Below, piece after piece: positions 1-64,000 of a stretch of 64,000 nucleotides of DNA; position 1 is the stretch's first letter, and every line of letters begins with the position of its first letter. The notes beneath the pieces were generated by a model. The model was not told the DNA's origin and did no database searches. It worked only from the letters and a program-made list of their open reading frames with translations. The translations under genes were made by a program, and so were the position numbers. Location: the NCBI GenBank assembly GCA_023150915.1, contig JAKLKA010000057.1:1-64000 (forward strand), in the 5' to 3' direction. This DNA is from Polyangiaceae bacterium (GTDB lineage: Bacteria > Myxococcota_A > Polyangia > Polyangiales > Polyangiaceae).

Positions 1-1761
1 GCCGGCGCTTCCGCCCGCGGCCGAGCCTGCGGCCCCGCCCCCACCCCCGGTGCCGCCGCCGCCGCCGCTGCCTCCGGCGCCGCCGCTACCCCCCGTGCGC
101 GGGCCGTAGGTCGGGGGCTCGGCGCCGAGCTCGTACGCGCCGAGATCGGGGGCCGTTCCCGCAAAGCCGTCGTTCACGTTGGCGAGCTTCTCGCCCTTGT
201 CCACCGCTGCCGCGCCGCTCTTCAGCGCGAGATCGGGAGCCGTGACCGCGGGGAACGGGTTCCCCGGGAAGGTGATGGCCGCAGCGAAGACCGAGAGGTC
301 GACCTGCACCGCATTCTTCTCGCTGGTCTTGCTCTTGAGCTCGGCCAAGCTCGAGAAGCTCTGCCCGCTGACCGTGCCGGTGAACTTGCTCGTTCCGATG
401 GAGCCAAGGCCGTCGTGGTCGAAGCTGCAGGTGGGCGCGGCCGCCGAGAGGCTGAGCACGTCACCGTCACCATTGCCGTAGCCGCCGAAGGTGCCGCCCC
501 CGGCGCCGCCGATGAACAGGTTGTTGCGGAACCAGGCGCGCGCCCAGGTGTCACTGGCATAGACCGCGAAAGCGTCGCCGCATTTGACCACGGTGTTGTG
601 GAAGGCCACATCCCCGATGCTGCCGCGGTGGAGCTTGAACGGTGAGTAGATGATGTTGAACATCACGTTTCGGATGAAGTAGCTCGGGCCTCCCAGGCTG
701 GGCTGCGAGCTCATGCCCACGAAGCTGTTCACCGCGCGGTTCCGGTACACGCGCGTGTTGCCCATGGTGAAATCGGCCTCGATCGCGTCGTCGGCGCACA
801 CCTCCAGATCGTTGCCGTAGACGTCGATCGAGGTCTGGTTGATGGCGCCGCCGTCTTCCAGCGTGCTGATGCAGTCGCGGAAGCCCTTCACCCTGTTGTG
901 ACAGATGACGTTTCCGGGCCCCGTCATGGCGATGCCCTCGCCCAGGTTGTTGCCGTTCGCACCCACGGCAGCGTTGTTCCAAGCCGTCGAGCCAGTCACC
1001 ACGTTGTCGCAGAAATAGCCGTTCTTCGACCCCGGGCCGTAGGCGATGATGCCGTCGTCCTTCGTGTTCACCGTGCAGCCCTTGATCGCCACGCCCTCGG
1101 CGTCGTTGAACTTGATCTTGCCGTTGACGGTCAGGCCCTCGACGTAGACGTGACTGCGACCGTCCAGCCGCACGTCCCCGTCGACCACGGCCTTGCCGGG
1201 GTTGGCTGCGCGGATCACGATGGGCAGCGCCTCGGTGCCGTCGATCGCGAAGGTGAAGGTGGCGTAGTTGCCGTCGCCAAGCAGCAGCACGTCACCCGGC
1301 TTGGCACCGCTGGCGTCGGTGGCGAAGCTCGACGGAGTCACGTTCTTGGTCGTCGCGCCGGCGGCGGCGACGGGGACCTTGCGCGTGGTGACGGTCAGCG
1401 CCTTGGTGGCGTTGCCGCCGTCGGGATCGGTGAGCGTCAGCTCGACTTCGTAGCTGGTGCCGGGCAGAAGGCCGAACACGCTGCCGGCGTGCCGGTTCTG
1501 CCACGAGAACCCTTGGTTTGCGCCGGCCGGCACCCGCACCAGCGGAAGGCCGTCCAGCCAGGCGGTGGTGCCGGCCTTGCGGTAACGCACCTTCACCACG
1601 CCGTCGCTGTCCGCGTCCCCGGTGATGGCCCACTCGAGCGAGACGTTCTCGAGTGTCGGGTAGGGTGCCGAGGCGGTGCCTGCAGTGGTGGCGTTCTGCG
1701 CGAGCGCCGCCGACGAGATCAACGAGCCCAAGAGCGCACACGCGCCGATGCCCAACCTCAT
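1..1761 (-). CDS. Secreted right-handed beta-helix protein (C-terminus outside window)
   Basis: The frame is open from an ATG at 1761 to the window edge (587 codons), so the C-terminus lies outside. The protein begins with a signal peptide (MRLGIGACALLGSLISSAALA). A fibronectin-III-like segment follows at about residues 30-125, ending near GTSYEVELTLTDPDGG. Next come repeated short beta-strand turns (VVDGDVRLDGRSHVYVEGL, and further copies with NNxF and VYRN) typical of the parallel beta-helix/pectate-lyase-like fold. The last visible part is a Gly/Ser/Ala-rich tail, likely a linker to an anchor or sorting domain. It is probably exported and surface-exposed; substrate binding or carbohydrate lyase activity is only inferred from the fold. 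A TAGACT element sits 6 nt before the start. Confidence 0.85.
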   Translation of the reverse strand, partial: MRLGIGACALLGSLISSAALAQNATTAGTASAPYPTLENVSLEWAITGDADSDGVVKVRYRKAGTTAWLDGLPLVRVPAGANQGFSWQNRHAGSVFGLLPGTSYEVELTLTDPDGGNATKALTVTTRKVPVAAAGATTKNVTPSSFATDASGAKPGDVLLLGDGNYATFTFAIDGTEALPIVIRAANPGKAVVDGDVRLDGRSHVYVEGLTVNGKIKFNDAEGVAIKGCTVNTKDDGIIAYGPGSKNGYFCDNVVTGSTAWNNAAVGANGNNLGEGIAMTGPGNVICHNRVKGFRDCISTLEDGGAINQTSIDVYGNDLEVCADDAIEADFTMGNTRVYRNRAVNSFVGMSSQPSLGGPSYFIRNVMFNIIYSPFKLHRGSIGDVAFHNTVVKCGDAFAVYASDTWARAWFRNNLFIGGAGGGTFGGYGNGDGDVLSLSAAAPTCSFDHDGLGSIGTSKFTGTVSGQSFSSLAELKSKTSEKNAVQVDLSVFAAAITFPGNPFPAVTAPDLALKSGAAAVDKGEKLANVNDGFAGTAPDLGAYELGAEPPTYGPRTGGSGGAGGSGGGGGTGGGGGAAGSAAGGSAG

Positions 1762-1767
1762 GCCGGC

Positions 1768-1773
1768 AGTCTA
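1768..1773 (-). promoter_or_regulatory. Putative -10 element (TAGACT) of the beta-helix gene
   Basis: TAGACT on the minus strand ends six bases before the ATG at 1761, with no Shine-Dalgarno between. This spacing would put transcription initiation at or near the start codon. No convincing -35 box is visible. Confidence 0.4.
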
Positions 1774-1817
1774 GCGCATCGGGGTGGTCGCGAGCGACCG
1801 GGCGCCCGCGGCGGAAA

Positions 1818-2183
1818 TCAGGCTGCGCCCAGGGAGTGCGACTTCACTTCGTCGAGCACTGCCTGCAGCTCGGCGCCGGAGCCCTCGCTGCTCCGCGCGA
1901 CCGAGCCGTTCTTCGAACGGTACCCGAGGTAGGCGGACTCCAGGCGGCGCATGGCGTCGGTCAGCGCGATGACTCGCGCCTTGTCCGCCACCGAGCCGCT
2001 GAAGATGCCGGTCGCCAGGCGATCGGCCGTTCCGAGGCGCGCGACGAGTCGCGAAGCGCTGTCCTTCAACGGCTCGGGCACCTGCTCGGCGGCGTCCCAG
2101 CTCGCGACTCTGAGCGTGGCATCGAGAGAGTCCACCAGCTCTTCGAGCGCTTTCCGGAAGACCAAGATACGCTTGTCTTTCAT
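1818..2183 (-). CDS. Small helical protein of unknown function
   Basis: This encodes 121 residues from the ATG at 2183 (MKDKRILVFRKALEELVDSL). There is no signal peptide or membrane segment. The sequence is rich in heptad-like Leu/Ala/Arg and should form three or four helices, with a short Ser/Gly-rich stretch before a last helix. The size and opening 'FRKALEELVDSL' vaguely recall the four-helix-bundle (S23-like) family, but the family core motif is not clear, so I do not assign it. It lies 56 nt upstream of the beta-helix gene on the same strand. An upstream GTG two codons earlier is an alternative start. Confidence 0.6.
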   Translation of the reverse strand: MKDKRILVFRKALEELVDSLDATLRVASWDAAEQVPEPLKDSASRLVARLGTADRLATGIFSGSVADKARVIALTDAMRRLESAYLGYRSKNGSVARSSEGSGAELQAVLDEVKSHSLGAA

Positions 2184-2282
2184 GTTCACGCTGTCCTCTA
2201 GCACCGATCGGGCCCGGCCCCTATTTGCGGTCTGGCGTCGTGCCAGGGCCCGTGTGTCACGCGAGCATGACGGCGCGTCGAG

Positions 2283-2311
2283 TTGCGGATCGCGCCTGGA
2301 GGGCCTATAAC
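2283..2311 (+). promoter_or_regulatory. Sigma-70-like promoter TTGCGG-17-TATAAC
   Basis: TTGCGG at 2283-2288 and TATAAC at 2306-2311 are separated by 17 bases, in the gap between the divergent genes at 2183 (minus) and 2437 (plus). It points towards 2437 and would leave a leader of roughly 120 nt. The 253-nt gap shows no gene. Confidence 0.5.
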
Positions 2312-2436
2312 AAACCCGTCGAGAGTCCGGCTCGCCCCACACTCCGGAGCCTGAATGGAGCCCGTTGTGTCGAGCCGTGGACGAGATTGCGACCATTTGC
2401 TGCCCACGCGCCCGAGCACCGGCTGAGGAGCGCGCG

Positions 2437-2781
2437 ATGCGAAACTCCCGACACGACGAGGCAGGGCGCGAAGCAGAGCAGACCGCGCGGATCACCTGCC
2501 AGTTCCGCGACCGTAACAACATGGTCTACGAGCTGGACTGTCGCGGGCGCCAGCTGTCGTTCACCATGTCCGGCGCCCCGCGCGAGGGTGGCTTGTGGCA
2601 AGCCGGCGCGAGCGTCAGGCACTCGGAAGCGTCCCCCGCGCTCAGCGGCTCGGGGGCCAGCCGCGGCGACGCGCTGGGCGCAGTGGCGGAAGAGTGGCAG
2701 CGACGCGGGGAACCCGCCGGCTACCCCATCCTGGATTGGGCCGCCATTCGCGCAGCGCTGGTCGCGGTGCGCGCCGTGTAG
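2437..2781 (+). CDS. Small soluble protein of unknown function
   Basis: This encodes 114 residues starting at ATG 2437, chosen because GAGGAG lies six bases upstream. It has no signal peptide. Residues about 18-50 (ITCQFRDRNNMVYELDCRGRQLSF) look like a compact beta-sheet module, followed by a Ser/Gly-rich loop and two C-terminal helices (DALGAVAEEWQRRG, DWAAIRAALVAVRAV). I do not recognise a family. It sits 53 nt upstream of a DUF3892-like gene on the same strand, so the two may be cotranscribed from the promoter near 2283-2311. Confidence 0.55.
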   Translation: MRNSRHDEAGREAEQTARITCQFRDRNNMVYELDCRGRQLSFTMSGAPREGGLWQAGASVRHSEASPALSGSGASRGDALGAVAEEWQRRGEPAGYPILDWAAIRAALVAVRAV

Positions 2782-2834
2782 CCACCCCACGCCACGACTC
2801 AGTCTTGCATTCACACTCACGAACAGGAAACAGC

Positions 2835-3083
2835 ATGGATCGCAAAGTCAGGATGACGAAGAGGGACCGCAAGGGGAACATCGTTGCGCTCTGCAACCCC
2901 GGGCAGCCGTGGTCGCCGCGCAAGACCGGTGACGTCATCAAGGACATCAACGGCAACAAGTCCAGCTACTACGTGAAGGCTTCGGAACGTCGGAAGTACG
3001 TCCGCGTCGTGTCCGGCAAGTCACTGGTCACGACCAGCGACGCCTCGAACGAGAATCACCTGGACAACCTGCCGACGGTCTGA
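2835..3083 (+). CDS. DUF3892-like small protein
   Basis: This encodes 82 residues. The start at ATG 2835 has a good ribosome-binding site, AGGAAACAGC, immediately upstream. The pattern fits DUF3892: an N-terminal 'RKGNIVALCNPGQPWSPRK' strand-loop, 'GDVIKDINGNKSSYYVK' helix-strand, a basic 'RRKYVRVVSGKSLVTTSD' strand pair, and the C-terminal 'NHLDNLPTV' resembling the family's 'nLl.LP' ending. The function of DUF3892 is unknown. The gene converges on the radical SAM gene with only 11 nt between the stop codons. Confidence 0.7.
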   Translation: MDRKVRMTKRDRKGNIVALCNPGQPWSPRKTGDVIKDINGNKSSYYVKASERRKYVRVVSGKSLVTTSDASNENHLDNLPTV

Positions 3084-3094
3084 GGGCAGGGTGC

Positions 3095-4048
3095 TCACCG
3101 GGCCTGCTGCGCAAACCACTGCGCCAGCGGGGACGGCGGTTTGCACGGCGCCACCACGGCATCCCACGGGCCCTCGAGTTGAGCGGCGTGTGAGAACACG
3201 ACCCATGCGCCGCAGCGGTCGCAGTCCGCGTTGTTTCCATAGCAGCACTTCGGCGAGGAAAAGCCTCCCTTTTCCACGTACAGCGGGAGCACGGTGCGCA
3301 GCGCGGGGCATGCGGCGGTGACCAGGTGCGCGGTCGGCGGGCGCATCAGCTCGAGGGCGCGGCGCGAATTCCAGATGAAACTGGGATACTTCTCCTTGAG
3401 TGCAAGGGCCGCGTCGACGGCGCTCTCGCGCTCGACCACGTCGCGCCACGCCAGCTCGGACTGTTCGCCTTCGCTGGGCACGTGAAAGGTGAACGCCAGG
3501 CCATTCACCGGCGTGTCGATGAATGCGACCACCAGCTCTTCCAGTCGATGCTGGTTCAGCTTGGTGACCACGCACTGGATCTGGACGGTGGGCGAAAATC
3601 CGGGTGGAAGCCCCAGTAGGTTCTTCCGCACGCGCGAGAAGACGCCTTCGCCGCGCACGCTGTCGTTCAGGGCCTCTGGCCCATCCAGCGAGACGACGTA
3701 GGTGATCTCGGGTCCGAAGTCTCTGAGTGGCACGGTGCCATTGGTGGTGATGATGTTGCGCGAGAAGAGCTTCACCCCACGCTCGAGCAGTCGCCAGCGG
3801 ATCATCGGCTCGCCGCCCATCCAGAGCATGGCGTACAGACCGTGCCGATCGCGGATCCGCTCGACCTCGCTCAGCAGTTGGTCGTCCGGAATGTCGTCGC
3901 CTGGATCGTTGGGGTTGCCGTCGGTGTAGACGAAGCAGTGCCGGCACTTCAGGTTGCAGCGATTGGTCACGTTGATCATCGCCGCGGGGAAGCGCGGGGG
4001 CGGCTCTCGGCTCAATCGGTCGTGGGCGCCGAGCACCGGCAGTCGCAT
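3095..4048 (-). CDS. Radical SAM protein with Cys-rich C-terminal extension
   Basis: This encodes 317 residues from the ATG at 4048. The CxxxCxxC motif NRCNLKCRHCF lies at about residues 29-39 and would bind the [4Fe-4S] cluster that cleaves SAM. WMGGEP (about 81-86) is the GGE motif that contacts SAM, and ITTNGT and YVVSLDGPE are core barrel strands. The C-terminal third has Cys residues in 'CPAL', 'SPKCCYGNNADCDRCGAW', consistent with a SPASM/Twitch-like auxiliary cluster. Such enzymes often modify peptides or act in cofactor maturation, but no obvious precursor peptide is adjacent. It is divergent from the lipoprotein gene at 4126. A TACACT element lies 7 nt before the start. Confidence 0.85.
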   Translation of the reverse strand: MRLPVLGAHDRLSREPPPRFPAAMINVTNRCNLKCRHCFVYTDGNPNDPGDDIPDDQLLSEVERIRDRHGLYAMLWMGGEPMIRWRLLERGVKLFSRNIITTNGTVPLRDFGPEITYVVSLDGPEALNDSVRGEGVFSRVRKNLLGLPPGFSPTVQIQCVVTKLNQHRLEELVVAFIDTPVNGLAFTFHVPSEGEQSELAWRDVVERESAVDAALALKEKYPSFIWNSRRALELMRPPTAHLVTAACPALRTVLPLYVEKGGFSSPKCCYGNNADCDRCGAWVVFSHAAQLEGPWDAVVAPCKPPSPLAQWFAQQAR

Positions 4049-4055
4049 GGGCGAC

Positions 4056-4061
4056 AGTGTA
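4056..4061 (-). promoter_or_regulatory. Putative -10 element (TACACT) of the radical SAM gene
   Basis: TACACT on the minus strand ends seven bases before the ATG at 4048, with no Shine-Dalgarno. It is one of a set of similarly placed TANNNT elements in this window. Confidence 0.4.
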
Positions 4062-4125
4062 GCGTTTGTGCCGGGCAGTGGCCGCGAACTGGCGCGTGGG
4101 CCCCGAGCCGTGCGATGGTGCGCCC

Positions 4126-4524
4126 ATGGGTGAGCGGAAGAAGATGGGCGCGTCGCGTTCCCTGGTGGCAGTGCTGGCCGGGTTTCTGGCCCCCCTGGTG
4201 ATGGCGGGCGGGTGCAACAAGTGCCAGAAAGAAGAGGCACCCCCGCCGTTGCCGACGGCCACCGCGGTCGAGACGAAGCCCGACGCGCAGCTGGTGCTCG
4301 AGGTCGAGGACGCTGCCGACGACGGCGATGCGGCTGACGGCGACGCCAAGAAAGTCGGCACCGGCAGCTCGGCGAGCATGAAGAAGTGCTGCCAGGCCGT
4401 GGCGCAGAACGCCGAGAGCGCGCCCGAGCCGACCAAGACGTACATGAAGCAGATGGCCGCAGCGTGTTTCGCGGCTGCCGGCGCCGGCAAGGGCTGGAGC
4501 GGCGGCGGCTTCAGCTGCAAGTGA
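4126..4524 (+). CDS. Cys-containing putative lipoprotein
   Basis: This encodes 132 residues from ATG 4126; ATG 4144, preceded by GGAAGAAG, is an equally possible start. A hydrophobic signal segment (SLVAVLAGFLAPLVMAGGC) ends in a lipobox-like AGGC, so the protein is probably lipid-anchored. Next come a Pro-rich then Asp/Ala-rich linker (about residues 38-75) and a C-terminal helical part with CC, C and C residues (MKKCCQAVAQN...AAACFAAAG...FSCK), perhaps forming disulfides. I know no family. It is divergent from the radical SAM gene; the start codons are 77 nt apart. Confidence 0.65.
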   Translation: MGERKKMGASRSLVAVLAGFLAPLVMAGGCNKCQKEEAPPPLPTATAVETKPDAQLVLEVEDAADDGDAADGDAKKVGTGSSASMKKCCQAVAQNAESAPEPTKTYMKQMAAACFAAAGAGKGWSGGGFSCK

Positions 4525-4587
4525 CGCCCTGACGGGGAAGCCCGCGGTGGTGCCGGGCGTATCAGGCCTCGCTCGGAGGACCTCGCC

Positions 4588-5076
4588 ATGCGCTCGAATC
4601 GACGTCACGTGCTCGCTTGCCTGATCGCGGTGCTCTTCGCCTTGCTGGCGTGCAAGGGCAAGCCCGAGACCCGGGCCAGGGTGGGCGAGACCGTGACGTT
4701 CGAGGACAGCCAGTGGGAAGTGGTCGGTGCCAGCTTCATCGGCAACCAGATCCAGAGCTTTGGTACCGACAAGAAGACCGCCGGCAAATTCCTCAAAGTC
4801 GACTTCAAGGTCACCAATACCTCGAAGCAAGACGAGACCATCCTCGATCATCCCAAGGTGTTCGACGACCAGTCGCGCGAGTTCAAGGTGCTCGACGACC
4901 AGGCGATGTACGTGCACCAGCCCGAGCAGACGCTGACCCTCGAGAGCCTGCCGCCGTCGATGATGAAACGGTTCACTGCGATCTACGAGCTGCCGAAGGA
5001 CGCCCAGGGCTTGTCGTTCGAGGCCCGCGCGCTCAGCGCCTTTGGCGAGCGGCGCAAGGTGAGCTTGGGGATCTGA
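4588..5076 (+). CDS. DUF4352-like lipoprotein
   Basis: This encodes 162 residues. A GGAGG ribosome-binding site lies about nine bases before ATG 4588. The signal peptide ends in LLAC (Cys22), a clear lipobox. The mature part reads like the DUF4352/telobox-type immunoglobulin-like beta-sandwich: 'VGETVTFEDSQWEVVGA', 'GKFLKVDFKVTNTSKQDETI', 'FDDQSREFKVLDDQAMYV', then 'FTAIYELPKDAQGLSFEARAL'. These domains are extracytoplasmic and of unknown ligand. The stop is 14 nt before the thioesterase start, so the two are probably cotranscribed. Confidence 0.8.
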   Translation: MRSNRRHVLACLIAVLFALLACKGKPETRARVGETVTFEDSQWEVVGASFIGNQIQSFGTDKKTAGKFLKVDFKVTNTSKQDETILDHPKVFDDQSREFKVLDDQAMYVHQPEQTLTLESLPPSMMKRFTAIYELPKDAQGLSFEARALSAFGERRKVSLGI

Positions 5077-5090
5077 CGGCGAGGCCGCGC

Positions 5091-5531
5091 ATGTTCGAGC
5101 CCAACGACCCACGGTGGCGCGAGCGCGCCGGCGAAATCTTCAGCCGCGCGCCCTTCGTGCGTGAGCTCGGCATACGCCTGGTCGACCTGGGGCCCGGCTG
5201 GGTCGAGTCCGAGCTGCTGGTCGAGGCGCGCCACATGCAGCAAGACGGCGTCGTCCACGCCGGCGTCCAGGCGACGCTGGCCGATCACAGCGCCGGCGCG
5301 GCTGCTGGCACGCTGGCGCCGGCCGGCCACGCCACACTGAGCGTCGAGCTCAAGATCCAGCTGCTGCGTCCAGCGCTGGGTGAACGCTTGCGCTGCCGCG
5401 CCCAGGTGATCAGGCCGGGGCGCACCATCGTGGCCACGGAAGCCTGGGTGTACGCCGTCGCCGCCGGGGAAGAGAAGCTCGTCTCGCAGCTCACCGCGAC
5501 GATGACCTACGCGGCACCAAAGACCGGCTGA
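5091..5531 (+). CDS. PaaI-family hotdog-fold thioesterase
   Basis: This encodes 146 residues from ATG 5091 with GAGG six bases upstream. The sequence matches the hotdog thioesterase pattern: 'FVRELGIRLVDLGPGWVESEL', the central helix region 'MQQDGVVHAGVQATLADHSAGAAAG' with the H-x-G followed by Asp that serves catalysis in PaaI-like enzymes, then 'LSVELKIQLLRPALGERLRCRAQVIRPGRT'. It probably hydrolyses an acyl-CoA or aryl-CoA thioester in the cytoplasm. The substrate cannot be read from sequence, and no pathway genes flank it. Confidence 0.85.
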   Translation: MFEPNDPRWRERAGEIFSRAPFVRELGIRLVDLGPGWVESELLVEARHMQQDGVVHAGVQATLADHSAGAAAGTLAPAGHATLSVELKIQLLRPALGERLRCRAQVIRPGRTIVATEAWVYAVAAGEEKLVSQLTATMTYAAPKTG

Positions 5532-5587
5532 GCCACGCTCATGGAAGGTCCGTGGTTCCACGGCGCGGTTCGTGATAGCAGAGTCGA

Positions 5588-7321
5588 ATGTCGCGGTCCG
5601 CGCTGCTCCTGGCCTGTGTTCTGCCCTGCTTGGTTCTTGGCGTCTCCTGCGGTGGCGACGATGACTCGTCGAGAGGCACCGGAGGCGTGGGGGGTACTTC
5701 GGGCAGTGGTGGGGCCGTCGCCGGCGGGGGCGCCGGTTCGGGCGGCGTCGGTGCCAGCGGCGGGACGGGAGCCACGGCGGGTAGCGGCGGCTCCACCGGT
5801 GGCAGTGCGGGTAGCGGGGGTGGTGGAACGGGCGGCGACGGCGGCCCCGGCGATGCGGGTGATGCTGGCGTCGTCGGTGTCTACGTGGACTGTCTGAAGG
5901 GCAGTGACACCACGGGCAATGGGACGCTGAGCGCTCCCTTCAAGACCATCGAGAAGGCGGCCGGCGTCGCGACGAAGGGTAACGTCGTGACCATTCTCGA
6001 TGGCAAGTGCGACGAGACGACCGAGCCCAAGTTCGCCCAGGCCAACGGGACCATCGACATCCCGGACGGGGTCGGCGTGCAAGCGGCGAACGCGGGCAAG
6101 GTCACGCTGCAGGGCGCCGCCGCCCTCCGCTCGTCGGGCCTGAAGTTCCTCGGCTCGGGTAGCGTATCGGGGCTCGCCTTCGTGCGCTTCGGTCGGGCCA
6201 TCTCGGCCTCGGCCGGAACCCTCACCGTGCAGGGCACCTCGTTCGACGACATCTGGCAGGGCAGACCCCTGGAGCTCAGCGGCAGCGTGGTCGCCACGCT
6301 CGCTCCCGGATCGCTGACCAACTACATTGGCACGAATCAACACGGCTTTGCCTTGCTGCAGGGCAGCGCCAAGCTGACCCTCAGCGGCGGCAGCATCGGC
6401 GGTGCGCTGGATTCCTCCGTCTCTGGCGACGCCCTGTTCCTGGTTCGCGATGCCTCTGAGCTGGTCCTGAGCGGCGTCACGCTCACCGACAACAAGCTGA
6501 GCGGGGTCGCTGCGCGGAACACCGCGAAGGTCCGCCTCACGAGCCAGACGTCGTTCAAGAACACCGCGTCGCTCGCGTGCTGCGGCCAATCGTCGGTTCG
6601 GCTGCAAGACGCGAGCTTGCTCGAAATGACGGACTCCAAGATCGAGGGTGCCTCTGCCCCCGCCATCCTCGTGGGCGACGCGACCGCAGGTGGGTCGGCG
6701 GCGCCCACGCTGAACCTGAAGAACGCCAGCCTCACCGGGAACTCCCATGGAATCTTGTCGCTGTCGACGATCACTGCCGTCCCGACCGTGACGCTGGACG
6801 GCGTGACCATCGGCAGCAACGGCGGGGGGATCAGCCTTCAGTCCGGCGGGCTCGTGGACATCAAGGCCAGCGCCATCAAGGACAACAAGACCCCCTGCGG
6901 CCCTGGCATCTACATCGGCAAGCCGTCGGTGGTGAGCTCGCTCAAGATGCGCTCGACCGAGGTGAAGAACAACTGCACCGCCGGCGTCCAGTTCCTCGGC
7001 GCGGCCGGCTCGACCCTCGACCTCGGGCGCGGGGACTCACTCGGCCAGAACACGCTCAGCGGCAACGGGGTCTCGGGCGTGGGTGGTCTGACGGTAGAGA
7101 CCGCCGCGGCCATCACGGCGTACGCTGCCGGCAACACCTGGATCGCAAGCGTGCAGGGCGCCAGCGGCACCGGCACGTACGCGGTGCCGACAGGACAGAA
7201 CAAGCTGGACGTGACGGGCGCCGTGATCGGCCAGAACTACGCCATCAAGGGCTCAGCTGCCGCGAGCATCGTGATCCGCCTCGCCGAGAATGCCTGCATC
7301 CCGCAGCAGACCTGCAACTGA
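5588..7321 (+). CDS. Lipoprotein with Gly-rich linker and beta-helix (DUF1565-like) domain
   Basis: This encodes 577 residues. The signal peptide ends in GVSC, followed by CGGDDDSS. Residues about 30-90 are a Gly/Ser/Thr/Ala-rich linker (repeats of TGGxGGTxGSGG). The rest begins with 'VYVDCLKGSDTTGNGTLSAPFKTIEKA', the hallmark opening of DUF1565/right-handed beta-helix proteins. It continues with repeated coils such as 'SGLKFLGSGSVSGLAF', 'LVLSGVTLTDNKLSGVAARN' and 'VTLDGVTIGSNGGGISLQSGG'. It is likely surface-exposed and passenger-like, with a possible polysaccharide-binding role. It is architecturally similar to the protein at 1-1761 but is lipid-anchored. Confidence 0.85.
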   Translation: MSRSALLLACVLPCLVLGVSCGGDDDSSRGTGGVGGTSGSGGAVAGGGAGSGGVGASGGTGATAGSGGSTGGSAGSGGGGTGGDGGPGDAGDAGVVGVYVDCLKGSDTTGNGTLSAPFKTIEKAAGVATKGNVVTILDGKCDETTEPKFAQANGTIDIPDGVGVQAANAGKVTLQGAAALRSSGLKFLGSGSVSGLAFVRFGRAISASAGTLTVQGTSFDDIWQGRPLELSGSVVATLAPGSLTNYIGTNQHGFALLQGSAKLTLSGGSIGGALDSSVSGDALFLVRDASELVLSGVTLTDNKLSGVAARNTAKVRLTSQTSFKNTASLACCGQSSVRLQDASLLEMTDSKIEGASAPAILVGDATAGGSAAPTLNLKNASLTGNSHGILSLSTITAVPTVTLDGVTIGSNGGGISLQSGGLVDIKASAIKDNKTPCGPGIYIGKPSVVSSLKMRSTEVKNNCTAGVQFLGAAGSTLDLGRGDSLGQNTLSGNGVSGVGGLTVETAAAITAYAAGNTWIASVQGASGTGTYAVPTGQNKLDVTGAVIGQNYAIKGSAAASIVIRLAENACIPQQTCN

Positions 7322-7395
7322 CCCCCCGCCCGAGGCTCTGCGCGACGCGAAAGCACGCCGCTTGCTGCACCGGATTTGGGGTATGAGCAGGGGGC

Positions 7396-7527
7396 ATGAC
7401 GCCACGGCGACCCCGCCCTTCGTTCGACGGCCGCGCGGCTCCCAGCTGGTGCGGGCTCACGGCCGCGGTCACCGTGCTCTCGTGCGGCGCGGCGCCAGGT
7501 GCGTCGCCAAGAGCGTGCTCGCGCTGA
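7396..7527 (+). pseudogene. Possible remnant of a lipoprotein gene (signal peptide only)
   Basis: A 43-codon frame from ATG 7396, behind a G-rich stretch, encodes a basic N-terminus and then 'LTAAVTVLSCGAAPGA', which looks like a lipoprotein signal peptide with lipobox VLSC. It then stops at 7527. A second frame continues beyond (ending at 7574), so this may be a frameshifted or deleted lipoprotein gene. It could also be chance in GC-rich DNA. Apart from this and the TAAGCT element at 7640, I see nothing in 7322-7654. Confidence 0.2.
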
Positions 7528-7639
7528 AATTCCCGTCTCGCCCGCGCATGGACGTCACGAAGACGACCTTCTGATCCCGGTACGGTGCCCCGAGACCCGC
7601 CGTGTCTCCCGCGGGCTGTTCTGGCCTGCTTGCGGGGCG

Positions 7640-7645
7640 TAAGCT
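7640..7645 (+). promoter_or_regulatory. Putative -10 element (TAAGCT) of the DUF6151 gene
   Basis: TAAGCT ends nine bases before ATG 7655. There is no Shine-Dalgarno between, consistent with a very short or absent leader. Confidence 0.4.
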
Positions 7646-7654
7646 CGGCCGGGC

Positions 7655-8293
7655 ATGCCGATCGACATCCCCCTCCGCTGTCGCTGCGGCGCCGTGCGCG
7701 GCGTCGCTCGCGCCGTCTCACCAAAGACCGGTACGCGCGTCGTCTGCATGTGCATCGACTGCCAGACCTACGCTTGCTTCCTGGGCCGTGACGCAGACCT
7801 GCTCGACGAGCATGGGGGCACCGATATCTTCCAGCTCGCGCCGGGACAAGTCGAAATTCGGGAGGGCTCGGATCAGCTGCGGTGCGTTCGGCTGAGCCCA
7901 AAGGGCGCAATGCGGTGGTACACGGAGTGCTGCAAGACCCCAGTGGGCAACACGGCCCCGTCGCCGCGGGTTCCGTTCGTGGGCATACCTCACGCGTTCA
8001 TGGACCACGGCGAGACCGCGGGTGGACGCGAGCGAGATCTCGGCCCGGTGTGCTATCGCGTGCAGGGCCAGGATGGCCACGGAGAGCTTCCGCCGGGATC
8101 CCATCCGGCCTTTCCGCGCCGCTTGCTCGCGCGCACGGCTTGGCTGCTGCTCCGCGCCACCCTCAAAGGCGTGGCGCGGCCGAGCCCGTTCTGGAGCGAG
8201 CGCGGGCGGCCGCGGGTCGAGCCCCAAGTGCTCTCGAAGGAAGAGCGGGCGCGCCTCCGGCAGCAGTGCGAGCGTTCGGTTGCTGCACACTGA
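7655..8293 (+). CDS. DUF6151 (GFA-like, Cys-rich zinc-binding) family protein
   Basis: This encodes 212 residues. The N-terminus has the paired Cys motifs of this family: 'LRCRCGAVRG' (residues about 7-16) and 'VVCMCIDCQTYACFLG' (about 29-44). Then come 'GGTDIFQLAPGQVEI', 'LSPKGAMRWYTECCKTPVGNT' and 'VPFVGIPHAFMDH'. It resembles the glutathione-dependent formaldehyde-activating (Mss4-like) zinc fold, but biochemical function is unknown. The C-terminal 50 residues (RARLRQQCERSVAAH) form a basic helix. It is monocistronic by spacing. Confidence 0.8.
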   Translation: MPIDIPLRCRCGAVRGVARAVSPKTGTRVVCMCIDCQTYACFLGRDADLLDEHGGTDIFQLAPGQVEIREGSDQLRCVRLSPKGAMRWYTECCKTPVGNTAPSPRVPFVGIPHAFMDHGETAGGRERDLGPVCYRVQGQDGHGELPPGSHPAFPRRLLARTAWLLLRATLKGVARPSPFWSERGRPRVEPQVLSKEERARLRQQCERSVAAH

Positions 8294-8297
8294 GCGC

Positions 8298-8527
8298 GAA
8301 CGGTCGCGTTCCCGCCGCTCGTGCGATTTGCCCGCGCGGCTGCTGAAGAATCTCTCCGTCCGGTTCTCCGCTGCGGCAGCTGCCGCCCGGGGAGCCGGGC
8401 TCGCGCTGGAACTTGGCAACCACGCTCTCACCGGACTTCGCCGAGTCCGGCGCAAACGTCGGCCCGCCAGCGCCCAAGTGCCGACCACGAACGTCGGCGT
8501 TCCCGCCGCCCCCGCCGATTTGCCTAC
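8298..8527 (+). repeat. Degenerate direct repeat pair plus perfect hairpin in the 275-nt gap before fliO
   Basis: Two related segments, about 8298-8334 and 8489-8527, share 'GAACG-TCG', 'CGTTCCCGCCG' and 'CGATTTGCC' in the same order. Between them, CCGGACT (8431-8437) and AGTCCGG (8444-8450) form a perfect seven-base-pair stem with a six-base loop. The hairpin lacks a U-run. It could act as a terminator after the DUF6151 gene or as an operator. No gene is visible in 8294-8568. Confidence 0.4.
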
Positions 8528-8568
8528 GCCCCGTCCGCCCACCTGCTCTACCCTCCGCGGCCCTGGGG

Positions 8569-8913
8569 ATGAGCCCGCTCACGAAGTACGTGATCGAAAC
8601 CGTCGTGACGCTGCTCGCAGTGATCGCGCTGGCGGTGCTCGTGCTCTACGGAGCGCGGCGGCTGGGCGTGGGCAAGCCCGCGGGGCCCGTGTCGCTGGTC
8701 GGGCGGCTGCCCCTCGAGGGGCGGCGCGTCATCTATCTGGTGCGGGTCGCCGACAAGATCTACGTGATCGGCGGCAGCGAGGCGGGCCTGGCAAAGCTCG
8801 GCGAGATCGCCGATCCCGAGCACGCATTCGAGGCCGACTCGCACTCGTTCAAAGACGTGCTCTCGCGCGTGGTCCAGCGCCCGGCGAAGGCTGACGACGG
8901 GGAGGCCACATGA
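8569..8913 (+). CDS. fliO: FliO-like membrane protein
   Basis: This encodes 114 residues from ATG 8569. One N-terminal transmembrane helix (about residues 10-28, VVTLLAVIALAVLVLYGARRLG) precedes a small cytoplasmic beta domain 'VSLVGRLPLEGRRVIYLVRVADKIYVIGGSEAGLAKLGEI'. This matches FliO, whose domain carries the 'l..rl.l...r.i.lV.v.dr..llg.s...i..L' pattern. FliO assists assembly of FliP in the flagellar export gate. The stop overlaps the start of the fliP-like gene by four bases, so the two are translationally coupled. The symbol rests on pattern and neighbour. Confidence 0.7.
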   Translation: MSPLTKYVIETVVTLLAVIALAVLVLYGARRLGVGKPAGPVSLVGRLPLEGRRVIYLVRVADKIYVIGGSEAGLAKLGEIADPEHAFEADSHSFKDVLSRVVQRPAKADDGEAT

Positions 8914-9653
8914 TGCGCTGGTCCCTCGGGGCGCTGGTGTTCCTCGCGCCGGCGGTGGCAGTCGCGCAAGGCAAGGACGGTTCGCCCGACGACCTGCTCG
9001 GGCGCCCGCTGGCGCTGGTGGTCGCGCTGGCGCTGGTGTCGCTCTTGCCGTTCGCCTTCATGACGCTGACCGCGTTCGTGAAGATCTCGACCGTGTTGCA
9101 GATCGTCCGCGGGGCCATCGGCGCGCAGAACGTGCCGTCGAACACCGTGATCATGGCGCTGGCCGGCGCCCTCACCATCCTGGCGATGTCCCCGGTGGGC
9201 TCGCGCATCCACGATCGGGCCAAGCCGCTCATCGAGGGCGACAAGGTGGCCGACACCAGCGCCTTCGTGAAGGGCGCCCTCGAAGCCACGCGGGAACCGC
9301 TGCGGGACTTCTTGCGGGCCAACGCCTCGGAGCGCGAGCTGACGCGCTTTTACGAGATCGCCAAGGCGGCGCGGCCAGAGCCCGAGCGCAAGGACGTGGG
9401 CCGGCACGACATGGTGATCGTGATCCCGGCGTTCGTGGTCACCGAGCTGATCGAGGCCTTCGCCATCGGGTTCGCCATCTACTTGCCGTTTCTGATCATC
9501 GATCTGGTGGTGTCCAACGTGCTCTTGGCGCTCGGCATGCAGATGATGAACCCGACCCAGGTCAGCTTGCCTTTCAAGCTGCTGCTGTTCGTGGCCATCG
9601 ACGGCTGGGGTCTCTTGGCGCAGGCGCTGGTGACCGGGTACCGCGTGAGCTGA
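8910..9653 (+). CDS. fliP: FliP/SctR-family export-gate protein
   Basis: This encodes 247 residues, the usual length of FliP. It has an N-terminal signal-peptide-like segment (VFLAPAVAVAQG), as FliP has and most SctR lack. Family motifs follow: 'LLPFAFMTLTAFVKISTVLQIVRGAIGAQNVPSN' (about residues 45-78), a periplasmic helical loop, then 'HDMVIVIPAFVVTELIEAFAIGFAIYLPFLIIDLVVSNVLLALGMQMMNP' and 'SLPFKLLLFVAIDGWGLLAQALV'. FliP forms the pentameric core of the flagellar or type III export gate. Here it has only FliO beside it; no fliQ, fliR, flhB, flhA or sct gene occurs within the window. Confidence 0.9.
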   Translation: MMRWSLGALVFLAPAVAVAQGKDGSPDDLLGRPLALVVALALVSLLPFAFMTLTAFVKISTVLQIVRGAIGAQNVPSNTVIMALAGALTILAMSPVGSRIHDRAKPLIEGDKVADTSAFVKGALEATREPLRDFLRANASERELTRFYEIAKAARPEPERKDVGRHDMVIVIPAFVVTELIEAFAIGFAIYLPFLIIDLVVSNVLLALGMQMMNPTQVSLPFKLLLFVAIDGWGLLAQALVTGYRVS

Positions 9654-9789
9654 GCGAGGCCGGGTCAGCGAGGGTCGACCCGGACCAGGCGGGGGTCGGA
9701 TTGACAGCTCGACTGCGCGGAAGTGACGCGCGTCGGTGACTGAGGGCCCAGCCGGGAACCCGCGAGCCCGGGCCGCGTGGAACGCCAGC

Positions 9790-10170
9790 ATGGGATCACG
9801 TTTCCTCGTCCTCGCCCTGAGCCTCTGGGCCCTCTCGGGCTGCGCGGCGGGCTTCCGCGCCGAGGCCCGGGGCAGGGTGGTGACCGCGGACGACGGTTAT
9901 CCGCTCCGCGTCTACGAGATGGTCGAGAGCGGCACGCCTCGGGCGCCCGCCCGCGACGGGCTGGTGTTCTACCTCGACGGTTCGCGCCGCAGCTCGGTGC
10001 TGGAGCGCATGGGCGGTCGGAGCGCGCTGCCGTGCGCCGAGATCGACGTGGTGAGCTGGCTCGGACGGACTCGGGCCATATCCGCCGAAGACGCCCGGGT
10101 CTTTGCAGAGCGCACGCGGCAGGCTCATCCCGAACGGTTCGCCGGCGGGCGTGAGCGCTGCGCGCTGTAG
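9790..10170 (+). CDS. Short lipoprotein, possibly a truncated hydrolase-like protein
   Basis: This encodes 126 residues from ATG 9790, chosen because the signal peptide MGSRFLVLALSLWALSGC then has normal length and lipobox LSGC. The mature part has 'GYPLRVYEMVESGTPRAPARDGLVFYLDGSRRSSVLERMGG'. This recalls the opening strands and 'FYL.GS' loop of alpha/beta-hydrolase-like lipoproteins, but the protein ends soon after, without a nucleophile elbow or catalytic triad. It may be a truncated relative or a small stand-alone protein. No RBS or promoter is obvious. Function unknown. Confidence 0.55.
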   Translation: MGSRFLVLALSLWALSGCAAGFRAEARGRVVTADDGYPLRVYEMVESGTPRAPARDGLVFYLDGSRRSSVLERMGGRSALPCAEIDVVSWLGRTRAISAEDARVFAERTRQAHPERFAGGRERCAL

Positions 10171-10199
10171 CAACCACGGCGCACGGCCCAGTCCGGTGG

Positions 10200-10205
10200 T
10201 AGCCT
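10200..10205 (+). promoter_or_regulatory. Putative -10 element (TAGCCT) of the MenA/MenT-like pair
   Basis: TAGCCT ends nine bases before the GTG start at 10215. A GGAG lies inside the spacer, so a short leader with an RBS is also possible. Confidence 0.35.
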
Positions 10206-10214
10206 TGGAGAGCC

Positions 10215-10406
10215 GTGGACCTTCTCACCCTCGATAATCTGGCTGACGCGCGGGCGACGAGCCCCGAAGAGAAGCTTCGGCAAGCACTGGAGCTCATGGC
10301 CGCCGGATTCCGGCTCGAGCGGTCAGCGCTCCGCGAGCGGCACCGCGATGCGAGCGAGGAGGAGATCGCCCGCCTCTTCGAGGAGTGGCTGGCAGCGGAT
10401 GAGTGA
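10215..10406 (+). CDS. MenA1/Rv0078B-like antitoxin
   Basis: This encodes 63 residues from GTG 10215. It is all-helical: 'SPEEKLRQALELMAAGFRLERSALRERHRDASEEEIARLFEEWL'. From memory, this pattern (an aspartate/glutamate-rich first helix with 'QAL.LM..G...', a basic 'R...RHPDA' and 'EIe..l..Wl') is that of the Rv0078B-type antitoxins paired with MenT1 nucleotidyltransferase toxins. The coding region overlaps the downstream nucleotidyltransferase gene by eight bases, the usual arrangement of an antitoxin preceding its toxin. Toxin neutralisation is inferred. Confidence 0.65.
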   Translation: MDLLTLDNLADARATSPEEKLRQALELMAAGFRLERSALRERHRDASEEEIARLFEEWLAADE

Positions 10407-10998
10407 GCTCTCGGCGCTCGAGAATGCACTGCGGGGCACCGTCGAAGAGCTGCGAGCACGCGGTCGCCGGTTCGCACTGGTGGGCGGCCTCGCTGTATCC
10501 GTGCGCGCGGAGGTGCGTTTCACTCGCGACGTCGACCTTGCCGTGGTCGTCCTCGACGATGCGGACACCGAAGGCCTGGTCTTCGAGCTTCGAAGCAAGG
10601 GCTATCGACCGCTGGCGAGCGTCGAGCACGAGACGCAGGGCCGGCTCGCGACGGTGCGCCTTCTTGCCCCACAGGGCGTCAAGGTCGATCTTCTGACCGC
10701 GAGCAGCGGCATCGAGCACGAGGTGGTGGAAGGCGCGACTCCCGTGACTCTCGAGGGTGTCGGTGCACTACCGGTTGCAAGCGCCGAAGACCTGCTGAGC
10801 CTGAAGGTGCTCTCGATGACCGATCGTCGCTTGCAGGACCGAATCGACGCGGACAGGCTCGTCGCCGTGAACCCCAACCTCGATCTGGGTCGCGTGCGAC
10901 ACAACCTCGAGCTCATCACCGCGCGCGGATTTCATCGAGATCAGGACTTGCTCGCGAAGCTGGAGGCTCTGATCGCGAATGGTGCTCGGGCCGGGTAG
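10399..10998 (+). CDS. AbiEii/MenT-type nucleotidyltransferase (probable toxin)
   Basis: This encodes 199 residues. The nucleotidyltransferase signature is 'FALVGGLAVSVRAEVRFTRDVDLAVVV' (about residues 25-51): the GG followed by R-x-T-x-D-x-D-L, where the two Asp bind metal. The C-terminal part has 'SAEDLLSLKVLSMTDRRLQDRIDADRLV', with the Lys and Asp conserved in AbiEii/DUF1814 proteins. Mycobacterial MenT relatives add nucleotides to tRNA 3' ends and arrest growth. The preceding 63-codon gene and the eight-base overlap support a toxin-antitoxin operon. A housekeeping nucleotidyltransferase role is less likely. Nothing beyond a promoter is visible in 10999-11231. Confidence 0.75.
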   Translation: MSELSALENALRGTVEELRARGRRFALVGGLAVSVRAEVRFTRDVDLAVVVLDDADTEGLVFELRSKGYRPLASVEHETQGRLATVRLLAPQGVKVDLLTASSGIEHEVVEGATPVTLEGVGALPVASAEDLLSLKVLSMTDRRLQDRIDADRLVAVNPNLDLGRVRHNLELITARGFHRDQDLLAKLEALIANGARAG

Positions 10999-11116
10999 CG
11001 CCGCCGCCCCCAGGGCCCAGCACCGCCGGTCGACCCGGTAGAAATTCGCCGGCGGACCGGGAATACCCTGAGGTTTCGGCGGTTTTGGCCGTGCTCGGAA
11101 GGGCTCTTCCGGTTGG

Positions 11117-11144
11117 TTGACTTGGATCGCGCCGTCTGTAGGAT
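11117..11144 (+). promoter_or_regulatory. Sigma-70-like promoter TTGACT-16-TAGGAT for the Gld-like operon
   Basis: TTGACT at 11117-11122 and TAGGAT at 11139-11144, with a 16-base spacer, lie about 88 bases before the ATG at 11232. It is the best -35/-10 pair I see in the window. It would drive the four genes 11232-16143. Confidence 0.5.
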
Positions 11145-11231
11145 GCCGCGGCCCGAGCCGGCCGGGTTCCCAGCCGAGCCTCGGCGTTTCTTTCCCCAGA
11201 GGGGTCCCCCCCTCGTTTCTTTGGAGCTCGG

Positions 11232-12398
11232 ATGACAACCGACGTGATGATCTCTGCGAACGCGCTCAGCAAGCGCTTCGGGAGCACCCGCGCCCTGGAC
11301 AAGGTGAGCTTCGAGGTCCGGCGTGGCGAAGTCGTGGGCTTTCTCGGTCCGAACGGGGCCGGCAAGTCGACGACGATGCGCATTCTGACCTGCTACATCT
11401 CGCCGAGCACGGGCACCGCCAAGGTCCATGGGCACGACGTGTTCGACGACCCGCTCGCGGTCCGCAAGACCCTGGGCTATCTGCCGCAGCGCGCGCCGCT
11501 CTACACGGACATGAACGTGTACGAGTACCTGCAGTTCGCCTCGCAGATCCGCGGCCTCGACGAGGGCACCTTCAAGAACCGCCTGAAGAAGGTGGTGGAG
11601 GTCTGCGGTCTGGCGCAGTCGCTGGGCAAGACCATCTCGACGCTGTCGCACGGCTATCGCCAGCGCGTGGGCCTCGGGCAGGCGCTGATTCACGACCCGC
11701 CGATCCTGATCCTGGACGAGCCCACCAGCGACCTCGACCCGAACGAGAAGGCCGAGGTCATCAAGTACATCAAAGAGATCGGCAAAGACCGCACGATCTT
11801 GCTGAGCACCCACAACCTGGGTGAGGTCGAAGAGGCATGCGCCCGGGCCATCATCGTGTCCAAGGGGCGCGTGGTGGCCGACGGCCAGCTCGACGACATT
11901 CGCGCCAAGACCGGCCGGGTTCGGTACGTGGTCACCATCGACGAGACCCGCGCCGAGGCCGGAAACAAGCCGCCGAAAGCGCTGGAGATCGAAGAGGCGC
12001 TGGGCCGGCTGGGTGGCGCCTCGGCGATCCGCGAGCTTCCCACCGACGAGACGGCGCACAAGTTCGAGCTGTCGGGAGCGCAGGACTCGGACCTCCGCGC
12101 CGAGATCTTCCGGCTGATCGTGGCCCGGAACTGGACCCTGCTCGAGCTTCGGCGCGACGCCCAGAGTCTGGACGCCGTGTTCCGCGATCTGACCCGCGGC
12201 GACGAGAAGCTCGATCGCGGCGGGGATTGGGAAGACGAAGACGAGTCGGACGACGATTCGGAAGAAGACGATTCGGAAGAAGACGATTCGGAAGAAGACG
12301 ATTCGGAAGAAGAGTCGGATGACGACGATTCGGACGACGATTCGGACGAGGACGACGAGGACGACGAGGACGAGCCCTCGGAGAGGAAGAAGAAGTAG
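11232..12398 (+). CDS. GldA-like ABC transporter ATPase with long acidic tail
   Basis: This encodes 388 residues. Walker A is GPNGAGKST at 39-47; the signature LSHGYRQRVGLGQAL begins at 138; Walker B ILILDEPTSDLDP lies at about 157-169; the switch His is in 'LLSTHNLGEVEE'. This is the GldA/DrrA-type ATPase class. After a regulatory domain (about 215-315) comes a strongly acidic, low-complexity tail from about residue 330, including four perfect copies of a DDSEE-type unit and ending 'PSERKKK'. Such a tail is not part of normal GldA proteins. Two bases separate it from the permease gene, so they form one operon. It powers the exporter made with the next genes; the substrate is unknown. Confidence 0.9.
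   Translation: MTTDVMISANALSKRFGSTRALDKVSFEVRRGEVVGFLGPNGAGKSTTMRILTCYISPSTGTAKVHGHDVFDDPLAVRKTLGYLPQRAPLYTDMNVYEYLQFASQIRGLDEGTFKNRLKKVVEVCGLAQSLGKTISTLSHGYRQRVGLGQALIHDPPILILDEPTSDLDPNEKAEVIKYIKEIGKDRTILLSTHNLGEVEEACARAIIVSKGRVVADGQLDDIRAKTGRVRYVVTIDETRAEAGNKPPKALEIEEALGRLGGASAIRELPTDETAHKFELSGAQDSDLRAEIFRLIVARNWTLLELRRDAQSLDAVFRDLTRGDEKLDRGGDWEDEDESDDDSEEDDSEEDDSEEDDSEEESDDDDSDDDSDEDDEDDEDEPSERKKK
12252..12311 (+). repeat. Four tandem copies of a 15-base unit (gacgattcggaagaa)
   Basis: Four exact copies lie head to tail at 12252-12266, 12267-12281, 12282-12296 and 12297-12311, inside the ATPase tail, each encoding Asp-Asp-Ser-Glu-Glu. Related but imperfect acidic codons continue to about 12375. 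In-frame tandem units like this can change copy number by slippage without breaking the gene. Confidence 0.95.
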
Positions 12399-12400
12399 CC

Positions 12401-13135
12401 ATGGCGGCAATGACGACGATTGCCCGGCGCGAGTTCCGGTCGTATTTCGACTCGCCCATCGCGTACGTGGTCATCTGTCTGAGCTTTCTCGCGCTCGGGC
12501 TGATGTTCTTCATGTATCGCGGCGGGTTCTGGCAGGTCGACCGCGCCAGCTTGCAGACCATGTTCGACTACGTGCCCTTCGGGCTCTCGTGCCTGGTGGT
12601 GCCGGTGGTGACCATGCGCCTGGTGGCGGAAGAGAAGCGCAGCGGCACGCTCGAGATGCTGATCACGCTGCCGGTCAAGGACAGCGACGTGATCCTCGGC
12701 AAGTACTTCGGCGCCCTGGGCCTGGTGCTGGTGCTGGTGCTCGCGACCCTGGCTTACCCGCTGGCGATGTTCAAGTTCCCCTGGGTGCTCGGCTCGCTCG
12801 ATTACGGGCCGATCCTCACCGGATACCTCGGGCTGATCTTGTTCAGCGCCGCGGCCACGTCCATCGGCCTCTTGATCAGCGCGCTGACCGAGAGTCAGGC
12901 CGTGGCCTTCTTCATCACCTTCTTCGTGCTGGTGGTGCTCTGGTTCCTCGGCACCGCCGCAGAGACACAGCCGGGGACGCTGGGCACCGTGCTGGCCTAT
13001 GTGAGCTTCCAGTCGCGGATGCAGGGCTTCAATCGCGGCGTCATCGACTCGCGGGACGTCGTCTTCTTCCTGTCGGTCACCATCATCGCGCTGGTGATCG
13101 CTTTCCGGGCGCTCGAGCGCCGCAAGTGGGCGTGA
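12401..13135 (+). CDS. GldF-like ABC transporter permease
   Basis: This encodes 244 residues with six predicted transmembrane helices. It starts 'TIARREFRSYFDSPIAYVVI', the typical opening of GldF/ABC-2 permeases, and contains 'EEKRSGTLEMLITLPVKDSDVILGKYFGA', the conserved cytoplasmic loop of the family. It would form the membrane channel for the ATPase encoded just upstream. In Bacteroidota, GldAFG are needed for gliding and type IX secretion. In other phyla the same set has no settled role. Confidence 0.9.
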   Translation: MAAMTTIARREFRSYFDSPIAYVVICLSFLALGLMFFMYRGGFWQVDRASLQTMFDYVPFGLSCLVVPVVTMRLVAEEKRSGTLEMLITLPVKDSDVILGKYFGALGLVLVLVLATLAYPLAMFKFPWVLGSLDYGPILTGYLGLILFSAAATSIGLLISALTESQAVAFFITFFVLVVLWFLGTAAETQPGTLGTVLAYVSFQSRMQGFNRGVIDSRDVVFFLSVTIIALVIAFRALERRKWA

Positions 13136-13136
13136 C

Positions 13137-14978
13137 ATGGCGACGCAAGATCAGAAGCGAAAAGCGGCTGCACAGACCGGCCTGTATCTGGCGGTGCTGC
13201 TGGCCATCGCCGTCGCGGCGAACGTGCTCAGCATGGGCATGAACAAGCGCTGGGACCGCACCAGCGCCAAGCGCTACACCCTGAGCGAGGGCAGCGGCCG
13301 GCTGGTGGCCGGGCTGAACAGCCCGATCCAGATCGAGGCGTACGTGACCAAGGGCCTGGCCCAGGTCGACACGTTCGTGCGCGACCTGACCGATCTGCTC
13401 AAAGAGTACGAGCGGTCGAGCAAGGGCAAGTTCAAGTTCACCATCGTCGAGGCCAAGAGCGACGAGCAGCGCGAGGCCGCCAAAGAGGCCGGGCTGCAAG
13501 AGATGGCGTTCGGCGAGGCCAGCGCCACCGGTGACGATCAAGCCAGCATTGCCCAGGGCTACATGGGGCTGGTGTTCAAGTACGGCAGCGAGAAGGGCGT
13601 GATCCCGCAGCTTGCGCCCAACCGCACCGAAGGCCTCGAGTTCTGGATCACCAACAAGATCCGCGAGGTTCGGGACAAGGCCGAGAACATCAAGCACAAG
13701 GTCGGCGTCATCACCAACAAGGACGAGTTGAAGATGACGGACCCCAACCTGGTGCCACGCCAGGGCAAGGGTGCGGCGCCCAGCATCCAGACCATCTTGG
13801 AGCAGGCCTTCCCGTTCTACGACCTCGAGACCGTCGACCTGAAGGACGGCGAGAGCGAGATCGACGCCAGCCTGGACGGCCTGATCATCACCCAGCCCCG
13901 CAAGGACTACACCGAGAAAGAGCTGCGCCGCGTCGATCAGTTCCTGATGCGCGGCAACAAGGCCCTGGTGGTCTACGCCTCGGCGGTGACGCTCAAGCCG
14001 CAAGATCCGAAGATGGAAGCGAGCCTGTCTTGGCACGGCCTCGACAAGCTGCTCGTGGGCTACGGCTTCAACGTCCAGAAGAACGCGGTGCTCGACTTCG
14101 GCGCGCAGTTCCGCCTGGGCGTGATGACCGCCACCGGGACGGTCAGCTCGATCCGCCACCCGGGCATCGCCCACGTGATCAACGACCCCCGCTTCGAGGG
14201 TGACGAGAAGTTGCTCGACACCGGGTTCGCCGGCTTCTTCCGCATGGATCAGGTGGCGATGCCGTTCCCCTCGAGCATCGAGCTGAAGCGCGATGCCCAG
14301 CCGGACGACGTGAAGCTCTATGCCGTGGCGCGCACCACCCCGGCGGCCAGCGTGATCACCGGCGAAAACGTGGACATGAAGCTCCGCGCCGAGTGGCAGC
14401 CGAAGCCGCCCTATGGGCAGCACGTCATCGCCGCCGTGGCCGAGGGCAAGCTCAAGAGCGCGCTGGGCTCGGCCGAGGGCATCACGGTGCCCGAGCGGTC
14501 GCCCGAGCCGTCGCGCGTGCTGCTGGTGGCCTCGGGTCTGTTCCTGACCAACCCCTTCGCCTACGCCGGCAACGGCCCGGATCTGGGTGGTCAGTTCGCG
14601 ATGATGGGCGCCATTGGTGGCGACCAGCAGCTGCAGATGATCGCGCAGCCGTACGCCAAGGACTATCTCACCGGCACCATCCTCAGCGTGAAGAACACCC
14701 TCGACTGGATCAGCGGCGACGCCGATCTGCTCGCGGCCAGCGCCAAGCTGCTTCAGGAGCCCAACCTGACGTACTCGAGCGTGGCCAAACCCAAGATCGC
14801 CGCCGAGGACGACGAGGCTGCGATCAAGAAGAAGGACGAGGAGTACCGCACGGGCCGCAAGGCCGTGCAGCAGAAGGTCCAGTGGTCACTGACCCTGGGC
14901 GTTCCCGTGCTGTTCGCCCTGTTCGGCATCGGTCGCTGGCGCTACCGCGAGGGCAAGCGCGCGCAGAGGAAGATCTAG
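13137..14978 (+). CDS. GldG-like auxiliary ABC exporter protein
   Basis: This encodes 613 residues. One N-terminal membrane helix (LYLAVLLAIAVAANVLSMGMN) is followed by 'WDRTSAKRYTLSEGSGRLVAGLNSPIQIEAYVTKGL', the canonical opening of GldG/ABC_transp_aux proteins. A periplasmic domain then has 'LIITQPRKDYTEKELRRVDQFLMRGNKALVVY'. A second helix (WSLTLGVPVLFALFGIGRW) near the C-terminus is followed by a basic tail. The start is one base after the permease stop. It probably works as the periplasmic partner of the ATPase/permease pair. Confidence 0.9.
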   Translation: MATQDQKRKAAAQTGLYLAVLLAIAVAANVLSMGMNKRWDRTSAKRYTLSEGSGRLVAGLNSPIQIEAYVTKGLAQVDTFVRDLTDLLKEYERSSKGKFKFTIVEAKSDEQREAAKEAGLQEMAFGEASATGDDQASIAQGYMGLVFKYGSEKGVIPQLAPNRTEGLEFWITNKIREVRDKAENIKHKVGVITNKDELKMTDPNLVPRQGKGAAPSIQTILEQAFPFYDLETVDLKDGESEIDASLDGLIITQPRKDYTEKELRRVDQFLMRGNKALVVYASAVTLKPQDPKMEASLSWHGLDKLLVGYGFNVQKNAVLDFGAQFRLGVMTATGTVSSIRHPGIAHVINDPRFEGDEKLLDTGFAGFFRMDQVAMPFPSSIELKRDAQPDDVKLYAVARTTPAASVITGENVDMKLRAEWQPKPPYGQHVIAAVAEGKLKSALGSAEGITVPERSPEPSRVLLVASGLFLTNPFAYAGNGPDLGGQFAMMGAIGGDQQLQMIAQPYAKDYLTGTILSVKNTLDWISGDADLLAASAKLLQEPNLTYSSVAKPKIAAEDDEAAIKKKDEEYRTGRKAVQQKVQWSLTLGVPVLFALFGIGRWRYREGKRAQRKI

Positions 14979-14991
14979 AAGGTCAGGGTCC

Positions 14992-16143
14992 ATGGCTCTC
15001 AGTACCGAAAACAAGCTGATGGTCGCCGTCGGCGTGCTCGCCGTGCTCGGTGGCGCCGTCTGGTTCCAGAACAAGAAGCAGAAGGAAGAGGCGCAGACCT
15101 ACACGGCCGAGGGCCGCAAGGCCGAGCTGCCCAAGCTGGAGATCAGCGAAGACCAGACCAAGGCCATCGACAAGATCGTCCTCTCGAAGCCGCCGGGCGA
15201 CGCCGGCAAGGGCGTCGACGTGACGCTGACCAAGAAAGGCGAAACCTGGGAGGTCACGGCTCCGCTCACGGCGGCCGCCAACCAGACCAACGTGACCAGC
15301 CTGGTCGGGAACCTGAAGACCTTGAAGGTCACCGAGGAAATCGACCCCAGCGCGTCGGCCTACGACAAGTTCGGAGTGGGCGACGGCAAGGCGCTGCACG
15401 CGACCTTCTACAAGGGGGCCGACAAGGTGACCGAGCTCTGGTTCGGCGACAGCGGCTCGCGTGGGCAGATGACCCGGATCGCGGGTCGCGACGGCGTGTA
15501 TTCGGTCAAGGGGTACTCGAGCTTTCTCTACGATCGCGAGCTGAAAGACTGGCGCGATCGCACGGTGTTCAAGTTCGAAGAAGACAAGGTCAAGGCCGTC
15601 GAGATCAGCAACGAGAACGGAACCTTCTCGTTCGCCATGTCGGGCAAGGCCGAAGGCGACGCCGGCGCGAAAGACGCGAAGTGGAGTGGGAAGATCAAGG
15701 GCGCCAAGGACCCGGCCGCGAAGGCTCTCGATCGCTTCGACGAGGCGAAGGTCAAAGACGCCATCCGAGCCTACAAGGGGCTCAACGCCGACAACTTCGC
15801 CGAGGGCAAGACCGACGCCGACACGGGCCTCGACAAGCCCGCCGCCACCATCACCTTCACGCTGGAGGACGGCGCAAAGAAGGTTCTGCACATCGGTAAG
15901 ACCGCCGAAGGCTCGAGCCGCTGGGCCAAGGTCGAAGGTTCGAGCGAGACCATCAGCGTGGGCTCGTGGGCGGCCGATTGGGCGCTGGCCAAGGCCGAGA
16001 AGTTCCAGAAGCCCGACCCGAAGAAGGGCGACGCCGGGGCAGAGCCTGCCATGCCGCCGGGCATGGGCATGCCGCCGGGCATGGGCATGCCGCCGGGCAT
16101 GGGCATGCCGCCAGGCATGGGCGACGACGGCCACGGGCACTGA
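14992..16143 (+). CDS. DUF4340 protein with C-terminal MPPGMG repeats
   Basis: This encodes 383 residues. An N-terminal membrane anchor (LMVAVGVLAVLGGAVWFQNKK) is followed by a repeated beta-rich region: 'KIVLSKPPGDAGKGVDVTLTKKGETWEVTAPL', 'LVGNLKTLKVTEEIDP', 'TKVTELWFGDS' style strands and 'DRTVFKFEEDKVKAVEI'. This matches DUF4340, which regularly accompanies GldG-like proteins. The C-terminus has four MPPGMG units and a His-rich end (GDDGHGH), perhaps metal-binding. It lies 13 nt after the GldG-like gene, with a GGTCAGGGTCC leader. Confidence 0.85.
   Translation: MALSTENKLMVAVGVLAVLGGAVWFQNKKQKEEAQTYTAEGRKAELPKLEISEDQTKAIDKIVLSKPPGDAGKGVDVTLTKKGETWEVTAPLTAAANQTNVTSLVGNLKTLKVTEEIDPSASAYDKFGVGDGKALHATFYKGADKVTELWFGDSGSRGQMTRIAGRDGVYSVKGYSSFLYDRELKDWRDRTVFKFEEDKVKAVEISNENGTFSFAMSGKAEGDAGAKDAKWSGKIKGAKDPAAKALDRFDEAKVKDAIRAYKGLNADNFAEGKTDADTGLDKPAATITFTLEDGAKKVLHIGKTAEGSSRWAKVEGSSETISVGSWAADWALAKAEKFQKPDPKKGDAGAEPAMPPGMGMPPGMGMPPGMGMPPGMGDDGHGH
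16051..16122 (+). repeat. Four tandem 18-base units encoding MPPGMG
   Basis: Units at 16051, 16069, 16087 and 16105, each atgccgccgggcatgggc; the last has one A-for-G change. They encode four Met-Pro-Pro-Gly-Met-Gly hexapeptides at the end of the DUF4340 protein. Confidence 0.95.
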
Positions 16144-16188
16144 GAGCGCGCTCGCTCCGGTGATCGTCGTGGCCCGGCGATCCGTGCG

Positions 16189-17418
16189 ATGATGCGCGCC
16201 ATGCTGAAGCGAGGGTTGGGCATGATCGCCGTCGGCTTCGCGCTCTTGGCCTGCGGCTCGTCGGACGATGACGGCGGTGGCTCGGCAAGCACCGGCGGCT
16301 CGGGCGGAGGCGGCGGCTCCGGGGCGCTGGGCGGAAGTGGCGGCTCCGGGGCGCTGGGCGGAAGTGGCGGCAGCGCTGGCAGTGGCGGCAGTGGTGCTCT
16401 GGGCGGGGCGGGCGGCGCCGCCGGCACCGGTGGCACGCCGGGTGTGCCCAGCGTGCGCTTCCTCGGTCGTACCGACGCCGGGCAGGCCGGCGCCACGCGC
16501 TTCGCCTGGTCCGGCAGCGGGGTCGCGTTCCGCTTCTCGGGAACCCAGGCGTCGGTAGAGATGGACGACCCCGCCCACTTCTTCACGCTCTTGGTCGATG
16601 GGAAGGTGCAGCCCACGCTGGCGACCACCAGCGGCCAGAAGAAATACGCCCTGGCGCAGGGGCTTGCCGCGGGTGAGCACGAGGTGAGGCTGTACCGTCG
16701 TACCGAGGCGTCCTACGGGCCGACTCGGTTCTACGGGGTGGATCTGGGCGGTGGCACGCTGCTGGCGCCGCCCGCGCCGGCCACGCGCAAGATCGAGGTG
16801 ATCGGCGACTCGATCACCTGCGGGTACGGCAACGAGGGCGCGGATCAGAACTGCAACTTCAGCGCCGACACCGAGAACCACTACCTGACCTACGGCGCCA
16901 TTGCGGCGCGCGATCTCGGGGCCGACCTGGTGACCGTGGCCTGGTCCGGCAAGGGCGTGATCTACAACTACGGCGACGACAAGCAGGACCCCTTGCCGTC
17001 GCTGTACGACCGCGCCATTCCCACCGACGCGGGCAGCACCTGGGACTTCTCGTGGCAGCCGGACGTGGTGGTCATCAACCTGGGGACCAACGATTTTTCC
17101 ACGGGCGGCGATCCGAGCGACGCCGAGTTCACCGGCGCATACCAGAAGTTCTTGGCACACCTGCGTGACAAGTACCCAGCGGCTCGAATCGTGGCGCTGA
17201 TCCCCACGCTGCTTTCGGGGGCGGATCTGACCACGGCCAAGACCTACATCGAGAAGGCCGTGGCTCTGCGCAAGACCGCCGGTGACGCCAAGGTCAGCGC
17301 GGTCGTGCTGTCGTTCACCCAGGACGGTTGGGGCTGTGACTGGCACCCGAGCCTCGCGACCCACGCCTCGATGGGGGCGGCGCTCGGGGGCGAGTTGAAG
17401 AAGCTGATGGGGTGGTAG
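16189..17418 (+). CDS. Lipoprotein SGNH esterase, CE2-like
   Basis: This encodes 409 residues from ATG 16189; ATG 16201 gives a more normal signal peptide and may be the true start. The lipobox is LLAC. A Gly/Ser linker (about residues 28-85) contains an exact internal duplication. The N-terminal jelly-roll (FLGRTDAGQAGATRFAWSG...VAFRFSGTQASVEM) and C-terminal SGNH domain match carbohydrate esterase family 2. The nucleophile Ser208 is in VIGDSITCGYG, the NLGTND block holds the oxyanion residues, and Asp384-x-His386 (DWHPS) completes the triad. It likely removes acetyl groups from surface or environmental polysaccharides. Confidence 0.85.
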   Translation: MMRAMLKRGLGMIAVGFALLACGSSDDDGGGSASTGGSGGGGGSGALGGSGGSGALGGSGGSAGSGGSGALGGAGGAAGTGGTPGVPSVRFLGRTDAGQAGATRFAWSGSGVAFRFSGTQASVEMDDPAHFFTLLVDGKVQPTLATTSGQKKYALAQGLAAGEHEVRLYRRTEASYGPTRFYGVDLGGGTLLAPPAPATRKIEVIGDSITCGYGNEGADQNCNFSADTENHYLTYGAIAARDLGADLVTVAWSGKGVIYNYGDDKQDPLPSLYDRAIPTDAGSTWDFSWQPDVVVINLGTNDFSTGGDPSDAEFTGAYQKFLAHLRDKYPAARIVALIPTLLSGADLTTAKTYIEKAVALRKTAGDAKVSAVVLSFTQDGWGCDWHPSLATHASMGAALGGELKKLMGW

Positions 17419-18749
17419 TGCGCGCCGTCTGGCTCCTCGCCGCCGTCGCGCTCGGCTGCGCACGCCCGGTGCCTCAGTGCCCGCCGGTGCCTGCGTGCCC
17501 CTCGGCCGCAGCATCGACCCCGCCTGCACCGGCCGCAGTCGCGAGCGCGTCGGCCGCCGCTACCGAGCCCAAACCCAGGCCGGCGCCGCGCGAGAAGCCC
17601 CGTGCCCAGCTGTTCGACGCGGGCACGGCCGAGGCGGGCTTCTTCCCCCGCGGGGATGCCTTCGAGCTGGGGCTCGACGGCAAGGCGCTCGATCAGCTGC
17701 TGGGCGAGGCCGAAGCCACCAAGAGTGACGCGCTGATCGTGCTGAAGGACGGCAAGGTGATCGCCGAGCGCTACTTCGGGCAGAAGCGCGGTCCCATCGA
17801 GACGATGAGCGTCACCAAGAGCATCACCGCACTGGCCGTGGTCATGCTGGTCGAGAGCGGCAAGCTCGCCTCGCTGGACCAACCGATCTCCAAGTTCATC
17901 CCCGAGTTCGGCACCGGGAAGCGGAGCCAGGTGACGGTGCGCCACCTGCTCACGCAGAGCTCGGGGCTGGCGCACGGCAAAGACGCGAAGGCGTTGAACG
18001 CTCAGAAAGACCGCACGGCATTCTCGCGGCGCGCAAGCGTGGTCGACGAGCCGGGGAGCGTGTTTTCCTACAACAACGAGGCGACGCAGCTGCTCAGCGT
18101 GGTGGTCGAGAAGGCCGCTGGGAAGCCCATCGACGCGTACCTGGACGAGGCGCTGTTTCGTCCCTTGGGGATCCGCGGCTGGCAGTGGGATCGCGACCGC
18201 GGGAACAACGTCCAGACTTACTACGGGCTCGCGCTCGAGGCGCGGCACCTGGCCCGCATCGGGCAGCTCTTGCTCGACCAGGGCAGCTTCCAGGGCCGCC
18301 AGCTGATCAGCAAACAAGGCGTCGCCCAGCTGCACGCGCCCAGCGACAAGAGCCCGTACTATGGCCTCTTGTGGTGGATCCGCTACCAGCGCGTGGTGCA
18401 CGAGCTGGACAGAGCGGCCAAGGTCGAGGGCGTCGAGCTCGGCCCGCTCTCGGACAAGGCCTTCGGCTCTGCCGAAGCCTTCTGGCTCGAGGCCGGCGCG
18501 CGGCTCGGTCCGGGGGAACGCGACGCGCTGGCGCGCTTCGTGGCGGGGGGAGGCAAGCTGACTCGCGAGCGTCCCGACCACCCCATTGGCTTCTACGCGG
18601 ATGGGTCGCTGGGGCAGCGGCTCGCGATCTTTGCCGAGGACCAGCTGGTGGTCGTGCGCCAGCGGCGGCGGCGGCCGGCCGCCGAAGAGAACGAGAGCTT
18701 GTCGTTTCCCGGCTTGCTGAAGCTGGCGCAGGCGCTGGTCCCGCGCTGA
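17412..18749 (+). CDS. Serine beta-lactamase-fold lipoprotein (class C/esterase-like)
   Basis: This encodes 445 residues from a GTG overlapping the previous stop; GTG 17412 and GTG 17418 are both possible. A short signal peptide ends in ALGC. After a Pro/Ala/Lys-rich stretch comes the catalytic domain: Ser133-x-x-Lys136 in 'TMSVTKSITAL', 'VRHLLTQSSGL', and 'FSYNNEAT', the Tyr-x-Asn motif. This is the beta-lactamase/D-Ala carboxypeptidase/EstB-type fold. The likely role is hydrolysis of an ester or peptide outside the cytoplasm. Beta-lactam resistance cannot be claimed from sequence. It is translationally coupled to the CE2-like esterase. Confidence 0.85.
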   Translation: MVVRAVWLLAAVALGCARPVPQCPPVPACPSAAASTPPAPAAVASASAAATEPKPRPAPREKPRAQLFDAGTAEAGFFPRGDAFELGLDGKALDQLLGEAEATKSDALIVLKDGKVIAERYFGQKRGPIETMSVTKSITALAVVMLVESGKLASLDQPISKFIPEFGTGKRSQVTVRHLLTQSSGLAHGKDAKALNAQKDRTAFSRRASVVDEPGSVFSYNNEATQLLSVVVEKAAGKPIDAYLDEALFRPLGIRGWQWDRDRGNNVQTYYGLALEARHLARIGQLLLDQGSFQGRQLISKQGVAQLHAPSDKSPYYGLLWWIRYQRVVHELDRAAKVEGVELGPLSDKAFGSAEAFWLEAGARLGPGERDALARFVAGGGKLTRERPDHPIGFYADGSLGQRLAIFAEDQLVVVRQRRRRPAAEENESLSFPGLLKLAQALVPR

Positions 18750-18826
18750 GCCCGCGGCGACTCGGAGCACGCTCCCCCAAGCGTCGGCGCGCGCGAAGAC
18801 CGCGTCAACGGCGGTCGTCCCGGTGG

Positions 18827-18832
18827 TATCGT
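18827..18832 (+). promoter_or_regulatory. Putative -10 element (TATCGT) of the glutamine amidotransferase gene
   Basis: TATCGT ends ten bases before ATG 18843, with no Shine-Dalgarno between. This fits a leaderless or near-leaderless start. Confidence 0.4.
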
Positions 18833-18842
18833 GTGTTCCTTC

Positions 18843-19625
18843 ATGTGCGAGCTCTTGGGCATGGAGTGCAACGTCCCGACGGACATCGTGTTCTCGTTCT
18901 CGGGGTTGCGACAGCGCGGCGGGCGCACAGCGGGCCACGCCGACGGCTGGGGCCTGGCGCTGTACGAAGGCAAGGCCGCCCGGGTGTTCCTCGAGCCCAC
19001 GGCCGCGGCGCGGAGCCCGCTGGCCCGCTTCGTCGCGGACAACCCCATCAAGACCTTGCTCGCCATCGGACACATCCGGAAGAAAACCCGGGGGCCCGTC
19101 ACCCTGGCCAACACCCACCCTTTCGTGCGCGAGCTGTGGGGGCGCGACTGGGTGTTTGCGCACAACGGCACCGTGCGCGCGGCACGCCAGCTGAAGCTGG
19201 GGCGATTCCGTCCCGTCGGAACCACGGACAGCGAGCACGCCTACTGTCACTTGCTCGAGGCGCTCCGCGCGGGATTTCGTGATTACCCCAAGCAGCCCGG
19301 CGAGCTCAGAGACGCCGTTGCCCAGGTGGCCGGTCGCATCGGTCGGCGTGGCAGCTTCAACTTCTTGCTCGGCGACGGCCAGCGCTTGTATGCGCGCTGC
19401 GCCACCAAGCTCTGCTACATCGTCCGCAAGGCACCCTTCGGCTTCGCGCGGCTGTCGGACGACGACGTCGCCGTCGACTTCTCGGAGGTGACCACGCCCC
19501 GGGATCGCGTTGCCATCGTGAGCACGGTGCCCCTCACCACCAACGAGGCCTGGACTCACGGCGAGCCCGGCACGCTCTGGGTGTTCGACAAAGGCCGGCT
19601 CGAGGCCACGCTGCCGTCGCGTTGA
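18843..19625 (+). CDS. Class II glutamine amidotransferase (GATase_6/YafJ type)
   Basis: This encodes 260 residues. The start must be ATG 18843 so that Cys2 of MCELLGMECN becomes the N-terminal nucleophile. Other family features are 'FSFSGLRQRGGRTAGHADGWGLALYEGKAARVFLEP', 'IGHIRKKTRGPVTLANTHPFVRELWGRDWVFAHNGTV' and 'GTTDSEHAYCHLL'. The family splits glutamine to ammonia; the YafJ/EgtC subgroup uses it for unknown or thiol-related chemistry. No partner synthase is adjacent; pheT follows after 32 nt. Confidence 0.9.
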   Translation: MCELLGMECNVPTDIVFSFSGLRQRGGRTAGHADGWGLALYEGKAARVFLEPTAAARSPLARFVADNPIKTLLAIGHIRKKTRGPVTLANTHPFVRELWGRDWVFAHNGTVRAARQLKLGRFRPVGTTDSEHAYCHLLEALRAGFRDYPKQPGELRDAVAQVAGRIGRRGSFNFLLGDGQRLYARCATKLCYIVRKAPFGFARLSDDDVAVDFSEVTTPRDRVAIVSTVPLTTNEAWTHGEPGTLWVFDKGRLEATLPSR

Positions 19626-19657
19626 ACGCCGACGCATGCTAGATCCCGGCCCCTGCC

Positions 19658-22132
19658 ATGCTCGCGTCGTACTTCTGGATCAAGCAACTGCTCCCGGCTC
19701 TCCACGCCTCGGCGTCCGAGGTTGCATCCCGGCTCACCCGCGCCGGTCTCGAGGTCGAGGCGGTGCAAGAAGTCGGTCTTGGCCTCGACCCCATCGTGGT
19801 GGCAGAAGTGCGCGCCATCGAACCGCACCCCTCCAAGTCGGGGTTGCGCTTGGTCACGGTCGACCGCGGCGGTCAGACTCAGCGCGTGGTGTGCGGGGCG
19901 TCGAACGTCCCCGCGCCCGGTGGCCGCGTGCTCTTGGCGCCGCTCGGCACGGTGATTCCGGGCCTGGGCCCCCTCACCCCACGTGAGATCGGCGGCGTGT
20001 CGAGCGAGGGCATGCTGGTCAGCGAAGAAGAGCTGGGCCTGGCCAACGAGAGCGACGGCATCATCGTCCTGGACGCAAAGGTCGGCGCGCCCGGGTCCAA
20101 GCTGTTCGACGTGCTGCCCGAGGCACGGGACACCCTCTTCCACATCGGCGTGACGCCGAACCGTCCGGATGCCCTGGGCCATCTGGGCCTGGCGCGGGAC
20201 GTCGCGGCGCTCTTCGGTATCGACTTCGTACCGCCGGGTCCCGGTGCCGTCGCACGCTGGTCGCGTGAAAGCCTCGACCAGCTGATCTCGGTCGAGAACC
20301 TCGACCTCGAACGCTGCCCTCACTACGGCGCTGCGGTGGTGCTCGACGTGAGCGTCGCCCCGTCGCCTGCCTGGTTGCGCTGGCGCTTGCACAAGCTGGG
20401 GGTGCGCCCGATCAGCAACGTGGTCGACATCACCAACCTGGTGCTGCTCGGCTTTGGGCAGCCGATGCACGCCTTCGATCTCGACCGCGTGCGCGGCGGG
20501 CGGATTGTCGTTCGTCGCGCGGGGCCCGGCGAGCCCTTCACCACCCTCGACGGCGTGGCGCGCAGCCTCGACGCGGACGATCTGGTGATCTGCGATGCAG
20601 AAGGCCCGACTGCGCTGGCCGGTGTGATGGGCGGGCAAGACAGCGAGATCCGGGACACCACCCGCCGGGTGCTGCTCGAGTGCGCGTACTTCACGCCGCG
20701 GGGCGTGCGTCGCACCGCGCGACGCCATGCCCTGGGCACCGAGTCGAGCTTCCGCTTCGAGCGCGGGGTCGACTGGGGGGCCGTGCCGCACGTGCTCGAG
20801 ATCGCCCGTGCGCTCTTGTGCGAGCTGGCCGGGGGCGCTGCGGTGAAGGGCGCCATCCACGCCAAGGGTCCGGACCCGGCGCTGCCCGTGGTGCCGTTGC
20901 GAAGCCAGCGGCTGAACGCTCTGCTCGGCATCGACGTGCCGTTCGCCGAGGCCACCGCCGTGTTGCGGCGCCTCGGGCTCGAAGTGCTCCGCGACGGCAG
21001 CACCGAGGTCGAGGTGCGCGGCGCGAGCCACCGCCCCGACATCACGCGCGAGGCCGACTTGATCGAAGAGGTGGCTCGGGTGCGCGGCCTGGACCTGATC
21101 CCCAGCAAGATCCCGGCGATCTTGCCCCAGCCGCCGCGCACCAGCGGCAAGCTCGAGCGCGCCGCCGCCACCCACGCCACGACCCTGGGGTTGTCCGAGG
21201 CGTTGACCTATTCGTTCGTGTCCCCGCGCGAGCTCGAGGCCGTGTTCGCACCCGCCCCTCAGGTGCGCATCGTGAACCCGCTGAGCGAGGCCCGCACGGT
21301 GATGCGAACCAGCCTTCTGCCGGGGCTGCTCGAGGCGCTGGGGCGGGCCCGGCGACACGGTGAAGAGGCCGTGCGTCTGTTCGCGGTGGGCTCGCGCTTC
21401 CTGCCAGCGTCGGAAGAGACGCACAGCGTGGCGCGCCCGCGTCGCCCCGAAGACCCTCGCGACCTGCCGGGGGAGCGCCCGAGCTTTGCGGCGGTTCTCG
21501 CGGGGCCGCGCCCGACCCACCTGGCCGCCCCCGAGAAGGTCGACGTCTTCGATGCCAAGGGGATTGCGCTCGAGATGGTGGAGCGAATGACCCACCGGGG
21601 GGCCCGGGCTCGCCACGCGGCAGGCTCCGAGGGCACCCGGCACCTGCACCCGCGGGGCGCCGGCGAGGTGTTGATCGACGATCGGCGGGTCGGCGTGTTC
21701 GGTCCGCTGCATCCCGACGTGGCCGACGCCTTCGACCTGGGGGGTGAGGCGTTCGTGGTCGAGCTGGACCTGGCCGTCATCGAGAGCCTGGGCCAGCGCA
21801 CGCCGCGCCATCGGGCGATGCCGCGCCTACCGCCGGTGACACGCGACGTGGCGGTGGTGGTGCACGACGACGTCACTGCCGAGCAGGTCGAAGGGGTGAT
21901 CCGCGAGGCCGCTGGCGAGCTGTGCGAGTCGGTCACGCTGTTCGACGTGTTCCGGGGCGGCGCGGTGCCAGACGACCATCGCTCGCTGGCGTTCCACCTG
22001 ATCTATCGCGATCCCAAGGCTGCGTCGGAGCCCGACAAGGCGCGAATGCTCACCGACCGCGAAGTCGATCAGCGCCACGCGCAGGTGCTCGCGGCGGCCG
22101 GTCAGCGCCTTGGGGGCCAGCTGCGCGCCTGA
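19658..22132 (+). CDS. pheT: Phenylalanyl-tRNA synthetase beta subunit
   Basis: This encodes 824 residues, within the usual size range for bacterial PheT. It begins 'MLASYFWIKQLLPALHASASEVASRLTRAGLEVEAV' (family motif W..#L). The tRNA-binding fold follows at about 40-150 (VVAEVRAIEPHPSKSGLRLVTVD), then B3/4 (about 200-390) with 'SNVVDITNLVLLGFGQPMHAFD', B5 (about 400-480), and a C-terminal anticodon-binding domain 'LPPVTRDVAVVVHDDV'. It charges tRNA-Phe together with PheS. pheS, normally immediately upstream, is absent here: the preceding gene is a glutamine amidotransferase. Confidence 0.95.
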   Translation: MLASYFWIKQLLPALHASASEVASRLTRAGLEVEAVQEVGLGLDPIVVAEVRAIEPHPSKSGLRLVTVDRGGQTQRVVCGASNVPAPGGRVLLAPLGTVIPGLGPLTPREIGGVSSEGMLVSEEELGLANESDGIIVLDAKVGAPGSKLFDVLPEARDTLFHIGVTPNRPDALGHLGLARDVAALFGIDFVPPGPGAVARWSRESLDQLISVENLDLERCPHYGAAVVLDVSVAPSPAWLRWRLHKLGVRPISNVVDITNLVLLGFGQPMHAFDLDRVRGGRIVVRRAGPGEPFTTLDGVARSLDADDLVICDAEGPTALAGVMGGQDSEIRDTTRRVLLECAYFTPRGVRRTARRHALGTESSFRFERGVDWGAVPHVLEIARALLCELAGGAAVKGAIHAKGPDPALPVVPLRSQRLNALLGIDVPFAEATAVLRRLGLEVLRDGSTEVEVRGASHRPDITREADLIEEVARVRGLDLIPSKIPAILPQPPRTSGKLERAAATHATTLGLSEALTYSFVSPRELEAVFAPAPQVRIVNPLSEARTVMRTSLLPGLLEALGRARRHGEEAVRLFAVGSRFLPASEETHSVARPRRPEDPRDLPGERPSFAAVLAGPRPTHLAAPEKVDVFDAKGIALEMVERMTHRGARARHAAGSEGTRHLHPRGAGEVLIDDRRVGVFGPLHPDVADAFDLGGEAFVVELDLAVIESLGQRTPRHRAMPRLPPVTRDVAVVVHDDVTAEQVEGVIREAAGELCESVTLFDVFRGGAVPDDHRSLAFHLIYRDPKAASEPDKARMLTDREVDQRHAQVLAAAGQRLGGQLRA

Positions 22133-22157
22133 GCGTGCGCGCGCCGTCGAGTTCGGG

Positions 22158-22163
22158 TACGGT
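22158..22163 (+). promoter_or_regulatory. Putative -10 element (TACGGT) of the gene at 22171
   Basis: TACGGT ends seven bases before ATG 22171, without a Shine-Dalgarno. It suggests separate transcription from pheT, whose stop lies 38 bases before this start. Confidence 0.4.
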
Positions 22164-22170
22164 GGTGGCG

Positions 22171-23058
22171 ATGCGTCGCTCGCTGGCGTGCCTGGCCGTC
22201 CTCGCCGTTGCAGCTCGCGCCGGGGCACAGGCAGCACCCCCTCGGGCGCCAGAGTCCGCGCCCCCCGCATCGGCCCAGCGAGGCGCCAAGGCGGATGACC
22301 TCGACGACGACGCCGAGCGCCCGGCCAGCAAGGCCGAGCCCGCGAAGCCTGCATCCGAGCGAACGCCGAAACCCCAACTGCTTCCTCCGCCCGCGGATCC
22401 CCGCGCCGACGAGCAAGAGCCGCGCCCGGTCCTCCGGCGGGGTTCGGAGCAGGCCGAGCGCCACCTCGAGATCGGTCCCGACTTCGGGATCTGGGCTCGG
22501 CCCGCGAAGGGCGACAAGGTCGAGTACAGCCCCGGTTTCGCCTGGGGCGGGCATGTGCGCGCCGAGCTGCTGCCGTTTCTGGGGTTTCGCGCCTACGTCA
22601 GCAACTCGACGCACACCGTCCGCGTGCCTCGCGGCGCGCTCGGCCTGGACGGCACGCAACTCAATCAGCCTGATCTACAGGTGTTCCAGCTCGGCGCACG
22701 GCTCGAGCCCACGTTCATGCCGGCGCCGACCGCGCGGCTGTGGGCCGGGCTGGGCGCGGCGTGGGCCCGCGCCACCGCGCCGGCGCCCTCGAGCAGCGGC
22801 GCCATGCAGGTCCGCTACGCGGATCGGTCTGGCGTGTTCCTCGAATACAGCGCGGCGCTCGGCGCGACCTGGGACTTCGTTCCGCGCTGGCTGACGGCTA
22901 CGGTTTCTTTGTCGGGCGGGCTGGTCTCCGATCCGTCGGGCGACTTATTCCACGAGCATTCGGTCAGCGACGGCTCGGGTGGCACCGTGAAGATGGGAGG
23001 TTTCCCCGAGTTTTCCGCGAGCTATTGCGCGGCGCTCGGTGTCGGGATGATCTTGTGA
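22171..23058 (+). CDS. Outer-membrane beta-barrel-like protein
   Basis: This encodes 295 residues. The signal peptide is MRRSLACLAVLAVAARAGAQA. Residues about 22-95 are disordered, rich in Pro, Ala, Glu and Lys. The rest alternates polar and aromatic residues as in barrel strands: 'HLEIGPDFGIWARPAKGDKVEYSPGFAWGGHVRAELLPFLGFRAYVSN', 'FQLGARLEPTFMPAPTARLWAGLGAAWARA', 'VFLEYSAALGATWDFVPRWLTATVSLSGGLV'. It is probably an eight- to twelve-stranded outer-membrane protein of unknown cargo. Its stop overlaps the next start by four bases. Confidence 0.7.
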   Translation: MRRSLACLAVLAVAARAGAQAAPPRAPESAPPASAQRGAKADDLDDDAERPASKAEPAKPASERTPKPQLLPPPADPRADEQEPRPVLRRGSEQAERHLEIGPDFGIWARPAKGDKVEYSPGFAWGGHVRAELLPFLGFRAYVSNSTHTVRVPRGALGLDGTQLNQPDLQVFQLGARLEPTFMPAPTARLWAGLGAAWARATAPAPSSSGAMQVRYADRSGVFLEYSAALGATWDFVPRWLTATVSLSGGLVSDPSGDLFHEHSVSDGSGGTVKMGGFPEFSASYCAALGVGMIL

Positions 23059-23495
23059 CGCGCGCCCGCCTGCTGGTCATCTCCCTGCTGCTCTCCGCTT
23101 GCGGTGGAGCGTCCCGCTCGGCCGAGCCCCCCAGCAAAGGGCCCGATGTCTTGATCCCCGAGGTCACCGACGACCAGTCCAAGACCGCTCGCGACGAGCC
23201 GACCCCGGCGACTGGTGCTCGGCAGAACCCCGTGGTCCCCGAAGAGCCCGTGGGGCCCGAGCCAGGCTCGTCGGACGACATGTGGGGCAGCTTTGGCGGG
23301 CCGGGGGCGGCGCGCGGCGGCGCCGACTGCGATCGCGCGGCCGACTGCTGCCTCAAGTTCTATCAGAAGAGCGGCGGCGACCCTTCGGTGCATCGGATCT
23401 GCGGGTCGATGAGGATTGCGCCGTCGTCGCTCTGCGCGCAGCTCTTGTCGAGCTTTCAATCCACGGCGCCGGGCATCGGCGTGCAGTGTCCCTGA
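23055..23495 (+). CDS. Lipoprotein with conserved Cys residues, coupled to the outer-membrane protein
   Basis: This encodes 146 residues from GTG 23055, overlapping the preceding TGA. The signal peptide ends in LLSAC. A Pro/Glu-rich spacer (about 20-75) precedes a small C-terminal domain with several Cys: 'ADCDRAADCCLKFYQKSGGDP', 'RICGSM' and 'SSLCAQLL', ending 'IGVQCP'. Disulfide pairing is likely. I do not recognise the domain. The four-base overlap suggests it works with the barrel protein, perhaps as a periplasm-facing lipoprotein of the same assembly (inference). Confidence 0.7.
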   Translation: MTRARLLVISLLLSACGGASRSAEPPSKGPDVLIPEVTDDQSKTARDEPTPATGARQNPVVPEEPVGPEPGSSDDMWGSFGGPGAARGGADCDRAADCCLKFYQKSGGDPSVHRICGSMRIAPSSLCAQLLSSFQSTAPGIGVQCP

Positions 23496-23583
23496 CCAAC
23501 GCCGCGTTGCGACGGCCGATTGACTCCCGTCGCCGGCCGGGCGAAACCTCTCGCCGGCTGTCCTGACAGCCGAGGAGGCTTCG

Positions 23584-24972
23584 ATGAAGAGAGCGCTTTT
23601 GGGCGTGTTGATGGTGACGTGGATCCCGCTCGGCTGTGCCGGCAGCACCGAGTCGGCTCCTCCGCCGACTGCGCCGCCCGCGCCCAGCCCGGCACCGCTG
23701 CCGCCGCCCGCGCCGGTGGCGCCGCCTGCACCGGTGGAGCCCGCCAAGCCGAGCATGCTCGACCAGCAGAAGGCGCACATGGCCGCCAACGTTGCTGCGT
23801 GGCAGGCTCACGACGCGAAGAAGCTCGCGGCACTCTACGCCGACGACGTGGTGCTCGGGTTCCCGTCGATGGAGGGCTGGCGCGAGACCCGCGGCCGCGC
23901 CGACCTCGAGAAGAACATGGCCGAGTTCTTCGCCGCGTTTTCCGACGCGAAGGTGACCACCCTGCGCGGCATTCACGCCGGCGACGTGCTGGTCCTCGAG
24001 TGGCTGCTGAGCGGCACGCACAGCGGTGACTTCATGGGTGCCAAGCCAACGGGCAAGCGCATCGGTTACCGCGGCGTCAGCGTGCTCTGGTTCGGCGACA
24101 AGGGCGTCAAGCGCGAGCACATGTACTTCGATCACGTCACCTTCATGGCGCAGATGGGCACCGCGCCGAAGGGCATGGTCGGTCGACCGTTGATGGAGGT
24201 GCCCGCCGGGCACGAGCCCGAGTGGGTGGTCGCGGCGAACAACGACGTCGAGAAGAAGAACGCCGAGGCAGCGACGGCGTTCTATGCGACGTGGGAGAAG
24301 AAGGACAGCAAGGCGTTCTTGGATTCGCTCACGGAAGATGCCCAGCACTTGGACTTCTCTCGTCCCGCGGACGGGCAGAAGGGCAAGGCCGCGGCCAAGA
24401 AGGACTTCGACGCGTTCATCAAGGCCTTCCCGGACATGAAGATGAACGTGAAGAACATGTGGGCGGCTGGCCCGTATGTGGTGCTCGAGTCGGAGGCGAC
24501 CGGCACGTTCAAGGGTGCGCTGGGTCCGCTCAAACCCACTCAGAAGACCGGCACCCTGCACGGCTTGGACGTGATGAAGCTCGCTGACGGCAAGCTGGCG
24601 CTGGGTCACTCGTACGGCTCGGGCGCCGAGTTCGCCGGGGCGTTCGGGCTGATGCCCAAAGATGCGGGCAAACCGCCGGCGAAGCCCGCCGGCGGCGTGA
24701 AGGCGCCCAGCACGCCTCTGCCGCCGCCGGGTCTGCCGCCGGCCGGTGGGGCCAAGCCGGGCGGTGGCGCCAAGCCCACGCCGCCCCCCGCAGGCGGGCC
24801 CAAGCCGCCGCCGCCTCCCGGTGGCGCGAAGCCGCCCGCGCCTGGCGCCAAGCCGCCTGCGGCCGGGGCCAAGCCGCCCGCGCCGGTCGGCGCACCCAAA
24901 CCGCCGGCGCCGCCGGCGGGTGCCAAGCCGCCTGCGCCCCCCGCACCGAAGCCTCCGGCCCCCAAGCCGTGA
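23584..24972 (+). CDS. Lipoprotein with two SnoaL-like (NTF2-fold) domains and a Pro/Ala/Lys repeat tail
   Basis: This encodes 462 residues. The signal ends in PLGC. After a Pro-rich linker there are two tandem NTF2/SnoaL-like domains. The first (about 60-200) has 'AWQAHDAKKLAALYADDVVLGFPSMEGWRETRGRADLEKNMAEFFAAF'. The second (about 215-360) has 'FYATWEKKDSKAFLDSLTEDAQHLDFSRPADGQKGKAAAKKDFDAFIKAFPD'. From about residue 365 to the end lies a low-complexity tail of AKPPAP-type units. SnoaL-like folds can be enzymes or binding modules; no catalytic set is evident. The protein is secreted and lipid-anchored. Confidence 0.75.
   Translation: MKRALLGVLMVTWIPLGCAGSTESAPPPTAPPAPSPAPLPPPAPVAPPAPVEPAKPSMLDQQKAHMAANVAAWQAHDAKKLAALYADDVVLGFPSMEGWRETRGRADLEKNMAEFFAAFSDAKVTTLRGIHAGDVLVLEWLLSGTHSGDFMGAKPTGKRIGYRGVSVLWFGDKGVKREHMYFDHVTFMAQMGTAPKGMVGRPLMEVPAGHEPEWVVAANNDVEKKNAEAATAFYATWEKKDSKAFLDSLTEDAQHLDFSRPADGQKGKAAAKKDFDAFIKAFPDMKMNVKNMWAAGPYVVLESEATGTFKGALGPLKPTQKTGTLHGLDVMKLADGKLALGHSYGSGAEFAGAFGLMPKDAGKPPAKPAGGVKAPSTPLPPPGLPPAGGAKPGGGAKPTPPPAGGPKPPPPPGGAKPPAPGAKPPAAGAKPPAPVGAPKPPAPPAGAKPPAPPAPKPPAPKP
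24700..24970 (+). repeat. Degenerate tandem repeats encoding a Pro/Ala/Gly/Lys tail
   Basis: Near-repeated units of the type gccaagccgcctgcg recur in frame through the end of the gene, encoding GAKPPAP-like heptads with variation. It is a low-complexity, cell-wall-spanning style tail. Confidence 0.8.
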
Positions 24973-25748
24973 AGCGCGGCGCGTTCGTCGCGGCGGCGCT
25001 GATCGCGGGCTGTGGCTCTCCTGCTGCGCCCGCATCGCCGCCGCCGCACGTCGCGGCTGCGCCGGCGTCAGACGCGCCTGAGCCCGTGCCTGCGCCCGCA
25101 GCGAGCATCACGCCCCCGGCGGGGCCGGTGCGTGCGCCCGAGCCCAAAGGGCAGGCGTCCCTTGCGCTCCACGTCGAGCGCGGAAAACGCCAACCGCTCT
25201 CGCTGGTGGGGACGCTCGATGCGATCCGCCCGCCCTCCGGCGATCAAGGTCTCGACGCCTGGATCGAGCTCACGCTCAGCGTCGCCGGGAAGCCAGAGAA
25301 GCTCTACCTTCAGTCCTCGCCCCCGGCGTTGCCCCTGCCGCTCGAGACCGGCGCTCGCCTCTCCGTCGAGATCGACTGTCGGCGGGGAGGCTGGCATCGG
25401 GTCTGCGACGGGGTGTTTCGCGACGCGGCCCGCCGCACCCTGATGATCGTCGCGGGCAGCGGCGATGAAGCGGCCGCGCCCGGGTGGAAGGTCGCGCGGG
25501 GCGCGGTGGCCACCAGCGAGGTGCGTCCGTCGAAGGAGAGGTCCGTGCTTCATACCCACTCGCTCGAGTTCCAGTCCGACGGGGCCAGGGTCTCTGCCAT
25601 GCCCCACGAGTGGAAGCGCATCGTGGTTCACGGCCGCAGCTTCCTGGTGACCGGCTACGAGGTGGTGTGGGAGGGGCAGCGCCCACCCGACGCGCGAGAT
25701 CACCGGTCGTTTGCCATCGTGTTCGAGAAGCCCGCCGCCGGGCCTTGA
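24969..25748 (+). CDS. Lipoprotein of unknown function
   Basis: This encodes 259 residues from GTG 24969, overlapping the previous TGA by four bases. The signal peptide ends in IAGC, followed by a Pro/Ala spacer to about residue 60. The mature domain (about 65-255) is beta-rich: 'ASLALHVERGKRQPLSLVGTLDAIRPPSGDQGLDAWIELTLSVAGKPEKLYLQSSPPALPLPLETGARLSVEIDCRRGGWHRVCDGVF', with two Cys that may pair. No family is recognised. Coupling to the NTF2-fold lipoprotein suggests a shared envelope role. Confidence 0.7.
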   Translation: MKRGAFVAAALIAGCGSPAAPASPPPHVAAAPASDAPEPVPAPAASITPPAGPVRAPEPKGQASLALHVERGKRQPLSLVGTLDAIRPPSGDQGLDAWIELTLSVAGKPEKLYLQSSPPALPLPLETGARLSVEIDCRRGGWHRVCDGVFRDAARRTLMIVAGSGDEAAAPGWKVARGAVATSEVRPSKERSVLHTHSLEFQSDGARVSAMPHEWKRIVVHGRSFLVTGYEVVWEGQRPPDARDHRSFAIVFEKPAAGP

Positions 25749-25782
25749 CCTCACTGGGTCAGAGAAGAACATTTTCGGCCAG

Positions 25783-26790
25783 GTGGACCGCGAGCCCAAC
25801 ATCGTCGAGCGCATCCGCCGCAGCGACGAGCGCGTGCACGTCGCCATTGGCGCGATCTGCAACAACAACTGCGTCTTCTGCATGGAAGAGGACCGCGACG
25901 GACGCTACGTGAACAACTCGGCGATGACCGCCGAGCGGGTGCGCTGGGTGCTCGAGTCGCACCGGGGGGCGGAAGAGGTGTGTTTCACCTCTGGCGAGCC
26001 GACCACGCGCGACGACCTGCCGGGCTTCATCGCGCTGGCGCGGGAGCTCGGCTACCCGCGGATCAGTCTGATGACCAACGGCCGGCGCCTTGGTCACTTG
26101 CCGTACGCCGCGGCCCTGGCGAAGCGCGGCCTCGGTCGCGTATACATCTCGATTCACGGGCACGAGCAGGCGTTGCACGAGGGCCTGACTCGTACCCCCC
26201 AGAGCTTCGAGCAGACCGTGGCGGGGCTGCGTTCGGTCGCCAAGCTGGCCGCGTTCGGTGTCGAGCTCCACACCTCGACCGTGGTCACCAAGCGGAACTT
26301 GCCGCACCTGGGCGCCATTTATCGGTTCTTGCGCGGGCTGGGCGTGCACCAGGTGGTGTTCAACGTGATGCAGGCGAATGGACGAGCGCACACTCACTTC
26401 GAACGGCTATTTCCCCGCTACACCGAGATCGCCGCCGAGGTTGCCGGCATGCTGGCCGGGCTGAACGAGGCGCAGCCGATGGCGTTCCTGGTCGACATTC
26501 CCCTGTGTACCACCGAAGCCGTCCCCGATCGCGCCCGCGGCTACGTCGAGAAGCATCGCCACTACGATCTGGATACCGGCACCGGGCCCGAAGAGCGGCG
26601 GGCGAGCGGAAAGGGCAGGGGGCTGGCGCTCTGGACGCGCGCCGACCTCGATCGCGCTCAGCGTGAGAAGCGCGACGAATGCCGCCGCTGTCGCTACGAC
26701 GCCGTCTGCGAGGGCGTCTGGAAGAACTACTTGGCGCGCTACGGCTGGGACGAGATGGAACCCGTGCCTGGCGCTTCCGCCGCACAATGA
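25783..26790 (+). CDS. Radical SAM protein with SPASM-like C-terminus
   Basis: This encodes 335 residues from GTG 25783. The next in-frame start upstream is ATG 25711, inside the previous gene, so the N-terminus is uncertain. Cluster motif: 'GAICNNNCVFCMEED' (C-x3-C-x2-C). 'EVCFTSGEPTTRDDLP' carries the SAM-contacting GEP. Also present are 'ISLMTNGRRLG', 'VYISIHGHEQALHEGLT' and 'LHTSTVVTKRNLPHLGAIYRFLRGLGVHQVVFNV'. Near the C-terminus, 'DECRRCRYDAVCEGVWKNYL' gives CxxC...C spacing typical of a SPASM half-site. Substrate unknown; the gene ends seven bases before the converging LtrA-Kir gene. Confidence 0.85.
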   Translation: MDREPNIVERIRRSDERVHVAIGAICNNNCVFCMEEDRDGRYVNNSAMTAERVRWVLESHRGAEEVCFTSGEPTTRDDLPGFIALARELGYPRISLMTNGRRLGHLPYAAALAKRGLGRVYISIHGHEQALHEGLTRTPQSFEQTVAGLRSVAKLAAFGVELHTSTVVTKRNLPHLGAIYRFLRGLGVHQVVFNVMQANGRAHTHFERLFPRYTEIAAEVAGMLAGLNEAQPMAFLVDIPLCTTEAVPDRARGYVEKHRHYDLDTGTGPEERRASGKGRGLALWTRADLDRAQREKRDECRRCRYDAVCEGVWKNYLARYGWDEMEPVPGASAAQ

Positions 26791-26796
26791 GCCCGC

Positions 26797-28872
26797 TCAG
26801 ATCGCGGTCGTCTCGCTGAACTTGTCGTAGTCCACCGCCAGGCGGCCATCTGGCAGGTCGCTGATCACGTCGACGAAGCGGTGCCCGAAGCGGATCTCTT
26901 CGGGGTAGTAGCTCTTGCGCGCGTAGGTCGTGGTCCCGTACGTGCCGTCGTGTCCCATCAGGGTGCAGACGATGCCGCGCACCTTGTCGTGGGCGTTCTC
27001 GGGCGTGATGTCTCGCATTGGGCTGTCGTCGCCCACCACGTGCATCACCAGCCACGAAAGGGTGAACAGCGGCTGGGTCGAGCGCTCGAGCGGTAGCTCG
27101 TACAGGCGCCGCAACTTGTGGCCCTCGGGCGTCACCTCGTCGCGCAGAACGGTGACCCGAATGCTGGCCTCGACCACGTCGTTCCCCCGGGCGTTGGCCA
27201 CCCGAAACATCAACGTGGGCTTGCCCTGGCGCGGCTCGACGGTCATCACGTTGCTGAACAAGACACCCGAGCGCGGGCGGGCCAGCTTCGCGAAGATCAG
27301 GCCGGTGACCACCGCCACGCTGACCAGCGAGAGGGCCGCTTCGACCGTCACCAGCACGTTGGTGAAGGTGCTGGCCGGGTGCAGCGCGCCATAACCGATG
27401 GTGGCCATGGTCTGCACGCTGAAGAAATAAGCGTCCAAGAACGAGCGCGGCGCTGCGTTGGCGATACCACCCGGGTCGAGCAGGTAAAGTGACGCGAACA
27501 CCAGATTGCCGAACGAGTAGGCAAAGGCGCAGGCGCCGAACAGCCGCCACCACGAGCCTTCCATGAAGTAGACGTAGAGGTCGCGCCGCAGCGCGCTGGG
27601 CGCGCCGCGCCGCACCGCGTCGCCAGGGTCCCAGCGCTTCGCCCCCGGGGCAGGCGCGGCGAGCTCAGGGGGCTCCGACGAGCGGGTGGTGACGTGGGCG
27701 TGGTGGTCGGCCTGGCGGGGCGATGTAGAGATGTCGAAGACCACCTGGGCCACGCAGACCACCGCGATCAGCCCCAGCCAGACGAAGGTGGGGACGAACC
27801 CGCCCACCACGCCGAGCGCGAGCACCAACACCGCCGAGACCAGCCGTGCGCTGACCCGAGCGCCGTCGGGCAGGTCCGACTCGCGCCGCTCGGTCAGGTG
27901 GTCGATGAAGCCCACGGCCGCCAGAGCCAGGGCCAGACTTCCGCAGAACAGCCAGCGGTACTTGGCCGAGCCGATGTCCGACAGGCCCATGGTCGCGGCC
28001 TTCTTCAGTGAAACGCCCACCGCCGTGACGGCCACGGCGAGCGGCAGGTGGCCGTAGACCCAGAGCACGCTGCCCAGACGGCGCGCCTTCAAGCGCGCCC
28101 CCGCCACGTCGTCGAAGTAGATCCACCAGATGGTGCACGTGACCAGCAGCCCCAGGGCCGACAACGTGCCGGTCTCGGGTGTGACGCCGCGCTCGGCGAG
28201 CTCGGAGAGCACCTTCACGAAACCCTCGCCCAGCACGATCAACACCAAGATGGCGTAGCGCTCCGAGACGTGACCGAAATCGATCGGGAAGCGCTCGATG
28301 ATGCCGATGGCGTTCTTGCCGAGCGGCGTCGAGAGGTCCACGGCTTGTGCCACTGCCCAGAGGAAGAACGCCCAGGGGGGTGGGACGAACGCGCTGGCCA
28401 GCCACACCGCCGCGCCCAGGGCAAAACCGATCCCGTAGCGCCGGGTCATGCCGCGGGCCTCGGGCACCTGCGCGTGGGCGCGGGCATACATCGCCACCAC
28501 CGCGAGCCGCGCGGCGCCATACGCGAGCGCAAAGGTCTGATGCTGCCCGTCCAGAACCTTCGGAACGCTGGCGGCCACGGCGCCGATGGCGAGCATCTGG
28601 CCGAACACCAGCAAGCGGTGAGCGGCGTCGTCGACCTGGAAGCGGTTGTTGTAGAAGGTGAACCCGGTCCAGGTGAACCAGAGCGGGATCATCAGCCCCG
28701 CAAAAGCCAGCGCGCCGAACCAGCTCACGTGCGACGCCAGCGCCGTGCCCAGCTGGATCAGTGCCGCGACGTACACCAAGTCGTAGAACAGCTCGAGCCA
28801 CCCGACCTTGCGCTCGTGGCCCGGCCTGGGGGTCCAGAGCACCGCCTGGTGGAACCACCGACTCTGCACCAC
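26797..28872 (-). CDS. LtrA-KirBac fusion: membrane protein plus inward-rectifier potassium channel
   Basis: This encodes about 691 residues from GTG 28872 (GTG 28869 equally possible). The N-terminal half (about 1-380) is an LtrA-family (PF06772) membrane region of roughly ten to twelve helices. It has the family opening 'VGWLELFYDLVYVAALIQLG' and later 'HVSERYAILVLIVLGEGFV'. A polar linker (about 385-427) leads into a complete Kir channel: slide helix 'RDLYVYFMEGSWW' (Met437), first helix, pore with selectivity filter TIGYG at 491-495, and second helix. The beta-rich cytoplasmic domain follows, with KirBac motifs 'LMFRVANARGNDVVEA', 'PLFTLSWLVMHVVGDDSPM', 'RFGHRFVDVISDLPDGRLAVDYDKF'. It probably conducts K+ in the inner membrane. 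The role of LtrA in the fusion is unknown. Confidence 0.92.
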   Translation of the reverse strand: MVQSRWFHQAVLWTPRPGHERKVGWLELFYDLVYVAALIQLGTALASHVSWFGALAFAGLMIPLWFTWTGFTFYNNRFQVDDAAHRLLVFGQMLAIGAVAASVPKVLDGQHQTFALAYGAARLAVVAMYARAHAQVPEARGMTRRYGIGFALGAAVWLASAFVPPPWAFFLWAVAQAVDLSTPLGKNAIGIIERFPIDFGHVSERYAILVLIVLGEGFVKVLSELAERGVTPETGTLSALGLLVTCTIWWIYFDDVAGARLKARRLGSVLWVYGHLPLAVAVTAVGVSLKKAATMGLSDIGSAKYRWLFCGSLALALAAVGFIDHLTERRESDLPDGARVSARLVSAVLVLALGVVGGFVPTFVWLGLIAVVCVAQVVFDISTSPRQADHHAHVTTRSSEPPELAAPAPGAKRWDPGDAVRRGAPSALRRDLYVYFMEGSWWRLFGACAFAYSFGNLVFASLYLLDPGGIANAAPRSFLDAYFFSVQTMATIGYGALHPASTFTNVLVTVEAALSLVSVAVVTGLIFAKLARPRSGVLFSNVMTVEPRQGKPTLMFRVANARGNDVVEASIRVTVLRDEVTPEGHKLRRLYELPLERSTQPLFTLSWLVMHVVGDDSPMRDITPENAHDKVRGIVCTLMGHDGTYGTTTYARKSYYPEEIRFGHRFVDVISDLPDGRLAVDYDKFSETTAI

Positions 28873-28900
28873 TCTCGTGTCGTACCCGTGAGCGCACGAG

Positions 28901-29743
28901 TCAAGGGGTAGCAGCCGCGAGCCCGTTGGCCTGCCATACTCGCGCCGGAGTGCGGAGCTTTGCGAGGTGAGGGGCGGCCTGTTCGGCGGCGATGGGCGCA
29001 GAGCGCACGAACCCGGCCTGCTCGAAGTAGCTGGCGATGGCCGCCCGGCTCGGGAAGTCTTCCCGCGCGCCGCGCCCGCGTGTGACGAGCCAGATCCCGG
29101 AACGGAGCAGCTTGGCTGCGGCCGCCACCGAGCGCCCACCCTCTTTCGACCTCAGATCGCACACGAAGCTGCCGCGACCGCCCAGCGCACGGGCCACCGC
29201 GCGGGCGACCCGCTCGCGCTCAGCTAGCTCGAAGTAGCCCAGCACGCCCTCCGAGACGACCAGCGGGCGGGACGCGCCGCCCAGGGTCTTCTCTAGCCAA
29301 GCTTCGAAGTTCGGGCCGGTGACGTCGACCGCCTCGTGGCGCAAGCGATCGCGCGCGCGCGACCGCACCGCTGCCGGGACTCGCTCCGCGATCATCTTTT
29401 GCTTCGCCTCGACCATGTGAGGCAGATCGATCTCGACGTAGTCGACGCCGCGATCGGCTGCCCAGGTCAAGCCGCGTCGCGACAGCCCCGCCCCGATCTC
29501 GACCACGCGGTCGGGGTTTGCCTGGTCGAGCGCGTGCTCGATGCAGCGGTGACGCAGCTCGAGGTACTGCAACATGGACGGAACCGTGGGGTGCACCACG
29601 GCAAGCCACTCGCCCGCGGCGCGAAACGACCAGAACAAGCGGCGACCCTTGGCCGTCACGAAGTGCTCGGCGTGCGGAAAACCCAGGCGGTGCCAGGCGT
29701 AGGCCGTGTAGTGAGCGGTGGGGGCGATTTCGGAGTGGGACAT
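28901..29743 (-). CDS. LCM/PPM-like SAM-dependent O-methyltransferase
   Basis: This encodes 280 residues from ATG 29743. The SAM-binding strand and loop are 'RVVEIGAGLSRRGLTWAADRGVDYVEIDLPHMVEAKQKMI' (about residues 78-118). Later come 'VSEGVLGYFELAERERVARAVARALGGRGSFVCDLRSKEGG' and 'YFEQAGFVRSAP'. The pattern fits the leucine carboxyl methyltransferase/O-methyltransferase group with 'IEIGAGlS.Rgl'. The substrate is unknown. It lies upstream of the LtrA-Kir gene with 28 nt between, and may be in one transcript. Confidence 0.85.
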   Translation of the reverse strand: MSHSEIAPTAHYTAYAWHRLGFPHAEHFVTAKGRRLFWSFRAAGEWLAVVHPTVPSMLQYLELRHRCIEHALDQANPDRVVEIGAGLSRRGLTWAADRGVDYVEIDLPHMVEAKQKMIAERVPAAVRSRARDRLRHEAVDVTGPNFEAWLEKTLGGASRPLVVSEGVLGYFELAERERVARAVARALGGRGSFVCDLRSKEGGRSVAAAAKLLRSGIWLVTRGRGAREDFPSRAAIASYFEQAGFVRSAPIAAEQAAPHLAKLRTPARVWQANGLAAATP

Positions 29744-29810
29744 CTGAGGGCGGGGGGAAGGCAGGGCGCCCCGCGGGCGTAGCAGGACGCGAACGGTTCG
29801 TCAGCGACTC

Positions 29811-30287
29811 ATGCAGGCCGTGTACGGTACGCCTACCTTTTCTGCCCCGGCAGACGCCGAGATTTCTGCGGCGACGCCCCCGCTGGTTGCGGTCGTCGCG
29901 GGCCGAGTCGTGCTCGCGCTCGGCGTATTCACGGTCCTGTATGGCGCCCAGTCGCTGGCGAACCTTCGCTTTTTCTCGTGGTACTGGCTCTTGCCGGCGC
30001 TGATCGTGCCCGTGGGTGCGTCCACCGCCGCCACCGGCTGGAAGCTCTCGCGGGCGCGTGGCTGGGCAGCGGTGACCGGGTTCGTGCTTTCGGCAGCCAC
30101 CGCGCTGATCACGGCGGTGTTCACCCTCCTCTCCTTCACCTGGGGCTACTTCTCGCTCTTGTCGCCCATCGTGGGCATGGCTTCCGTGGTGGCAGGGCTC
30201 CTGGCAGCGCTGTCGATCGGCGCTTGCCAGCGTGCCGATCGTGCGCGAGCGGCCCTGGCCGGGCAAGGCTTCGAGCTCGGCGTCTGA
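29811..30287 (+). CDS. Four-helix integral membrane protein of unknown function
   Basis: This encodes 158 residues from ATG 29811. After a polar N-terminus of about 25 residues, four transmembrane helices follow: 'VAGRVVLALGVFTVLYGA', 'WLLPALIVPVGASTAAT', 'GFVLSAATALITAVFTLL' and 'IVGMASVVAGLLAALSIGA'. The C-terminus is basic and probably cytoplasmic. I know no family. It is divergent from the methyltransferase gene (start codons 67 nt apart) and converges on the cyclophilin gene with one base between. Confidence 0.7.
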   Translation: MQAVYGTPTFSAPADAEISAATPPLVAVVAGRVVLALGVFTVLYGAQSLANLRFFSWYWLLPALIVPVGASTAATGWKLSRARGWAAVTGFVLSAATALITAVFTLLSFTWGYFSLLSPIVGMASVVAGLLAALSIGACQRADRARAALAGQGFELGV

Positions 30288-30288
30288 T

Positions 30289-30795
30289 TCAGGCGCGCCG
30301 GGCCCCTTGGATCACGACCGGCTCGATCGGCGCATCTTTGGTGAACGGCCCCGCGGCGCCGGTCTTCACCGCCTTGATCCGATCCACCACGTCCATGCCG
30401 GCGGTCACCTGTCCGAAGACGGTGTAGCCCCAGCCTGCGTCGCTCTTGCCCTTGTGATCGAGCGAGGCGTTGTCCTTCACGTTGATGAAGAACTGGGCTG
30501 TCGCCGAGTGGGGGTCGCTGGTACGCGCCATGGCCACCGTGCCGCGCAGGTTCTTCAGGCCGTTGTCGGCCTCGTTCTGCACCGGCGCCGAGGTCGGCTT
30601 GCGATCGTACGCCTGGTCGTAGCCGCCCCCTTGGGCCATGAAGCCGTCGATCACTCGATGGAAGATCGTTCCCTGGTAGTGCCCCGAGTCCACGTAAGAC
30701 AAGAAGTTGGCGACGGTCTTGGGGGCGCGCTCGGCGTCGAGCGAAAGGGTGATGCTGCCGAAGTTGGTGTCGATGACGACCGTGGTCTGTGCCAT
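30289..30795 (-). CDS. Cytoplasmic cyclophilin-type peptidyl-prolyl isomerase
   Basis: This encodes 168 residues, the size of PpiB, with no signal peptide. Active-site motifs are '[17 protein letters not shown]' (FHR with catalytic Arg and the FMxQGG), '[22 protein letters not shown]' and '[17 protein letters not shown]'. It catalyses cis-trans isomerisation of X-Pro bonds during folding. A TAGAGT element is seven bases before the ATG, with no Shine-Dalgarno. It lies ten bases downstream of the hydrolase gene on the same strand, so that TAGAGT overlaps the hydrolase stop; readthrough from upstream is possible. Confidence 0.93.
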
Positions 30796-30802
30796 GGGGC
30801 GG

Positions 30803-30808
30803 ACTCTA
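30803..30808 (-). promoter_or_regulatory. Putative -10 element (TAGAGT) of the cyclophilin gene
   Basis: TAGAGT on the minus strand ends seven bases before ATG 30795 and contains the stop codon of the upstream hydrolase. No Shine-Dalgarno is present. Confidence 0.35.
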
Positions 30809-31621
30809 GCCCAGACAGAACTCGCTGATCAGCTGGGCCGTGGCTTCGGGTTGCTCGGTGGGGAAATCGTGCCCGGCACCGGGCAGAACGGCCAGGCGAG
30901 CCCCGGGAATGGCTTGCGCCAGCCGTGCCGAGTTCTCGGCGTCGATCAGCCGGTCGGCGTCGCCCGTGATCACCAAAGTCGGCATGCGGATGCGAGCCAG
31001 ACGGTCCCCGGCTTCGTGGCGCGCGGCCGCCAGCAACTGGTACAAGACGCCGCGGCGGCTGGGGGGAACCTGGCGCGCGATCTCGACCCACTCGTCGACC
31101 ACCTCGGGCTCGCGTGCCAGAAAGCTCTCGGACAAGATCAGGCGCGCGGTCTCTCGAATGGCACGCTCGGGCGGAAGGCGCATGGGCGCCACCAGCTCGA
31201 GCACGCGGCCCGGTCGCACCCCTTTGCCCGAGCGGCGCCCAGGGGTGGTGCAGCCCAAGATCAGACGGCTGACGCGGTCACCGTGACCCAGGGCCAGCTC
31301 TTGAGCGATCATCCCCCCGAGCGAGATGCCCAGCACGCATGCGCGTGCGACGCCGAGTGTGTCGAGCACCCACGCGGCGTCGTCGGCCATGTCGCGCGTG
31401 GTGAACGGAACGAGCGGAACGCCGCTTCGCCCGACCCCGCGGTTGTCGAGCAAGACGAGCCGGAAGGTTCTTTCCAGCTCGTGCACGATGCGGCCCCAGT
31501 GGCGGCTGGTGCGGCCGAGGCCGCGTATCATCAGCAGCGGCGGCAAGCCTTCGCCGCCGCGCAGCGAGAACGCAATGCGGTGCCGTCCCCGCTGCGCGTA
31601 CTGCACTCGCCACGTGCTCAC
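30806..31621 (-). CDS. Alpha/beta-hydrolase fold protein
   Basis: This encodes 271 residues from GTG 31621, which overlaps the TGA of the upstream gene by four bases. It shows the oxyanion strand '[44 protein letters not shown]', the nucleophile elbow '[15 protein letters not shown]' (G-x-S-x-G), and '[46 protein letters not shown]', which supplies Asp and His. This resembles 3-oxoadipate enol-lactonase/pimeloyl-type hydrolases. Its actual substrate is unknown. It is coupled to the 588-residue membrane protein gene. Confidence 0.85.
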
Positions 31622-33384
31622 GGTTTCTCGAACCACTTGGCCATGTAGCGCCCGCGGAACTGTTCGAAGCCGTCCTTCAGCAAGCTGTCGTAGACCGCGG
31701 CCTCCAGCGCGCCGGCCGACGGCTGGTCCGAGTGCCGTGCGATCAGCTCGTGGGACACGTTCTCGCCAGCGGTGTACTTGCTCTTGAGCGGGGTCGGGTC
31801 GCCAGGCACCACGAAGGCGGTCTTGAAGAACAGCAGAATCCCGATGAACACCCCGCGGGGCTTGTCCCGAGCCACGGCGCCACCCGACCACTCGAGCCGG
31901 TGGCTGATGAACAGAGTCGGCGCGGTCACCTCGGGCGGATCTTCCGAGTCACCCGGTACCGGCGGCCCCACCACGAAGGTCAGGATCTCGGGCTCGAACA
32001 CCTGGGCGAATCGCTCCGCGATGGCGGTCGCCGTCGCGGCCTCGGTCGGTTCGAGCCGCTTCGGCTCGAAATATTGGGCGGGATAGCTGGCCGCCCCGTT
32101 GAACATGGGGTTCTTGCGGATCGCCGCGTCGGCGCGCCCCAGGGTCTTGGAGGCCAGGCGCTGAAAGCGGATCTCGACGGCTGGCCCGCGATGCCCCGCG
32201 TCCGTCTTCTTCGCCCCAGCCTTCTCGGCATGGGCGATCAAGCGGTCGATCAAAGCCGCGTGATCTTCGGCGCCCGCGGGCATGGCCTTGCGATAGCGCG
32301 CCTTGGCCCGCGCGAAGAGCGCCCGCCGCGCTTCGCCGAAGGCCTCACCCAGCCCGTGGTCCGGGTGCTGCTCGGCGAAGTCCAGCAGTGCGGCCAGCGT
32401 GCCTTTGCCCTTCGCGCGCTCGAGCTCGGCGGCCATGGCGTTCTTGCGCGCGGCGCTCACCTCGGCCTCGATCCCGGTCTTGGGGAAGGTCTGGATGAAC
32501 TGATCGATGGCCGCCACGGTGCCGACCTCGATTGCGCCCCGCAGCACGGCCCGGGGCAAGAGCACGCTCGAGACGATCTCGCGGTGGCGCTTGCCTCGCC
32601 CCAGATACGCCCGATATGCGGCCACGTCGTTCTTGGCCTGGGCGGCGGCCAGCATGCGGTTTTCGCTGGAGGTATTGCGCAACCAGAAGAGCGCCGCGCC
32701 CAGCAGGCACCCCAGCACGATGCCCACTGCCCAGCGCTGTTTTTCCCAGACCGGGGCGCTGCGCGCATGGGGCGCGGTCGGGGCGAGCGGGCTCACCACC
32801 GCCGGGGGCTGGAGCGGATCGATCTCGAAGCGCCCCTTCTCGTCCAAGATGGCCAGTCGGTTCTTGGCCGATTCGATCAGCTGCACGGCCTCGTCGGCGC
32901 GCGCCGGATCAGCCAGCGGAAACGAGAACTGCTCGGCACCGAAGACCAGGGTGACCGTGGCCCCCGGGCCCTTGGCAACGCGCGTCAGCCCATCGAGCGG
33001 GTGCACGCGGAAGCGGCTGTCGCGGGCATCGAGCAGCGATGCTCCGAACAGGTAGAGCCCCGGGCGGAACGGGAGATCGCCGAGCCGCGACTTGATCTCG
33101 AGGGCCGACAGCAGCCCCACGCCCACCGCGGCCAGCAGCAGCGCGTGCACGGCGACCATCGGCAGCGGATGCAACGCGAGCGCGCTGTCGACGTTGCCCA
33201 GGCCGACCACCGCGACCACAGCCACCGCCAGCGCAGCGCCAGCTGCTACCGCGAGCCAGCGCAGGGCCGCGCTTCGTGCGCCCAGCTGGTGCAACAACGG
33301 GCGCGGCTCGAATTGCCCGCTCAGGGATTCGAGAAGCCGGTCCTGCACGGGCCGGGGCAAGCCGTAGAAGTCGACCTGGTTCAT
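31618..33384 (-). CDS. Large membrane-anchored protein of unknown function
   Basis: This encodes 588 residues. Two transmembrane helices lie near the N-terminus ('WLAVAAGAALAVAVVAVVGLG' and 'MVAVHALLLAAVGVGLLSALEI'). A beta-rich module at about 100-180 (PFRPGLYLFGASLLDARDSRFRVHPLDGLTRVAKG) looks like a small PH-like fold. A third helix at about 215-235 (WAVGIVLGCLLGAALFW) is followed by a long helical and then mixed domain. The C-terminal 200 residues ('PTLFISHRLEWSGG', 'GVFIGILLFFKTAFVVPGD') may sit outside the cytoplasm. No family is recognised. It is divergent from the small lipoprotein at 33569 and coupled to the hydrolase. Confidence 0.7.
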   Translation of the reverse strand: MNQVDFYGLPRPVQDRLLESLSGQFEPRPLLHQLGARSAALRWLAVAAGAALAVAVVAVVGLGNVDSALALHPLPMVAVHALLLAAVGVGLLSALEIKSRLGDLPFRPGLYLFGASLLDARDSRFRVHPLDGLTRVAKGPGATVTLVFGAEQFSFPLADPARADEAVQLIESAKNRLAILDEKGRFEIDPLQPPAVVSPLAPTAPHARSAPVWEKQRWAVGIVLGCLLGAALFWLRNTSSENRMLAAAQAKNDVAAYRAYLGRGKRHREIVSSVLLPRAVLRGAIEVGTVAAIDQFIQTFPKTGIEAEVSAARKNAMAAELERAKGKGTLAALLDFAEQHPDHGLGEAFGEARRALFARAKARYRKAMPAGAEDHAALIDRLIAHAEKAGAKKTDAGHRGPAVEIRFQRLASKTLGRADAAIRKNPMFNGAASYPAQYFEPKRLEPTEAATATAIAERFAQVFEPEILTFVVGPPVPGDSEDPPEVTAPTLFISHRLEWSGGAVARDKPRGVFIGILLFFKTAFVVPGDPTPLKSKYTAGENVSHELIARHSDQPSAGALEAAVYDSLLKDGFEQFRGRYMAKWFEKP

Positions 33385-33568
33385 GCGGGCCGCCCCCCCC
33401 GAGAACCCAGGGCGGGCCCGGAAGGAGGCTCAATGGAGCTACCCGACCTGGCGCGTGCCGGGAAGCGGGCCGTCTTCGCAGCCCATCCGGGCTCGGTTGC
33501 GCGTCGGAGCGTTCCGTGGCCCACTCTCCGGGCGGCTGGTTTTCGTTCCTTGCCCTCTGGGGTGGCCC

Positions 33569-33883
33569 ATGCGCTGGCTCGTCGTCGTCCTCTTTCCGGT
33601 TTTGCTGCTCTCGGGCTGCGATCTGAATCCGCAGCCCGAGGTGCCGGGCTCCGACGAGCCGGGTGCGGGCGGAAGTGCCGGCGCTGCCGGGGCGCCCGGC
33701 GCGGTCGCCACCTCGGCGCGAGAGCCGGGCGAGCGCGAGCCGGCGCCGGAGGTTGGCGCCGACGATCAGGGCGGCGGGCCGTGGGCAGGCAAGGCAAGCG
33801 GACGGGATGCCGGTCCGGTCCGCGAGGCCCTGGACGCTGGCGCAGACTCTGCACCGGCACCGCCCGTCGTGGTGGTGCAGTAA
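33569..33883 (+). CDS. Small disordered lipoprotein
   Basis: This encodes 104 residues from ATG 33569, with signal peptide MRWLVVVLFPVLLLSGC (lipobox LSGC). The remainder is Gly/Ala/Ser/Pro/Glu-rich and likely unstructured (GAGGSAGAAGAPGAVATSAREPGEREPAPE), ending PAPPVVVVQ. No fold or function is recognisable. It lies in the same direction as the His-rich lipoprotein, 29 nt upstream, but the latter seems to have its own TAGCGT element. Confidence 0.6.
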   Translation: MRWLVVVLFPVLLLSGCDLNPQPEVPGSDEPGAGGSAGAAGAPGAVATSAREPGEREPAPEVGADDQGGGPWAGKASGRDAGPVREALDAGADSAPAPPVVVVQ

Positions 33884-33897
33884 CGCCGGAGTTCGAC

Positions 33898-33903
33898 TAG
33901 CGT
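33898..33903 (+). promoter_or_regulatory. Putative -10 element (TAGCGT) of the His-rich lipoprotein gene
   Basis: TAGCGT ends nine bases before ATG 33913, and no Shine-Dalgarno intervenes. Confidence 0.4.
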
Positions 33904-33912
33904 CCCGCGGCC

Positions 33913-34374
33913 ATGACGCTTCGCACTCCTCTCACCCTTCTGGCCGTACTGTCGCTTGCTGCGTGTGGGGGCTCGCCGCCGCCCGCGCAATCCCCCGAAG
34001 GCGGTCACCCGCACGGGTCTGGGCACGGTCCGGGTCACGGTCACGGCCACGGCCACGGTCACGGTCACGGCCACGGCCACGAGCACGGGAAAGAGCACGG
34101 CAAGGAGCACCATGACCACGACAAGCTCGCGCCGCCGCTGAAAGAGTTCCACGCGGTGCTCTCGCCGCTGTGGCACGCCGACAAGGGGCCGGCGAGGAAC
34201 GACCAGATCTGCGCCCAGGCCAAGACGCTGGAAGACAAAGCCGCGGCGACGAAGGACGAAGAGCTTTCGAAGGCCACCCACGCCGTCAGCGAGGCGTGTG
34301 CAAAAGAAGGCCGCCCGAAGCTCGAAGAGCTGTTCGTGGTCGTGCACGAGCGCTTTCACGTGCTCGCGAAGTGA
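33913..34374 (+). CDS. His/Gly-repeat lipoprotein, probable metal-binding
   Basis: This encodes 153 residues. The signal ends in LAAC. Immediately after a short Pro/Ser linker is a run of alternating Gly-His pairs, about residues 32-65, ending GKEHGKEHHDHD. Such runs bind Ni, Zn, Cu or Co ions. The C-terminal 80 residues (LKEFHAVLSPLWHADKG...ICAQAKTLEDKAAATKDEELSKATHAVSEACAKEG...LEELFVVVHERFHVL) are helical, with His and Cys residues. They recall the metal-binding helical domains of CnrX/CzcE-like periplasmic sensors, though I cannot assign it. No metal transporter is adjacent. Confidence 0.75.
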   Translation: MTLRTPLTLLAVLSLAACGGSPPPAQSPEGGHPHGSGHGPGHGHGHGHGHGHGHGHEHGKEHGKEHHDHDKLAPPLKEFHAVLSPLWHADKGPARNDQICAQAKTLEDKAAATKDEELSKATHAVSEACAKEGRPKLEELFVVVHERFHVLAK

Positions 34375-34378
34375 CCCC

Positions 34379-35470
34379 CTACAGCGCGCCGTGCGTGCGC
34401 GCCCAGTACAGCCCGTAGGCCGTCAGGGCGATGGCGAGCACCAGCACCGCAGCGGTGGCCACGAGCCAGCCCGTGCTCTTTCCCTCGAGCGCGGGGGCCG
34501 GGGCCGCCGGGGGCAGGGTCGACGGCATCGGCGCGGGCTCGGGCGCTGCCATCACCGTGGTGGGCACGAAAGAAGTGCGGTCGCCCTCGGCCCGCGGCGC
34601 TCGGGAAATCAGCGGCGACGCCGAGAGTCGATCGTAGACCCGCTCCAGCGCGCCGAGCATCTCATTCGCCGTGGAGTAGCGCTTCTCGAGGGATTTCTCC
34701 GTGGCCCGCGCGATCACCGGCCAGAGGCGCGAGCCTTCGAGGAAGGCGGGCAGCGGAATGCGCCGGTCGTCCAGCTGCGCGAGGCACGCTTCCGCCACCG
34801 AACACTTGAGGGTCGGCTCGCCGCTCAGCATCTCGGCCATCATCATGCCCGTGGCGTACAGATCCATGGCCGGGATGGGCGTCTCGCCCCGGATCTGCTC
34901 CGGCGGCATGTAGCGCGGCGTTCCGACCAAGATACCGGCGGCGGTCACCTGGGCCTCGAGCCCGTCCACGCTCTTCGCGATGCCGAAGTCGAGCACCTTC
35001 ACCGCGCCCAGTCGCGACTCGTTGCTGCAGACGAACACGTTCCCGGGCTTGATGTCGCGATGCACGATGCCGACCTCGTGCGCTTCCATCAGGCTGCGCA
35101 GCACCTGCATGGCGATGGCGGCGGTGCGCATCTCCGAGAGCGGCCCTTCTCGGTCCATGACGTGCTTCAGCGACTCGCCCTCGAGCAGCTCGTACACGAT
35201 GAACGGCAGGGGCCGGCCTCTCAGATTGAAGCCGATCAGACGGATGGTGTTCGGGTGCGTCAGGCGCGTGGCCAGCTCGGCTTCGCGGCGGAAGCGCTCG
35301 AGACCCGCGGCATCGATGCTCTCGGCGGCGAGCAGCTTCATGGCGACCCCGCTGCCGTCCTTCAAATCCGTGGCGCGGTACACCTGACTGAACGCGCCCT
35401 CGCCGACCAGCTCTTCCAGCCGGTAGCGGTCCGAGACGACCATTCCAGGGTGCGGGTCGGCGAATTCCAC
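34379..35470 (-). CDS. Membrane-anchored Ser/Thr protein kinase
   Basis: This encodes 363 residues, ATG 35470. Kinase motifs: glycine loop 'LVGEGAFSQVYRA' (about 20-32), the VAMK lysine, 'GIVHRDIKPGNVFV', 'VKVLDFGIAKS', and 'GTPRYMPPEQIRGE' with 'YATGMMMAEML'. A Pro/Ala-rich juxtamembrane segment is followed by one transmembrane helix at about 337-357 (GWLVATAAVLVLAIALTAYGLYW), so the C-terminus faces out by only a few residues. All catalytic residues are present. It belongs to the Hanks-type group, numerous in myxobacteria. It converges with the His-rich lipoprotein gene. Confidence 0.93.
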   Translation of the reverse strand: MEFADPHPGMVVSDRYRLEELVGEGAFSQVYRATDLKDGSGVAMKLLAAESIDAAGLERFRREAELATRLTHPNTIRLIGFNLRGRPLPFIVYELLEGESLKHVMDREGPLSEMRTAAIAMQVLRSLMEAHEVGIVHRDIKPGNVFVCSNESRLGAVKVLDFGIAKSVDGLEAQVTAAGILVGTPRYMPPEQIRGETPIPAMDLYATGMMMAEMLSGEPTLKCSVAEACLAQLDDRRIPLPAFLEGSRLWPVIARATEKSLEKRYSTANEMLGALERVYDRLSASPLISRAPRAEGDRTSFVPTTVMAAPEPAPMPSTLPPAAPAPALEGKSTGWLVATAAVLVLAIALTAYGLYWARTHGAL

Positions 35471-35521
35471 GCGACCCCATCATTGCCCGGAGCGGGGGCC
35501 GATGGCGAGCGTCCGTTCGGG

Positions 35522-36286
35522 TCAGTTACAGCTGGCTTCGCCGCAGTAAAACCAGCAGGCGTCCTTGTTCCCCGCCTTGCAGTCCTTGGCGGCGGCGTCG
35601 CTCGAAGCCTTGAGCGCGGCCAGATCGGCATCGTCGCCGCCTTCCCCGGGCTTGGCCTTCATGGCCTGGCCACCGCCCTTGCCATAGCCGGCGCCCCAGT
35701 CCGAGCCGTCGCACGGCGGGCCGTGACCCAGCGCGATGTTCTTGGGCTTGTCCGTCGAGGGCGGCCAGCTCACGAACAGCGACGCGCGGTCGTTCTCGCG
35801 GCAGATGCGGATCTTCTGGTTTTCGCCCTTCTTCAGCCGGATCACCAGCGAGGCGTACTTTCCGTCGACGAACTTCTCGTAGTAGTCGCTGCCCAGCTCA
35901 CCGAAGTCCTCTTTCTTCTCGTATCCGACGACCTTGCCCGAGCAATAGATGCGCAGCCACTCGCGCAGCACGTGCATGCTGCATCGCTTGGCGCGCGCGT
36001 TGGCGCCCTGCGTGTTCACGGCCACACCCTGATCCCACTCCGCGCCTTGGGGCGGGTTCGACTTGCCGCTGGGGATGTCGGGCACGTCCGAGATCTTGAA
36101 GCTCGGCGCCTTGGCCGTGGGCGTGTCCGCGGCGGGGGCTGCCGGCGGCGCCGCTGGCCCTGCCGGGGTCGTCGGCTTGGCCGCCTCCGAGGCCGCCGGC
36201 GCGGGGGCGCCTTCTTTCTTGCAGGCGAGCAGCGCGAGCGCGAGGGCGCCGCCGATGGCGAAGGTGGTGCGTGCGTCGGGTCGCAT
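35522..36286 (-). CDS. Lipoprotein with C-terminal Cys-rich end
   Basis: This encodes 254 residues from ATG 36286, preceded by AAGGAAAC. The signal peptide ends in LLAC. An Ala/Pro/Lys-rich spacer (about 24-70) precedes a domain with 'GAEWDQGVAVNTQGANARAKRCSMHVLREWLRIYCSGKVVGYEKKEDFGELGSDYYEKFVDGKYASLVIRLKKGENQKIRICREND'. It ends with 'KDCKAGNKDACWFYCGEASCN', a Cys-rich stretch likely to form disulfides. I do not recognise the family. The start is 66 nt from that of the divergent acyltransferase gene. Confidence 0.7.
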   Translation of the reverse strand: MRPDARTTFAIGGALALALLACKKEGAPAPAASEAAKPTTPAGPAAPPAAPAADTPTAKAPSFKISDVPDIPSGKSNPPQGAEWDQGVAVNTQGANARAKRCSMHVLREWLRIYCSGKVVGYEKKEDFGELGSDYYEKFVDGKYASLVIRLKKGENQKIRICRENDRASLFVSWPPSTDKPKNIALGHGPPCDGSDWGAGYGKGGGQAMKAKPGEGGDDADLAALKASSDAAAKDCKAGNKDACWFYCGEASCN

Positions 36287-36352
36287 GGTGTTTCCTTCCG
36301 AGCGCAGCATATCGAAGTGACGGCGGCCCCGCGAGCGCGCTATTGAATCGGA

Positions 36353-37315
36353 GTGCATCGCGAGTTCTCTTTCGAGGAATGGCGAGCGCGGGCGAAGCCG
36401 CATCTTCGCCCCGGGGACCTGTGGCGCCTCGGGCCGGGTGGGCTGATCAGCGCGGCTGTGGGTCTGGCCACCGGTCGCGAGCGACACGCCGCCAGCGCAG
36501 AGGGGCTGGACGCGCGTGATCCCGAGCTGGTCGAGCTGCTGCTCGACCTCTCGCGCTTCGTGGGTGAACGCTACTTCCGCTGGAAGGTGCAGGGGGTGGA
36601 GCACGTTCCCGCCGCGGGCCCCGCGCTGCTCGTGGGCAACCACAACGGCGGTCTGCAGACCTTCGACAGCCTGCTGACGCTGGTGGCCATCCACGACCAC
36701 TTCGGAGCGGACCGGGTCGTTCACCCGCTGGCGCACGACCTCTTGTTCCACGAACCTCGGCTGGGCGAGCTCGCGGTGAAGCTCGGCACCTTGCGGGCCG
36801 ACCACGAGGCCGCCGCGCTGGCGCTCAGGCGCGGTCGGTTGGTGCTGGTCTACCCGGGTTCCGACCTGGACTCGACCCGGCGCTTCGCCGACCGCCATCG
36901 CATCGAGCTCGGCGGGCGCACCGGTTTCTTGAAGCTCGCCTTGCGCGAGCGCGTGCCCGTGGTGCCGGTGGTCAGCGTCGGCACGCACGAGCAGTTCATC
37001 GTGCTCTCGCGCGGGGACGGCCTGGCGCGGGCGCTGGGGCTGAAGCGCTGGCTCCGAGCAGAGGTGTTCCCCATCGTGCTCAGCCTGCCGTGGGGGCTCA
37101 CCAGCGGGTTTCTGCCCTATGTTCCCCTGCCGGCACAGACCTCGCTTCGCTTCGGTAAGCCGATTCGATTCGACGGTCTCGACCCCGACGACCCGGCCGC
37201 GATTGCCCATGCGTACGAGCAAGTGCGCGAGCAGATGCAGGCCGAGCTCGACGTGCTGGCCGAGGGCCGCGTGCCGTTTCTGGGTGACCTGGGCGCATTG
37301 CTTGCAGGCCGCTGA
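36353..37315 (+). CDS. LPLAT-family acyltransferase (PlsC/MGAT-like)
   Basis: This encodes 320 residues from GTG 36353; a TATTGA sequence precedes it. 'VPAAGPALLVGNHNGGLQTFDSLLTLVAIHDHFG' carries the NH...D motif of glycerophosphate/acylglycerol acyltransferases in the 'NHnGG...D' variant. 'GTLRADHEAAALALRRGRLVLVYPGSDLDSTRRF' holds the P-G-x block, and 'VPVVPVVSVGTHEQFIVLS' is a later core strand. It would transfer an acyl chain from CoA or ACP to a lipid alcohol at the inner membrane. The exact acceptor is unknown. Confidence 0.82.
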   Translation: MHREFSFEEWRARAKPHLRPGDLWRLGPGGLISAAVGLATGRERHAASAEGLDARDPELVELLLDLSRFVGERYFRWKVQGVEHVPAAGPALLVGNHNGGLQTFDSLLTLVAIHDHFGADRVVHPLAHDLLFHEPRLGELAVKLGTLRADHEAAALALRRGRLVLVYPGSDLDSTRRFADRHRIELGGRTGFLKLALRERVPVVPVVSVGTHEQFIVLSRGDGLARALGLKRWLRAEVFPIVLSLPWGLTSGFLPYVPLPAQTSLRFGKPIRFDGLDPDDPAAIAHAYEQVREQMQAELDVLAEGRVPFLGDLGALLAGR

Positions 37316-37340
37316 GCCGGACGCCCCCGGGAATTTCCGC

Positions 37341-37346
37341 TAAGAT
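37341..37346 (+). promoter_or_regulatory. Putative -10 element (TAAGAT) of the large kinase gene
   Basis: TAAGAT ends eleven bases before the TTG at 37358, consistent with use of that unusual start codon. No Shine-Dalgarno is seen. Confidence 0.4.
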
Positions 37347-37357
37347 CGACGCGCCCC

Positions 37358-40300
37358 TTGCTCCCCGTCGTCTTCGTCGACCTGTTCGATCACGCCGAGC
37401 TCATCGGTCTGGTCCAAGCCGCTCTGAACGGCGAGGTCGCGCTCGTGCCGGTCGGGGAGCAACAGGTGCGGCGGCGCCCCAATGCCTTCGAGCTGCGGGT
37501 TCCGGGGCTTCGCCCGGTGGTGCTGCTGGGCGAGCCCGACGGCGAGCCGAGCGCCGGCATGATGCCGGTGCGACTGCGCCCGTTCGACGACGCCCACGCC
37601 GGGCAGCTCTTGGTGCTCGCCTGCTCGGCTTCGGACGATCCCAACACCGGGGTCGCCGAGAAGTACGCGCCCGGCCGCTGGGAGATGCTGTCGGTCGTCG
37701 ATCGGCTCGAGGTCGACGGGACGAGCGGGCTCGAGATCGACATGCCGCCACCCTCGCAGCAGCCGTATCGGAAGCTGTCGACGGTGCCGCACGTGAACGG
37801 CATGGGTGAGGCGCTCTCGTCGCCGCCTCGCCTCGACAGTCACGACCCGTTGGTCGGTCGCTCCGTCGCCGGCGGCAAGTACATCATCGAGGTGGCGCTG
37901 GGCGCCGGGGCCACGGGCATCGTCTATCGCGCGCAGCAGGTTGCGCTGCGTCGCGCCGTGGCCATCAAGGTGATGCACGCCCACTTCCGCGCCGCGCCGG
38001 GCTTCGCCCAGCGGTTCCACGCCGAGGCGCTGGCCGCCAGCAAGCTCGACCACCCCAACGTGCTGCGCGTGCTCGACTTCGGAGAAGAGCCGGACGGCTT
38101 GCTCTACTTGGTGATGGAGCTGGTCACCGGGAAAGAGCTGCGAGCGCTCTTGAACGAGCGCAGCCTGGGCCGCGATCGCGAGCTCGAGGTGATGATTCAG
38201 GTCTGCTCGGCGCTGGCCGCTGCACACGAGCGCGGTATCGTGCATCGCGACATCAAGCCCGAGAACGTGATCATCGCGACCGGTGCCGACGAGGACGGTC
38301 GGGTGGTAGACGTGGTCAAGGTGTGTGATTTCGGCCTGGCAACCGTGGAGTCGCCACGCGCTGGCAAAGACGACGGCTCGCTGGCGGCGTCGGCCGTGAA
38401 CCTGGTGGCCGGCACCCCGCACTACATGGCCCCCGAGCAGATCCGCGGCGAGCGGCTGGACGGCCGTGCCGACCTGTATGCGGTGGGCGTGATGCTGTTC
38501 GAGATCGGGACTCGCCGGCTGCCGTTCGACGGCGAGAGCGCGATGGATGTGGTGCAGATGCAGCTCTACACCGAGCCGCCGCGTCCGCGCACCCTCGACC
38601 CGCGCGTCGACCCAAGGCTCGAGAAGATCACCTTGCGCGCGCTGGCGAAGAACCGCGACAGCCGCTACCCGAACGCGCGCGATCTGCGCGCCGATCTGCG
38701 GGCGCTGATCGATGCCCGGTCCGAGACGCGCGACGTGCAGCGCACCAGCGTGCCGCTCGACAGCCCCGAGTCCGGGTTCCTGGAGCTGTTCATCGCGCTC
38801 ACCGCGGGCCTCGCGCCGGCGGGGGTCCGTGACGACGTCGAGCGCGAGCGCACGCTGGACCGCTTGGCCACCGCCACGCGCACCGCCATCGGCGGAAGGG
38901 GCGAAGTTCGCTTCTTGACGCGCGCCATCGACGGGCGCGACCTGCGCGTGCAGAGCGGCACCGGGGAGACCTACGACATCCGTGCGCTCGTGGGGCAGAC
39001 GGTCGAGCCCTATGTGCGGCGCTTGATTGACGTGTTCGCGCAGCACGACGTGGCCTGCCTGGCCATCAAAGAGGGCGTCGGCCGTCCCGAGCTGGCGGAT
39101 CTGATCTGGGCCTTCGAGACCGGGTTCTCGCCGCGCGAGGTGATCACCCGGCTCCGCGAGCGCACCGGTCGCGGGGTGGTGGTGATCGCGGCCACCGACC
39201 TGGTCGGCGCCCATCAGCCGCACATCCCTCGCAGCGTGGATCTGGCCCTGACCCGCATCGCCTTCGACCTCAGTGGCGCCGCGGGCGCCGCCCTCGCCGG
39301 TCGCGACTCCGCGCCTTTCCGGGCCTCGGTGCTCGACGTGAGCGCGGGGCTCTCGGCGCCCGAGCTGCGGAGCTTGGTGATGAATCTGGACTACGTGCGC
39401 GCGTCGCTCTCGGGCCTGTCGCACCTGGCCAAGGTGGACGTGCGAAATGCAGTGCTGCAGTCGCTTTCGACCGACGACATTGCAGACGTGTCCCAGTTGG
39501 TTCTCGACGAGCTGCGCAGCCGCGCGGGGATTTCCGCCGACTTCGAGGGCGGCATCGCGCGATCGCTGGCCGAGATTTTGGTGGCTCGGGACGACTCCGA
39601 TTCGTACGACCTGCTCCGGAGCTTCTACGAGGCATCGGTCTTGCAGCTGAACGAGCTTCCCATCGCGCTGCGTGAATGGGCCGACGCCGAGCTGCTCGCC
39701 TTCGACCTGTCCCGGGACGCCGTGCACGTGCTCGCGCGGCTGCAGGCCATTCCCGAGCTTCCGGCGCTGGCAGCCGAGCTCGAGCGGGTGCGCCGCGCGA
39801 TGCGCGTGCTGGCGCGCCGCGAGGACAACCCGGGGCTGTGGGCTACTGCCGCGCGCCTGCGCGAGTTGTCCGGGGGGGTCGAACCGGGGGAGGGCAGCCA
39901 CGAGGCTCTGGCCGCCCGCGCGGCCGAGACGATTCGCGAGCCCGACGTGCTCGCGGCCATCGCCGAGGCGCTGCTGCGCGGAACCGGGGATCAACGCAAC
40001 GCCGGTATCGGCATCTTGCGTTTTGCCGGCTCCGCCGGCGCCCGGTCGCTGATCACCGCCCGCGAGCGCGTGGGGGACGACCAGGCCGTTCGCGGGCGGT
40101 TCATCACCGCCCTCAAGGCGGTCGGCGATACCGGCGTGGCCGTGGTGGCCGAGCAGCTGGCGCAGCTGGCGGCCCAGGGGCCGCGCTCGAACCCTCACGA
40201 TGCCGAGGACTTGCTGCGAGCGCTGCCCGAGCGGCCGTTTCCCAAGCTCGGGCCGATCATCTCCGAGTTCTTGCACCACGAAGCCCCGGCGGTGCGCCGC

Positions 40301-40780
40301 GCCGCCACCCACCTGATGGCCACCGCGCTCGGGCCGCTGGCCCGGGACGCGCTGGTCAGCGCGCTCAACGACACCGACGACGGCGTGCGCATCGCGGGCC
40401 TTGCCGGCCTGCGCCAGGCGGGGCTGATCGACGGGCTGGCTGTCTCGCGCATCGACCGCATCTTGAACGCGAGCACCGGCGCCAGTGAAGAGCTGCGTGC
40501 GGCCGCCGCGGGCGCCCTCGGCGCCGTCACCGTCGATGCGCGCGTGGCAGCGGTCGACGTCCTGCGTCGTGCGCTTCGGCCCGTGCGCATGTCGTTCATG
40601 GCAATGCTCAAAGACGCCACCGGCAGCCCCGGCGAGAGCGTGCTGGTGCTGACCACCATTGGCCGCGTGCTGATCGGATTGGCTGGGCCGCTGGGCAAGA
40701 GCGACGTCGAGGCTCGGGCACGCGTCAGCCGTGGCGAGGTCAAGAAGGCGCTCTATGCCGTGATCGGCGTCACGCCCTGA
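37358..40780 (+). CDS. Large Ser/Thr protein kinase with N-terminal extra domain and helical-repeat C-terminus
   Basis: This encodes 1,140 residues from TTG 37358; no ATG or GTG gives a plausible full N-terminus. Residues 1-110 form a small beta domain (LRPVVLLGEPDGEPSAGMMPVRLRPFDDAHAGQLLVLA), perhaps PilZ-like. The kinase domain lies at about 170-455: glycine loop 'ALGAGATGIVYRA', VAIKVM lysine, 'GIVHRDIKPENVII', 'VKVCDFGLATVE', 'GTPHYMAPEQIRGE'. All catalytic residues are intact. The remaining roughly 680 residues are largely alpha-helical. The part from about 930 on ('GIGILRFAGSAGARSLI', 'LLRALPERPFPKLGPIISEFLHHEAPAVRRAATHLMATAL', 'ALNDTDDGVRIAGLAGLRQAG') looks like HEAT repeats. No transmembrane helix is evident. 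Confidence 0.9.
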   Translation: MLPVVFVDLFDHAELIGLVQAALNGEVALVPVGEQQVRRRPNAFELRVPGLRPVVLLGEPDGEPSAGMMPVRLRPFDDAHAGQLLVLACSASDDPNTGVAEKYAPGRWEMLSVVDRLEVDGTSGLEIDMPPPSQQPYRKLSTVPHVNGMGEALSSPPRLDSHDPLVGRSVAGGKYIIEVALGAGATGIVYRAQQVALRRAVAIKVMHAHFRAAPGFAQRFHAEALAASKLDHPNVLRVLDFGEEPDGLLYLVMELVTGKELRALLNERSLGRDRELEVMIQVCSALAAAHERGIVHRDIKPENVIIATGADEDGRVVDVVKVCDFGLATVESPRAGKDDGSLAASAVNLVAGTPHYMAPEQIRGERLDGRADLYAVGVMLFEIGTRRLPFDGESAMDVVQMQLYTEPPRPRTLDPRVDPRLEKITLRALAKNRDSRYPNARDLRADLRALIDARSETRDVQRTSVPLDSPESGFLELFIALTAGLAPAGVRDDVERERTLDRLATATRTAIGGRGEVRFLTRAIDGRDLRVQSGTGETYDIRALVGQTVEPYVRRLIDVFAQHDVACLAIKEGVGRPELADLIWAFETGFSPREVITRLRERTGRGVVVIAATDLVGAHQPHIPRSVDLALTRIAFDLSGAAGAALAGRDSAPFRASVLDVSAGLSAPELRSLVMNLDYVRASLSGLSHLAKVDVRNAVLQSLSTDDIADVSQLVLDELRSRAGISADFEGGIARSLAEILVARDDSDSYDLLRSFYEASVLQLNELPIALREWADAELLAFDLSRDAVHVLARLQAIPELPALAAELERVRRAMRVLARREDNPGLWATAARLRELSGGVEPGEGSHEALAARAAETIREPDVLAAIAEALLRGTGDQRNAGIGILRFAGSAGARSLITARERVGDDQAVRGRFITALKAVGDTGVAVVAEQLAQLAAQGPRSNPHDAEDLLRALPERPFPKLGPIISEFLHHEAPAVRRAATHLMATALGPLARDALVSALNDTDDGVRIAGLAGLRQAGLIDGLAVSRIDRILNASTGASEELRAAAAGALGAVTVDARVAAVDVLRRALRPVRMSFMAMLKDATGSPGESVLVLTTIGRVLIGLAGPLGKSDVEARARVSRGEVKKALYAVIGVTP

Positions 40781-40803
40781 GCGCCGGGAACCGTCATCGG
40801 CGA

Positions 40804-40846
40804 GCGCCGCGAACGCGGAGATGATTTCCGTCAGGCGTCGCGGCGC
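40804..40846 (+). terminator. Hairpin after the kinase gene (no U-tract)
   Basis: GCGCCGCGA (40804-40812) pairs perfectly with TCGCGGCGC (40838-40846). Inside the 25-base loop, CGGA and TCCG can add a short inner stem. It begins 24 bases after the stop at 40780. No run of T follows, so it may terminate by an extended stem or have another role. Confidence 0.4.
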
Positions 40847-40849
40847 TGG

Positions 40850-40879
40850 GGCGACCAGGTACTTCCACGGACGGTCGCC
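40850..40879 (+). promoter_or_regulatory. Inverted repeat GGCGACC-N16-GGTCGCC upstream of the metzincin gene
   Basis: Arms 40850-40856 and 40873-40879 are perfect inverted repeats with a 16-base spacer, 31 bases before ATG 40910. It may be an operator for the protease operon. Confidence 0.3.
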
Positions 40880-40909
40880 GGGTGCTACAGAAGAAATACG
40901 GAGGTGCAC

Positions 40910-43234
40910 ATGGCGGTGGGCGCAGCGGCACGATTTTGGCCATATTTCCTGAGCGTGACGGGCGCAGTGGCCGTGGCTTGCTCCTTCTCTGATGCCGCCT
41001 CCACGATCCGCTTCGTCAACCTACTGCAGTGCAGCGGCTGCTCTGACGTCACGCCGTACGAGGCGATCCTCTCCGCGCTTCACCACGCCAACGACACGTT
41101 CAAAGCGGCGGGGATCCAGTTCGCGCTCCGGTCGGTTGAGCGCTACTACCTGGCCGACTTCGTCGATCTGCGGCCGGACGACCCATGCGGCGGGCCTGGA
41201 GACGACGACCGCGAATGGCAGGCCGTGAAGGACCAGCTCCGAGCGGTGTTCCCCGCCGCGCCTTCGAACGCGTGGGGTGACACGGAGAACAAGACCATCC
41301 GGACGTGGCTCCGTGCCGTCGAAACCCTCTATGGCAAGCCCGAAGAGCTGGTTGTCTTTCTCGCCGAGAACACATCCTGCGGGAACGGTAGCTGGGGGGC
41401 GTTCCCGTGGGAGGGTCGAAACGTCGTGCTGCACGCCACCGCTCCGCTCAGCAGTTCGCCGTACAAGATGGCACACGAGCTCGGGCACCACTTCGGCCTG
41501 GTCCACACCTTCAACAATGACACGTCCCGCGACCCCGAAACCAATGCGGCGCGCACGAATGCTGACTCGTGGGACTTGGTCTACAAGCCGGGCACTAGCT
41601 CCGCGAACCCCCACCAGTTCTTCAGCAACTGGAGCGCGGCGAACGCGCAGCTCCCAAGCCTTCGCCGGATCGACCAGCGCGCTACATACGACGCGGGGCC
41701 TGACGGCTCGAACGTCGTCTACAGCACGTGCAGCCAGGATGGCGGGACGGTCACTTGCACGCTGGGCTCTGGCCCGCCCGGGCCCGACGGCGGCGTACCC
41801 GGGTACAAGGAAACCTACTCTACCGGCGCGCAGCAACTCAAGGGGACGGCGTTCACGTTCGCGTCAGGACAGGGGTCGAACGCCATGTCGTACATGGGGC
41901 CGTACAACGCAGCGTTTTCTGACGCCCAGATCGGGCTGATCCGAAAGCACATCCGCTGGGACTACCAGCTGGACCAGGCCAAGTCCGACGAAATCAAGCC
42001 GGGAGCCACGATCAGCGGCCGGCGCCCCCAGCTCGGGGCATGGGACATCAAGGCCCCAGAGGCCAATCTCGACTTCGATGGGGACTACCGCCGGGACATC
42101 GGCGTCTGGATCCCACCGACGAACATGGTCGACCTCGGGCGGTTCATCGTCCTGCTGAGCAGCATGGGGTTCTCGACGAGCGCCGGCACGACCATCGACG
42201 TGGAGTTCGGCAAGCTCGGCGATATCCCCGTTCCAGCGGACTACGACGGCGACGGGCGAACGGACGTTGCGGTGTTCCAGCCCGGCGGCGGCGTGGGGCG
42301 CGGCAACGTGCTAGAGAGCACCGGGTACTGGCGGTGGTGCACTACTTGGTCCATTCCCAACAGCACCGTATGCGGGCACGACGGCACGTCCCCATCACCG
42401 ATCGCCTGGGGGTATCGCGACACAGTGCCCCAGCCCGGATTGAACTTCACTGATCAGCCCGGCTACACGCTCGCGTACTACGCCCCAGTCAATGGAGAGT
42501 GGGGGTGGATGACCTCCGCTGGCTCTCAGACTCGCCAGCTGGGCTCGGCCGGCTCAGTTCCGCTGCCGGGGCTCTACGACGGCGACTACAAGACTGACCT
42601 CGCGGTGTATGGGCCTGCCGACGCGACCTTCCGCCTGCTGCGGTCCGAGCAGAACTGGGGCCCGGTGACGGCGCGCGCGTTCGACTCGAAGTTCATCCCG
42701 CAGCCGAGCGGGACGTCAGTCCAGCGGGGGATGGCGCTCCCGATGGCGGGCATGACCCACGGGTACTGGCTGGGATGGTCGTGGGTCCGCCGTCGCTCGT
42801 TCTCGCTCTGGTTCCCCCCCGATGGGACCTGGACAACGTTGTGGGACCCCATCAACAGCAGCACGCCGAGCCCGTCGTGCCAGTGGGGGTGGGGCGCCAT
42901 GGACGTGCCCCTACCAGGGATCGATCGCAACGGCGACGGGCTGTCCGAGATGGCGGTGTTTCGCGCGCCGGACTACAGCTATGTCCCGGGCGTCTTCATG
43001 AAGGCGTCTCGGTCCAACGACTGCGCCGGGCAGCAGTACTCCAACCTCTGGTACGCCGGCCTGAAGCGGACGCGCACGCGGTCCTTCGTCGTCGCTGACA
43101 TGACCGGCGACGGGCTGGCAGAGATCGTGTTCATCCAGCCGGACACGATGACGATCACGCGCGCGACGAGCGAGTCTGGCTACAGCTCGACCTATACGGT
43201 GCAAATCGGGAACCAACGGGCCATTTTCTTGTGA
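40910..43234 (+). CDS. Secreted metzincin-type zinc metalloprotease with FG-GAP-like repeats
   Basis: This encodes 774 residues from ATG 40910, with GGAGG five bases upstream. An N-terminal signal is followed by 'VACSFSD', possibly a lipobox. The zinc motif HELGHHFGLVH (residues 189-199) gives the three His and catalytic Glu of metzincins, and 'SYMGPY' further on could be the Met-turn. The C-terminal half has FG-GAP/VCBS-type calcium-binding repeats: 'DFDGDYRRDIGVW', 'DYDGDGRTDVAVF', 'YDGDYKTDLAVYG', 'DRNGDGLSEMAVF', 'DMTGDGLAEIVFI'. It probably degrades or processes extracellular protein. It is coupled to the next gene, with ten bases between. Confidence 0.88.
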   Translation: MAVGAAARFWPYFLSVTGAVAVACSFSDAASTIRFVNLLQCSGCSDVTPYEAILSALHHANDTFKAAGIQFALRSVERYYLADFVDLRPDDPCGGPGDDDREWQAVKDQLRAVFPAAPSNAWGDTENKTIRTWLRAVETLYGKPEELVVFLAENTSCGNGSWGAFPWEGRNVVLHATAPLSSSPYKMAHELGHHFGLVHTFNNDTSRDPETNAARTNADSWDLVYKPGTSSANPHQFFSNWSAANAQLPSLRRIDQRATYDAGPDGSNVVYSTCSQDGGTVTCTLGSGPPGPDGGVPGYKETYSTGAQQLKGTAFTFASGQGSNAMSYMGPYNAAFSDAQIGLIRKHIRWDYQLDQAKSDEIKPGATISGRRPQLGAWDIKAPEANLDFDGDYRRDIGVWIPPTNMVDLGRFIVLLSSMGFSTSAGTTIDVEFGKLGDIPVPADYDGDGRTDVAVFQPGGGVGRGNVLESTGYWRWCTTWSIPNSTVCGHDGTSPSPIAWGYRDTVPQPGLNFTDQPGYTLAYYAPVNGEWGWMTSAGSQTRQLGSAGSVPLPGLYDGDYKTDLAVYGPADATFRLLRSEQNWGPVTARAFDSKFIPQPSGTSVQRGMALPMAGMTHGYWLGWSWVRRRSFSLWFPPDGTWTTLWDPINSSTPSPSCQWGWGAMDVPLPGIDRNGDGLSEMAVFRAPDYSYVPGVFMKASRSNDCAGQQYSNLWYAGLKRTRTRSFVVADMTGDGLAEIVFIQPDTMTITRATSESGYSSTYTVQIGNQRAIFL

Positions 43235-43243
43235 GGAGGAGCG

Positions 43244-44203
43244 ATGACGACCATGAGCTTGTGCAGACCCATCGTGCTGGCCGCGCTTACGGCATCGCTC
43301 GCCTGGGCGTGTACGGAGAAGGACACGTCGATTGGACCCGAGCCCGGGACCGGCGGCGGCGGCGGGGTTGCGGAGGGCGGCAACGACTCCGGGCCAGCCA
43401 CCGCTTGCCCGGAAGGCTTGCCTGGGCCCAAGCTGATCGCGGTGCCGGCCGCGAACGGGCAGACCTACTGCATCGATCAGCGCGAAGTGGTCAACTCGGA
43501 GTACCAGACGTTCTTGGGGGCGCTCAAAGGCAAGGCGGCAGTGCAGCCTGCCGAGTGTGCGTGGAACAAGGCGCTCGAGCCGGAGCTGTATGACCCGACG
43601 GATCCGGACGACGACGGCATCAATTCCGGGAAGTGCTCGAACCAGACGTGGAACGCCGATCCGAGCTTCGCCGTCGTGTGCGTGGACTTCTGCGATGCGT
43701 GGGCGTACTGCGCGTGGGCCGGAAAGCGGCTGTGCGGGGTGGTCGGCGCGTCGGGCACCGTGGTGAATGTGATGACGGCCGAGCAGGCGCAAAGTGCCGG
43801 CACGTCGACCAAGAGCGAGTGGTACAGCGCGTGCAGCCAGGGAGGCACCACGAAGTTCCCCTACGGCGACAGCTACGTCGCCGGCCGCTGCGTGGATGCC
43901 GAGAAGGTGAAGACCGCCGGCAAGGAGCAGGCGCGCTCGACCCAGGACACGACGGACAGCTCGTGCCACGGTACCAAGGCGCCGTTCCGCGACGTGCACC
44001 ACCTGAGCGGAAACGTTTCCGAGTGGCAGAACCTCTGCCACAAAGAGGGTTGCGCCAACCAGGGCGGTTCGCGCAAGAAGTCCACGGCAGCGACGCTGGG
44101 CTGCGGAAGCTACGGCACCGCAACGACCGGCAGCATCAGCCCGTACTACGGGTTCCGCTGCTGTGCCGACGCGGTCCCGCCGGGTACGACGCAAGGGAAA
44201 TAG
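43244..44203 (+). CDS. Lipoprotein with formylglycine-generating-enzyme (SUMF1) fold
   Basis: This encodes 319 residues, with a strong GAGGAGGAG ribosome-binding site before ATG 43244. The signal is MTTMSLCRPIVLAALTASLAWAC, and a Gly-rich linker follows. The SUMF1/FGE fold appears as 'YCIDQREVVNSEYQTFLGA', 'DFCDAWAYCAWAGKRLCGVVG', 'SEWYSACSQGGTTKFPYGDSY', 'HLSGNVSEWQNLC', 'NQGGSRK' and 'YYGFRCCADA'. The catalytic Cys pair of true FGE is not evident at the equivalent place, so this is likely a non-catalytic or binding variant. Many secreted Cys suggest disulfides. It is cotranscribed with the metzincin gene. Confidence 0.82.
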   Translation: MTTMSLCRPIVLAALTASLAWACTEKDTSIGPEPGTGGGGGVAEGGNDSGPATACPEGLPGPKLIAVPAANGQTYCIDQREVVNSEYQTFLGALKGKAAVQPAECAWNKALEPELYDPTDPDDDGINSGKCSNQTWNADPSFAVVCVDFCDAWAYCAWAGKRLCGVVGASGTVVNVMTAEQAQSAGTSTKSEWYSACSQGGTTKFPYGDSYVAGRCVDAEKVKTAGKEQARSTQDTTDSSCHGTKAPFRDVHHLSGNVSEWQNLCHKEGCANQGGSRKKSTAATLGCGSYGTATTGSISPYYGFRCCADAVPPGTTQGK

Positions 44204-44318
44204 GAGGCCTGGTCGCCCGGCGCTGGTGACGACTGTCCGGTCCCCGACGCCCTGAGGTCGCGCATGCCGCGGGCGGCCGAAGCTTGCCCACCCCTCGACG
44301 CGCGGCGCCCCCAGGCGA

Positions 44319-44324
44319 TATCCT
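44319..44324 (+). promoter_or_regulatory. Putative -10 element (TATCCT) of the gene at 44335
   Basis: TATCCT ends ten bases before ATG 44335, and no Shine-Dalgarno lies between. Confidence 0.4.
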
Positions 44325-44334
44325 CTGGGCTGCC

Positions 44335-44862
44335 ATGAGGGGTCCCATCACAGTTGTGTGTTTCGCCATCGTTCTTGCCGCCTGCGGCGGTAGCCCGCCT
44401 CCTGCCCAGGCGCCCGAGCCCGCCCCGAGCGAGCCGACCCCCGAGCCCGCGGCCGAGCCCAGCGTCGAGCCGAAGGGCGACGACGACAGCGGTGAAGGAA
44501 AGGGCGGGGGCACGGGCGGCAGCGGCGAAGGCAAGCCCGCGGCAGGTGAGCCCAGCTTCAAGGAGGGCGGCTCGGTGGACGAAGCCATCAACGCGGTGCC
44601 GCAGGGCACGCCGCGGGTCAACGTGGAGCAAGACCACCTCGCCAAGCCGCTGATGGACGAGAACCTGTACAAGCCCTGCAAACTGTCACCGGCCCAGCAC
44701 TTCAAGCTGAAGGTCGCGATCTGGGACGGCAAGGCCGTGGGGATCGATCTGAACGCGACTCCGAAGAACGACAAGGTCGTGGCCTGCATCAAGCAGCAGA
44801 TCAACGGCATCACCTGGAAGGACAAGGTGAAGTCGCTGAACACCGTCGAGTACCAGTTCTGA
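44335..44862 (+). CDS. Lipoprotein with AgmX/TonB-C-like end domain
   Basis: This encodes 175 residues. The signal ends in VLAAC. Residues about 20-90 are a Pro/Glu then Gly/Ser/Lys-rich spacer. The C-terminal 70 residues ('VNVEQDHLAKPLMDENLYKPCKLSPAQHFKLKVAIWDGKAVGIDLNATPKNDKVVACIKQQINGITWKDKV') form an alpha/beta domain with two Cys. It recalls the C-terminal domains of myxobacterial AgmX/TonB-like proteins (pattern 'c.l.p..f.l.v.i.dGka.g..v...p.....C#...i....'). The role is probably in an envelope complex. It converges on the J-domain gene with 13 nt between. Confidence 0.7.
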   Translation: MRGPITVVCFAIVLAACGGSPPPAQAPEPAPSEPTPEPAAEPSVEPKGDDDSGEGKGGGTGGSGEGKPAAGEPSFKEGGSVDEAINAVPQGTPRVNVEQDHLAKPLMDENLYKPCKLSPAQHFKLKVAIWDGKAVGIDLNATPKNDKVVACIKQQINGITWKDKVKSLNTVEYQF

Positions 44863-44875
44863 CGGCCCTGGCCGG

Positions 44876-45376
44876 TCACCCCCGCCGCTTCGGTTTCCGG
44901 AGCCTCCGCCGCGCCTCTGCGTAGGCCGCGACCACGTGTCGAAACGCCTCGGCGTCGCCCCCCCGATCGGGGTGTGTCTCGATGGCCTTCTTGCGATACG
45001 CCGTCTTCAGCTCCGCGTCGGTGACGTGGGCCGAGACGCCCAGCACCGACCAGATCGATGCGTTGTGTTCGTCACGCGCGGGTCCGTTGGGGCGCGCAGC
45101 CCGGGGCTCGCGGCTCGCCTTGCTTGGCCACGGTGGCTGCCCGCGCAACATGCGCTTCCAGGCCCTGGCCCACAGCCCGTCGATCTCGATCAGCGGAGAG
45201 CCGGCCCGCTGCTCGGCTGCCGCGCGCGCCGCTTGGCGGGTGGTCGCGGCCCCGCCCTCGGCGTCGGGCTTGCGGAACGGAACGTACGCGGGCGGGCTGC
45301 TCCACCACGCCGCCCAGAAGCAGCGGCCGCGACTCGTCCGGGTGATCGAGCAGACGGGCGCGAAGAGCGACGACAC
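44876..45376 (-). CDS. J-domain (DnaJ-like) protein
   Basis: This encodes 166 residues from GTG 45376, with TAGATT seven bases upstream; ATG 45427 is the alternative. The first 90 residues are of no known family. The C-terminal J-domain has '[52 protein letters not shown]', with the His-Pro-Asp that stimulates Hsp70 ATPase. The J-domain is placed at the end rather than the start, and there is no zinc-finger or substrate-binding domain, so it is a specialised co-chaperone. Confidence 0.8.
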
Positions 45377-45383
45377 GGCGCCG

Positions 45384-45389
45384 AATCTA
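45384..45389 (-). promoter_or_regulatory. Putative -10 element (TAGATT) of the J-domain gene
   Basis: TAGATT on the minus strand ends seven bases before GTG 45376. It lies in the gap that also holds the divergent M48-TerB promoter region. Confidence 0.4.
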
Positions 45390-45485
45390 GCGCACTCGTG
45401 GTCAGGGCGCGGGGCCCGGCCCAGCAACCTGATTTGGCCGCGGCGCGCGGGTGACGCACTTTCCGCTGCGTGCTAGCGCTGCAGA

Positions 45486-46742
45486 ATGTCGACCATTGCC
45501 CCGGAAGCTCGCCTGACGTGTCGCATCGATCTGGACGCCATCGTGTTCGACGGCGACCGCGACATGCGAAAGGCCTTGATGGCCGACGCCCAGTTTCGCG
45601 AGGTGGTCGAGATGGCCGAGGCCAACGCCTTCGTCGCCTCGGCCCGCCGCGACCTGCTGCTGCAATCCCTGAAACTGACGCCCAAGATCGCTCCCGAGTG
45701 CTTCGCTGCAATCGCGCGGGTCACGGCCCGGCTCGGCATCAGCATGCCGATCGAGGCGTATTGCGTGCCCGACCCGCTGATCAGCGCGTTCGTGAGCCCG
45801 CCCGAGAACGGGCGTCTGGTCTTGGGCGTCTCGTGCGCCACGCTCGAGCGGCTCGACGGCCCCGAGCTGACCTTCGTGCTTGGCCACGAGATCGCGCACG
45901 CGCTCTTCGACCACTTCTCGCTGACGCCCGAGGCGCTTCAGAGTGACGACCGACTCGCCCCGGAGGCGCTGGCCCGTTACTACGCGTGGATGCGCTATGC
46001 CGAGCTCAGCGCGGACCGTGTCGGCCTCTTGTGCTGCGAAGATCCGGACGCGGCCGTGCGCGCGTTCTTCAAGCTGACCAGCGGGCTCTCGGAGCCGCGC
46101 TTCTCGAGCCAGGCCTGCGAAAGCGCCCAGCAGTGGACCGAGATCAGCGGCGAAACCATGGAGAGCGCCGAGGCCGACTGGTTCAGCACTCACCCCTACA
46201 GCCCGCTTCGCCTCAAGGCCATCGACGTGTTCTCGCGCTCGCGCACCTATCACCAGCTGATCGGCCGGAGCGGTGGCGAGCTGGGCGAGGCCGAGCTCGA
46301 GCGTGAGGTCGCCGCCATCATGAAGCTGATGGACCCGACCTTCTTGGACGATCGCAGCGACGGCAGCGCCGAGGTGCGAGACTTCCTGGCGCTGGCCGGC
46401 GTAGCCGTGGCCACCGCCGACGGCACGGTCGTGGACGCCGAGCACGATCTGGTCGTCGGTCTGGTCGGGCCCGAGGGGAAGCTCTCGGACGGCGCGTCGA
46501 TCGAAGAGCTGGGCGACGAAGAGTTCGAGCGGCGGATGATCGTCGCGGCCGAGAAGCTCTGCCTGAAGCTCTCGCCCGTGCGGCGCCAGAAGATCCTCGA
46601 AGATCTGGTGGCGATCGCGCTGGCGGACCAAGAGCTGGCCCACGAAGAGGTCGAGGTGCTGGGGACCGCGGCGGTCTGGCTGGGGGTGGATCCCTCGTTC
46701 GTCGAAGAGGCCATCGCCCGCTACGCCGCGGCGCTGGACTGA
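45486..46742 (+). CDS. M48-like metalloprotease fused to a TerB-like domain
   Basis: This encodes 418 residues from ATG 45486; a TAGCGC-type element ends six bases earlier. The protease core has HEIAH at 134-138 and 'RYAELSADRVGLL' with Glu173, matching M48 (HExxH plus a downstream Glu of 'ExxAD'). No transmembrane segments are evident, so it is soluble. From about residue 285 a TerB-like helical domain follows: 'LALAGVAVATADGTVVDAEHDLVVGLVG', 'VRRQKILEDLVAIALADQELAHEEVEVLGTAAVWLGV'. TerB domains occur in stress and metal-response proteins. The fusion suggests a stress-linked peptidase. Confidence 0.85.
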   Translation: MSTIAPEARLTCRIDLDAIVFDGDRDMRKALMADAQFREVVEMAEANAFVASARRDLLLQSLKLTPKIAPECFAAIARVTARLGISMPIEAYCVPDPLISAFVSPPENGRLVLGVSCATLERLDGPELTFVLGHEIAHALFDHFSLTPEALQSDDRLAPEALARYYAWMRYAELSADRVGLLCCEDPDAAVRAFFKLTSGLSEPRFSSQACESAQQWTEISGETMESAEADWFSTHPYSPLRLKAIDVFSRSRTYHQLIGRSGGELGEAELEREVAAIMKLMDPTFLDDRSDGSAEVRDFLALAGVAVATADGTVVDAEHDLVVGLVGPEGKLSDGASIEELGDEEFERRMIVAAEKLCLKLSPVRRQKILEDLVAIALADQELAHEEVEVLGTAAVWLGVDPSFVEEAIARYAAALD

Positions 46743-46745
46743 GGG

Positions 46746-48269
46746 TCAGCTGGGCGCTTCGCCCAGTGACAGCCCGCCCAGCTTGCGCGAGGTGATGTCC
46801 GACAGCGCCATGATGGTGGCCTGCGGGTTCACTGCGCTGGGGCTGGGGAACACGCTGGCGTCGCACACGTACAGGCCTTCGAGCCCGCGGAGCTTGCCGT
46901 TCGGGTCCACCGGGCCGCGGTCGTCGGCCGTCATGCGGCACGAGCCGAAGGTGTGATTCATGGTCATGGCCAGGTGCTTGGCCTTCACTCGTGGGGACAG
47001 CATGCTCTCGGTGTCGTTCGGGGTTCGCATTTCGTCCACCACGCTCACGATGCCGGTGTGCACGTAGCGCGCGCCCAGTGTCAAGAGCGCGTCAGCGGCG
47101 CGTTTCATCCCGCGCATCACCGGCGCCACGTTGTGCTCGGGGATCCAGAGGCGCATGTCCGGGTCGCCGCTGCGGCTGGCCTTCACCGTGCCGTGCACGT
47201 CCCCACGATAGACGCAGGCGATCACCGCGGCGCGTTTGACCTCGTCCAGCCGCTCGACGAAGCGCCGTCCGACGTCGCCCCAGCGCACCATCAGCGCCGC
47301 CGGTGAGGCCCACAGCCCCTCGTACTTGAGTCCGCGGATCTCTCGAGAGATGGCGCCCCAGCCCTGAGTCGCGCCGACCCACGGGTCGACCACCTCGTCC
47401 ATGATGCCCACCAGCCCGCCGCCGATGTGGCAGAACAGCGTCGCGCCCACCAGGCCCCGGGGGTTGATGCCGCTCTTCTGCAAGATCACCGGTGTGTGCA
47501 TGGTTCCCGCGGCCATCACCACGTGCTGCGCGTTCACGCGAAAGCGGCCGCGCTTCTGCCATCCGGGCACCTCGACCACCTGCCCCTCGACGCCCACTGC
47601 CCGGCTGCCCCGCACCAGCACGCGATCGACCTGGCAGAAGGTGAAGACCTCGGCCCCGTCTGCCTCGGCCGCCGGCAAGTAGACGCGGTCCATCGACTGT
47701 TTCCGGCCCGACGCGCAACCGGTGAGGCAGTCCGAGCTGCCTTCGCAGTCGTGCACGGCGCGGGGCAGCCCGCCGCCTTCCTCGCCCAGCACCCCCTGCA
47801 CCGCATCGCGCACCAGGCGATTGCGCCGCCCCCACACCGTCGTCGGCGTCGGGGCAACGCGGCACCGTGCGAACACCCGGGCGTAGGCCGCGTCGAGCTC
47901 CGGGCCGTCGAAGTGCGCGACGCCGCTCTCGGCCCTCCACTCTTGCCGCACCCAGGCCGGCAGCGGCAACATGATGGCCGAATTGACCACGCTGCCACCG
48001 CCCAGGCAGCGCGCGTGCATGGTGGGGCTGGGCGCCGTCCCCAGGATGATGCGGAGCCCGCCCTCCCAGAAGTAGCGCGCAAGAAAGCGCGGCGTGTCGC
48101 GCAGCATGTCTTCGGGCCGGACCTCTGGCCCCGCCTCGACCACCACCACCTTCATGCCGGCGCGCGCCAGGTTCGCCGCAGCCACCGCCCCGCCCGGTCC
48201 CGAGCCGACCACCACCACGTCGGCCTCGATGTCGAAGCCCGCCGCCACGTCGTCGAAGCCGTGCCTCAC
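46746..48269 (-). CDS. GMC-family FAD-dependent oxidoreductase
   Basis: This encodes 507 residues from GTG 48269, with GAGCGAGG upstream. The Rossmann motif is 'ADVVVVGSGPGGAVAAANLARAGMKVVVVEAGPE' (about 13-46). Also present are 'HARCLGGGSVVNSAIMLPLP', 'VMAAGTMHTPVILQKSGI' and 'HLAMTMNHTFGSCRMT', which carries the catalytic-region His; the end is 'LYVCDASVFPSPSAVNPQATIMALSDI', the conserved C-terminal block. The GMC group includes cholesterol oxidase, choline and glucose dehydrogenases. It is coupled (GTGA overlap) to an upstream small partner gene. The substrate, perhaps a sterol or alcohol, is unknown. Confidence 0.9.
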   Translation of the reverse strand: MRHGFDDVAAGFDIEADVVVVGSGPGGAVAAANLARAGMKVVVVEAGPEVRPEDMLRDTPRFLARYFWEGGLRIILGTAPSPTMHARCLGGGSVVNSAIMLPLPAWVRQEWRAESGVAHFDGPELDAAYARVFARCRVAPTPTTVWGRRNRLVRDAVQGVLGEEGGGLPRAVHDCEGSSDCLTGCASGRKQSMDRVYLPAAEADGAEVFTFCQVDRVLVRGSRAVGVEGQVVEVPGWQKRGRFRVNAQHVVMAAGTMHTPVILQKSGINPRGLVGATLFCHIGGGLVGIMDEVVDPWVGATQGWGAISREIRGLKYEGLWASPAALMVRWGDVGRRFVERLDEVKRAAVIACVYRGDVHGTVKASRSGDPDMRLWIPEHNVAPVMRGMKRAADALLTLGARYVHTGIVSVVDEMRTPNDTESMLSPRVKAKHLAMTMNHTFGSCRMTADDRGPVDPNGKLRGLEGLYVCDASVFPSPSAVNPQATIMALSDITSRKLGGLSLGEAPS

Positions 48270-48736
48270 GACCGACCCTCGCTCGGTGCCGCAAGCGCCG
48301 CCGGGCGCACGGCGATCTTGACCGGATCCAGCGGACGATCGCACACGCGATATTCGCCGATCCATTCGATCGCGAGCGGATGCGACATGTACATCATGGT
48401 GGCGGTCGCCTTCAGCGCGTCGCCCAGCACGCGCAGCAGCATGAGCTCAGAGCGGCGGAAGCAGTGGATGGCCCAGGTGCGGTGGCGCGCCGGCAGCCGC
48501 GAGAAGCGTGAAAGCCGCCAGCTCAGCAGCCCGGCCGCGAGCTCGGTGAACACGAACAGCAGCACCAGCAGCCGCCGCTGGCGGGGCGGCAGCTCGTCGA
48601 AGTACTCGAGCGTGCGCTCGACCATCGCCGTGGACTTCCAGTCCGGAGCGCCGAGGTCGTTCTCCGGGAACGTGGCCTCGCTGGTCGCGGCGATCCCCGC
48701 CATCGCGAGGCGCATCCAGAAGCCCGGCTTGGTCAC
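48266..48736 (-). CDS. Small partner protein of the GMC oxidoreductase
   Basis: This encodes 156 residues from GTG 48736, with GAGAGAGCG before it. It is largely helical: 'TLEYFDELPPRQRRLLVLLFVFTELAAGLLSW', 'FSRLPARHRTWAIHCFRRSELMLLRVLGDALKATATMMYMSHPLAIEWIGEY'. A short protein of this type accompanies many bacterial GMC oxidoreductases and is likened to the gluconate 2-dehydrogenase subunit 3 group. The four-base overlap with the oxidoreductase gene supports a complex. No signal peptide or heme motif is visible. Confidence 0.65.
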   Translation of the reverse strand: MTKPGFWMRLAMAGIAATSEATFPENDLGAPDWKSTAMVERTLEYFDELPPRQRRLLVLLFVFTELAAGLLSWRLSRFSRLPARHRTWAIHCFRRSELMLLRVLGDALKATATMMYMSHPLAIEWIGEYRVCDRPLDPVKIAVRPAALAAPSEGRS

Positions 48737-48859
48737 CGCTCTCTCGTTTAGCACGGCCCCGCTGGCTCTCGGGTAGCCCTGATGCGCAGCCGTGCCAGCG
48801 TGTGCCACACTGCCAGGCATGCGTCTTGCTGGCACGGGTTCGTGCTCTGGAGGAGTCCA

Positions 48860-49939
48860 ATGCGAAAGCTGATCGGGGCGGGAATGCTGGCCGTGGCGGC
48901 GTGCGGCGGCCACGCGACCAATGATTCCGGCAGCGGAGGAGGCGGCACGGGTGCGAGCGGCGGCCAGGCGGCGAGCGGCGGGGTTGGCGCCACCGGAGGC
49001 GGCGGGCTGGGCGCCACTGGAGGGTATGGATGCTTCGAAGCGGGAACGCTGATCGCGACGCCTTTCGGCAGCACCCCCATCGAGAGACTGCGGGTCGGTG
49101 ACTGGGTGCTCGCGTACGACGCGAAGCTCCATCGCACGGTTCCACGACCAGTGACCGCGACCATGATTCATCTGGGCGAGCGCGTCGGCGAGTTGCCGAT
49201 TGGCGACGGGCGGACCTTGCACGTGACGCCGAACCATCCGATCTACTTGCCCGACGATGACCGGTACGCGCGCGCGGACGCGATGGTCGAACAACGGCGC
49301 GTCTTGGTGCTCCAGAACAATCGTGCTGTGGCGAGCGCGGTGAGCAATCCGTTCGCGCTTTCAGCGGTGGAACGGACTGCGACCGTCTACAACATCGAGG
49401 TTGCCGAAGAGCACAACTACTTTGCTGACGGAGTGTTGGTTCACAACAAGTCAGGCGGGATGCCGAATTGCATTCCGACCGACGGCGCGTCGGGCGGCCC
49501 GGGGGGCGAGTGTCACGCCACCGAGCCTTGCCTGGACCCCAATCCCGCGACTTGGCCGAGCGCCGAAACCGGAAGCGCCGGCGCCTATGAAGAACGAGCG
49601 CTCTGCTCGCCGGCCGATCCGGCTGCGACGTATCTCGTCGCGATGGACGCGTTCAGTGAGTCGCCTTTCGCGCGCTTCGACGTCCAGTCGGGCGATCAAG
49701 CGTGCGAAGGGGCGATGGTGGGCGCCCTCGCGCTGCCGCTTCAGGCGGCGGCCTGGTCGACGCACTGCTTTGCTCTGCCGGGGGACAAGCTCGACCTCTT
49801 CCTGGCGGTGGGCGCAGACCCGGCGTGGTCGGGCAATACCAAGCTGAAGAACCTGCGCTTCGTCAGCGAATGCGCCTGCAAGCGCAAGTTGTTCGCGGCT
49901 GGGCAGTGTTACCCCATCCACACTAGCGATTGCGAATGA
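48860..49939 (+). CDS. Lipoprotein with a Hint (intein-like) domain
   Basis: This encodes 359 residues from ATG 48860, with GGAGGAG just upstream. The signal MRKLIGAGMLAVAAC is followed by a Gly-rich linker (about 17-57). A Hint domain spans Cys58 to Asn196. It has a Cys start 'CFEAGTLIATPFGSTPIERLRVGDWVLAYD', block B 'TLHVTPNHPIYL' (T-x-x-H), and the end 'VYNIEVAEEHNYFADGVLVHN' with the His-Asn pair needed for Asn cyclisation. Lys197 follows. About 160 residues of C-terminal Cys-rich protein come after. This is the layout of a bacterial intein-like (type A) element, which can cleave or splice in cis. Whether it is active is unknown. Confidence 0.88.
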   Translation: MRKLIGAGMLAVAACGGHATNDSGSGGGGTGASGGQAASGGVGATGGGGLGATGGYGCFEAGTLIATPFGSTPIERLRVGDWVLAYDAKLHRTVPRPVTATMIHLGERVGELPIGDGRTLHVTPNHPIYLPDDDRYARADAMVEQRRVLVLQNNRAVASAVSNPFALSAVERTATVYNIEVAEEHNYFADGVLVHNKSGGMPNCIPTDGASGGPGGECHATEPCLDPNPATWPSAETGSAGAYEERALCSPADPAATYLVAMDAFSESPFARFDVQSGDQACEGAMVGALALPLQAAAWSTHCFALPGDKLDLFLAVGADPAWSGNTKLKNLRFVSECACKRKLFAAGQCYPIHTSDCE

Positions 49940-50126
49940 CAAACGCGCTGGCTCCGCTTTCGATCCTCGACAGGAACGAAGGCCCATGCGGCGTGCGGCG
50001 GCCACGCTGTCCGCGACACCGACGTGCAGGCGGTCGCGCACGCCGATTTCGAATCGAAGTACTCGTGCCCGCCCCGGCGCGCTAAGCTCATGCGCAGGGT
50101 CCGTGGTCACGCCGGGCACTTCCCCA

Positions 50127-51797
50127 ATGCGCACACCGACTCCCTTCGAGCTGTCCGAACGTTACGTCGACGAGAGCGCCGAGCTCGATCCGGTCCACTC
50201 TACCTCGCTGGGGCTCGAGGGGCGCGATCACCTCTGGGGCAAGGCGTTCGGGCTCGAAGGTCACGCCGCTCGCATGGACCTGGTGCGCCGGTATCGCAGC
50301 GCGTTCGCCCAGCACCTGACGCACGCCGATCAGAACGAGCAGCTGGCAGCTCGCGTGATGCTCGGCTCCCTCGACGAAGAGCTCGCGGCGAACGAGGCCG
50401 GCGAGCATCTTCGCGATCTGTCCCACATGGTCTCCAGCTTCCAGCGCATCTGGTCCACCTTCGACCTGATGAAGACCGACTCGCTCGACGCGTGGCAGGC
50501 GGTGTGCGCGCGCCTCGAGACCATCGATCAGCCCTATGCGCAGCTGCGCGAGCGATTGAGCGTGGGGCGTCAGCAGGGCCACCACGTGGCGGCGCGGCAG
50601 GTCGCCTCCGTGTCCCGGCAGGCGCGCCGGCTCGGCGCGGACGACTCTGCCTTCGATCGGTTGGCGCAGCAGGGGGCGCAAGCGTTCCCCGCCATCGCGG
50701 AGCGGCTGGTCGCCGCGGCCGCTCACGCCCGGGCGACGGTTGCGGGCTTTGGCGAGCACCTGGAGCGCGACGTGCTGCCCAGCGCCCCCGCCACGGACGG
50801 CCTCGGGGCCGAGCGCTACCGTCCCGCGCTCGACCGCCTGATGGGGCTCGACGTCGATCCGGCCGAGGCCCATGCCTGGGGCTGGGAAGAGATCGCGCGG
50901 CTGCGTTCCGAGATGAGCCGCATCGGTCGGCAGATCTTGCCCGGCGCCTCGCTCGAACAGGTCACCCATCTGCTCGAGACCGACCCCGCGCGATCGCTGA
51001 CCACGACGGCGGCGTTCCTCGACTTCATCGCGGCGCGGCTGACGGCGGCGCGCGAGCAGCTGGCCTCCGTCCACTTCGACGTCGACCCGCGCATCGCGCC
51101 GCTGAGTGTGGAGCTGGCACCCGTGGGGAGTCCGCTCGGGGCGTATTACCAGCCGCCGTCGGAAGACTTCTCGCGCCCCGGCGGTATTCGCTACGCCGTC
51201 GGAGATCAGACGGTGTTCCCGCTCTACCACCAGGTGTCGACGGCGTACCACGAAGGCTTCCCCGGCCATCACCTGCAGATCGGCACCGCAATGACGCGGG
51301 CCGAGCGCCTGAGCCGCGCTCACCGGCTGACCGTCTGGTACCCCGGGTACGGCGAAGGCTGGGCGATGTACACCGAGCGGCTGATGGGGGAGCTGGGGTT
51401 CTTCGAGAAGCCCGATTACGAGCTGGGGATGCTGGCCAAGCAGCTGTACCGGGCGGCGCGCGTCGTGGTCGACATCGGCCTGCACCTCGGGCTCAGCATC
51501 GATCGCGCATCACTCGTGGCGCCGGGCGAGCCGTGGACGTACGAGCGCGCCGTCGAGTTCATGCGCGTGTACGGCCACCGCACGCCTGCGCAGGCCGAGG
51601 GCGAGGTGATGCGCTACCTGGGCTGGCCGGGGCAGGCCGCCACCTACAAGCTGGGCGAGCGCGAGATCGGCCGGCTGCGCGACGAGGCGCGGGCGCGGGC
51701 GGGCAGCGCGTTCACCCTCGCGGGCTTTCACGAGAAGGTGATCGGGAACGGCGCGATGCGGCTGGATCTGTTGAGGGAGATCGTGCTCGCAGCGTGA
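50127..51797 (+). CDS. DUF885-family putative metallopeptidase
   Basis: This encodes 556 residues from ATG 50127. An in-frame GTG at 50103, with a TAAGCT element about 14 bases before it, is a plausible earlier start. The diagnostic motif is 'AYHEGFPGHHLQIG', with HEGFPGHH at residues 375-382 and 'YGEGWAMYTERLMGELG' downstream. Together these supply the HExxH-like zinc ligands and Glu of DUF885/M32-like peptidases. No signal peptide is present, so it is probably cytoplasmic. The 160-nt gap after it shows only a short palindrome, GGCTCGAGCC (51888-51897), and no gene. Confidence 0.85.
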   Translation: MRTPTPFELSERYVDESAELDPVHSTSLGLEGRDHLWGKAFGLEGHAARMDLVRRYRSAFAQHLTHADQNEQLAARVMLGSLDEELAANEAGEHLRDLSHMVSSFQRIWSTFDLMKTDSLDAWQAVCARLETIDQPYAQLRERLSVGRQQGHHVAARQVASVSRQARRLGADDSAFDRLAQQGAQAFPAIAERLVAAAAHARATVAGFGEHLERDVLPSAPATDGLGAERYRPALDRLMGLDVDPAEAHAWGWEEIARLRSEMSRIGRQILPGASLEQVTHLLETDPARSLTTTAAFLDFIAARLTAAREQLASVHFDVDPRIAPLSVELAPVGSPLGAYYQPPSEDFSRPGGIRYAVGDQTVFPLYHQVSTAYHEGFPGHHLQIGTAMTRAERLSRAHRLTVWYPGYGEGWAMYTERLMGELGFFEKPDYELGMLAKQLYRAARVVVDIGLHLGLSIDRASLVAPGEPWTYERAVEFMRVYGHRTPAQAEGEVMRYLGWPGQAATYKLGEREIGRLRDEARARAGSAFTLAGFHEKVIGNGAMRLDLLREIVLAA

Positions 51798-51960
51798 CTG
51801 GCCGCTCGAGCGGGTGCGCCGTCCGTTCCGGGTCACACGCGCTCGTCGCATGTGCCGAGGTGCCCTGAAGTACCGGCCGGGCTCGAGCCGTGGGGGGCCC
51901 AGGCAGAGCGTGACCGCGCGGGCGGGCTGCTCGGCGGCGCAGGCGCCCTCGCCGGCTGAC

Positions 51961-52734
51961 TCACTCCGCCGGATCGAGGGGATCGAAGGCCGCGGCCTCG
52001 CCGCGCACCACCTGATCCGAGGTCCGGCCGAAGCGCCGCTCTTTGCGGGAGAAGAGCTCCACCGACTCGAGCAGCGTGGTCGGTTTGAAGTCGGGCCACA
52101 TGATGGGCAAGAAGACCAGCTCGGCGTAGGCCGCTTCGTACAACAAGAAGTCGGAGAGGCGGCTCTCGCCCCCGGTGCGAATCAGCAGATCCACGTCGGG
52201 CAGCGTGCGGGTGGTCATCTCGCGGTGGAAGAAGCTCTCGTCGATCTCTTCGGGCAGCACCAGGCCCGCGCGGGCGCGCACCGCCAGCGCGCGGGCCGCC
52301 TCGACGATGTCTTGCCGACCGCCGTATGACAGGGCGAGAGTCAGGGTCATCTTTTCGCCGTCGGCCGTGTAGCGGATCAGATCTTCGACCGCGTGGCGCG
52401 TGCCCGTCGGAAGGTCTTCGAGCGCGCCGATCACGTTCACGCGAATGCCCAGCGAGCGCAGCTCGGAGCGCTCTTTCTTGGCGAAGTCGACCAGCAGCCG
52501 CATCAGCGCTTCGACTTCACCCCGCGGGCGGGCCCAGTTCGCGACGCTGAAGGCGTAAAGGGTCAGATATTCGACCCCGATGCGCGCCGCCGTCTCGACC
52601 GCGTCGCGCACCGCGCGCGCGCCCTCGGCGTGACCTTCGACCCGCGCGAGCCCGCGCTCTCGGGCCCAGCGGCCGTTGCCGTCCATGATGATCGCGACGT
52701 GACGTGGGACCCTGACTTTTTCGTTCTCAGACAC
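51961..52734 (-). CDS. uppS: Isoprenyl transferase (undecaprenyl diphosphate synthase type)
   Basis: This encodes 257 residues from GTG 52734. Signature blocks: 'VAIIMDGNGRWARERGLARVEGHAEGA' (catalytic Asp18), 'LTLYAFSVANWARPRGEVEALM', 'ALSYGGRQDIVEAAR', and 'VDLLIRTGGESRLSDFLLYEAAYAELVFLPIMWPDF' (Arg and Glu for diphosphate and Mg). It condenses isopentenyl diphosphate into the long-chain lipid carrier for peptidoglycan. No dxr, cdsA or rseP follows on the same strand here, although these often do in other genomes. Confidence 0.95.
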   Translation of the reverse strand: MSENEKVRVPRHVAIIMDGNGRWARERGLARVEGHAEGARAVRDAVETAARIGVEYLTLYAFSVANWARPRGEVEALMRLLVDFAKKERSELRSLGIRVNVIGALEDLPTGTRHAVEDLIRYTADGEKMTLTLALSYGGRQDIVEAARALAVRARAGLVLPEEIDESFFHREMTTRTLPDVDLLIRTGGESRLSDFLLYEAAYAELVFLPIMWPDFKPTTLLESVELFSRKERRFGRTSDQVVRGEAAAFDPLDPAE

Positions 52735-52882
52735 GACTACCGTTTCCGTTCTCGAAAGCCGAAAGCAAGCTGGCCTTCTCGGGGAGCAAGGTGGCAGACA
52801 AAAGCGCGGGCTCTCGGGGCCCTGTGTGGAGGTTTGATGGAATCGCCGGTGCGGCTTCGATAAGCCCAGCGATTACCTGCTG

Positions 52883-54370
52883 TTACTCCGCTTCGTCGGG
52901 CGCGTCGTGGCGCGGCCGCGAGCGCCGTTCCAGGGCGTCGCGGGCCTCGCCGGCCGCCTCTTTGAGCTGCTCGCTGGCCCGCCGCCGCGCCGGCGGGAAG
53001 ACCAGCCGGAGCACCACTCGCGGCGGCCCCGCCTCGGCCAGCTCGGCTCGCCCACCGTGCGCTTCGGCCACCGCGCGCACGATCGAGAGCCCCAGGCCCG
53101 TCCCGCCCTTGTCCGAGCGGGTGGTGACGAACCGACGGAACAGACGCTCGCGCACGTGCTTGGGCACGGCGCCGGCGTTGGCGACCTCGAGCACCACGCC
53201 GTCCTCTTCGCGACGCAGCGCGAGATCGATCGCACCCCCATCCGTCGCGTGGATCAGCGCGTTCTCGAGCAAGTTCCCGACTGCGCGCACCAGCCAGGTC
53301 TCGTCGCCGCGGATGCGTGTGTCGCCCGCAGTGACGAAGGCGATGCGGCTGGCGTCATCGCCCAGTGCATCGATGGCGACCCGTGCCGCGTCGCAGAGGT
53401 CGACCGTCTCCAGATCTTCAGCGCCGCGGGCTTCGATCCGCGCCAGGCTGAGCAGGTCCCCGAGCAAGCGCTCGATGCGCTCGGTCGACTCGCGGATGCG
53501 CGTGACGAAACGGCGCGCCTCTTCCGGCTCGTCGATCGCGCCCTCTTCCAGCACCTCGGCGCTGGCCCGGATTGCCGCCACGGGGTTCTTCAGCTCGTGA
53601 GACAGATCGGCGGCAAAGGCCTCGACGAACGGGCGGCCCTGGAGCTGTCGACGCATCGAGTCGATGGAACGGTTGAGCCGGGTGACCTCGCGCCCCGCCG
53701 GCTCGAGCGGCGCGGCGACCCGCTCGCCGGCGCTCACCTTCTCGGCAAACGCGCTCAGATTCTCGATGGGGCGGGCGATGGCCCGGCCGATCAGCGCTGC
53801 CGCCGCGGCGGCCACCGCGCCCAGCACCAGGCTGATCACCAGCACCGTGGGCGCGAAATCTTCGAGCAAGCGCCGCATCACCACCGTGGGCTTCACCACC
53901 CGCGCCGAACCGGCCACCTGCCCCTGGCTCATGATGGGCGAATCCACGCTGACGGTGCCCGCTTCGCCCTTCTTGCTGGGCGCACCCCGCGGAAAGAGCA
54001 TGCGACCCTGACGGTCCAGAAGCTCGAACGAAAGCTCGGCCCCGCGCTGTCGTTCGGTCTCGAGGCGCACGGCAATCTCCTCGATGCGCAGGTTGCCGCG
54101 GTCCATTTCGGCGCCGAAGATCCCAGCCACCACGGCGCTCTCGTCCAGCGCTGCCTGGTTGGCCAGGCGCACGGCTCGCGCCTCGATGCGGTCGATCACC
54201 ATGATGCCCAGGCCGAAGGCGAAGGCGCCGACGATCAGCGCCAAGGCCACGAACACCTGCATGCGGATCGACAGCCCGCGGGTGCGGGTGGCCAGCAAGC
54301 GCGCCACGACGAACGCCGCGAACAGGATCAGGCCAATGGCGGCCGCGGCGACGACGATCAGGCGTGTCAC
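52883..54370 (-). CDS. Sensor histidine kinase
   Basis: This encodes 495 residues from GTG 54370. Transmembrane helices lie at about 4-27 and 38-60, and another at about 172-195; an extracytoplasmic sensor of about 110 residues sits between them. A HAMP-like linker (IARPIENLSAFAEKVSAGERVA) follows. HisKA has the phospho-acceptor His258 in 'FAADLSHELKNPVAAIRASAEVL'. HATPase has 'WLVRAVGNLLENALIHAT', 'RLFRRFVTTRSDKGGTGLGLSIVRAVAEAHGG'. The C-terminal 45 residues are Arg/Glu-rich. The start overlaps the response-regulator stop by four bases, so the pair is cotranscribed. The input signal is unknown. Confidence 0.93.
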   Translation of the reverse strand: MTRLIVVAAAAIGLILFAAFVVARLLATRTRGLSIRMQVFVALALIVGAFAFGLGIMVIDRIEARAVRLANQAALDESAVVAGIFGAEMDRGNLRIEEIAVRLETERQRGAELSFELLDRQGRMLFPRGAPSKKGEAGTVSVDSPIMSQGQVAGSARVVKPTVVMRRLLEDFAPTVLVISLVLGAVAAAAAALIGRAIARPIENLSAFAEKVSAGERVAAPLEPAGREVTRLNRSIDSMRRQLQGRPFVEAFAADLSHELKNPVAAIRASAEVLEEGAIDEPEEARRFVTRIRESTERIERLLGDLLSLARIEARGAEDLETVDLCDAARVAIDALGDDASRIAFVTAGDTRIRGDETWLVRAVGNLLENALIHATDGGAIDLALRREEDGVVLEVANAGAVPKHVRERLFRRFVTTRSDKGGTGLGLSIVRAVAEAHGGRAELAEAGPPRVVLRLVFPPARRRASEQLKEAAGEARDALERRSRPRHDAPDEAE

Positions 54371-55068
54371 GGCTTCTCGGCAGGGGGCCGTGGTTGATCG
54401 GCGATGCGATAGCCGACCCCGCGCACGGTCTCGATCAGGCCGGGGTCCCCGCCCGCGTCAGCCACCTTCTTGCGCAGGCTCTTGACGTGAGAGTCGATGG
54501 TTCGATCCGTGATCGCGAAGCCGTCACCCCAGACCTTGTCGATGATCTGCGCGCGGGTGTACACCCGGCCCGGGCTCTCGAGCATGCTCGAGAGCAGATC
54601 GAACTCGACGCGGGTGAGCTCGAGGGCCTTGCCATCGACCTGGGCGCGACGGGTCGCTTCGTCCACGCTGAGCGGGCTCAGCTCGCTGGCACCCGGCGAG
54701 CTTCGGCCCGGCCCCACCCGGCGCAGCACCGCCCGCACCCGCGCCACCACCTCGCGCGGCGAGAACGGCTTCATCACGTAGTCGTCGGCGCCGGTCTCGA
54801 GGGCGGCCACGCGATCGGCCTCGCCGTCGCGGCTCGAGAGCACGATGATCGGCGTGAGCCTGCCCGCGCGTCGCCAGGCTCCGATCAGATCGAAGCCGCT
54901 GCCGTCCGGCAGCATCAGGTCGAGCACGATCAGGTCGGCGTCACCGGCGCTGGTCGCTGCGGCACACGTGCCGGCGGTCTCCACCGTGAAGCCATCGCGG
55001 CGCAGCGCGTACGCGACGGACTCCGCGATGGCGGGCTCGTCTTCGACGACCAGGATCTTCTGCGCCAT
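54367..55068 (-). CDS. OmpR-family response regulator
   Basis: This encodes 233 residues from ATG 55068, chosen because the receiver domain 'MAQKILVVEDEPAIAESV' then starts cleanly; a TACCGT element lies nine bases upstream. The phospho-acceptor Asp50 is in 'LIVLDLMLPDGSGFDL', with Lys in 'DYVMKPFSPREVVARV'. The winged-helix output domain (about 138-228) has 'LELTRVEFDLLSSMLESPGRVYTRAQIIDKVWGDGF' and 'VRGVGYRI'. It would regulate promoters in response to the coupled histidine kinase. Confidence 0.95.
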   Translation of the reverse strand: MAQKILVVEDEPAIAESVAYALRRDGFTVETAGTCAAATSAGDADLIVLDLMLPDGSGFDLIGAWRRAGRLTPIIVLSSRDGEADRVAALETGADDYVMKPFSPREVVARVRAVLRRVGPGRSSPGASELSPLSVDEATRRAQVDGKALELTRVEFDLLSSMLESPGRVYTRAQIIDKVWGDGFAITDRTIDSHVKSLRKKVADAGGDPGLIETVRGVGYRIADQPRPPAEKP

Positions 55069-55077
55069 CGCGAGCTG

Positions 55078-55083
55078 ACGGTA
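55078..55083 (-). promoter_or_regulatory. Putative -10 element (TACCGT) of the two-component operon
   Basis: TACCGT on the minus strand ends nine bases before ATG 55068, without a Shine-Dalgarno. Confidence 0.35.
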
Positions 55084-55112
55084 GCACTCCCCGGCCGCGT
55101 GCACAGGTCGGG

Positions 55113-55715
55113 TCAGCCGCGCGTGAGCTCTTTCACCAAGGGGCCCACGGCCTGGACCAGGCGGTCGAGGTGAGCGGGGATGGGCTGCGTACCGGCGAAG
55201 TGAACGACCAACCCACCGGGCCGGATCTCGACGTGCCCCGCGAACTTCCACGAAGCGAACAACGCCCGGGCCCCCTTGGGGAATGCCGCTGCGGCCTCGG
55301 AAGGTGACGCGGCCAGCGTGAGCATGTGCTGGTCCCAGACCGGGTCGCCGACCTTCACGGTGGGCATCGGAGGGTTCTCGAGGTAGCTGACGCGGGTGTT
55401 GAAGTGCTCGCCGCCGCGCGCGGCGGCCCGCCGCACGAACCCGGGATGGGTCACGAACAAGAGCGCGGTGCGATCGACCGGCTCACTGTCGAGGGGCGCG
55501 TGCCAGGGCTCGGCGATGGTGGCGCTGCCCGGGGGCACCGACCACGACGCGGCGTTGAACCAGGCCTCGGCCCCGACCATGGTGTCGAAGGGCTCCCAGG
55601 CGGAAAACCAGGACTGATCGGGCCACGGCTCCAGCTTCATGCGCCGGGCGCGTGCCCAGGCGGCAACCTCGGCAGAGCCTTCGGGGAGCGCAGGTGAGGG
55701 CGTCGGCACGGACAC
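55113..55715 (-). CDS. Cytoplasmic protein of unknown function
   Basis: This encodes 200 residues from GTG 55715. There is no signal or membrane segment. It is rich in Trp, Phe and Pro: 'LEPWPDQSWFSAWEPFDTMVGAEAWFNAASWSVPPGS', 'ALLFVTHPGFVRRAAARGGEHFNTRVSYLENPPMP', and a C-terminal 'FAGHVEIRPGGLVVHFAGTQPIPAHLDRLVQAV'. The last part is a beta-hairpin then helix. The family is unknown to me. It lies 44 nt upstream of the response regulator on the same strand and may share its transcript. Confidence 0.65.
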   Translation of the reverse strand: MSVPTPSPALPEGSAEVAAWARARRMKLEPWPDQSWFSAWEPFDTMVGAEAWFNAASWSVPPGSATIAEPWHAPLDSEPVDRTALLFVTHPGFVRRAAARGGEHFNTRVSYLENPPMPTVKVGDPVWDQHMLTLAASPSEAAAAFPKGARALFASWKFAGHVEIRPGGLVVHFAGTQPIPAHLDRLVQAVGPLVKELTRG

Positions 55716-55791
55716 TCATTAGATCGACTCCGGGCCCGATGGAACCGCTCGGTCTTGACGGCGACCGCGGCTCGGCGGAAGCATCGCCCGC

Positions 55792-57411
55792 GTGAAACGC
55801 TCGATTTCGAAATCTGGGATGGTTGTGCTCGCTTTTCTGGCTGGCCTCGGCGCGGTGGCGTGTGGTGGGGGTGCGCCCGGGCCCGAGTCCCCCGCGGGCT
55901 CGAGCCGCGACGAAGAGCGTGCGACCAACCTGCTCGACAAGGCACGGGCCGAGAAGAAGACCGAGACCTACCGGCGATTGGTGTCGCGCTTCCCCGACAG
56001 CAAGGCGGCGGGTGAGGGCCGCGACGAGCTGGCGAAGCTCTTGGTGGACGAAGCGAAGGCGCTCTTGAAGAGCGCCGACTTCGCCACCGCCGACGAACGC
56101 GCGGAAGAGGCCACGCTCTACGCTGGGGTCGAGCTGACGCAGGCTGCTCGCGACGTACAGAAGGGAGTCGACGAAGCCCGCGCCGATCGCGCGGCCAAGC
56201 GCGCGCTCGAGAGCGCGACAGCGGGCAAGTGTGCCAGTGCCCTGAAGGCCGTTGCCGATCCCGTCCGGGCGAAGGCTCGCGCGCACTTCAAGACCGCCCT
56301 GATGGCCAAGACCAAGGCTGCGCTTCTGACGTGCTTGGAGCAGAAGCTGGCGGAAGAGGTCAAAGCGGGCAACGTCGAGGCCGCGCGGTCGCTGCTCACG
56401 GCCCCCGACACCACCGCGGCGCTGGACAAAGAGAGCTACAAGGCTGCCGAAGCGTTGCTGCAGAAGCAGCTGATCGAGCAGGGCCTCGGGGTGCTGAAGC
56501 CCCTGCTCGACGCGCAGAAGTGGCAAGAGGCCTTCGCCAAGCTGGACGAGCTCGAGAAGGCCGGCAAGCTGAGCGCCGCCGAGCGCAGCATCGCCAACGG
56601 CGTGGTCCGCGACGCGGTGAAGAAGCACGTGCAAGGCGTGGTCAAGACCGCGCTGGGCGCGAAGAAGCCCGGCGACGTGCAGAAGCAGATCGACGACGCA
56701 GTGAAGGTGGCAGGCTGGGACACCGTGCCCGAAGAGATCGAGATGGCCCGCTGGCGCCTGTCGATTGCGGTCGAGTGCGAGCGCTTGCGCTGCAAGCTGG
56801 GAAAGCCGGCGGCGGCGTGGGCGTGGGGTGCGGTCGGGCTGCGGCCGGCAGAAAGCTCGGGCGGCGCCGAGTCGGGCAAGCTGAGCCACGGGCAGAAGAC
56901 GTGGATCTTGGGCAAGAGCGCGGCGTTCGCGCTGATCGCCAAAGACGACCCTGGCGCGGTCGAAGGTCCGGCCCTGTTCGAGAAGGCGAGCGCATGGGCA
57001 CCTGCAAAGAGCCTGATGACCGCCGACACCGCTGGCTGGCTGCCGCCGAACGACCAGCTCGGCGGCGTGGTGGTCTGGGCACCGCTCCGGGCGCCCGCCA
57101 AGGACTACCACCTGGGCACCGTGAAGAAGGTCGACGGCCGCAAGGTCACCGTCGTGCGGATGGCCGACAAGGCAGACGTGGTGGTCGACCTCGCCACGCT
57201 GCGCGCCGGCGCGATTGGCAGCGGGCTCAAGGTGATGGCCTTCTGCAACGATCAGGTCCACACCGAGACGGCGAAGGTCGACAGCATCGTGAGCACCGAC
57301 GAGGGCGTGCCGAAAGTGAAGATCAAGTGCGACAAGGGCGACATCACCCGCGTCGAAATCGGGACCGCGCTCGTGACCAAGGCCGAGTGGCTGCCCGCCA
57401 AGAAACCCTGA
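55792..57411 (+). CDS. Lipoprotein with helical repeats and a C-terminal beta domain
   Basis: This encodes 539 residues from GTG 55792. The signal ends in GAVAC. Residues about 40-300 are highly charged helices with TPR-like periodicity ('DEERATNLLDKARAEKKTETYRRLVSRFPDSKAAGEGRDELAKLLVDEAKALL', 'DERAEEATLYAGVELTQAARDVQKGVDEARADRAAKRAL'). The C-terminal 130 residues are beta-rich: 'GGVVVWAPLRAPAKDYHLGTVKKVDGRKVTVVRMADKADVVVDLATLRAG', like a small SH3/Tudor-type barrel. No family is assigned. It is one base upstream of sixA, so likely cotranscribed. Confidence 0.7.
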   Translation: MKRSISKSGMVVLAFLAGLGAVACGGGAPGPESPAGSSRDEERATNLLDKARAEKKTETYRRLVSRFPDSKAAGEGRDELAKLLVDEAKALLKSADFATADERAEEATLYAGVELTQAARDVQKGVDEARADRAAKRALESATAGKCASALKAVADPVRAKARAHFKTALMAKTKAALLTCLEQKLAEEVKAGNVEAARSLLTAPDTTAALDKESYKAAEALLQKQLIEQGLGVLKPLLDAQKWQEAFAKLDELEKAGKLSAAERSIANGVVRDAVKKHVQGVVKTALGAKKPGDVQKQIDDAVKVAGWDTVPEEIEMARWRLSIAVECERLRCKLGKPAAAWAWGAVGLRPAESSGGAESGKLSHGQKTWILGKSAAFALIAKDDPGAVEGPALFEKASAWAPAKSLMTADTAGWLPPNDQLGGVVVWAPLRAPAKDYHLGTVKKVDGRKVTVVRMADKADVVVDLATLRAGAIGSGLKVMAFCNDQVHTETAKVDSIVSTDEGVPKVKIKCDKGDITRVEIGTALVTKAEWLPAKKP

Positions 57412-57412
57412 G

Positions 57413-57901
57413 ATGAAGACGCTGCTCTTGATGCGTCACGCCAAGTCCGACTGGGACGACGCGGGCGTCTCGGACCACGACCGCCCGCTGAACGGTCGCG
57501 GCCAGCGAGCTGCGCCGCAGATGGCCGCGCTCTTGATCGCGGAGAAGCTCACGCCCGATCTCATCCTCAGCTCGACGGCGCTGCGCGCCCGCACCACGGC
57601 GCTGGCGGTGGCCGAGGCCGCCGGCTGGAAGCCCGAGGTCCGCCTGCGGCACGCGCTGTACCTGGCCGACCCTGCGCGCATCGTCCACGAGATCGTGCGC
57701 ATCCCGAGGGACGTGGGTTGCCTGCTGGTCGTCGGGCACAACCCGGGTATGGAAGACCTGGTGAGCGATCTCTCGATGATGCGTCAGGCCATGCCCACCG
57801 CGGCCATTGCGCGCTTCGCGTTTCCGATCGGCAGCTGGGACGAGTTGCCCGCAGCCCGCGCCGAGCAGGTGCACGTCTGGCGGCCCCGCGACGGAGCGTG
57901 A
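57413..57901 (+). CDS. SixA-type histidine phosphatase
   Basis: This encodes 162 residues. The phosphohistidine signature is 'LLLMRHAKSDWDD' (Arg8, His9), followed by 'LNGRGQRAAPQM', 'LILSSTALRARTTA' and 'LLVVGHNPGMEDLV', which has the second catalytic His. The length and motifs match SixA, which removes phosphate from phosphohistidine proteins such as HPt domains. Its target here is unknown; the two-component genes at 52.9-55.1 kb contain no HPt domain. Confidence 0.9.
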   Translation: MKTLLLMRHAKSDWDDAGVSDHDRPLNGRGQRAAPQMAALLIAEKLTPDLILSSTALRARTTALAVAEAAGWKPEVRLRHALYLADPARIVHEIVRIPRDVGCLLVVGHNPGMEDLVSDLSMMRQAMPTAAIARFAFPIGSWDELPAARAEQVHVWRPRDGA

Positions 57902-57983
57902 GCAGCGCAGGTGCGCCCTTGGCCTGATCGGGTGAGCACGACTTTTTCGGAAACTCGGCGCGCGAGCGACCCGAGGCGGAGGC

Positions 57984-59123
57984 ATGACCTCGATCCGAGA
58001 ACTGCTCACTGGTTTCTGCTGGCTCTGGCTCGCAGCCTGCGCGGGGGAGCCCTTCCGGGCCATCCCCGAGGCAGACGCGGGTGACCCGAGGGTGACTCTT
58101 CCCGTGGACCACGTGGCCGGTCCCGCGCTGAGCGTGCCCCCTCGCCCCACCGAGCGCGCGTTCGCGCGCAAGGGCCCAAGTCAGCTTGCCGAGATCGACG
58201 CGCGGACCGGGCGTGTGCTTTCGACCACCGTCGCCGGGGACGTATTTCGCGATCTGATCCGAGACGGTGACCGCCTCGCTCTGGCCATTTCTGGCACCGA
58301 TCTCGACTCGACGACGGTTCGTGCGCTGCGCGTTGCCGACGGGGCGATCGCGCCGGCCGGTGAGAGCGATCCGCTCGGTGCCGGCGGCCGGCTGTTCACC
58401 TTTCCACCGTTCACGCTGGTGCTGACCGAAGACATGGCCGTGACCTGGTCGCTGCTCGACGGCGATCTGCGGCTCGTGCCCGGAAGTAAGGCGGCGGCTC
58501 GACCCGCCAGCTTGCTCCTAGCGAGTGAGCCGTCGCAGCTGCTCGCCCTCAGCCCCACCGGATACGACGCAGGTGAGTACTGGGACACGCTGGTGGTCGC
58601 GCGCTTCGACGCGACCTGGACGCTCGAGTTCCAGTCCATCCCCGCGCCCGGTCGTCCCAGCTCGCGCCTGGCTGGCGCGCCCGACCGCGACGAGGCGTAT
58701 CTGGTGCGCAAGCACGCCAGCGCCTACGATTTCGAGCTGGCCGAGATCTCTCGTGTCACTCCGACCGCACCCTCTGGCTTCCGGACGGTGAGCATTCCCG
58801 GCGCACTGGGAGAGATCGAAGACGTCGTGGTGGCCGCCGACCGAGACGCCCTGCTGGTGCTGCTCTCGCGCGGGGCATCGACCGGAGCGCTGGCGCTCGT
58901 TCCATTGCGCGACGGCGTGACGCCTCAGCTCGTCCCGCTCTCGGCGCCCGTAGAGTCGTCGCCTTGGTTTCAGCGTGCGCTCGCGCTCTTGCCCTCGGGG
59001 CGGGTGCTCGCTGCCACGACCTTTCGCGTCGAGGCCTTCGACTTGATCGACGGCCCCGCGCTGGCGTTCGTCGACGGCTTCGACGGCGCGGGGCTGGCAG
59101 CCCCGCTGGTCGCCTGGGAATGA
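57984..59123 (+). CDS. Lipoprotein, possibly beta-propeller
   Basis: This encodes 379 residues. A GGAGGC precedes ATG 57984. The signal MTSIRELLTGFCWLWLAAC ends in LAAC. The remainder has recurrent short strand blocks ('LAEIDARTGRVLSTTVAGDVFRDLIRDGDRLALAIS', 'VRALRVADGAIAPAG', 'FTLVLTEDMAVTWSLLDGDLRLV', 'SQLLALSPTG', 'GEIEDVVVAADRDALLVLLSRG'), as in propeller proteins. No catalytic residue or family is clear. It is followed by 70 nt and then the tetR gene with its dyad. Confidence 0.65.
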   Translation: MTSIRELLTGFCWLWLAACAGEPFRAIPEADAGDPRVTLPVDHVAGPALSVPPRPTERAFARKGPSQLAEIDARTGRVLSTTVAGDVFRDLIRDGDRLALAISGTDLDSTTVRALRVADGAIAPAGESDPLGAGGRLFTFPPFTLVLTEDMAVTWSLLDGDLRLVPGSKAAARPASLLLASEPSQLLALSPTGYDAGEYWDTLVVARFDATWTLEFQSIPAPGRPSSRLAGAPDRDEAYLVRKHASAYDFELAEISRVTPTAPSGFRTVSIPGALGEIEDVVVAADRDALLVLLSRGASTGALALVPLRDGVTPQLVPLSAPVESSPWFQRALALLPSGRVLAATTFRVEAFDLIDGPALAFVDGFDGAGLAAPLVAWE

Positions 59124-59163
59124 GGCCTTCCCGAGCCCGCTTGACAGCGCCGGAGGCCCCTGT

Positions 59164-59190
59164 TAAACACTCGTTTAGAACGGTTGTTTA
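59164..59190 (+). promoter_or_regulatory. Dyad operator TAAACA...TGTTTA upstream of the tetR gene
   Basis: A 27-base dyad is centred at 59177: TAAACACTCGTT, then TAG, then AACGGTTGTTTA. Ten of the twelve arm positions are complementary, including TAAACA with TGTTTA and CGTT with AACG. It ends three bases before ATG 59194, so a bound repressor would block initiation. It is a good candidate for TetR-family autoregulation of the operon 59194-63392. Confidence 0.65.
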
Positions 59191-59193
59191 GCG

Positions 59194-59796
59194 ATGGATT
59201 CCAGCACGATTCCTGCGGCAATTAGCGATGGCGTGCGAGAGCGCATCCTCTCGGCGGCTCGTGCGGAATTCGCCCAGTGCGGGTTCGGGGCGGCCTCGGT
59301 TCGGACCATCGCGCAGCGGGCCGAGACCACCGCGGCGATGATCAACTACTACTTCGGCGGCAAGCAGGCGCTGTACGACACGGTCGTCGCCGACGCGCAG
59401 GGCCGCCTCTTCGCTCGGCTGGCGGCGGCGATTGCTGCCGGGGGCAGGGAAGGGCTGCCGGTGCGGTTGGCGCTGGCGCACTTCGACTTCTTGGTCGAAG
59501 AGCGCGAGCTGCAGCGGCTCTTGCTTCGGCAGATGCTCGACCAGGGCGGTGCCGTGCGCGAGCGCTCCGAGGCCCTGGTGGGCCCGCTCACCCGGCTGAT
59601 GCACGAGCACTTCGGCGATCGCGACGCGGCGCGCGAGCTCGCCGTCAGCATGTTCGGCGCCATCTCTGGCTACTTCATCTACGAGCCGGTGCTCGGTGCG
59701 TTTCTCGGCCAAGACCCGCTGTCGCCCGAGCGACTGGCTGCCCGTCGGCGTCACATCGCCGAGCTCACCATGCTTCTCGAAAGGTCCACGCAATGA
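59194..59796 (+). CDS. TetR-family transcriptional regulator
   Basis: This encodes 200 residues. The N-terminal helix-turn-helix has 'RERILSAARAEFAQCGFGAASVRTIAQRAETTAAMINYYFGGKQALYDTV' (about residues 15-64), with the 'YYFGGKQALY' motif of the family. The C-terminal part is a ligand-binding bundle, 'LAHFDFLVEERELQRLLLRQMLDQGG'. The dyad at 59164-59190 immediately upstream is its likely operator. Its stop overlaps the radical SAM start by four bases, so it is transcribed with that gene and the dehydrogenase fusion. Confidence 0.93.
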   Translation: MDSSTIPAAISDGVRERILSAARAEFAQCGFGAASVRTIAQRAETTAAMINYYFGGKQALYDTVVADAQGRLFARLAAAIAAGGREGLPVRLALAHFDFLVEERELQRLLLRQMLDQGGAVRERSEALVGPLTRLMHEHFGDRDAARELAVSMFGAISGYFIYEPVLGAFLGQDPLSPERLAARRRHIAELTMLLERSTQ

Positions 59797-60869
59797 ATCA
59801 CAGAGTCGACTTCCTCGAACTGGCCCGCGGTATCGCCGGTGCTCGCCTGGGCCTTCAGCACCCCATCTATCTGGTGCACGCGCTCACCGCGCGCTGCAAC
59901 GCGCGCTGCGGCTTCTGCGCCTGGAACCCGGACTTTTACGACCCGAAGCAGCAGCTCTCGACGCCCGCCATCAAGCAGCTGTACACCGACGCGCGGCGCG
60001 CCGGCTTCGTGGGGCTCTCGATCTGGGGCGGCGAGCCGCTGGTGCACGCCGACTTCGAAGAGTGCGTGTCGCACGCCCGCCAGCTGGGCCTGTTCACCAA
60101 CATGGTGACCAACGGCTTCCTCTTGCGAAAGAAGCTGGCGGCGGTCGCGGACAACATCGACAAGCTCAGCATCTCGCTCGACCACCCGTCGGCAAAGCAC
60201 GACGAAATGCGCGGGATCCGCGGGCTGTTCGACGAGATCGTTGCCGGCACCAAGGCGCTTCGCGCGCGCGAACCCAAGAAGACCGTGCTCTTCGTGTGCA
60301 CGCTGCAGAAGGCCAACGTGGATCGGCCCACGCTGCGCGGGCTGGCCGAGCTGTGCGCGGAGCTGGGCGTCCTGGGCGTGTTCAACGGGCTGCGCGAAGA
60401 GGCAGCCACCGAGGGCGGAGACGCCGGCCTCTCGCGGTATGCGCCCTCGCAGGACGAGCTGGCGGAGGCCTTCGGCTTCCTGCAGCAGCTGAAGCGACAG
60501 GGTTACCCCATTCTCAACTCGAACACCCACCTGAACATGATGCAGAAGGGCCCGCCCGAGTACCACTGCCACTGGCCGAAGTTCATGCTGCCGATCGAGG
60601 CCAATGGCGATGTGGTCGACTGCATGCACTGGGGCACGCGCCCCATCGCCAACCTGAAAGAGACGACGCTGGACGAGGTGCTGCGCCACCCGCGGGTGCG
60701 TGCGCTGGCCGGCCGTGAGGGCGAGAGCTGTCACAAGTGCGTCTCGATCCATCGCGTCGAGATCTCGGAGGTGTGCGGGGGCAATCTCGAGCCGGTGGTG
60801 TCGTGGGCCAAGCTCAAGGCGCCCAGGCGCCTGCCCGTGCTGGGGGCGCGCGCGGCCGTGGTGGGGTGA
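59793..60869 (+). CDS. Radical SAM protein with C-terminal Cys-rich domain, in TetR operon
   Basis: This encodes 358 residues from ATG 59793. The cluster motif is 'TARCNARCGFCAWNPDFYDPKQ' (C-x3-C-x2-C). SAM-contact 'LSIWGGEPLVHADFEECVSHARQLGLFTNMVTNGFLLRKKL' and 'KLSISLDHPSAKHDEMRG' follow. The C-terminal part has 'YHCHWPKFMLPIEANGDVVDCMHWGTRPIANLKE', then 'CHKCVSIHRVEISEVCGGNLEPVV', an arrangement like the SPASM/Twitch auxiliary cluster. The substrate is unknown. It is located between the regulator and the SCP2-E1 fusion, with four-base and three-base junctions. Confidence 0.85.
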   Translation: MNHRVDFLELARGIAGARLGLQHPIYLVHALTARCNARCGFCAWNPDFYDPKQQLSTPAIKQLYTDARRAGFVGLSIWGGEPLVHADFEECVSHARQLGLFTNMVTNGFLLRKKLAAVADNIDKLSISLDHPSAKHDEMRGIRGLFDEIVAGTKALRAREPKKTVLFVCTLQKANVDRPTLRGLAELCAELGVLGVFNGLREEAATEGGDAGLSRYAPSQDELAEAFGFLQQLKRQGYPILNSNTHLNMMQKGPPEYHCHWPKFMLPIEANGDVVDCMHWGTRPIANLKETTLDEVLRHPRVRALAGREGESCHKCVSIHRVEISEVCGGNLEPVVSWAKLKAPRRLPVLGARAAVVG

Positions 60870-60872
60870 GTC

Positions 60873-63392
60873 ATGGGCAAGTTCACCGACCGTGCCGAGT
60901 TCGAGCGGGTGATGGCGCGCCTGTTCGAGCGCCTGATGGCGACGCCGGACGTCGCCGACCCCCTCACCAGCACCGCGCTCGTGGTGCGCTTTCGCTATCC
61001 GGATCTGGGCTCGGTGCTCACTTTCGATCTGAAGCACCGCCCGGCCGAGTTCTCGACCACCGAGCGGGTCGCCGCCGACGTCGAGATGGTGCAGTCGTCG
61101 GACACCGCCCACGAGTTCTGGCTGGGCGAGCTGAACCCGGTGCGCGCCATCGCCACCGGGCGCGTGCGCGCGCGCGGGGACGTGGCGGGCGCGCTCAAGC
61201 TGCTACCGGCGATTCGTCCGGCGTTTCGCATCTACCCCGACGTGCTCCGAGAGCTGGGGCTGGCGGACGTGAGCGCCCCGAGCGCGAAGCGTCAGCGTCT
61301 CGACTGGAAGCGCTTCTTGACTCGCTTCCGTCGCCCCGGCGTGAAGGCGCTTCGTGGCCCCGAGGACACGCGTCCGCCGACGCAGGCCGAGCCCGTGGTG
61401 CCGGCGACCCAGGCGAGCGCCCTGCCCGAAGACGAGCAGCTGCTACGCGTGGAGATGCTGCGGCGCATGCTGCTGATCCGCGAGCTCGAAGAGCGGCTGG
61501 CGTCCGAGTGGCACGCCGGCGCGCTCCCCACGGCTGCCATTCACCTGAGCACCGGGCAAGAGGCGGTCGCGGTGGGGGTGTGCTTCGCGCTGCGCCGCGA
61601 GGACGTGATCGCCACCACGCACCGCGGGCACGGGCACATGCTGGCCAAGGGGGCGCCCGCCGATCGCATGATGGCCGAGATCTTCGGCAAAGAGACCGGG
61701 CTGTGCGCGGGCAAGGGTGGCAGCATGCACGTGACCGACGCCAGCGTGGGCGCCATCGGCGCCAACGGCATCGTGGGCGCGTCGCCGCTGATGGCGCTGG
61801 GGGCTGCACTGGCGTTCTCGCACCAAGAGCGCAACGCCGTGGCGGTGGCGTTCATGGGGGACGGCGCCACCAACCAGGGCATGTTCCACGAGGCGTTGAA
61901 CCTGGCGTCGGTGTGGAAGCTGCCGGTGCTGTTCGTGATCGAGAACAACGGCTACGGCGAGTTCACGCCCCAGGCGGGCTCGACCCAGCTGGCTCGGCTC
62001 TCGGAGCGCGCTCTGAGTTACGGCATGCCGGGGGTCACCGTCGACGGCAACGACGTCGGCGAGGTGCACCGGGCGGCGCGCGATCTGGTGGCGCGCGCCC
62101 GCGCGGGCCAGGGGCCGGCGCTGCTCGAGTGCGTGACCTACCGCTGGCGCGGCCACATGGAGGGCGACGCCCAGAGCTATCGCAGCCCGGCCGAGCTCGA
62201 AGCCTGGAAGGCCAAGGACCCGTGTGCTCAGCTGAGGGCTCGCCTTGTCGCCGAGCAGGTGGTCGACGAGCCGAAGGCGCACGCGCTTTCCGAAGAAGCG
62301 CGCCTGGCCGTCGATGCAGCGATCGAGTTCGCTCGCCGTTCGCCCGAGCCCAAGCCGTCGGCGCTGATCACCCACGTGTTCTCGCCCGAGCCGAAGGGCG
62401 CGGAGGCAGCGCCAGCGGGGGCTTACGAGACGGTCACCGCCTCGGCGGCCATCAACCGCGCGCTGCGCGAAGAGATGCAGCGCGACCCGCGCGTGCTCTT
62501 GCTGGGCGAGGACATCACCTTGGGCGGGTACCTGGCGGTGACGAAGGGCCTGGTCGAGGACTTCGGCAAGCGGCGCGTGCGCGACACACCCATCAGCGAG
62601 AACGCCATCGTCGGCGGGGCCGTGGGAGCAGCCATGAACGGTCTCAGGCCCGTGGCCGAGATCCTGTTCTCGGACTTCTTGACGGTGTGTGCCGACCCAC
62701 TGGTCAACCAGGCGGCCAAGCTGCGCTACATGTCCGGCGGGCAGTACTCGGTGCCAATGGTGGTGCGCACGCCGGGCGGCGCCGGGCTGGGCATGGCCGC
62801 GCAGCACTCGCAGTCGCTCGAGTCCTGGTTCATGAACATCCCGGGCCTGATCATCGCCGCACCGGGCACGGTGCGGGACTGCCGCGCGCTGCTCAAGGCG
62901 GCGATTCGCTCGGACAATCCCGTGCTGTTCTTCGAGCACAAGCTGCTCTACCTGACCGAGGGCGCGATCCCCGTCGCCGACGACGTGGCCCCGCTCGGCG
63001 TCGCCAAGGTCGTGCGCTCGGGCGGCGACGTCACGCTGGTGGCGCTCTCGTACATGGTGCAGGTTGCCCTCGAGGCCGCGACAGCGCTCGCCAAGGAGGG
63101 CATCGAGGTCGAGGTCATCGATCCGCGCACCGTGGTGCCCCTGGACACCGAGACCATCCTCACCTCGGTGGAGAAGACCCGGCGGCTGATCACGCTGGAA
63201 GAGAGCCCGGTGCGCGGCGGCTTCGGGGCCGAGGTGGTGGCACGGGTGGCGACACGGGCGCACGGCCTGCTCGCGTCGGCTCCGGTTCGCATCGGTGCCG
63301 GCGACCACCCCATCGCCTACAACAAGGCCCTCGAGTGCCTGAGCGTGCCGGACGTCGCACGGGTGGTGGCCGCGGTGAAGGGTGCGCTGTAG
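60873..63392 (+). CDS. SCP2-E1alpha-E1beta fusion: thiamine-dependent 2-oxo-acid dehydrogenase with lipid-binding-like N-terminus
   Basis: This encodes 839 residues. Residues 1 to about 125 look like an SCP-2 sterol-transfer-type fold ('FERVMARLFERLMATPDVADPL', 'VVRFRYPDLGSVLTFDL', 'EFWLGELNPVRAIATGRVRARGDVAGALKLLPAIRPAF'). After a linker, E1alpha runs about 190-510, with 'HRGHGHMLAKG' and the thiamine-diphosphate motif 'GDGATNQGMFHEALNLASVWKLPVLFVIENN' (about 329-357). E1beta is 518-839, with 'VLLLGEDITLGG', 'DTPISENAIVGGAVGAAMNGLRPVAEILFSDF' and 'VRTPGGAGLGMAAQHSQSLE'. It would decarboxylate a 2-oxo acid or acetoin-like substrate. No E2 or E3 subunit is in the window. Confidence 0.92.
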   Translation: MGKFTDRAEFERVMARLFERLMATPDVADPLTSTALVVRFRYPDLGSVLTFDLKHRPAEFSTTERVAADVEMVQSSDTAHEFWLGELNPVRAIATGRVRARGDVAGALKLLPAIRPAFRIYPDVLRELGLADVSAPSAKRQRLDWKRFLTRFRRPGVKALRGPEDTRPPTQAEPVVPATQASALPEDEQLLRVEMLRRMLLIRELEERLASEWHAGALPTAAIHLSTGQEAVAVGVCFALRREDVIATTHRGHGHMLAKGAPADRMMAEIFGKETGLCAGKGGSMHVTDASVGAIGANGIVGASPLMALGAALAFSHQERNAVAVAFMGDGATNQGMFHEALNLASVWKLPVLFVIENNGYGEFTPQAGSTQLARLSERALSYGMPGVTVDGNDVGEVHRAARDLVARARAGQGPALLECVTYRWRGHMEGDAQSYRSPAELEAWKAKDPCAQLRARLVAEQVVDEPKAHALSEEARLAVDAAIEFARRSPEPKPSALITHVFSPEPKGAEAAPAGAYETVTASAAINRALREEMQRDPRVLLLGEDITLGGYLAVTKGLVEDFGKRRVRDTPISENAIVGGAVGAAMNGLRPVAEILFSDFLTVCADPLVNQAAKLRYMSGGQYSVPMVVRTPGGAGLGMAAQHSQSLESWFMNIPGLIIAAPGTVRDCRALLKAAIRSDNPVLFFEHKLLYLTEGAIPVADDVAPLGVAKVVRSGGDVTLVALSYMVQVALEAATALAKEGIEVEVIDPRTVVPLDTETILTSVEKTRRLITLEESPVRGGFGAEVVARVATRAHGLLASAPVRIGAGDHPIAYNKALECLSVPDVARVVAAVKGAL

Positions 63393-64000
63393 TCAGCTGA
63401 GCACGCCTGGCGCCAAGAGGAACAACAGCCCAAAGCTCACCAGCAGCACGCCGCTCACCGCTTTCAGCAGCTTGGCGCCGCGCTCACTCAGCGTGAGCCG
63501 GTGCAGCGTGAGCGCATAGGCGGCCACGATCACCGCCAGCGGGATCACGTACGCCACGTTGTACAAGACCAGGTAGCCAAAGCGCGCAACGCCGGACAAG
63601 TCGCTCCGGAGCGTGAGGATCCGCGTGAACACCGCCGGCAGACCCAGCGTGCAGCCGAGCTCGATCAAGTTCACCAGGAAGGCGAGCACGCTGATGCCCA
63701 GGAACGCAGCAGGCAAGCTGGCAGAGGCGGCGATGGCGCGCATGCGACGAAACAGGGTCGGCTTGGCCTTGTCCGGGATCATCAGGGACACGCCTTGCTT
63801 GAACCAGAACAGCTCTTTCAGGTTGATCAGACCCATGCCGAGCACCACCAGCCCCAGCACGAGGGTGACCGGGCGCGACAGGCCGACCAGCGAGAACACG
63901 CCGATCCACGCGGTCATGAACACGAAGTACACGACCCCCGAGGCGAGCACGAAGGTTCCGCCGAACAGCAGCAGCCGCCGGCGCGACTTCACGTGCACCA
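63393..64000 (-). CDS. CcdA/DsbD-like membrane protein (N-terminus outside window)
   Basis: The frame runs to the window edge, and codons before 63998 are off the window. About 202 residues are visible, with six membrane helices. Conserved features are 'RRRLLLFGGTFVLASGVVYFVFMTAWIGVFSLVGLS', 'GLINLKELFWFKQGVSLMIPDKAKPTLFRRMR', 'VLAFLVNLIELGCTLGLPAVFTRIL' with the Cys of the Glu-Leu-Gly-Cys-Thr motif, and 'YLVLYNVAYVIPLAVIVAAYALTL'. This is the C-terminal half of a CcdA/DsbD-family thiol-redox membrane protein. The matching first Cys and any thioredoxin or glutaredoxin domain should be upstream. It converges directly on the E1 fusion gene. Confidence 0.8.
   Translation of the reverse strand, partial: VHVKSRRRLLLFGGTFVLASGVVYFVFMTAWIGVFSLVGLSRPVTLVLGLVVLGMGLINLKELFWFKQGVSLMIPDKAKPTLFRRMRAIAASASLPAAFLGISVLAFLVNLIELGCTLGLPAVFTRILTLRSDLSGVARFGYLVLYNVAYVIPLAVIVAAYALTLHRLTLSERGAKLLKAVSGVLLVSFGLLFLLAPGVLS

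Follow-up and report, generated by a model that had tools for sequence, protein, structure and literature searches.

This locus raises two questions: whether an LtrA protein and a complete KirBac-type potassium channel are really joined in one chain and, if so, what the LtrA part could do for the channel. To our knowledge, LtrA has no established biochemical role. In Listeria, LtrA (low temperature requirement A) has been reported as necessary for growth in the cold (PMC5491136). The family is found in bacteria and archaea, with plasmid matches that include Listeria, Sinorhizobium, cyanobacteria, actinobacteria, and haloarchaea, while no further LtrA sequences could be confirmed on viral contigs.

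A recurrent LtrA-KirBac fusion of single origin

The window, i.e., the whole stretch of 64,000 nucleotides analyzed (contig JAKLKA010000057.1, from a Polyangiaceae genome), carries on its minus strand an uninterrupted frame that reads as one protein (Table 1). The original prediction had assigned the gene to positions 26797 to 28872; the single frame was right, but the start had been set one codon too early, given that the N terminus of the relatives (M-[RQ]-[SN]-R-W-[FY]-H) points to the GTG at 28869. In the resulting 690-residue numbering, the TIGYG filter, first reported at residues 491 to 495, is present one residue earlier. The gene is single copy in its genome (8.0 Mb, 295 contigs).

The proposed union of LtrA with a complete KirBac channel was confirmed by the frame itself and by Pfam and PDB sequence matches. 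Against Pfam, residues 22 to 376 cover positions 1 to 354 of the 356 in the LtrA profile (PF06772, E = 1.9e-75, 254.8 bits versus a cutoff of 31.9), so that the LtrA identity holds at the level of the HMM. The second part matched IRK_C (PF17655, E = 3e-28, 99.1 bits versus a cutoff of 22.5), IRK (27.6 bits, cutoff of 22.7), and Ion_trans_2 (33.2 bits). By sequence search of the PDB, it was aligned over residues 386/436 to 689 with KirBac1.1 (7swj, E = 4.8e-62) and KirBac3.1 (E = 2e-59). The slide helix, two transmembrane (TM) helices, TIGYG filter, and cytoplasmic beta domain of both channels are all there. However, the solved KirBac proteins are stand-alone chains of 301 to 333 residues, whereas here a 12-TM module stands in front.

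Table 1. Positions in the window of the fusion gene, its parts, and nearby genes
Feature	Position	Strand	Basis or remark
LtrA-KirBac fusion gene, 690 aa	26797..28869	(-)	Open frame; GTG start 28869, stop 26797-26799
LtrA module, residues 22-383, predicted 12 TM helices in two 6-TM halves	27721..28806	(-)	PF06772; AF2; TMEM175 match
LtrA TM1, residues 24-46, F28-Y29-D30 on TMEM175 FSD	28732..28800	(-)	+11 register; entropy 0.73 bits
LtrA TM7, residues 198-227	28189..28278	(-)	Entropy 0.99 bits; residue counts
Cytosolic linker, residues 384-425, disordered	27595..27720	(-)	Low pLDDT; length and entropy over 36 fusions
Kir slide helix, residues 426-438	27556..27594	(-)	Helix in model; aligned to KirBac1.1/3.1
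K+ selectivity filter TIGYG, residues 490-494	27388..27402	(-)	Alignment of 36 fusions
Kir cytoplasmic beta domain (IRK_C), residues 537-688	26806..27261	(-)	PF17655; KirBac3.1 structural match
LCM-type methyltransferase (PF04072)	28901-29743	(-)	31 nt upstream of the fusion, same strand
HxsC4-type radical SAM	25711-26790	(+)	NF038332, 553 bits versus a cutoff of 500
SnoaL-like protein (two such domains) with a long tail rich in Pro, Ala, Gly, and Lys	23584-24972	(+)	Side observation

The architecture had been singled out as striking, which it is, but it is no one-off. Within a sample of 379 Myxococcota genomes, LtrA was found in 48, and 33 of these carried a full-length fusion, and in a few more the fusion is truncated by a contig end. 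Among the sampled Myxococcota, LtrA thus occurs most often as this fusion. Full-length relatives, with 40 to 92% identity, belong to the same genus and family and then extend across the order and the phylum. Those that are named come from MAGs of Myxococcales, Kofleriaceae, Polyangia, and Holophagae; the nearest is a groundwater Myxococcales MAG whose protein is 92% identical. In the phylum of the Holophagae genome, 2 of 247 genomes have the fusion.

We aligned 36 distinct full-length fusions, and this set underlies the comparisons below. All are free of internal stops, and the filter follows the pattern [TS]-[IV]-G-[YF]-G in every one (TIGYG in 30, and TIGFG, SIGYG, TVGYG, or TVGFG in the remainder). 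A merger of two neighboring genes through misassembly or a sequencing frameshift is therefore rejected as a practically negligible possibility: the uninterrupted fusions come from independent assemblies, one of them (G085) on a 3.2-Mb contig, and their linkers are of similar length. The only split found, and the one case that would fit such a merger, is in a Saanich Inlet MAG (L039, positions 4001 to 6080; G493), where a frame change near residue 222 separates both parts, either by error or in a decayed copy.

A tree was built from 73 Kir domains. The 36 that are fused to LtrA fell into one clade (support of 100/99) together with a single Kir-only row (L010). Fusion state changed twice on this tree, versus 24.6 times with shuffled labels, indicating a single origin of the fusion and one later loss of LtrA. 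The exception, annotated also as L184 (positions 7367 to 8356, the same gene as L010), is nested within the fusion clade, and no remnant of LtrA was found beside it in its genome (G077). LtrA is thus not always needed, because one lineage lost it and kept the Kir channel. The same genome has a stand-alone TMEM175 elsewhere.

Pairwise distances of the LtrA and Kir modules were correlated (r = 0.64, reached in 0 of 1,000 permutations). Values of dN/dS against two congeners were 0.08 to 0.14 for LtrA, 0.04 to 0.20 for Kir, and 0.22 to 0.26 for the linker; both modules are under purifying selection. Taken with the single origin, the correlated distances and low dN/dS indicate that selection has retained the two modules together.

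Predicted fold of the LtrA module

The full-length AF2 model (pLDDT of 79, pTM of 0.56) showed an LtrA part with 12 helices and a Kir fold, joined by a disordered linker (pLDDT of <50 at residues 385 to 429). Its best solved matches were human TMEM175 for residues 3 to 391 (Z of 25.6) and KirBac3.1 for residues ca. 410 to 690 (Z of 24.0, rmsd of 4.1, 276 aligned residues, 40% identity). With this pTM and a disordered linker, the model does not define how the modules are placed relative to each other. Modeled alone, the LtrA module reached a pLDDT of 86.8 and a pTM of 0.86, again with 12 transmembrane helices rather than the ca. 10 first estimated.

The LtrA-alone model matched human TMEM175 (9vsp) with a Z of 25.5 over 345 residues at 4.0 A. 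Its ten top entries had Z values of 20.0 to 25.9, and the next, unrelated fold only 10.1. Six of the ten are titled TMEM175; the others, 6w8n, 6w8o, 6w8p, and 7lf6, bear generic titles, and we take them to be TMEM175 as well. Foldseek placed the same entries at ranks 1 to 6 with a probability of 1.00 and TM scores of 0.53 to 0.65, with modest E values (0.0016 to 0.02). The two-repeat organization of the vertebrate TMEM175 form, with six TM helices in each repeat, is reproduced in the predicted LtrA model. Human TMEM175 is a dimer of such two-repeat, 12-TM chains, in which TM1 and TM7 line the pore (PMC7141809), and it conducts K+ and H+ (PMC12818570).

At the sequence level, the relationship is much fainter. 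PF06736 (TMEM175) was not among the Pfam matches of the fusion protein up to an E value of 1, nor was it found in the genome that carries the gene, and a profile search of the PDB returned weak unrelated matches without TMEM175. When 47 LtrA sequences were compared with 55 bacterial TMEM175 sequences by hhalign, p values were ca. 0.05 to 0.1, not clearly separated from reversed controls, and the alignments ran end to end in the same register. The two LtrA halves aligned with each other at a p of 0.0025 (0.33 to 0.71 for reversed controls). The sequence comparisons thus gave no proof of LtrA-TMEM175 homology. Since the profile evidence is weak, we limit the claim to a shared predicted fold and regard homology as likely.

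This predicted fold is a new result here. In our search of the open-access literature, no paper joined LtrA with KirBac or with TMEM175, or TMEM175 with KirBac or with low temperature requirement. The fold and the natural fusion are two independent lines that point LtrA toward K+ or H+ membrane transport, and the conserved fusion provides a concrete lead on the role of LtrA that flux assays with the bacterial proteins could test. For TMEM175, a K+/H+ channel of the lysosome with a link to Parkinson's disease, the LtrA of the fusion would offer a new evolutionary comparison.

Conserved residues, putative path, and topology

The structural alignments begin at residues 21 to 23 of the model and 32 to 34 of TMEM175. 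This constant offset of 11 places F28-Y29-D30 on the FSD at 39 to 41 (numbering from PMC7176437 and PMC7141809) and W24 at the position of the TMEM175 Arg. The RxxxFSD motif is therefore changed to WxxxF[YF]D in TM1, where F and D are kept and R and S are not, and TM7 has no FSD. In the weak sequence alignment, W67 (TM2) pairs with the conserved TMEM175 TM2 Trp, and the equivalent Trp of the second half pairs with the WWxYF of TM8. LtrA thus shares with TMEM175 the two six-TM halves, F-x-D in TM1, and a conserved Trp on TM2 and TM8, along with TM1 and TM7 as the most conserved helices. It differs, apart from being joined to Kir, having no PF06736 match, and being only about 10% identical, at the gate and selectivity positions of TM1, as described below.

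Over the 36 fusions, entropy was lowest in TM1 (0.73 bits) and TM7 (0.99), compared with 1.40 to 2.07 in the other LtrA helices, the pattern expected of a functional path between these two helices. We compared the fusions with 11 stand-alone LtrA proteins, which end after TM12. Invariant or nearly so in both are E-L-F-x-D-L in TM1 and H-x-x-E-R and G-E in TM7; individual residues shared by both are E26, D30, L31, H200, E203, R204, G214, E215, Y251, and H274; I211 is a further conserved position of TM7. On top of these, the fusions have residues of their own, such as A35, K219, D254, D323, and R328.

Some of the latter bear directly on the path. The hydrophobic gate of TMEM175 (Ile or Leu at D+5, Ile46 in the human protein) and its Thr layer (D+8) are both missing from TM1 of the fusions. 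At D+5, 35 of 36 have Ala35, whereas the stand-alone proteins have F, V, L, or T; at D+8, I, L, or V is found in all 36, and Thr in 4 of the 11 stand-alone proteins. In TM7, whose register to TMEM175 is uncertain by ca. 1 residue, 34 of 36 fusions have K219, which none of the 11 stand-alone proteins has. An Ala at the gate, a replaced Thr layer, and a Lys in TM7 suggest that the path of the fusion LtrA has been remodeled, and it may not conduct. Four stand-alone LtrA proteins (L120, L127, L132, and L133) combine F35 with Thr38 and so are nearer to TMEM175 channels; judged by these residues, they would be better first candidates than the fusions for LtrA conduction.

Presumed cytoplasmic segments of LtrA contain 22.1 Lys plus Arg per protein, versus 1.8 in the external ones. 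This charge bias puts both ends of LtrA in the cytosol, so that the Kir slide helix lies on the usual side of the membrane. The intervening linker is 42 to 57 residues long in all 36 fusions, with a variable sequence (2.5 bits of entropy). Conserved in the fusions and not in the stand-alone proteins are A35, G41, F217, and K219 in TM1/TM7, together with D254, G257, D323, T326, R328, R338, and D379, which are near invariant in fusions and each present in at most 2 of the 11. The latter seven, and also R4, all lie at the cytoplasmic face, where they are likely to make contacts with Kir. That LtrA is covalently coupled to the channel, as had been put forward, is borne out by the single-origin fusion, the length-constrained linker leading to the slide helix, and these fusion-specific residues.

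Putative function and genomic context

Architecture and fold are well supported, and from them we infer the mechanism. On balance, we favor a KirBac-type K+ channel tethered to a TMEM175-fold LtrA module, whose probable role is to gate or complement the channel. Kir channels assemble as a tetramer around one pore, and the Kir part here would do so around a single TIGYG pore. The four LtrA modules would most likely pair as two TMEM175-like dimers beside it, because two-repeat TMEM175 proteins are dimers. LtrA might then sense ions, protons, or voltage at the membrane, perhaps via a permeation path of its own, and pass its movement on to the Kir gate by way of the short linker in the cytosol and the fusion-specific cytoplasmic contacts. 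The most likely function would thus be a regulated K+ conductance, with LtrA supplying the response to a stimulus. Of the stimuli first suggested, cold, pH, and lipid are at this stage speculative.

By analogy, LtrA would act on Kir as SUR does on Kir6 in the KATP channel, where a multi-helix membrane partner regulates a Kir tetramer. However, SUR belongs to the ABC proteins and forms a chain of its own, whereas here the partner would be a TMEM175-fold module acting in cis. The fusion would also combine, in nature, two channel folds of unrelated structure within a single polypeptide, and it would offer a simple bacterial model for how a membrane partner regulates Kir.

The main alternative to an LtrA-gated Kir channel is a second permeation path, possible because the predicted fold of LtrA is that of TMEM175, itself a K+/H+ channel; the co-transport unit of the original prediction can be recast in these terms. 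LtrA would be an active H+ or K+ channel, and each complex would have two pores, neither gating the other; proton or cation movement along one path might, for instance, balance the charge carried by K+ along the other. The conservation of TM1 and TM7, along with Q39 and E215, two near-invariant polar residues at or adjoining the TMEM175 selectivity layer, are in agreement with the predicted fold in this respect. We nevertheless consider two independent pores unlikely, since the changes from Ile to Ala and from Thr to Ile in TM1 and the Lys in TM7 suggest a path that is altered or closed (the Ala and the Lys being specific to fusions), and the fusion-specific cytoplasmic residues suggest contacts over mere colocation. 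A broader and equally tentative idea is that the LtrA family is an unrecognized branch of TMEM175-fold cation channels, and that Myxococcota have made from it a dual-pore complex with KirBac in which proton or cation flow through LtrA gates K+ flow through Kir.

LtrA could also be a membrane anchor that neither conducts nor senses and that aids the folding, clustering, or localization of Kir. The variable linker, the Kir-only member nested in the fusion clade, and the lack of conserved partner genes (see below) would fit such a passive role. We find it improbable, given that the strongest conservation concerns charged and polar residues of TM1 and TM7, needless in a passive anchor, and given the low dN/dS of LtrA. 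Regulation of Kir by LtrA thus remains our preferred reading.

Regarding the genomic context, the methyltransferase gene described upstream of the fusion is real, but it is no conserved partner, being kept only in a close congener (L031/L183). It and the downstream radical SAM gene were rejected as candidate partners, as both lie beside the fusion only in this closest congener. Next to 25 other fusions, we found no homologous neighbor at a fixed place, and the clusters shared were overlapping frames or scattered. With no recurring neighbor family, the fusion protein apparently functions independently of any operon partner. The second upstream neighbor is a cyclophilin. On the other side, the HxsC4-type gene is convergent with the fusion, 6 bases from its stop, and a His-Xaa-Ser peptide system may adjoin it.

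What the first reader, a model, noticed from the sequence alone, without database searches (positions are those of the whole stretch)
48860..49939. Lipoprotein bearing a bacterial intein-like (Hint) domain between a linker and a secreted Cys-rich domain
Cys58 to Asn196 has the first-residue Cys, the T-x-x-H block and the C-terminal His-Asn of an active Hint domain. Cleavage or splicing at this point would release or ligate the C-terminal domain from the lipid anchor. That would provide a self-processing release mechanism on the cell surface.
Basis: partly seen in the sequence, partly recalled or inferred. Interest (0 to 1): 0.75.

Follow-up and report, generated by a model that had tools for sequence, protein, structure and literature searches.

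The report
Self-cleaving intein-like domain in surface lipoprotein
A soil-type bacterium (Polyangiaceae) encodes a predicted membrane-anchored lipoprotein that carries a complete, probably self-cleaving intein-like domain just after its lipid anchor, and relatives across Myxococcota keep the catalytic residues plus an unexplained, always-present lysine right after the cut site.

Summary
Window 48860-49939 (+) encodes a 359-aa predicted lipoprotein (lipobox VAA|C15), a Gly-rich linker, a Hint domain from Cys58 to Asn196, and a 10-Cys C-terminal domain. Pfam, NCBIfam, the PDB sequence search and an AlphaFold model (pLDDT about 90; VIA Z 20-22 to BIL domains and inteins) agree on Hint. It lies nearest the type A bacterial intein-like (BIL) domains. 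Cleavage, or aminolysis-type ligation as described for type A BILs, remains. New here: at least 20 Myxococcota lipoproteins share the plan lipid-Cys, a short spacer (median 5 residues), Hint, His-Asn-Lys, then an unrelated C-terminal part. In all 20 with His-Asn, +1 is Lys; two decayed members lost both Asn and Lys. Lys is in 0 of 25 members of the toxin-type Hint branch. Thus Lys +1 appears to belong to the Hint machine. The window's C-terminal domain was found only fused to Hint (3 copies, 183 genomes). No activity was shown, and whether the C-domain is released or re-attached to the lipid peptide is open.

The parts
48849..48855 (+). Shine-Dalgarno-like GGAGGAG before ATG 48860
   Evidence: read in the sequence
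48860..48901 (+). signal peptide, residues 1-14 (MRKLIGAGMLAVAA)
   Evidence: lipobox VAA|C read in translation; similar lipobox in at least 20 relatives; processing not tested
48902..48904 (+). Cys15, predicted lipid-modified residue
   Evidence: lipobox
48905..49030 (+). Gly/Ala/Ser/Thr-rich linker, residues 16-57 (N-extein with Cys15)
   Evidence: pLDDT under 50 for residues 6-55
49031..49447 (+). Hint domain, residues 58-196 (Cys58, Thr123-x-x-His126, His195-Asn196)
49448..49450 (+). Lys197, +1 residue, invariant in the lipoprotein group
49451..49936 (+). Cys-rich C-terminal domain, residues 198-359 (10 Cys)
   Evidence: no Pfam match; homologues only fused to Hint in G111; low-confidence model

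Best explanation
The gene makes an exported lipoprotein with a built-in type A BIL-like self-processing domain. Inferred steps: after export and lipidation of Cys15, Cys58 (helped by T123/H126) turns the G57-C58 bond into a thioester, and Asn196 (helped by H195) cyclises and breaks the N196-K197 bond. Because +1 is Lys there is no Cys/Ser/Thr trans-esterification. The freed C-terminal domain, which now starts with Lys197, either leaves (release into the medium or periplasm) or attacks the N-terminal thioester with an amine and becomes joined to the short lipid peptide while the Hint domain is discarded. Shown here by sequence: the architecture, the fold, and the conservation of both catalytic centres and of Lys +1. 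Not shown: any cleavage, the product ratio, surface location, and the job of the C-domain. The conservation of both ends makes a reaction using both ends more likely than C-terminal cleavage alone.
For: Hint fold and motifs. Of about 140 Hint columns, 15 (residues 58-197) are invariant in 15 lipoproteins (the 14 relatives are 28-52% identical to the window); they include C58, T123, H126, H195, N196 and K197, while residues from +3 on are not conserved. At least 20 lipoproteins with His-Asn have Lys at +1. Two decayed relatives, L111 (VHDR) and L126 (VHDH), lost Asn and Lys together. The C-domain occurs only behind this Hint. Published type A BILs lack the +1 nucleophile and give cleavage products and some splicing through thioester formation, Asn cyclisation and attack by the freed amine (PMC4031507; PMC7664689).
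Against: No activity data. In several relatives the part after Lys is a short or low-complexity tail (L033, L043, L052, L037), for which 'release of an effector domain' makes little sense. A Hint can be conserved for structural reasons. The set of 15 was chosen as lipoproteins ending in His-Asn-Lys; counting the two decayed ones, Lys is in 20 of 22.
Confidence: 0.62

Rival explanations
1. Lys +1 itself is the nucleophile: its side-chain amine attacks the Cys58 thioester and makes a stable isopeptide bond between the lipid peptide and Lys197, then Asn196 cyclises. The product is a C-domain carrying a lipid peptide on the side chain of its first residue.
For: Lys +1 is as invariant as the catalytic residues, although what follows is unrelated, and is lost together with Asn in decayed members. 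The Tetrahymena BIL2 domain, the best Foldseek match, is described as forming Lys isopeptide bonds (PMC8616854).
Against: In BIL2 the deposited construct has Met at +1, so its lysine lies elsewhere. Lys +1 also ends proteins (HNK stop in L047, L101), where such a product would be odd. Lys could act on Asn cyclisation or positioning instead.
Confidence: 0.12
2. Hedgehog-like or BUBL-like transfer: the Hint activates the lipid peptide as a thioester and hands it to amines of other molecules, and the C-terminal part only tunes or anchors the reaction.
For: The N-extein is a short lipid peptide (3-9 residues between the two Cys in 17 of 21 proteins). C-terminal tails are short or low-complexity in several relatives. 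BIL2 dispenses its N-terminal domain to other proteins (PMC8616854).
Against: Asn and the +1 residue would not be needed, yet both are invariant. The window's own C-domain is conserved, with 9 invariant Cys in three homologues. No acceptor was found.
Confidence: 0.1
3. The Hint is no longer active and serves as a structural domain between anchor and Cys-rich domain.
For: No activity shown; some relatives visibly decayed (L111, L126; fragment L196).
Against: All catalytic positions at both ends are invariant across proteins 28-52% identical to the window, more than a fold alone demands.
Confidence: 0.14
4. It is a polymorphic-toxin (PT-HINT) protein whose C-terminus is a toxin freed by the Hint.
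For: Passes the PT-HINT gathering score; toxin-type Hints are common in the same family.
Against: Toxin-type Hints fall on another branch, none of whose 25 members has Lys +1. The C-domain has no Pfam match and no conserved neighbour such as an immunity gene was seen.
Confidence: 0.02

Closest known systems
Type A bacterial intein-like (BIL) domains (e.g. C. thermocellum BIL, PDB 2lwy)
   Same: Hint fold, Cys1, T-x-x-H, His-Asn, no endonuclease, no Cys/Ser/Thr at +1; lies in a non-conserved exported protein
   Different: placed after a lipid anchor; Lys +1 invariant in the lipoprotein group, whereas no Lys +1 rule turned up in the BIL papers read here
Tetrahymena BUBL1 BIL2 (6y75, 6tmm)
   Same: closest Foldseek match; BIL chemistry ending in amine attack (PMC8616854)
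   Different: eukaryotic polyubiquitin-like context, Met at +1 in the solved construct, no lipid anchor
Pretoxin HINT (Pfam PT-HINT PF07591)
   Same: profile match above gathering score; Hint upstream of a variable C-terminal domain
   Different: no recognised toxin domain, separate branch, Lys +1 absent from the toxin branch sampled
Hedgehog C-terminal Hint (1at0)
   Same: same fold (VIA Z 20.1), N-terminal thioester chemistry, lipid theme
   Different: Hedgehog adds cholesterol to the preceding domain; here the preceding peptide already bears the lipid, and His-Asn is present

Membership tests
Type A BIL domain | Hint fold | tested here: met
   model pLDDT about 90 in 58-196; VIA Z 21.0 to 2lwy over 136 residues, rmsd 1.8
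Type A BIL domain | Cys1, block B T-x-x-H, C-terminal His-Asn | tested here: met
   C58, T123/H126, H195-N196
Type A BIL domain | no Cys/Ser/Thr at +1 | tested here: met
   Lys197
Type A BIL domain | self-cleavage and/or splicing | not testable with these tools
   needs protein experiments
Type B BIL domain | no similarity to intein block G | tested here: not met
   VHN with intein_Cterm TIGR01443 match
Intein (class 1) | Cys/Ser/Thr at +1 | tested here: not met
   Lys197
Intein (class 1) | interrupts a host protein that also exists without it | tested here: not met
   C-domain never found without Hint in 183 genomes of the order
PT-HINT polymorphic toxin | PT-HINT domain | tested here: met
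   33.6 bits against cut-off 27.7
PT-HINT polymorphic toxin | toxin domain after the Hint | tested here: inconclusive
   no Pfam match for the C-domain; fold not predicted with confidence
Hedgehog autoprocessing domain | sterol-recognition region after the Hint | not tested
   no specific search made; C-domain without Pfam match
Bacterial lipoprotein | signal peptide with lipobox Cys | tested here: met
   MRKLIGAGMLAVAA|C by inspection; similar in relatives
Bacterial lipoprotein | lipid attached to the Cys | not testable with these tools
   needs protein chemistry

The most novel reading that the evidence does not exclude
A family of lipoproteins uses a Hint with an obligatory Lys +1 to swap the lipid peptide onto the downstream domain through the Lys amine (possibly an isopeptide bond), that is, protein splicing without a Cys/Ser/Thr nucleophile, working as a lipid-anchor transfer device at the cell envelope.
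Probability: 0.15. Interest if true: 0.85.

Novelty: new variant of a known kind. Interest (0 to 1): 0.5.

Why it matters
BIL domains have been known for two decades (Amitai et al. 2003, cited in PMC4031507), but what they do in their hosts is mostly unclear. A set of small lipoproteins, with a few residues between lipid and Hint and an invariant Lys at +1, gives a compact test of whether bacteria use Hint chemistry to free or re-anchor surface proteins, and whether Lys +1 replaces the usual splicing nucleophile.

Tried and rejected
Intein in a host protein: rejected (Lys +1; C-domain never without Hint). Family expansion within the genome with different C-termini: own genome has one copy. Conserved partner gene: no neighbour shared between the window and relatives beyond three scattered pairs. 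Defence system: PADLOC gives only a weak homing-endonuclease match to the block-G region, E 0.0097. Plasmid and phage records: only remote Hints, none covering 80% of the query. Fold of the C-domain: single-sequence prediction failed (pLDDT 33); in the full model it is mostly at 50-63 with strands, and no fold was named. Check for lipoproteins with another +1: 20 further regions of the order were read and none held a short-spacer lipoprotein with His-Asn and another +1 residue. Literature: no paper in the library on Hint lipoproteins of myxobacteria was found.

Full report
Observation. The stated ORF is real: 48860-49939 (+), 359 aa, with GGAGGAG just before the ATG. It reads as signal peptide with lipobox VAA|C15, Gly-rich linker, Hint C58-N196, Lys197, and a C-terminal domain with 10 Cys. 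Pfam finds Hint_2 (6.8e-9) and PT-HINT (5.4e-8) above their cut-offs. NCBIfam finds the intein C-terminal splicing region above its cut-off. The nearest solved sequence is a BIL domain, 2lwy, at 2.2e-7, or 2.2e-22 with a profile of 15 lipoproteins. AlphaFold with ten aligned sequences gives pLDDT of about 80-94 for the Hint and low values for linker and C-domain. Foldseek and VIA-align give BIL2 of Tetrahymena, 2lwy, inteins and Hedgehog.

Host. The window lies in an 8.0-Mb, 98.8% complete genome. It is in the same family as G159, one of whose contigs has the same length as a Polyangium sp. y55x31 contig and carries the same Hint gene, so Polyangiaceae, Myxococcota, by inference. The gene is single copy here. 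The two other genomes of the genus gave no such protein (G001 only a partial match to the N-terminal half, G002 none at that cut-off).

Relatives. In 183 genomes of the order, 67 have a Hint match to the lipoprotein-based profile at E <= 1e-10. Reading the frames shows several classes. One class has the same plan as the window: lipobox Cys, short spacer, Hint, His-Asn-Lys, then an unrelated C-terminal part. I count 20 such proteins with intact His-Asn (window, L032, L136, L033, L104, L043, L052, L037, L051, L113, L035, L115, L116, L118, L117, L122, L155, L156, L157, L158), from several families of the order and from other parts of the phylum. The number of residues between lipobox Cys and Hint Cys is 3-9 in 17 of 21 (the 20 plus L111) and 23-42 in the others, the window included.

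The +1 lysine. In 15 aligned members (the relatives are 28-52% identical to the window), 15 columns between residues 58 and 197 are invariant, among them C58, T123, H126, P127, H195, N196 and K197. +2 is Ser in 9 of 15 and nothing is strongly conserved from +3 on. So the conserved unit ends with Lys, not with Asn. Lys is 1.5% of the residues in these sequences. The set was picked as lipoproteins ending in His-Asn-Lys; two decayed relatives left out (L111 with VHDR, L126 with VHDH) lost Asn and Lys together. Twenty further regions of the order contained no short-spacer lipoprotein with His-Asn and another +1. In a tree of 98 Hint domains the branch holding the toxin-type Hints (25 rows, 97/84) has no Lys +1, whereas Lys +1 is frequent elsewhere, including Hints of Verrucomicrobiota, Elusimicrobiota and archaea. 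The tree has few columns and many open forks, so one or several origins cannot be told apart. In the 97 Hints with His-Asn, Asn was never the last residue of the protein; where the Hint ends the protein, exactly one residue (Lys or Tyr) follows in most cases. This fits a need for the Asn-X bond, that is, Asn cyclisation, but a structural need is not excluded.

The C-terminal domain. In the window it has homologues only in G111 (two genes), always behind a Hint. Nine of its Cys are invariant in the three. No Pfam match. Other members carry unrelated Cys-rich domains, long domains of unknown kind, or low-complexity tails. No conserved neighbour was found.

Mechanism. Type A BILs lack a +1 nucleophile, form the N-terminal thioester, cleave at Asn, and can join the flanks by attack of the freed amine, cleavage products dominating (PMC4031507; PMC7664689). 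All the needed residues are here at both ends, and both ends are conserved, which argues for a reaction using both. Release of the C-domain and its ligation to the lipid peptide are both open. The invariance of Lys +1 is not explained by the published scheme as read here. Candidate roles: amine donor (alpha or side chain) or help for Asn cyclisation. Lys isopeptide formation by a BIL is on record for Tetrahymena BIL2 (PMC8616854), but that protein has Met at +1 in the solved construct.

Verdict. Observation confirmed; interpretation partly supported. A new variant of the type A BIL kind: lipid-anchored, with obligatory Lys +1. Nothing about activity, surface exposure or C-domain function has been shown.

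Noticed in passing
L006, L022, L028, L030, L029, L031 (G021, G035): Polyangiaceae proteins with an N-terminus like Flp pilins (RRGVSAVEYALIL...) followed by a Hint and toxin-like C-terminal domains; 11 matches in one genome (G021).
   Followed up: partly
L048, L060, L063, L082: Tandem Hint domains joined directly (VHNKGCFLP...) just after a signal peptide ending ARGGGGC, in Verrucomicrobiota, Lentisphaerota and a Syntrophaceae MAG, all with Lys +1.
   Followed up: partly
L014, L015, L017, L019, L026, L027, L188, L195, L197: Polyangiales lipoproteins or exported Cys-rich proteins with a C-terminal Hint that has the N-terminal half but ends in ...TGTY.A.G...GST instead of His-Asn (perhaps N-terminal cleavage only).
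   Followed up: no
L042, L044, L046, L049, L119, L121, L123, L023, L129, L160: Hint domains at the very C-terminus that end in His-Asn-Tyr and stop; several are preceded by a degenerate second Hint in the same protein (e.g. L159).
   Followed up: no
L158: One lipoprotein with two Hint domains, both ending His-Asn-Lys.
   Followed up: no
L196 (G169:C1 around 8002772-8002948): Remnant of a lipoprotein-type Hint (ends LLVHNKS, stop) with an interrupted frame: probably a decayed copy.
   Followed up: no
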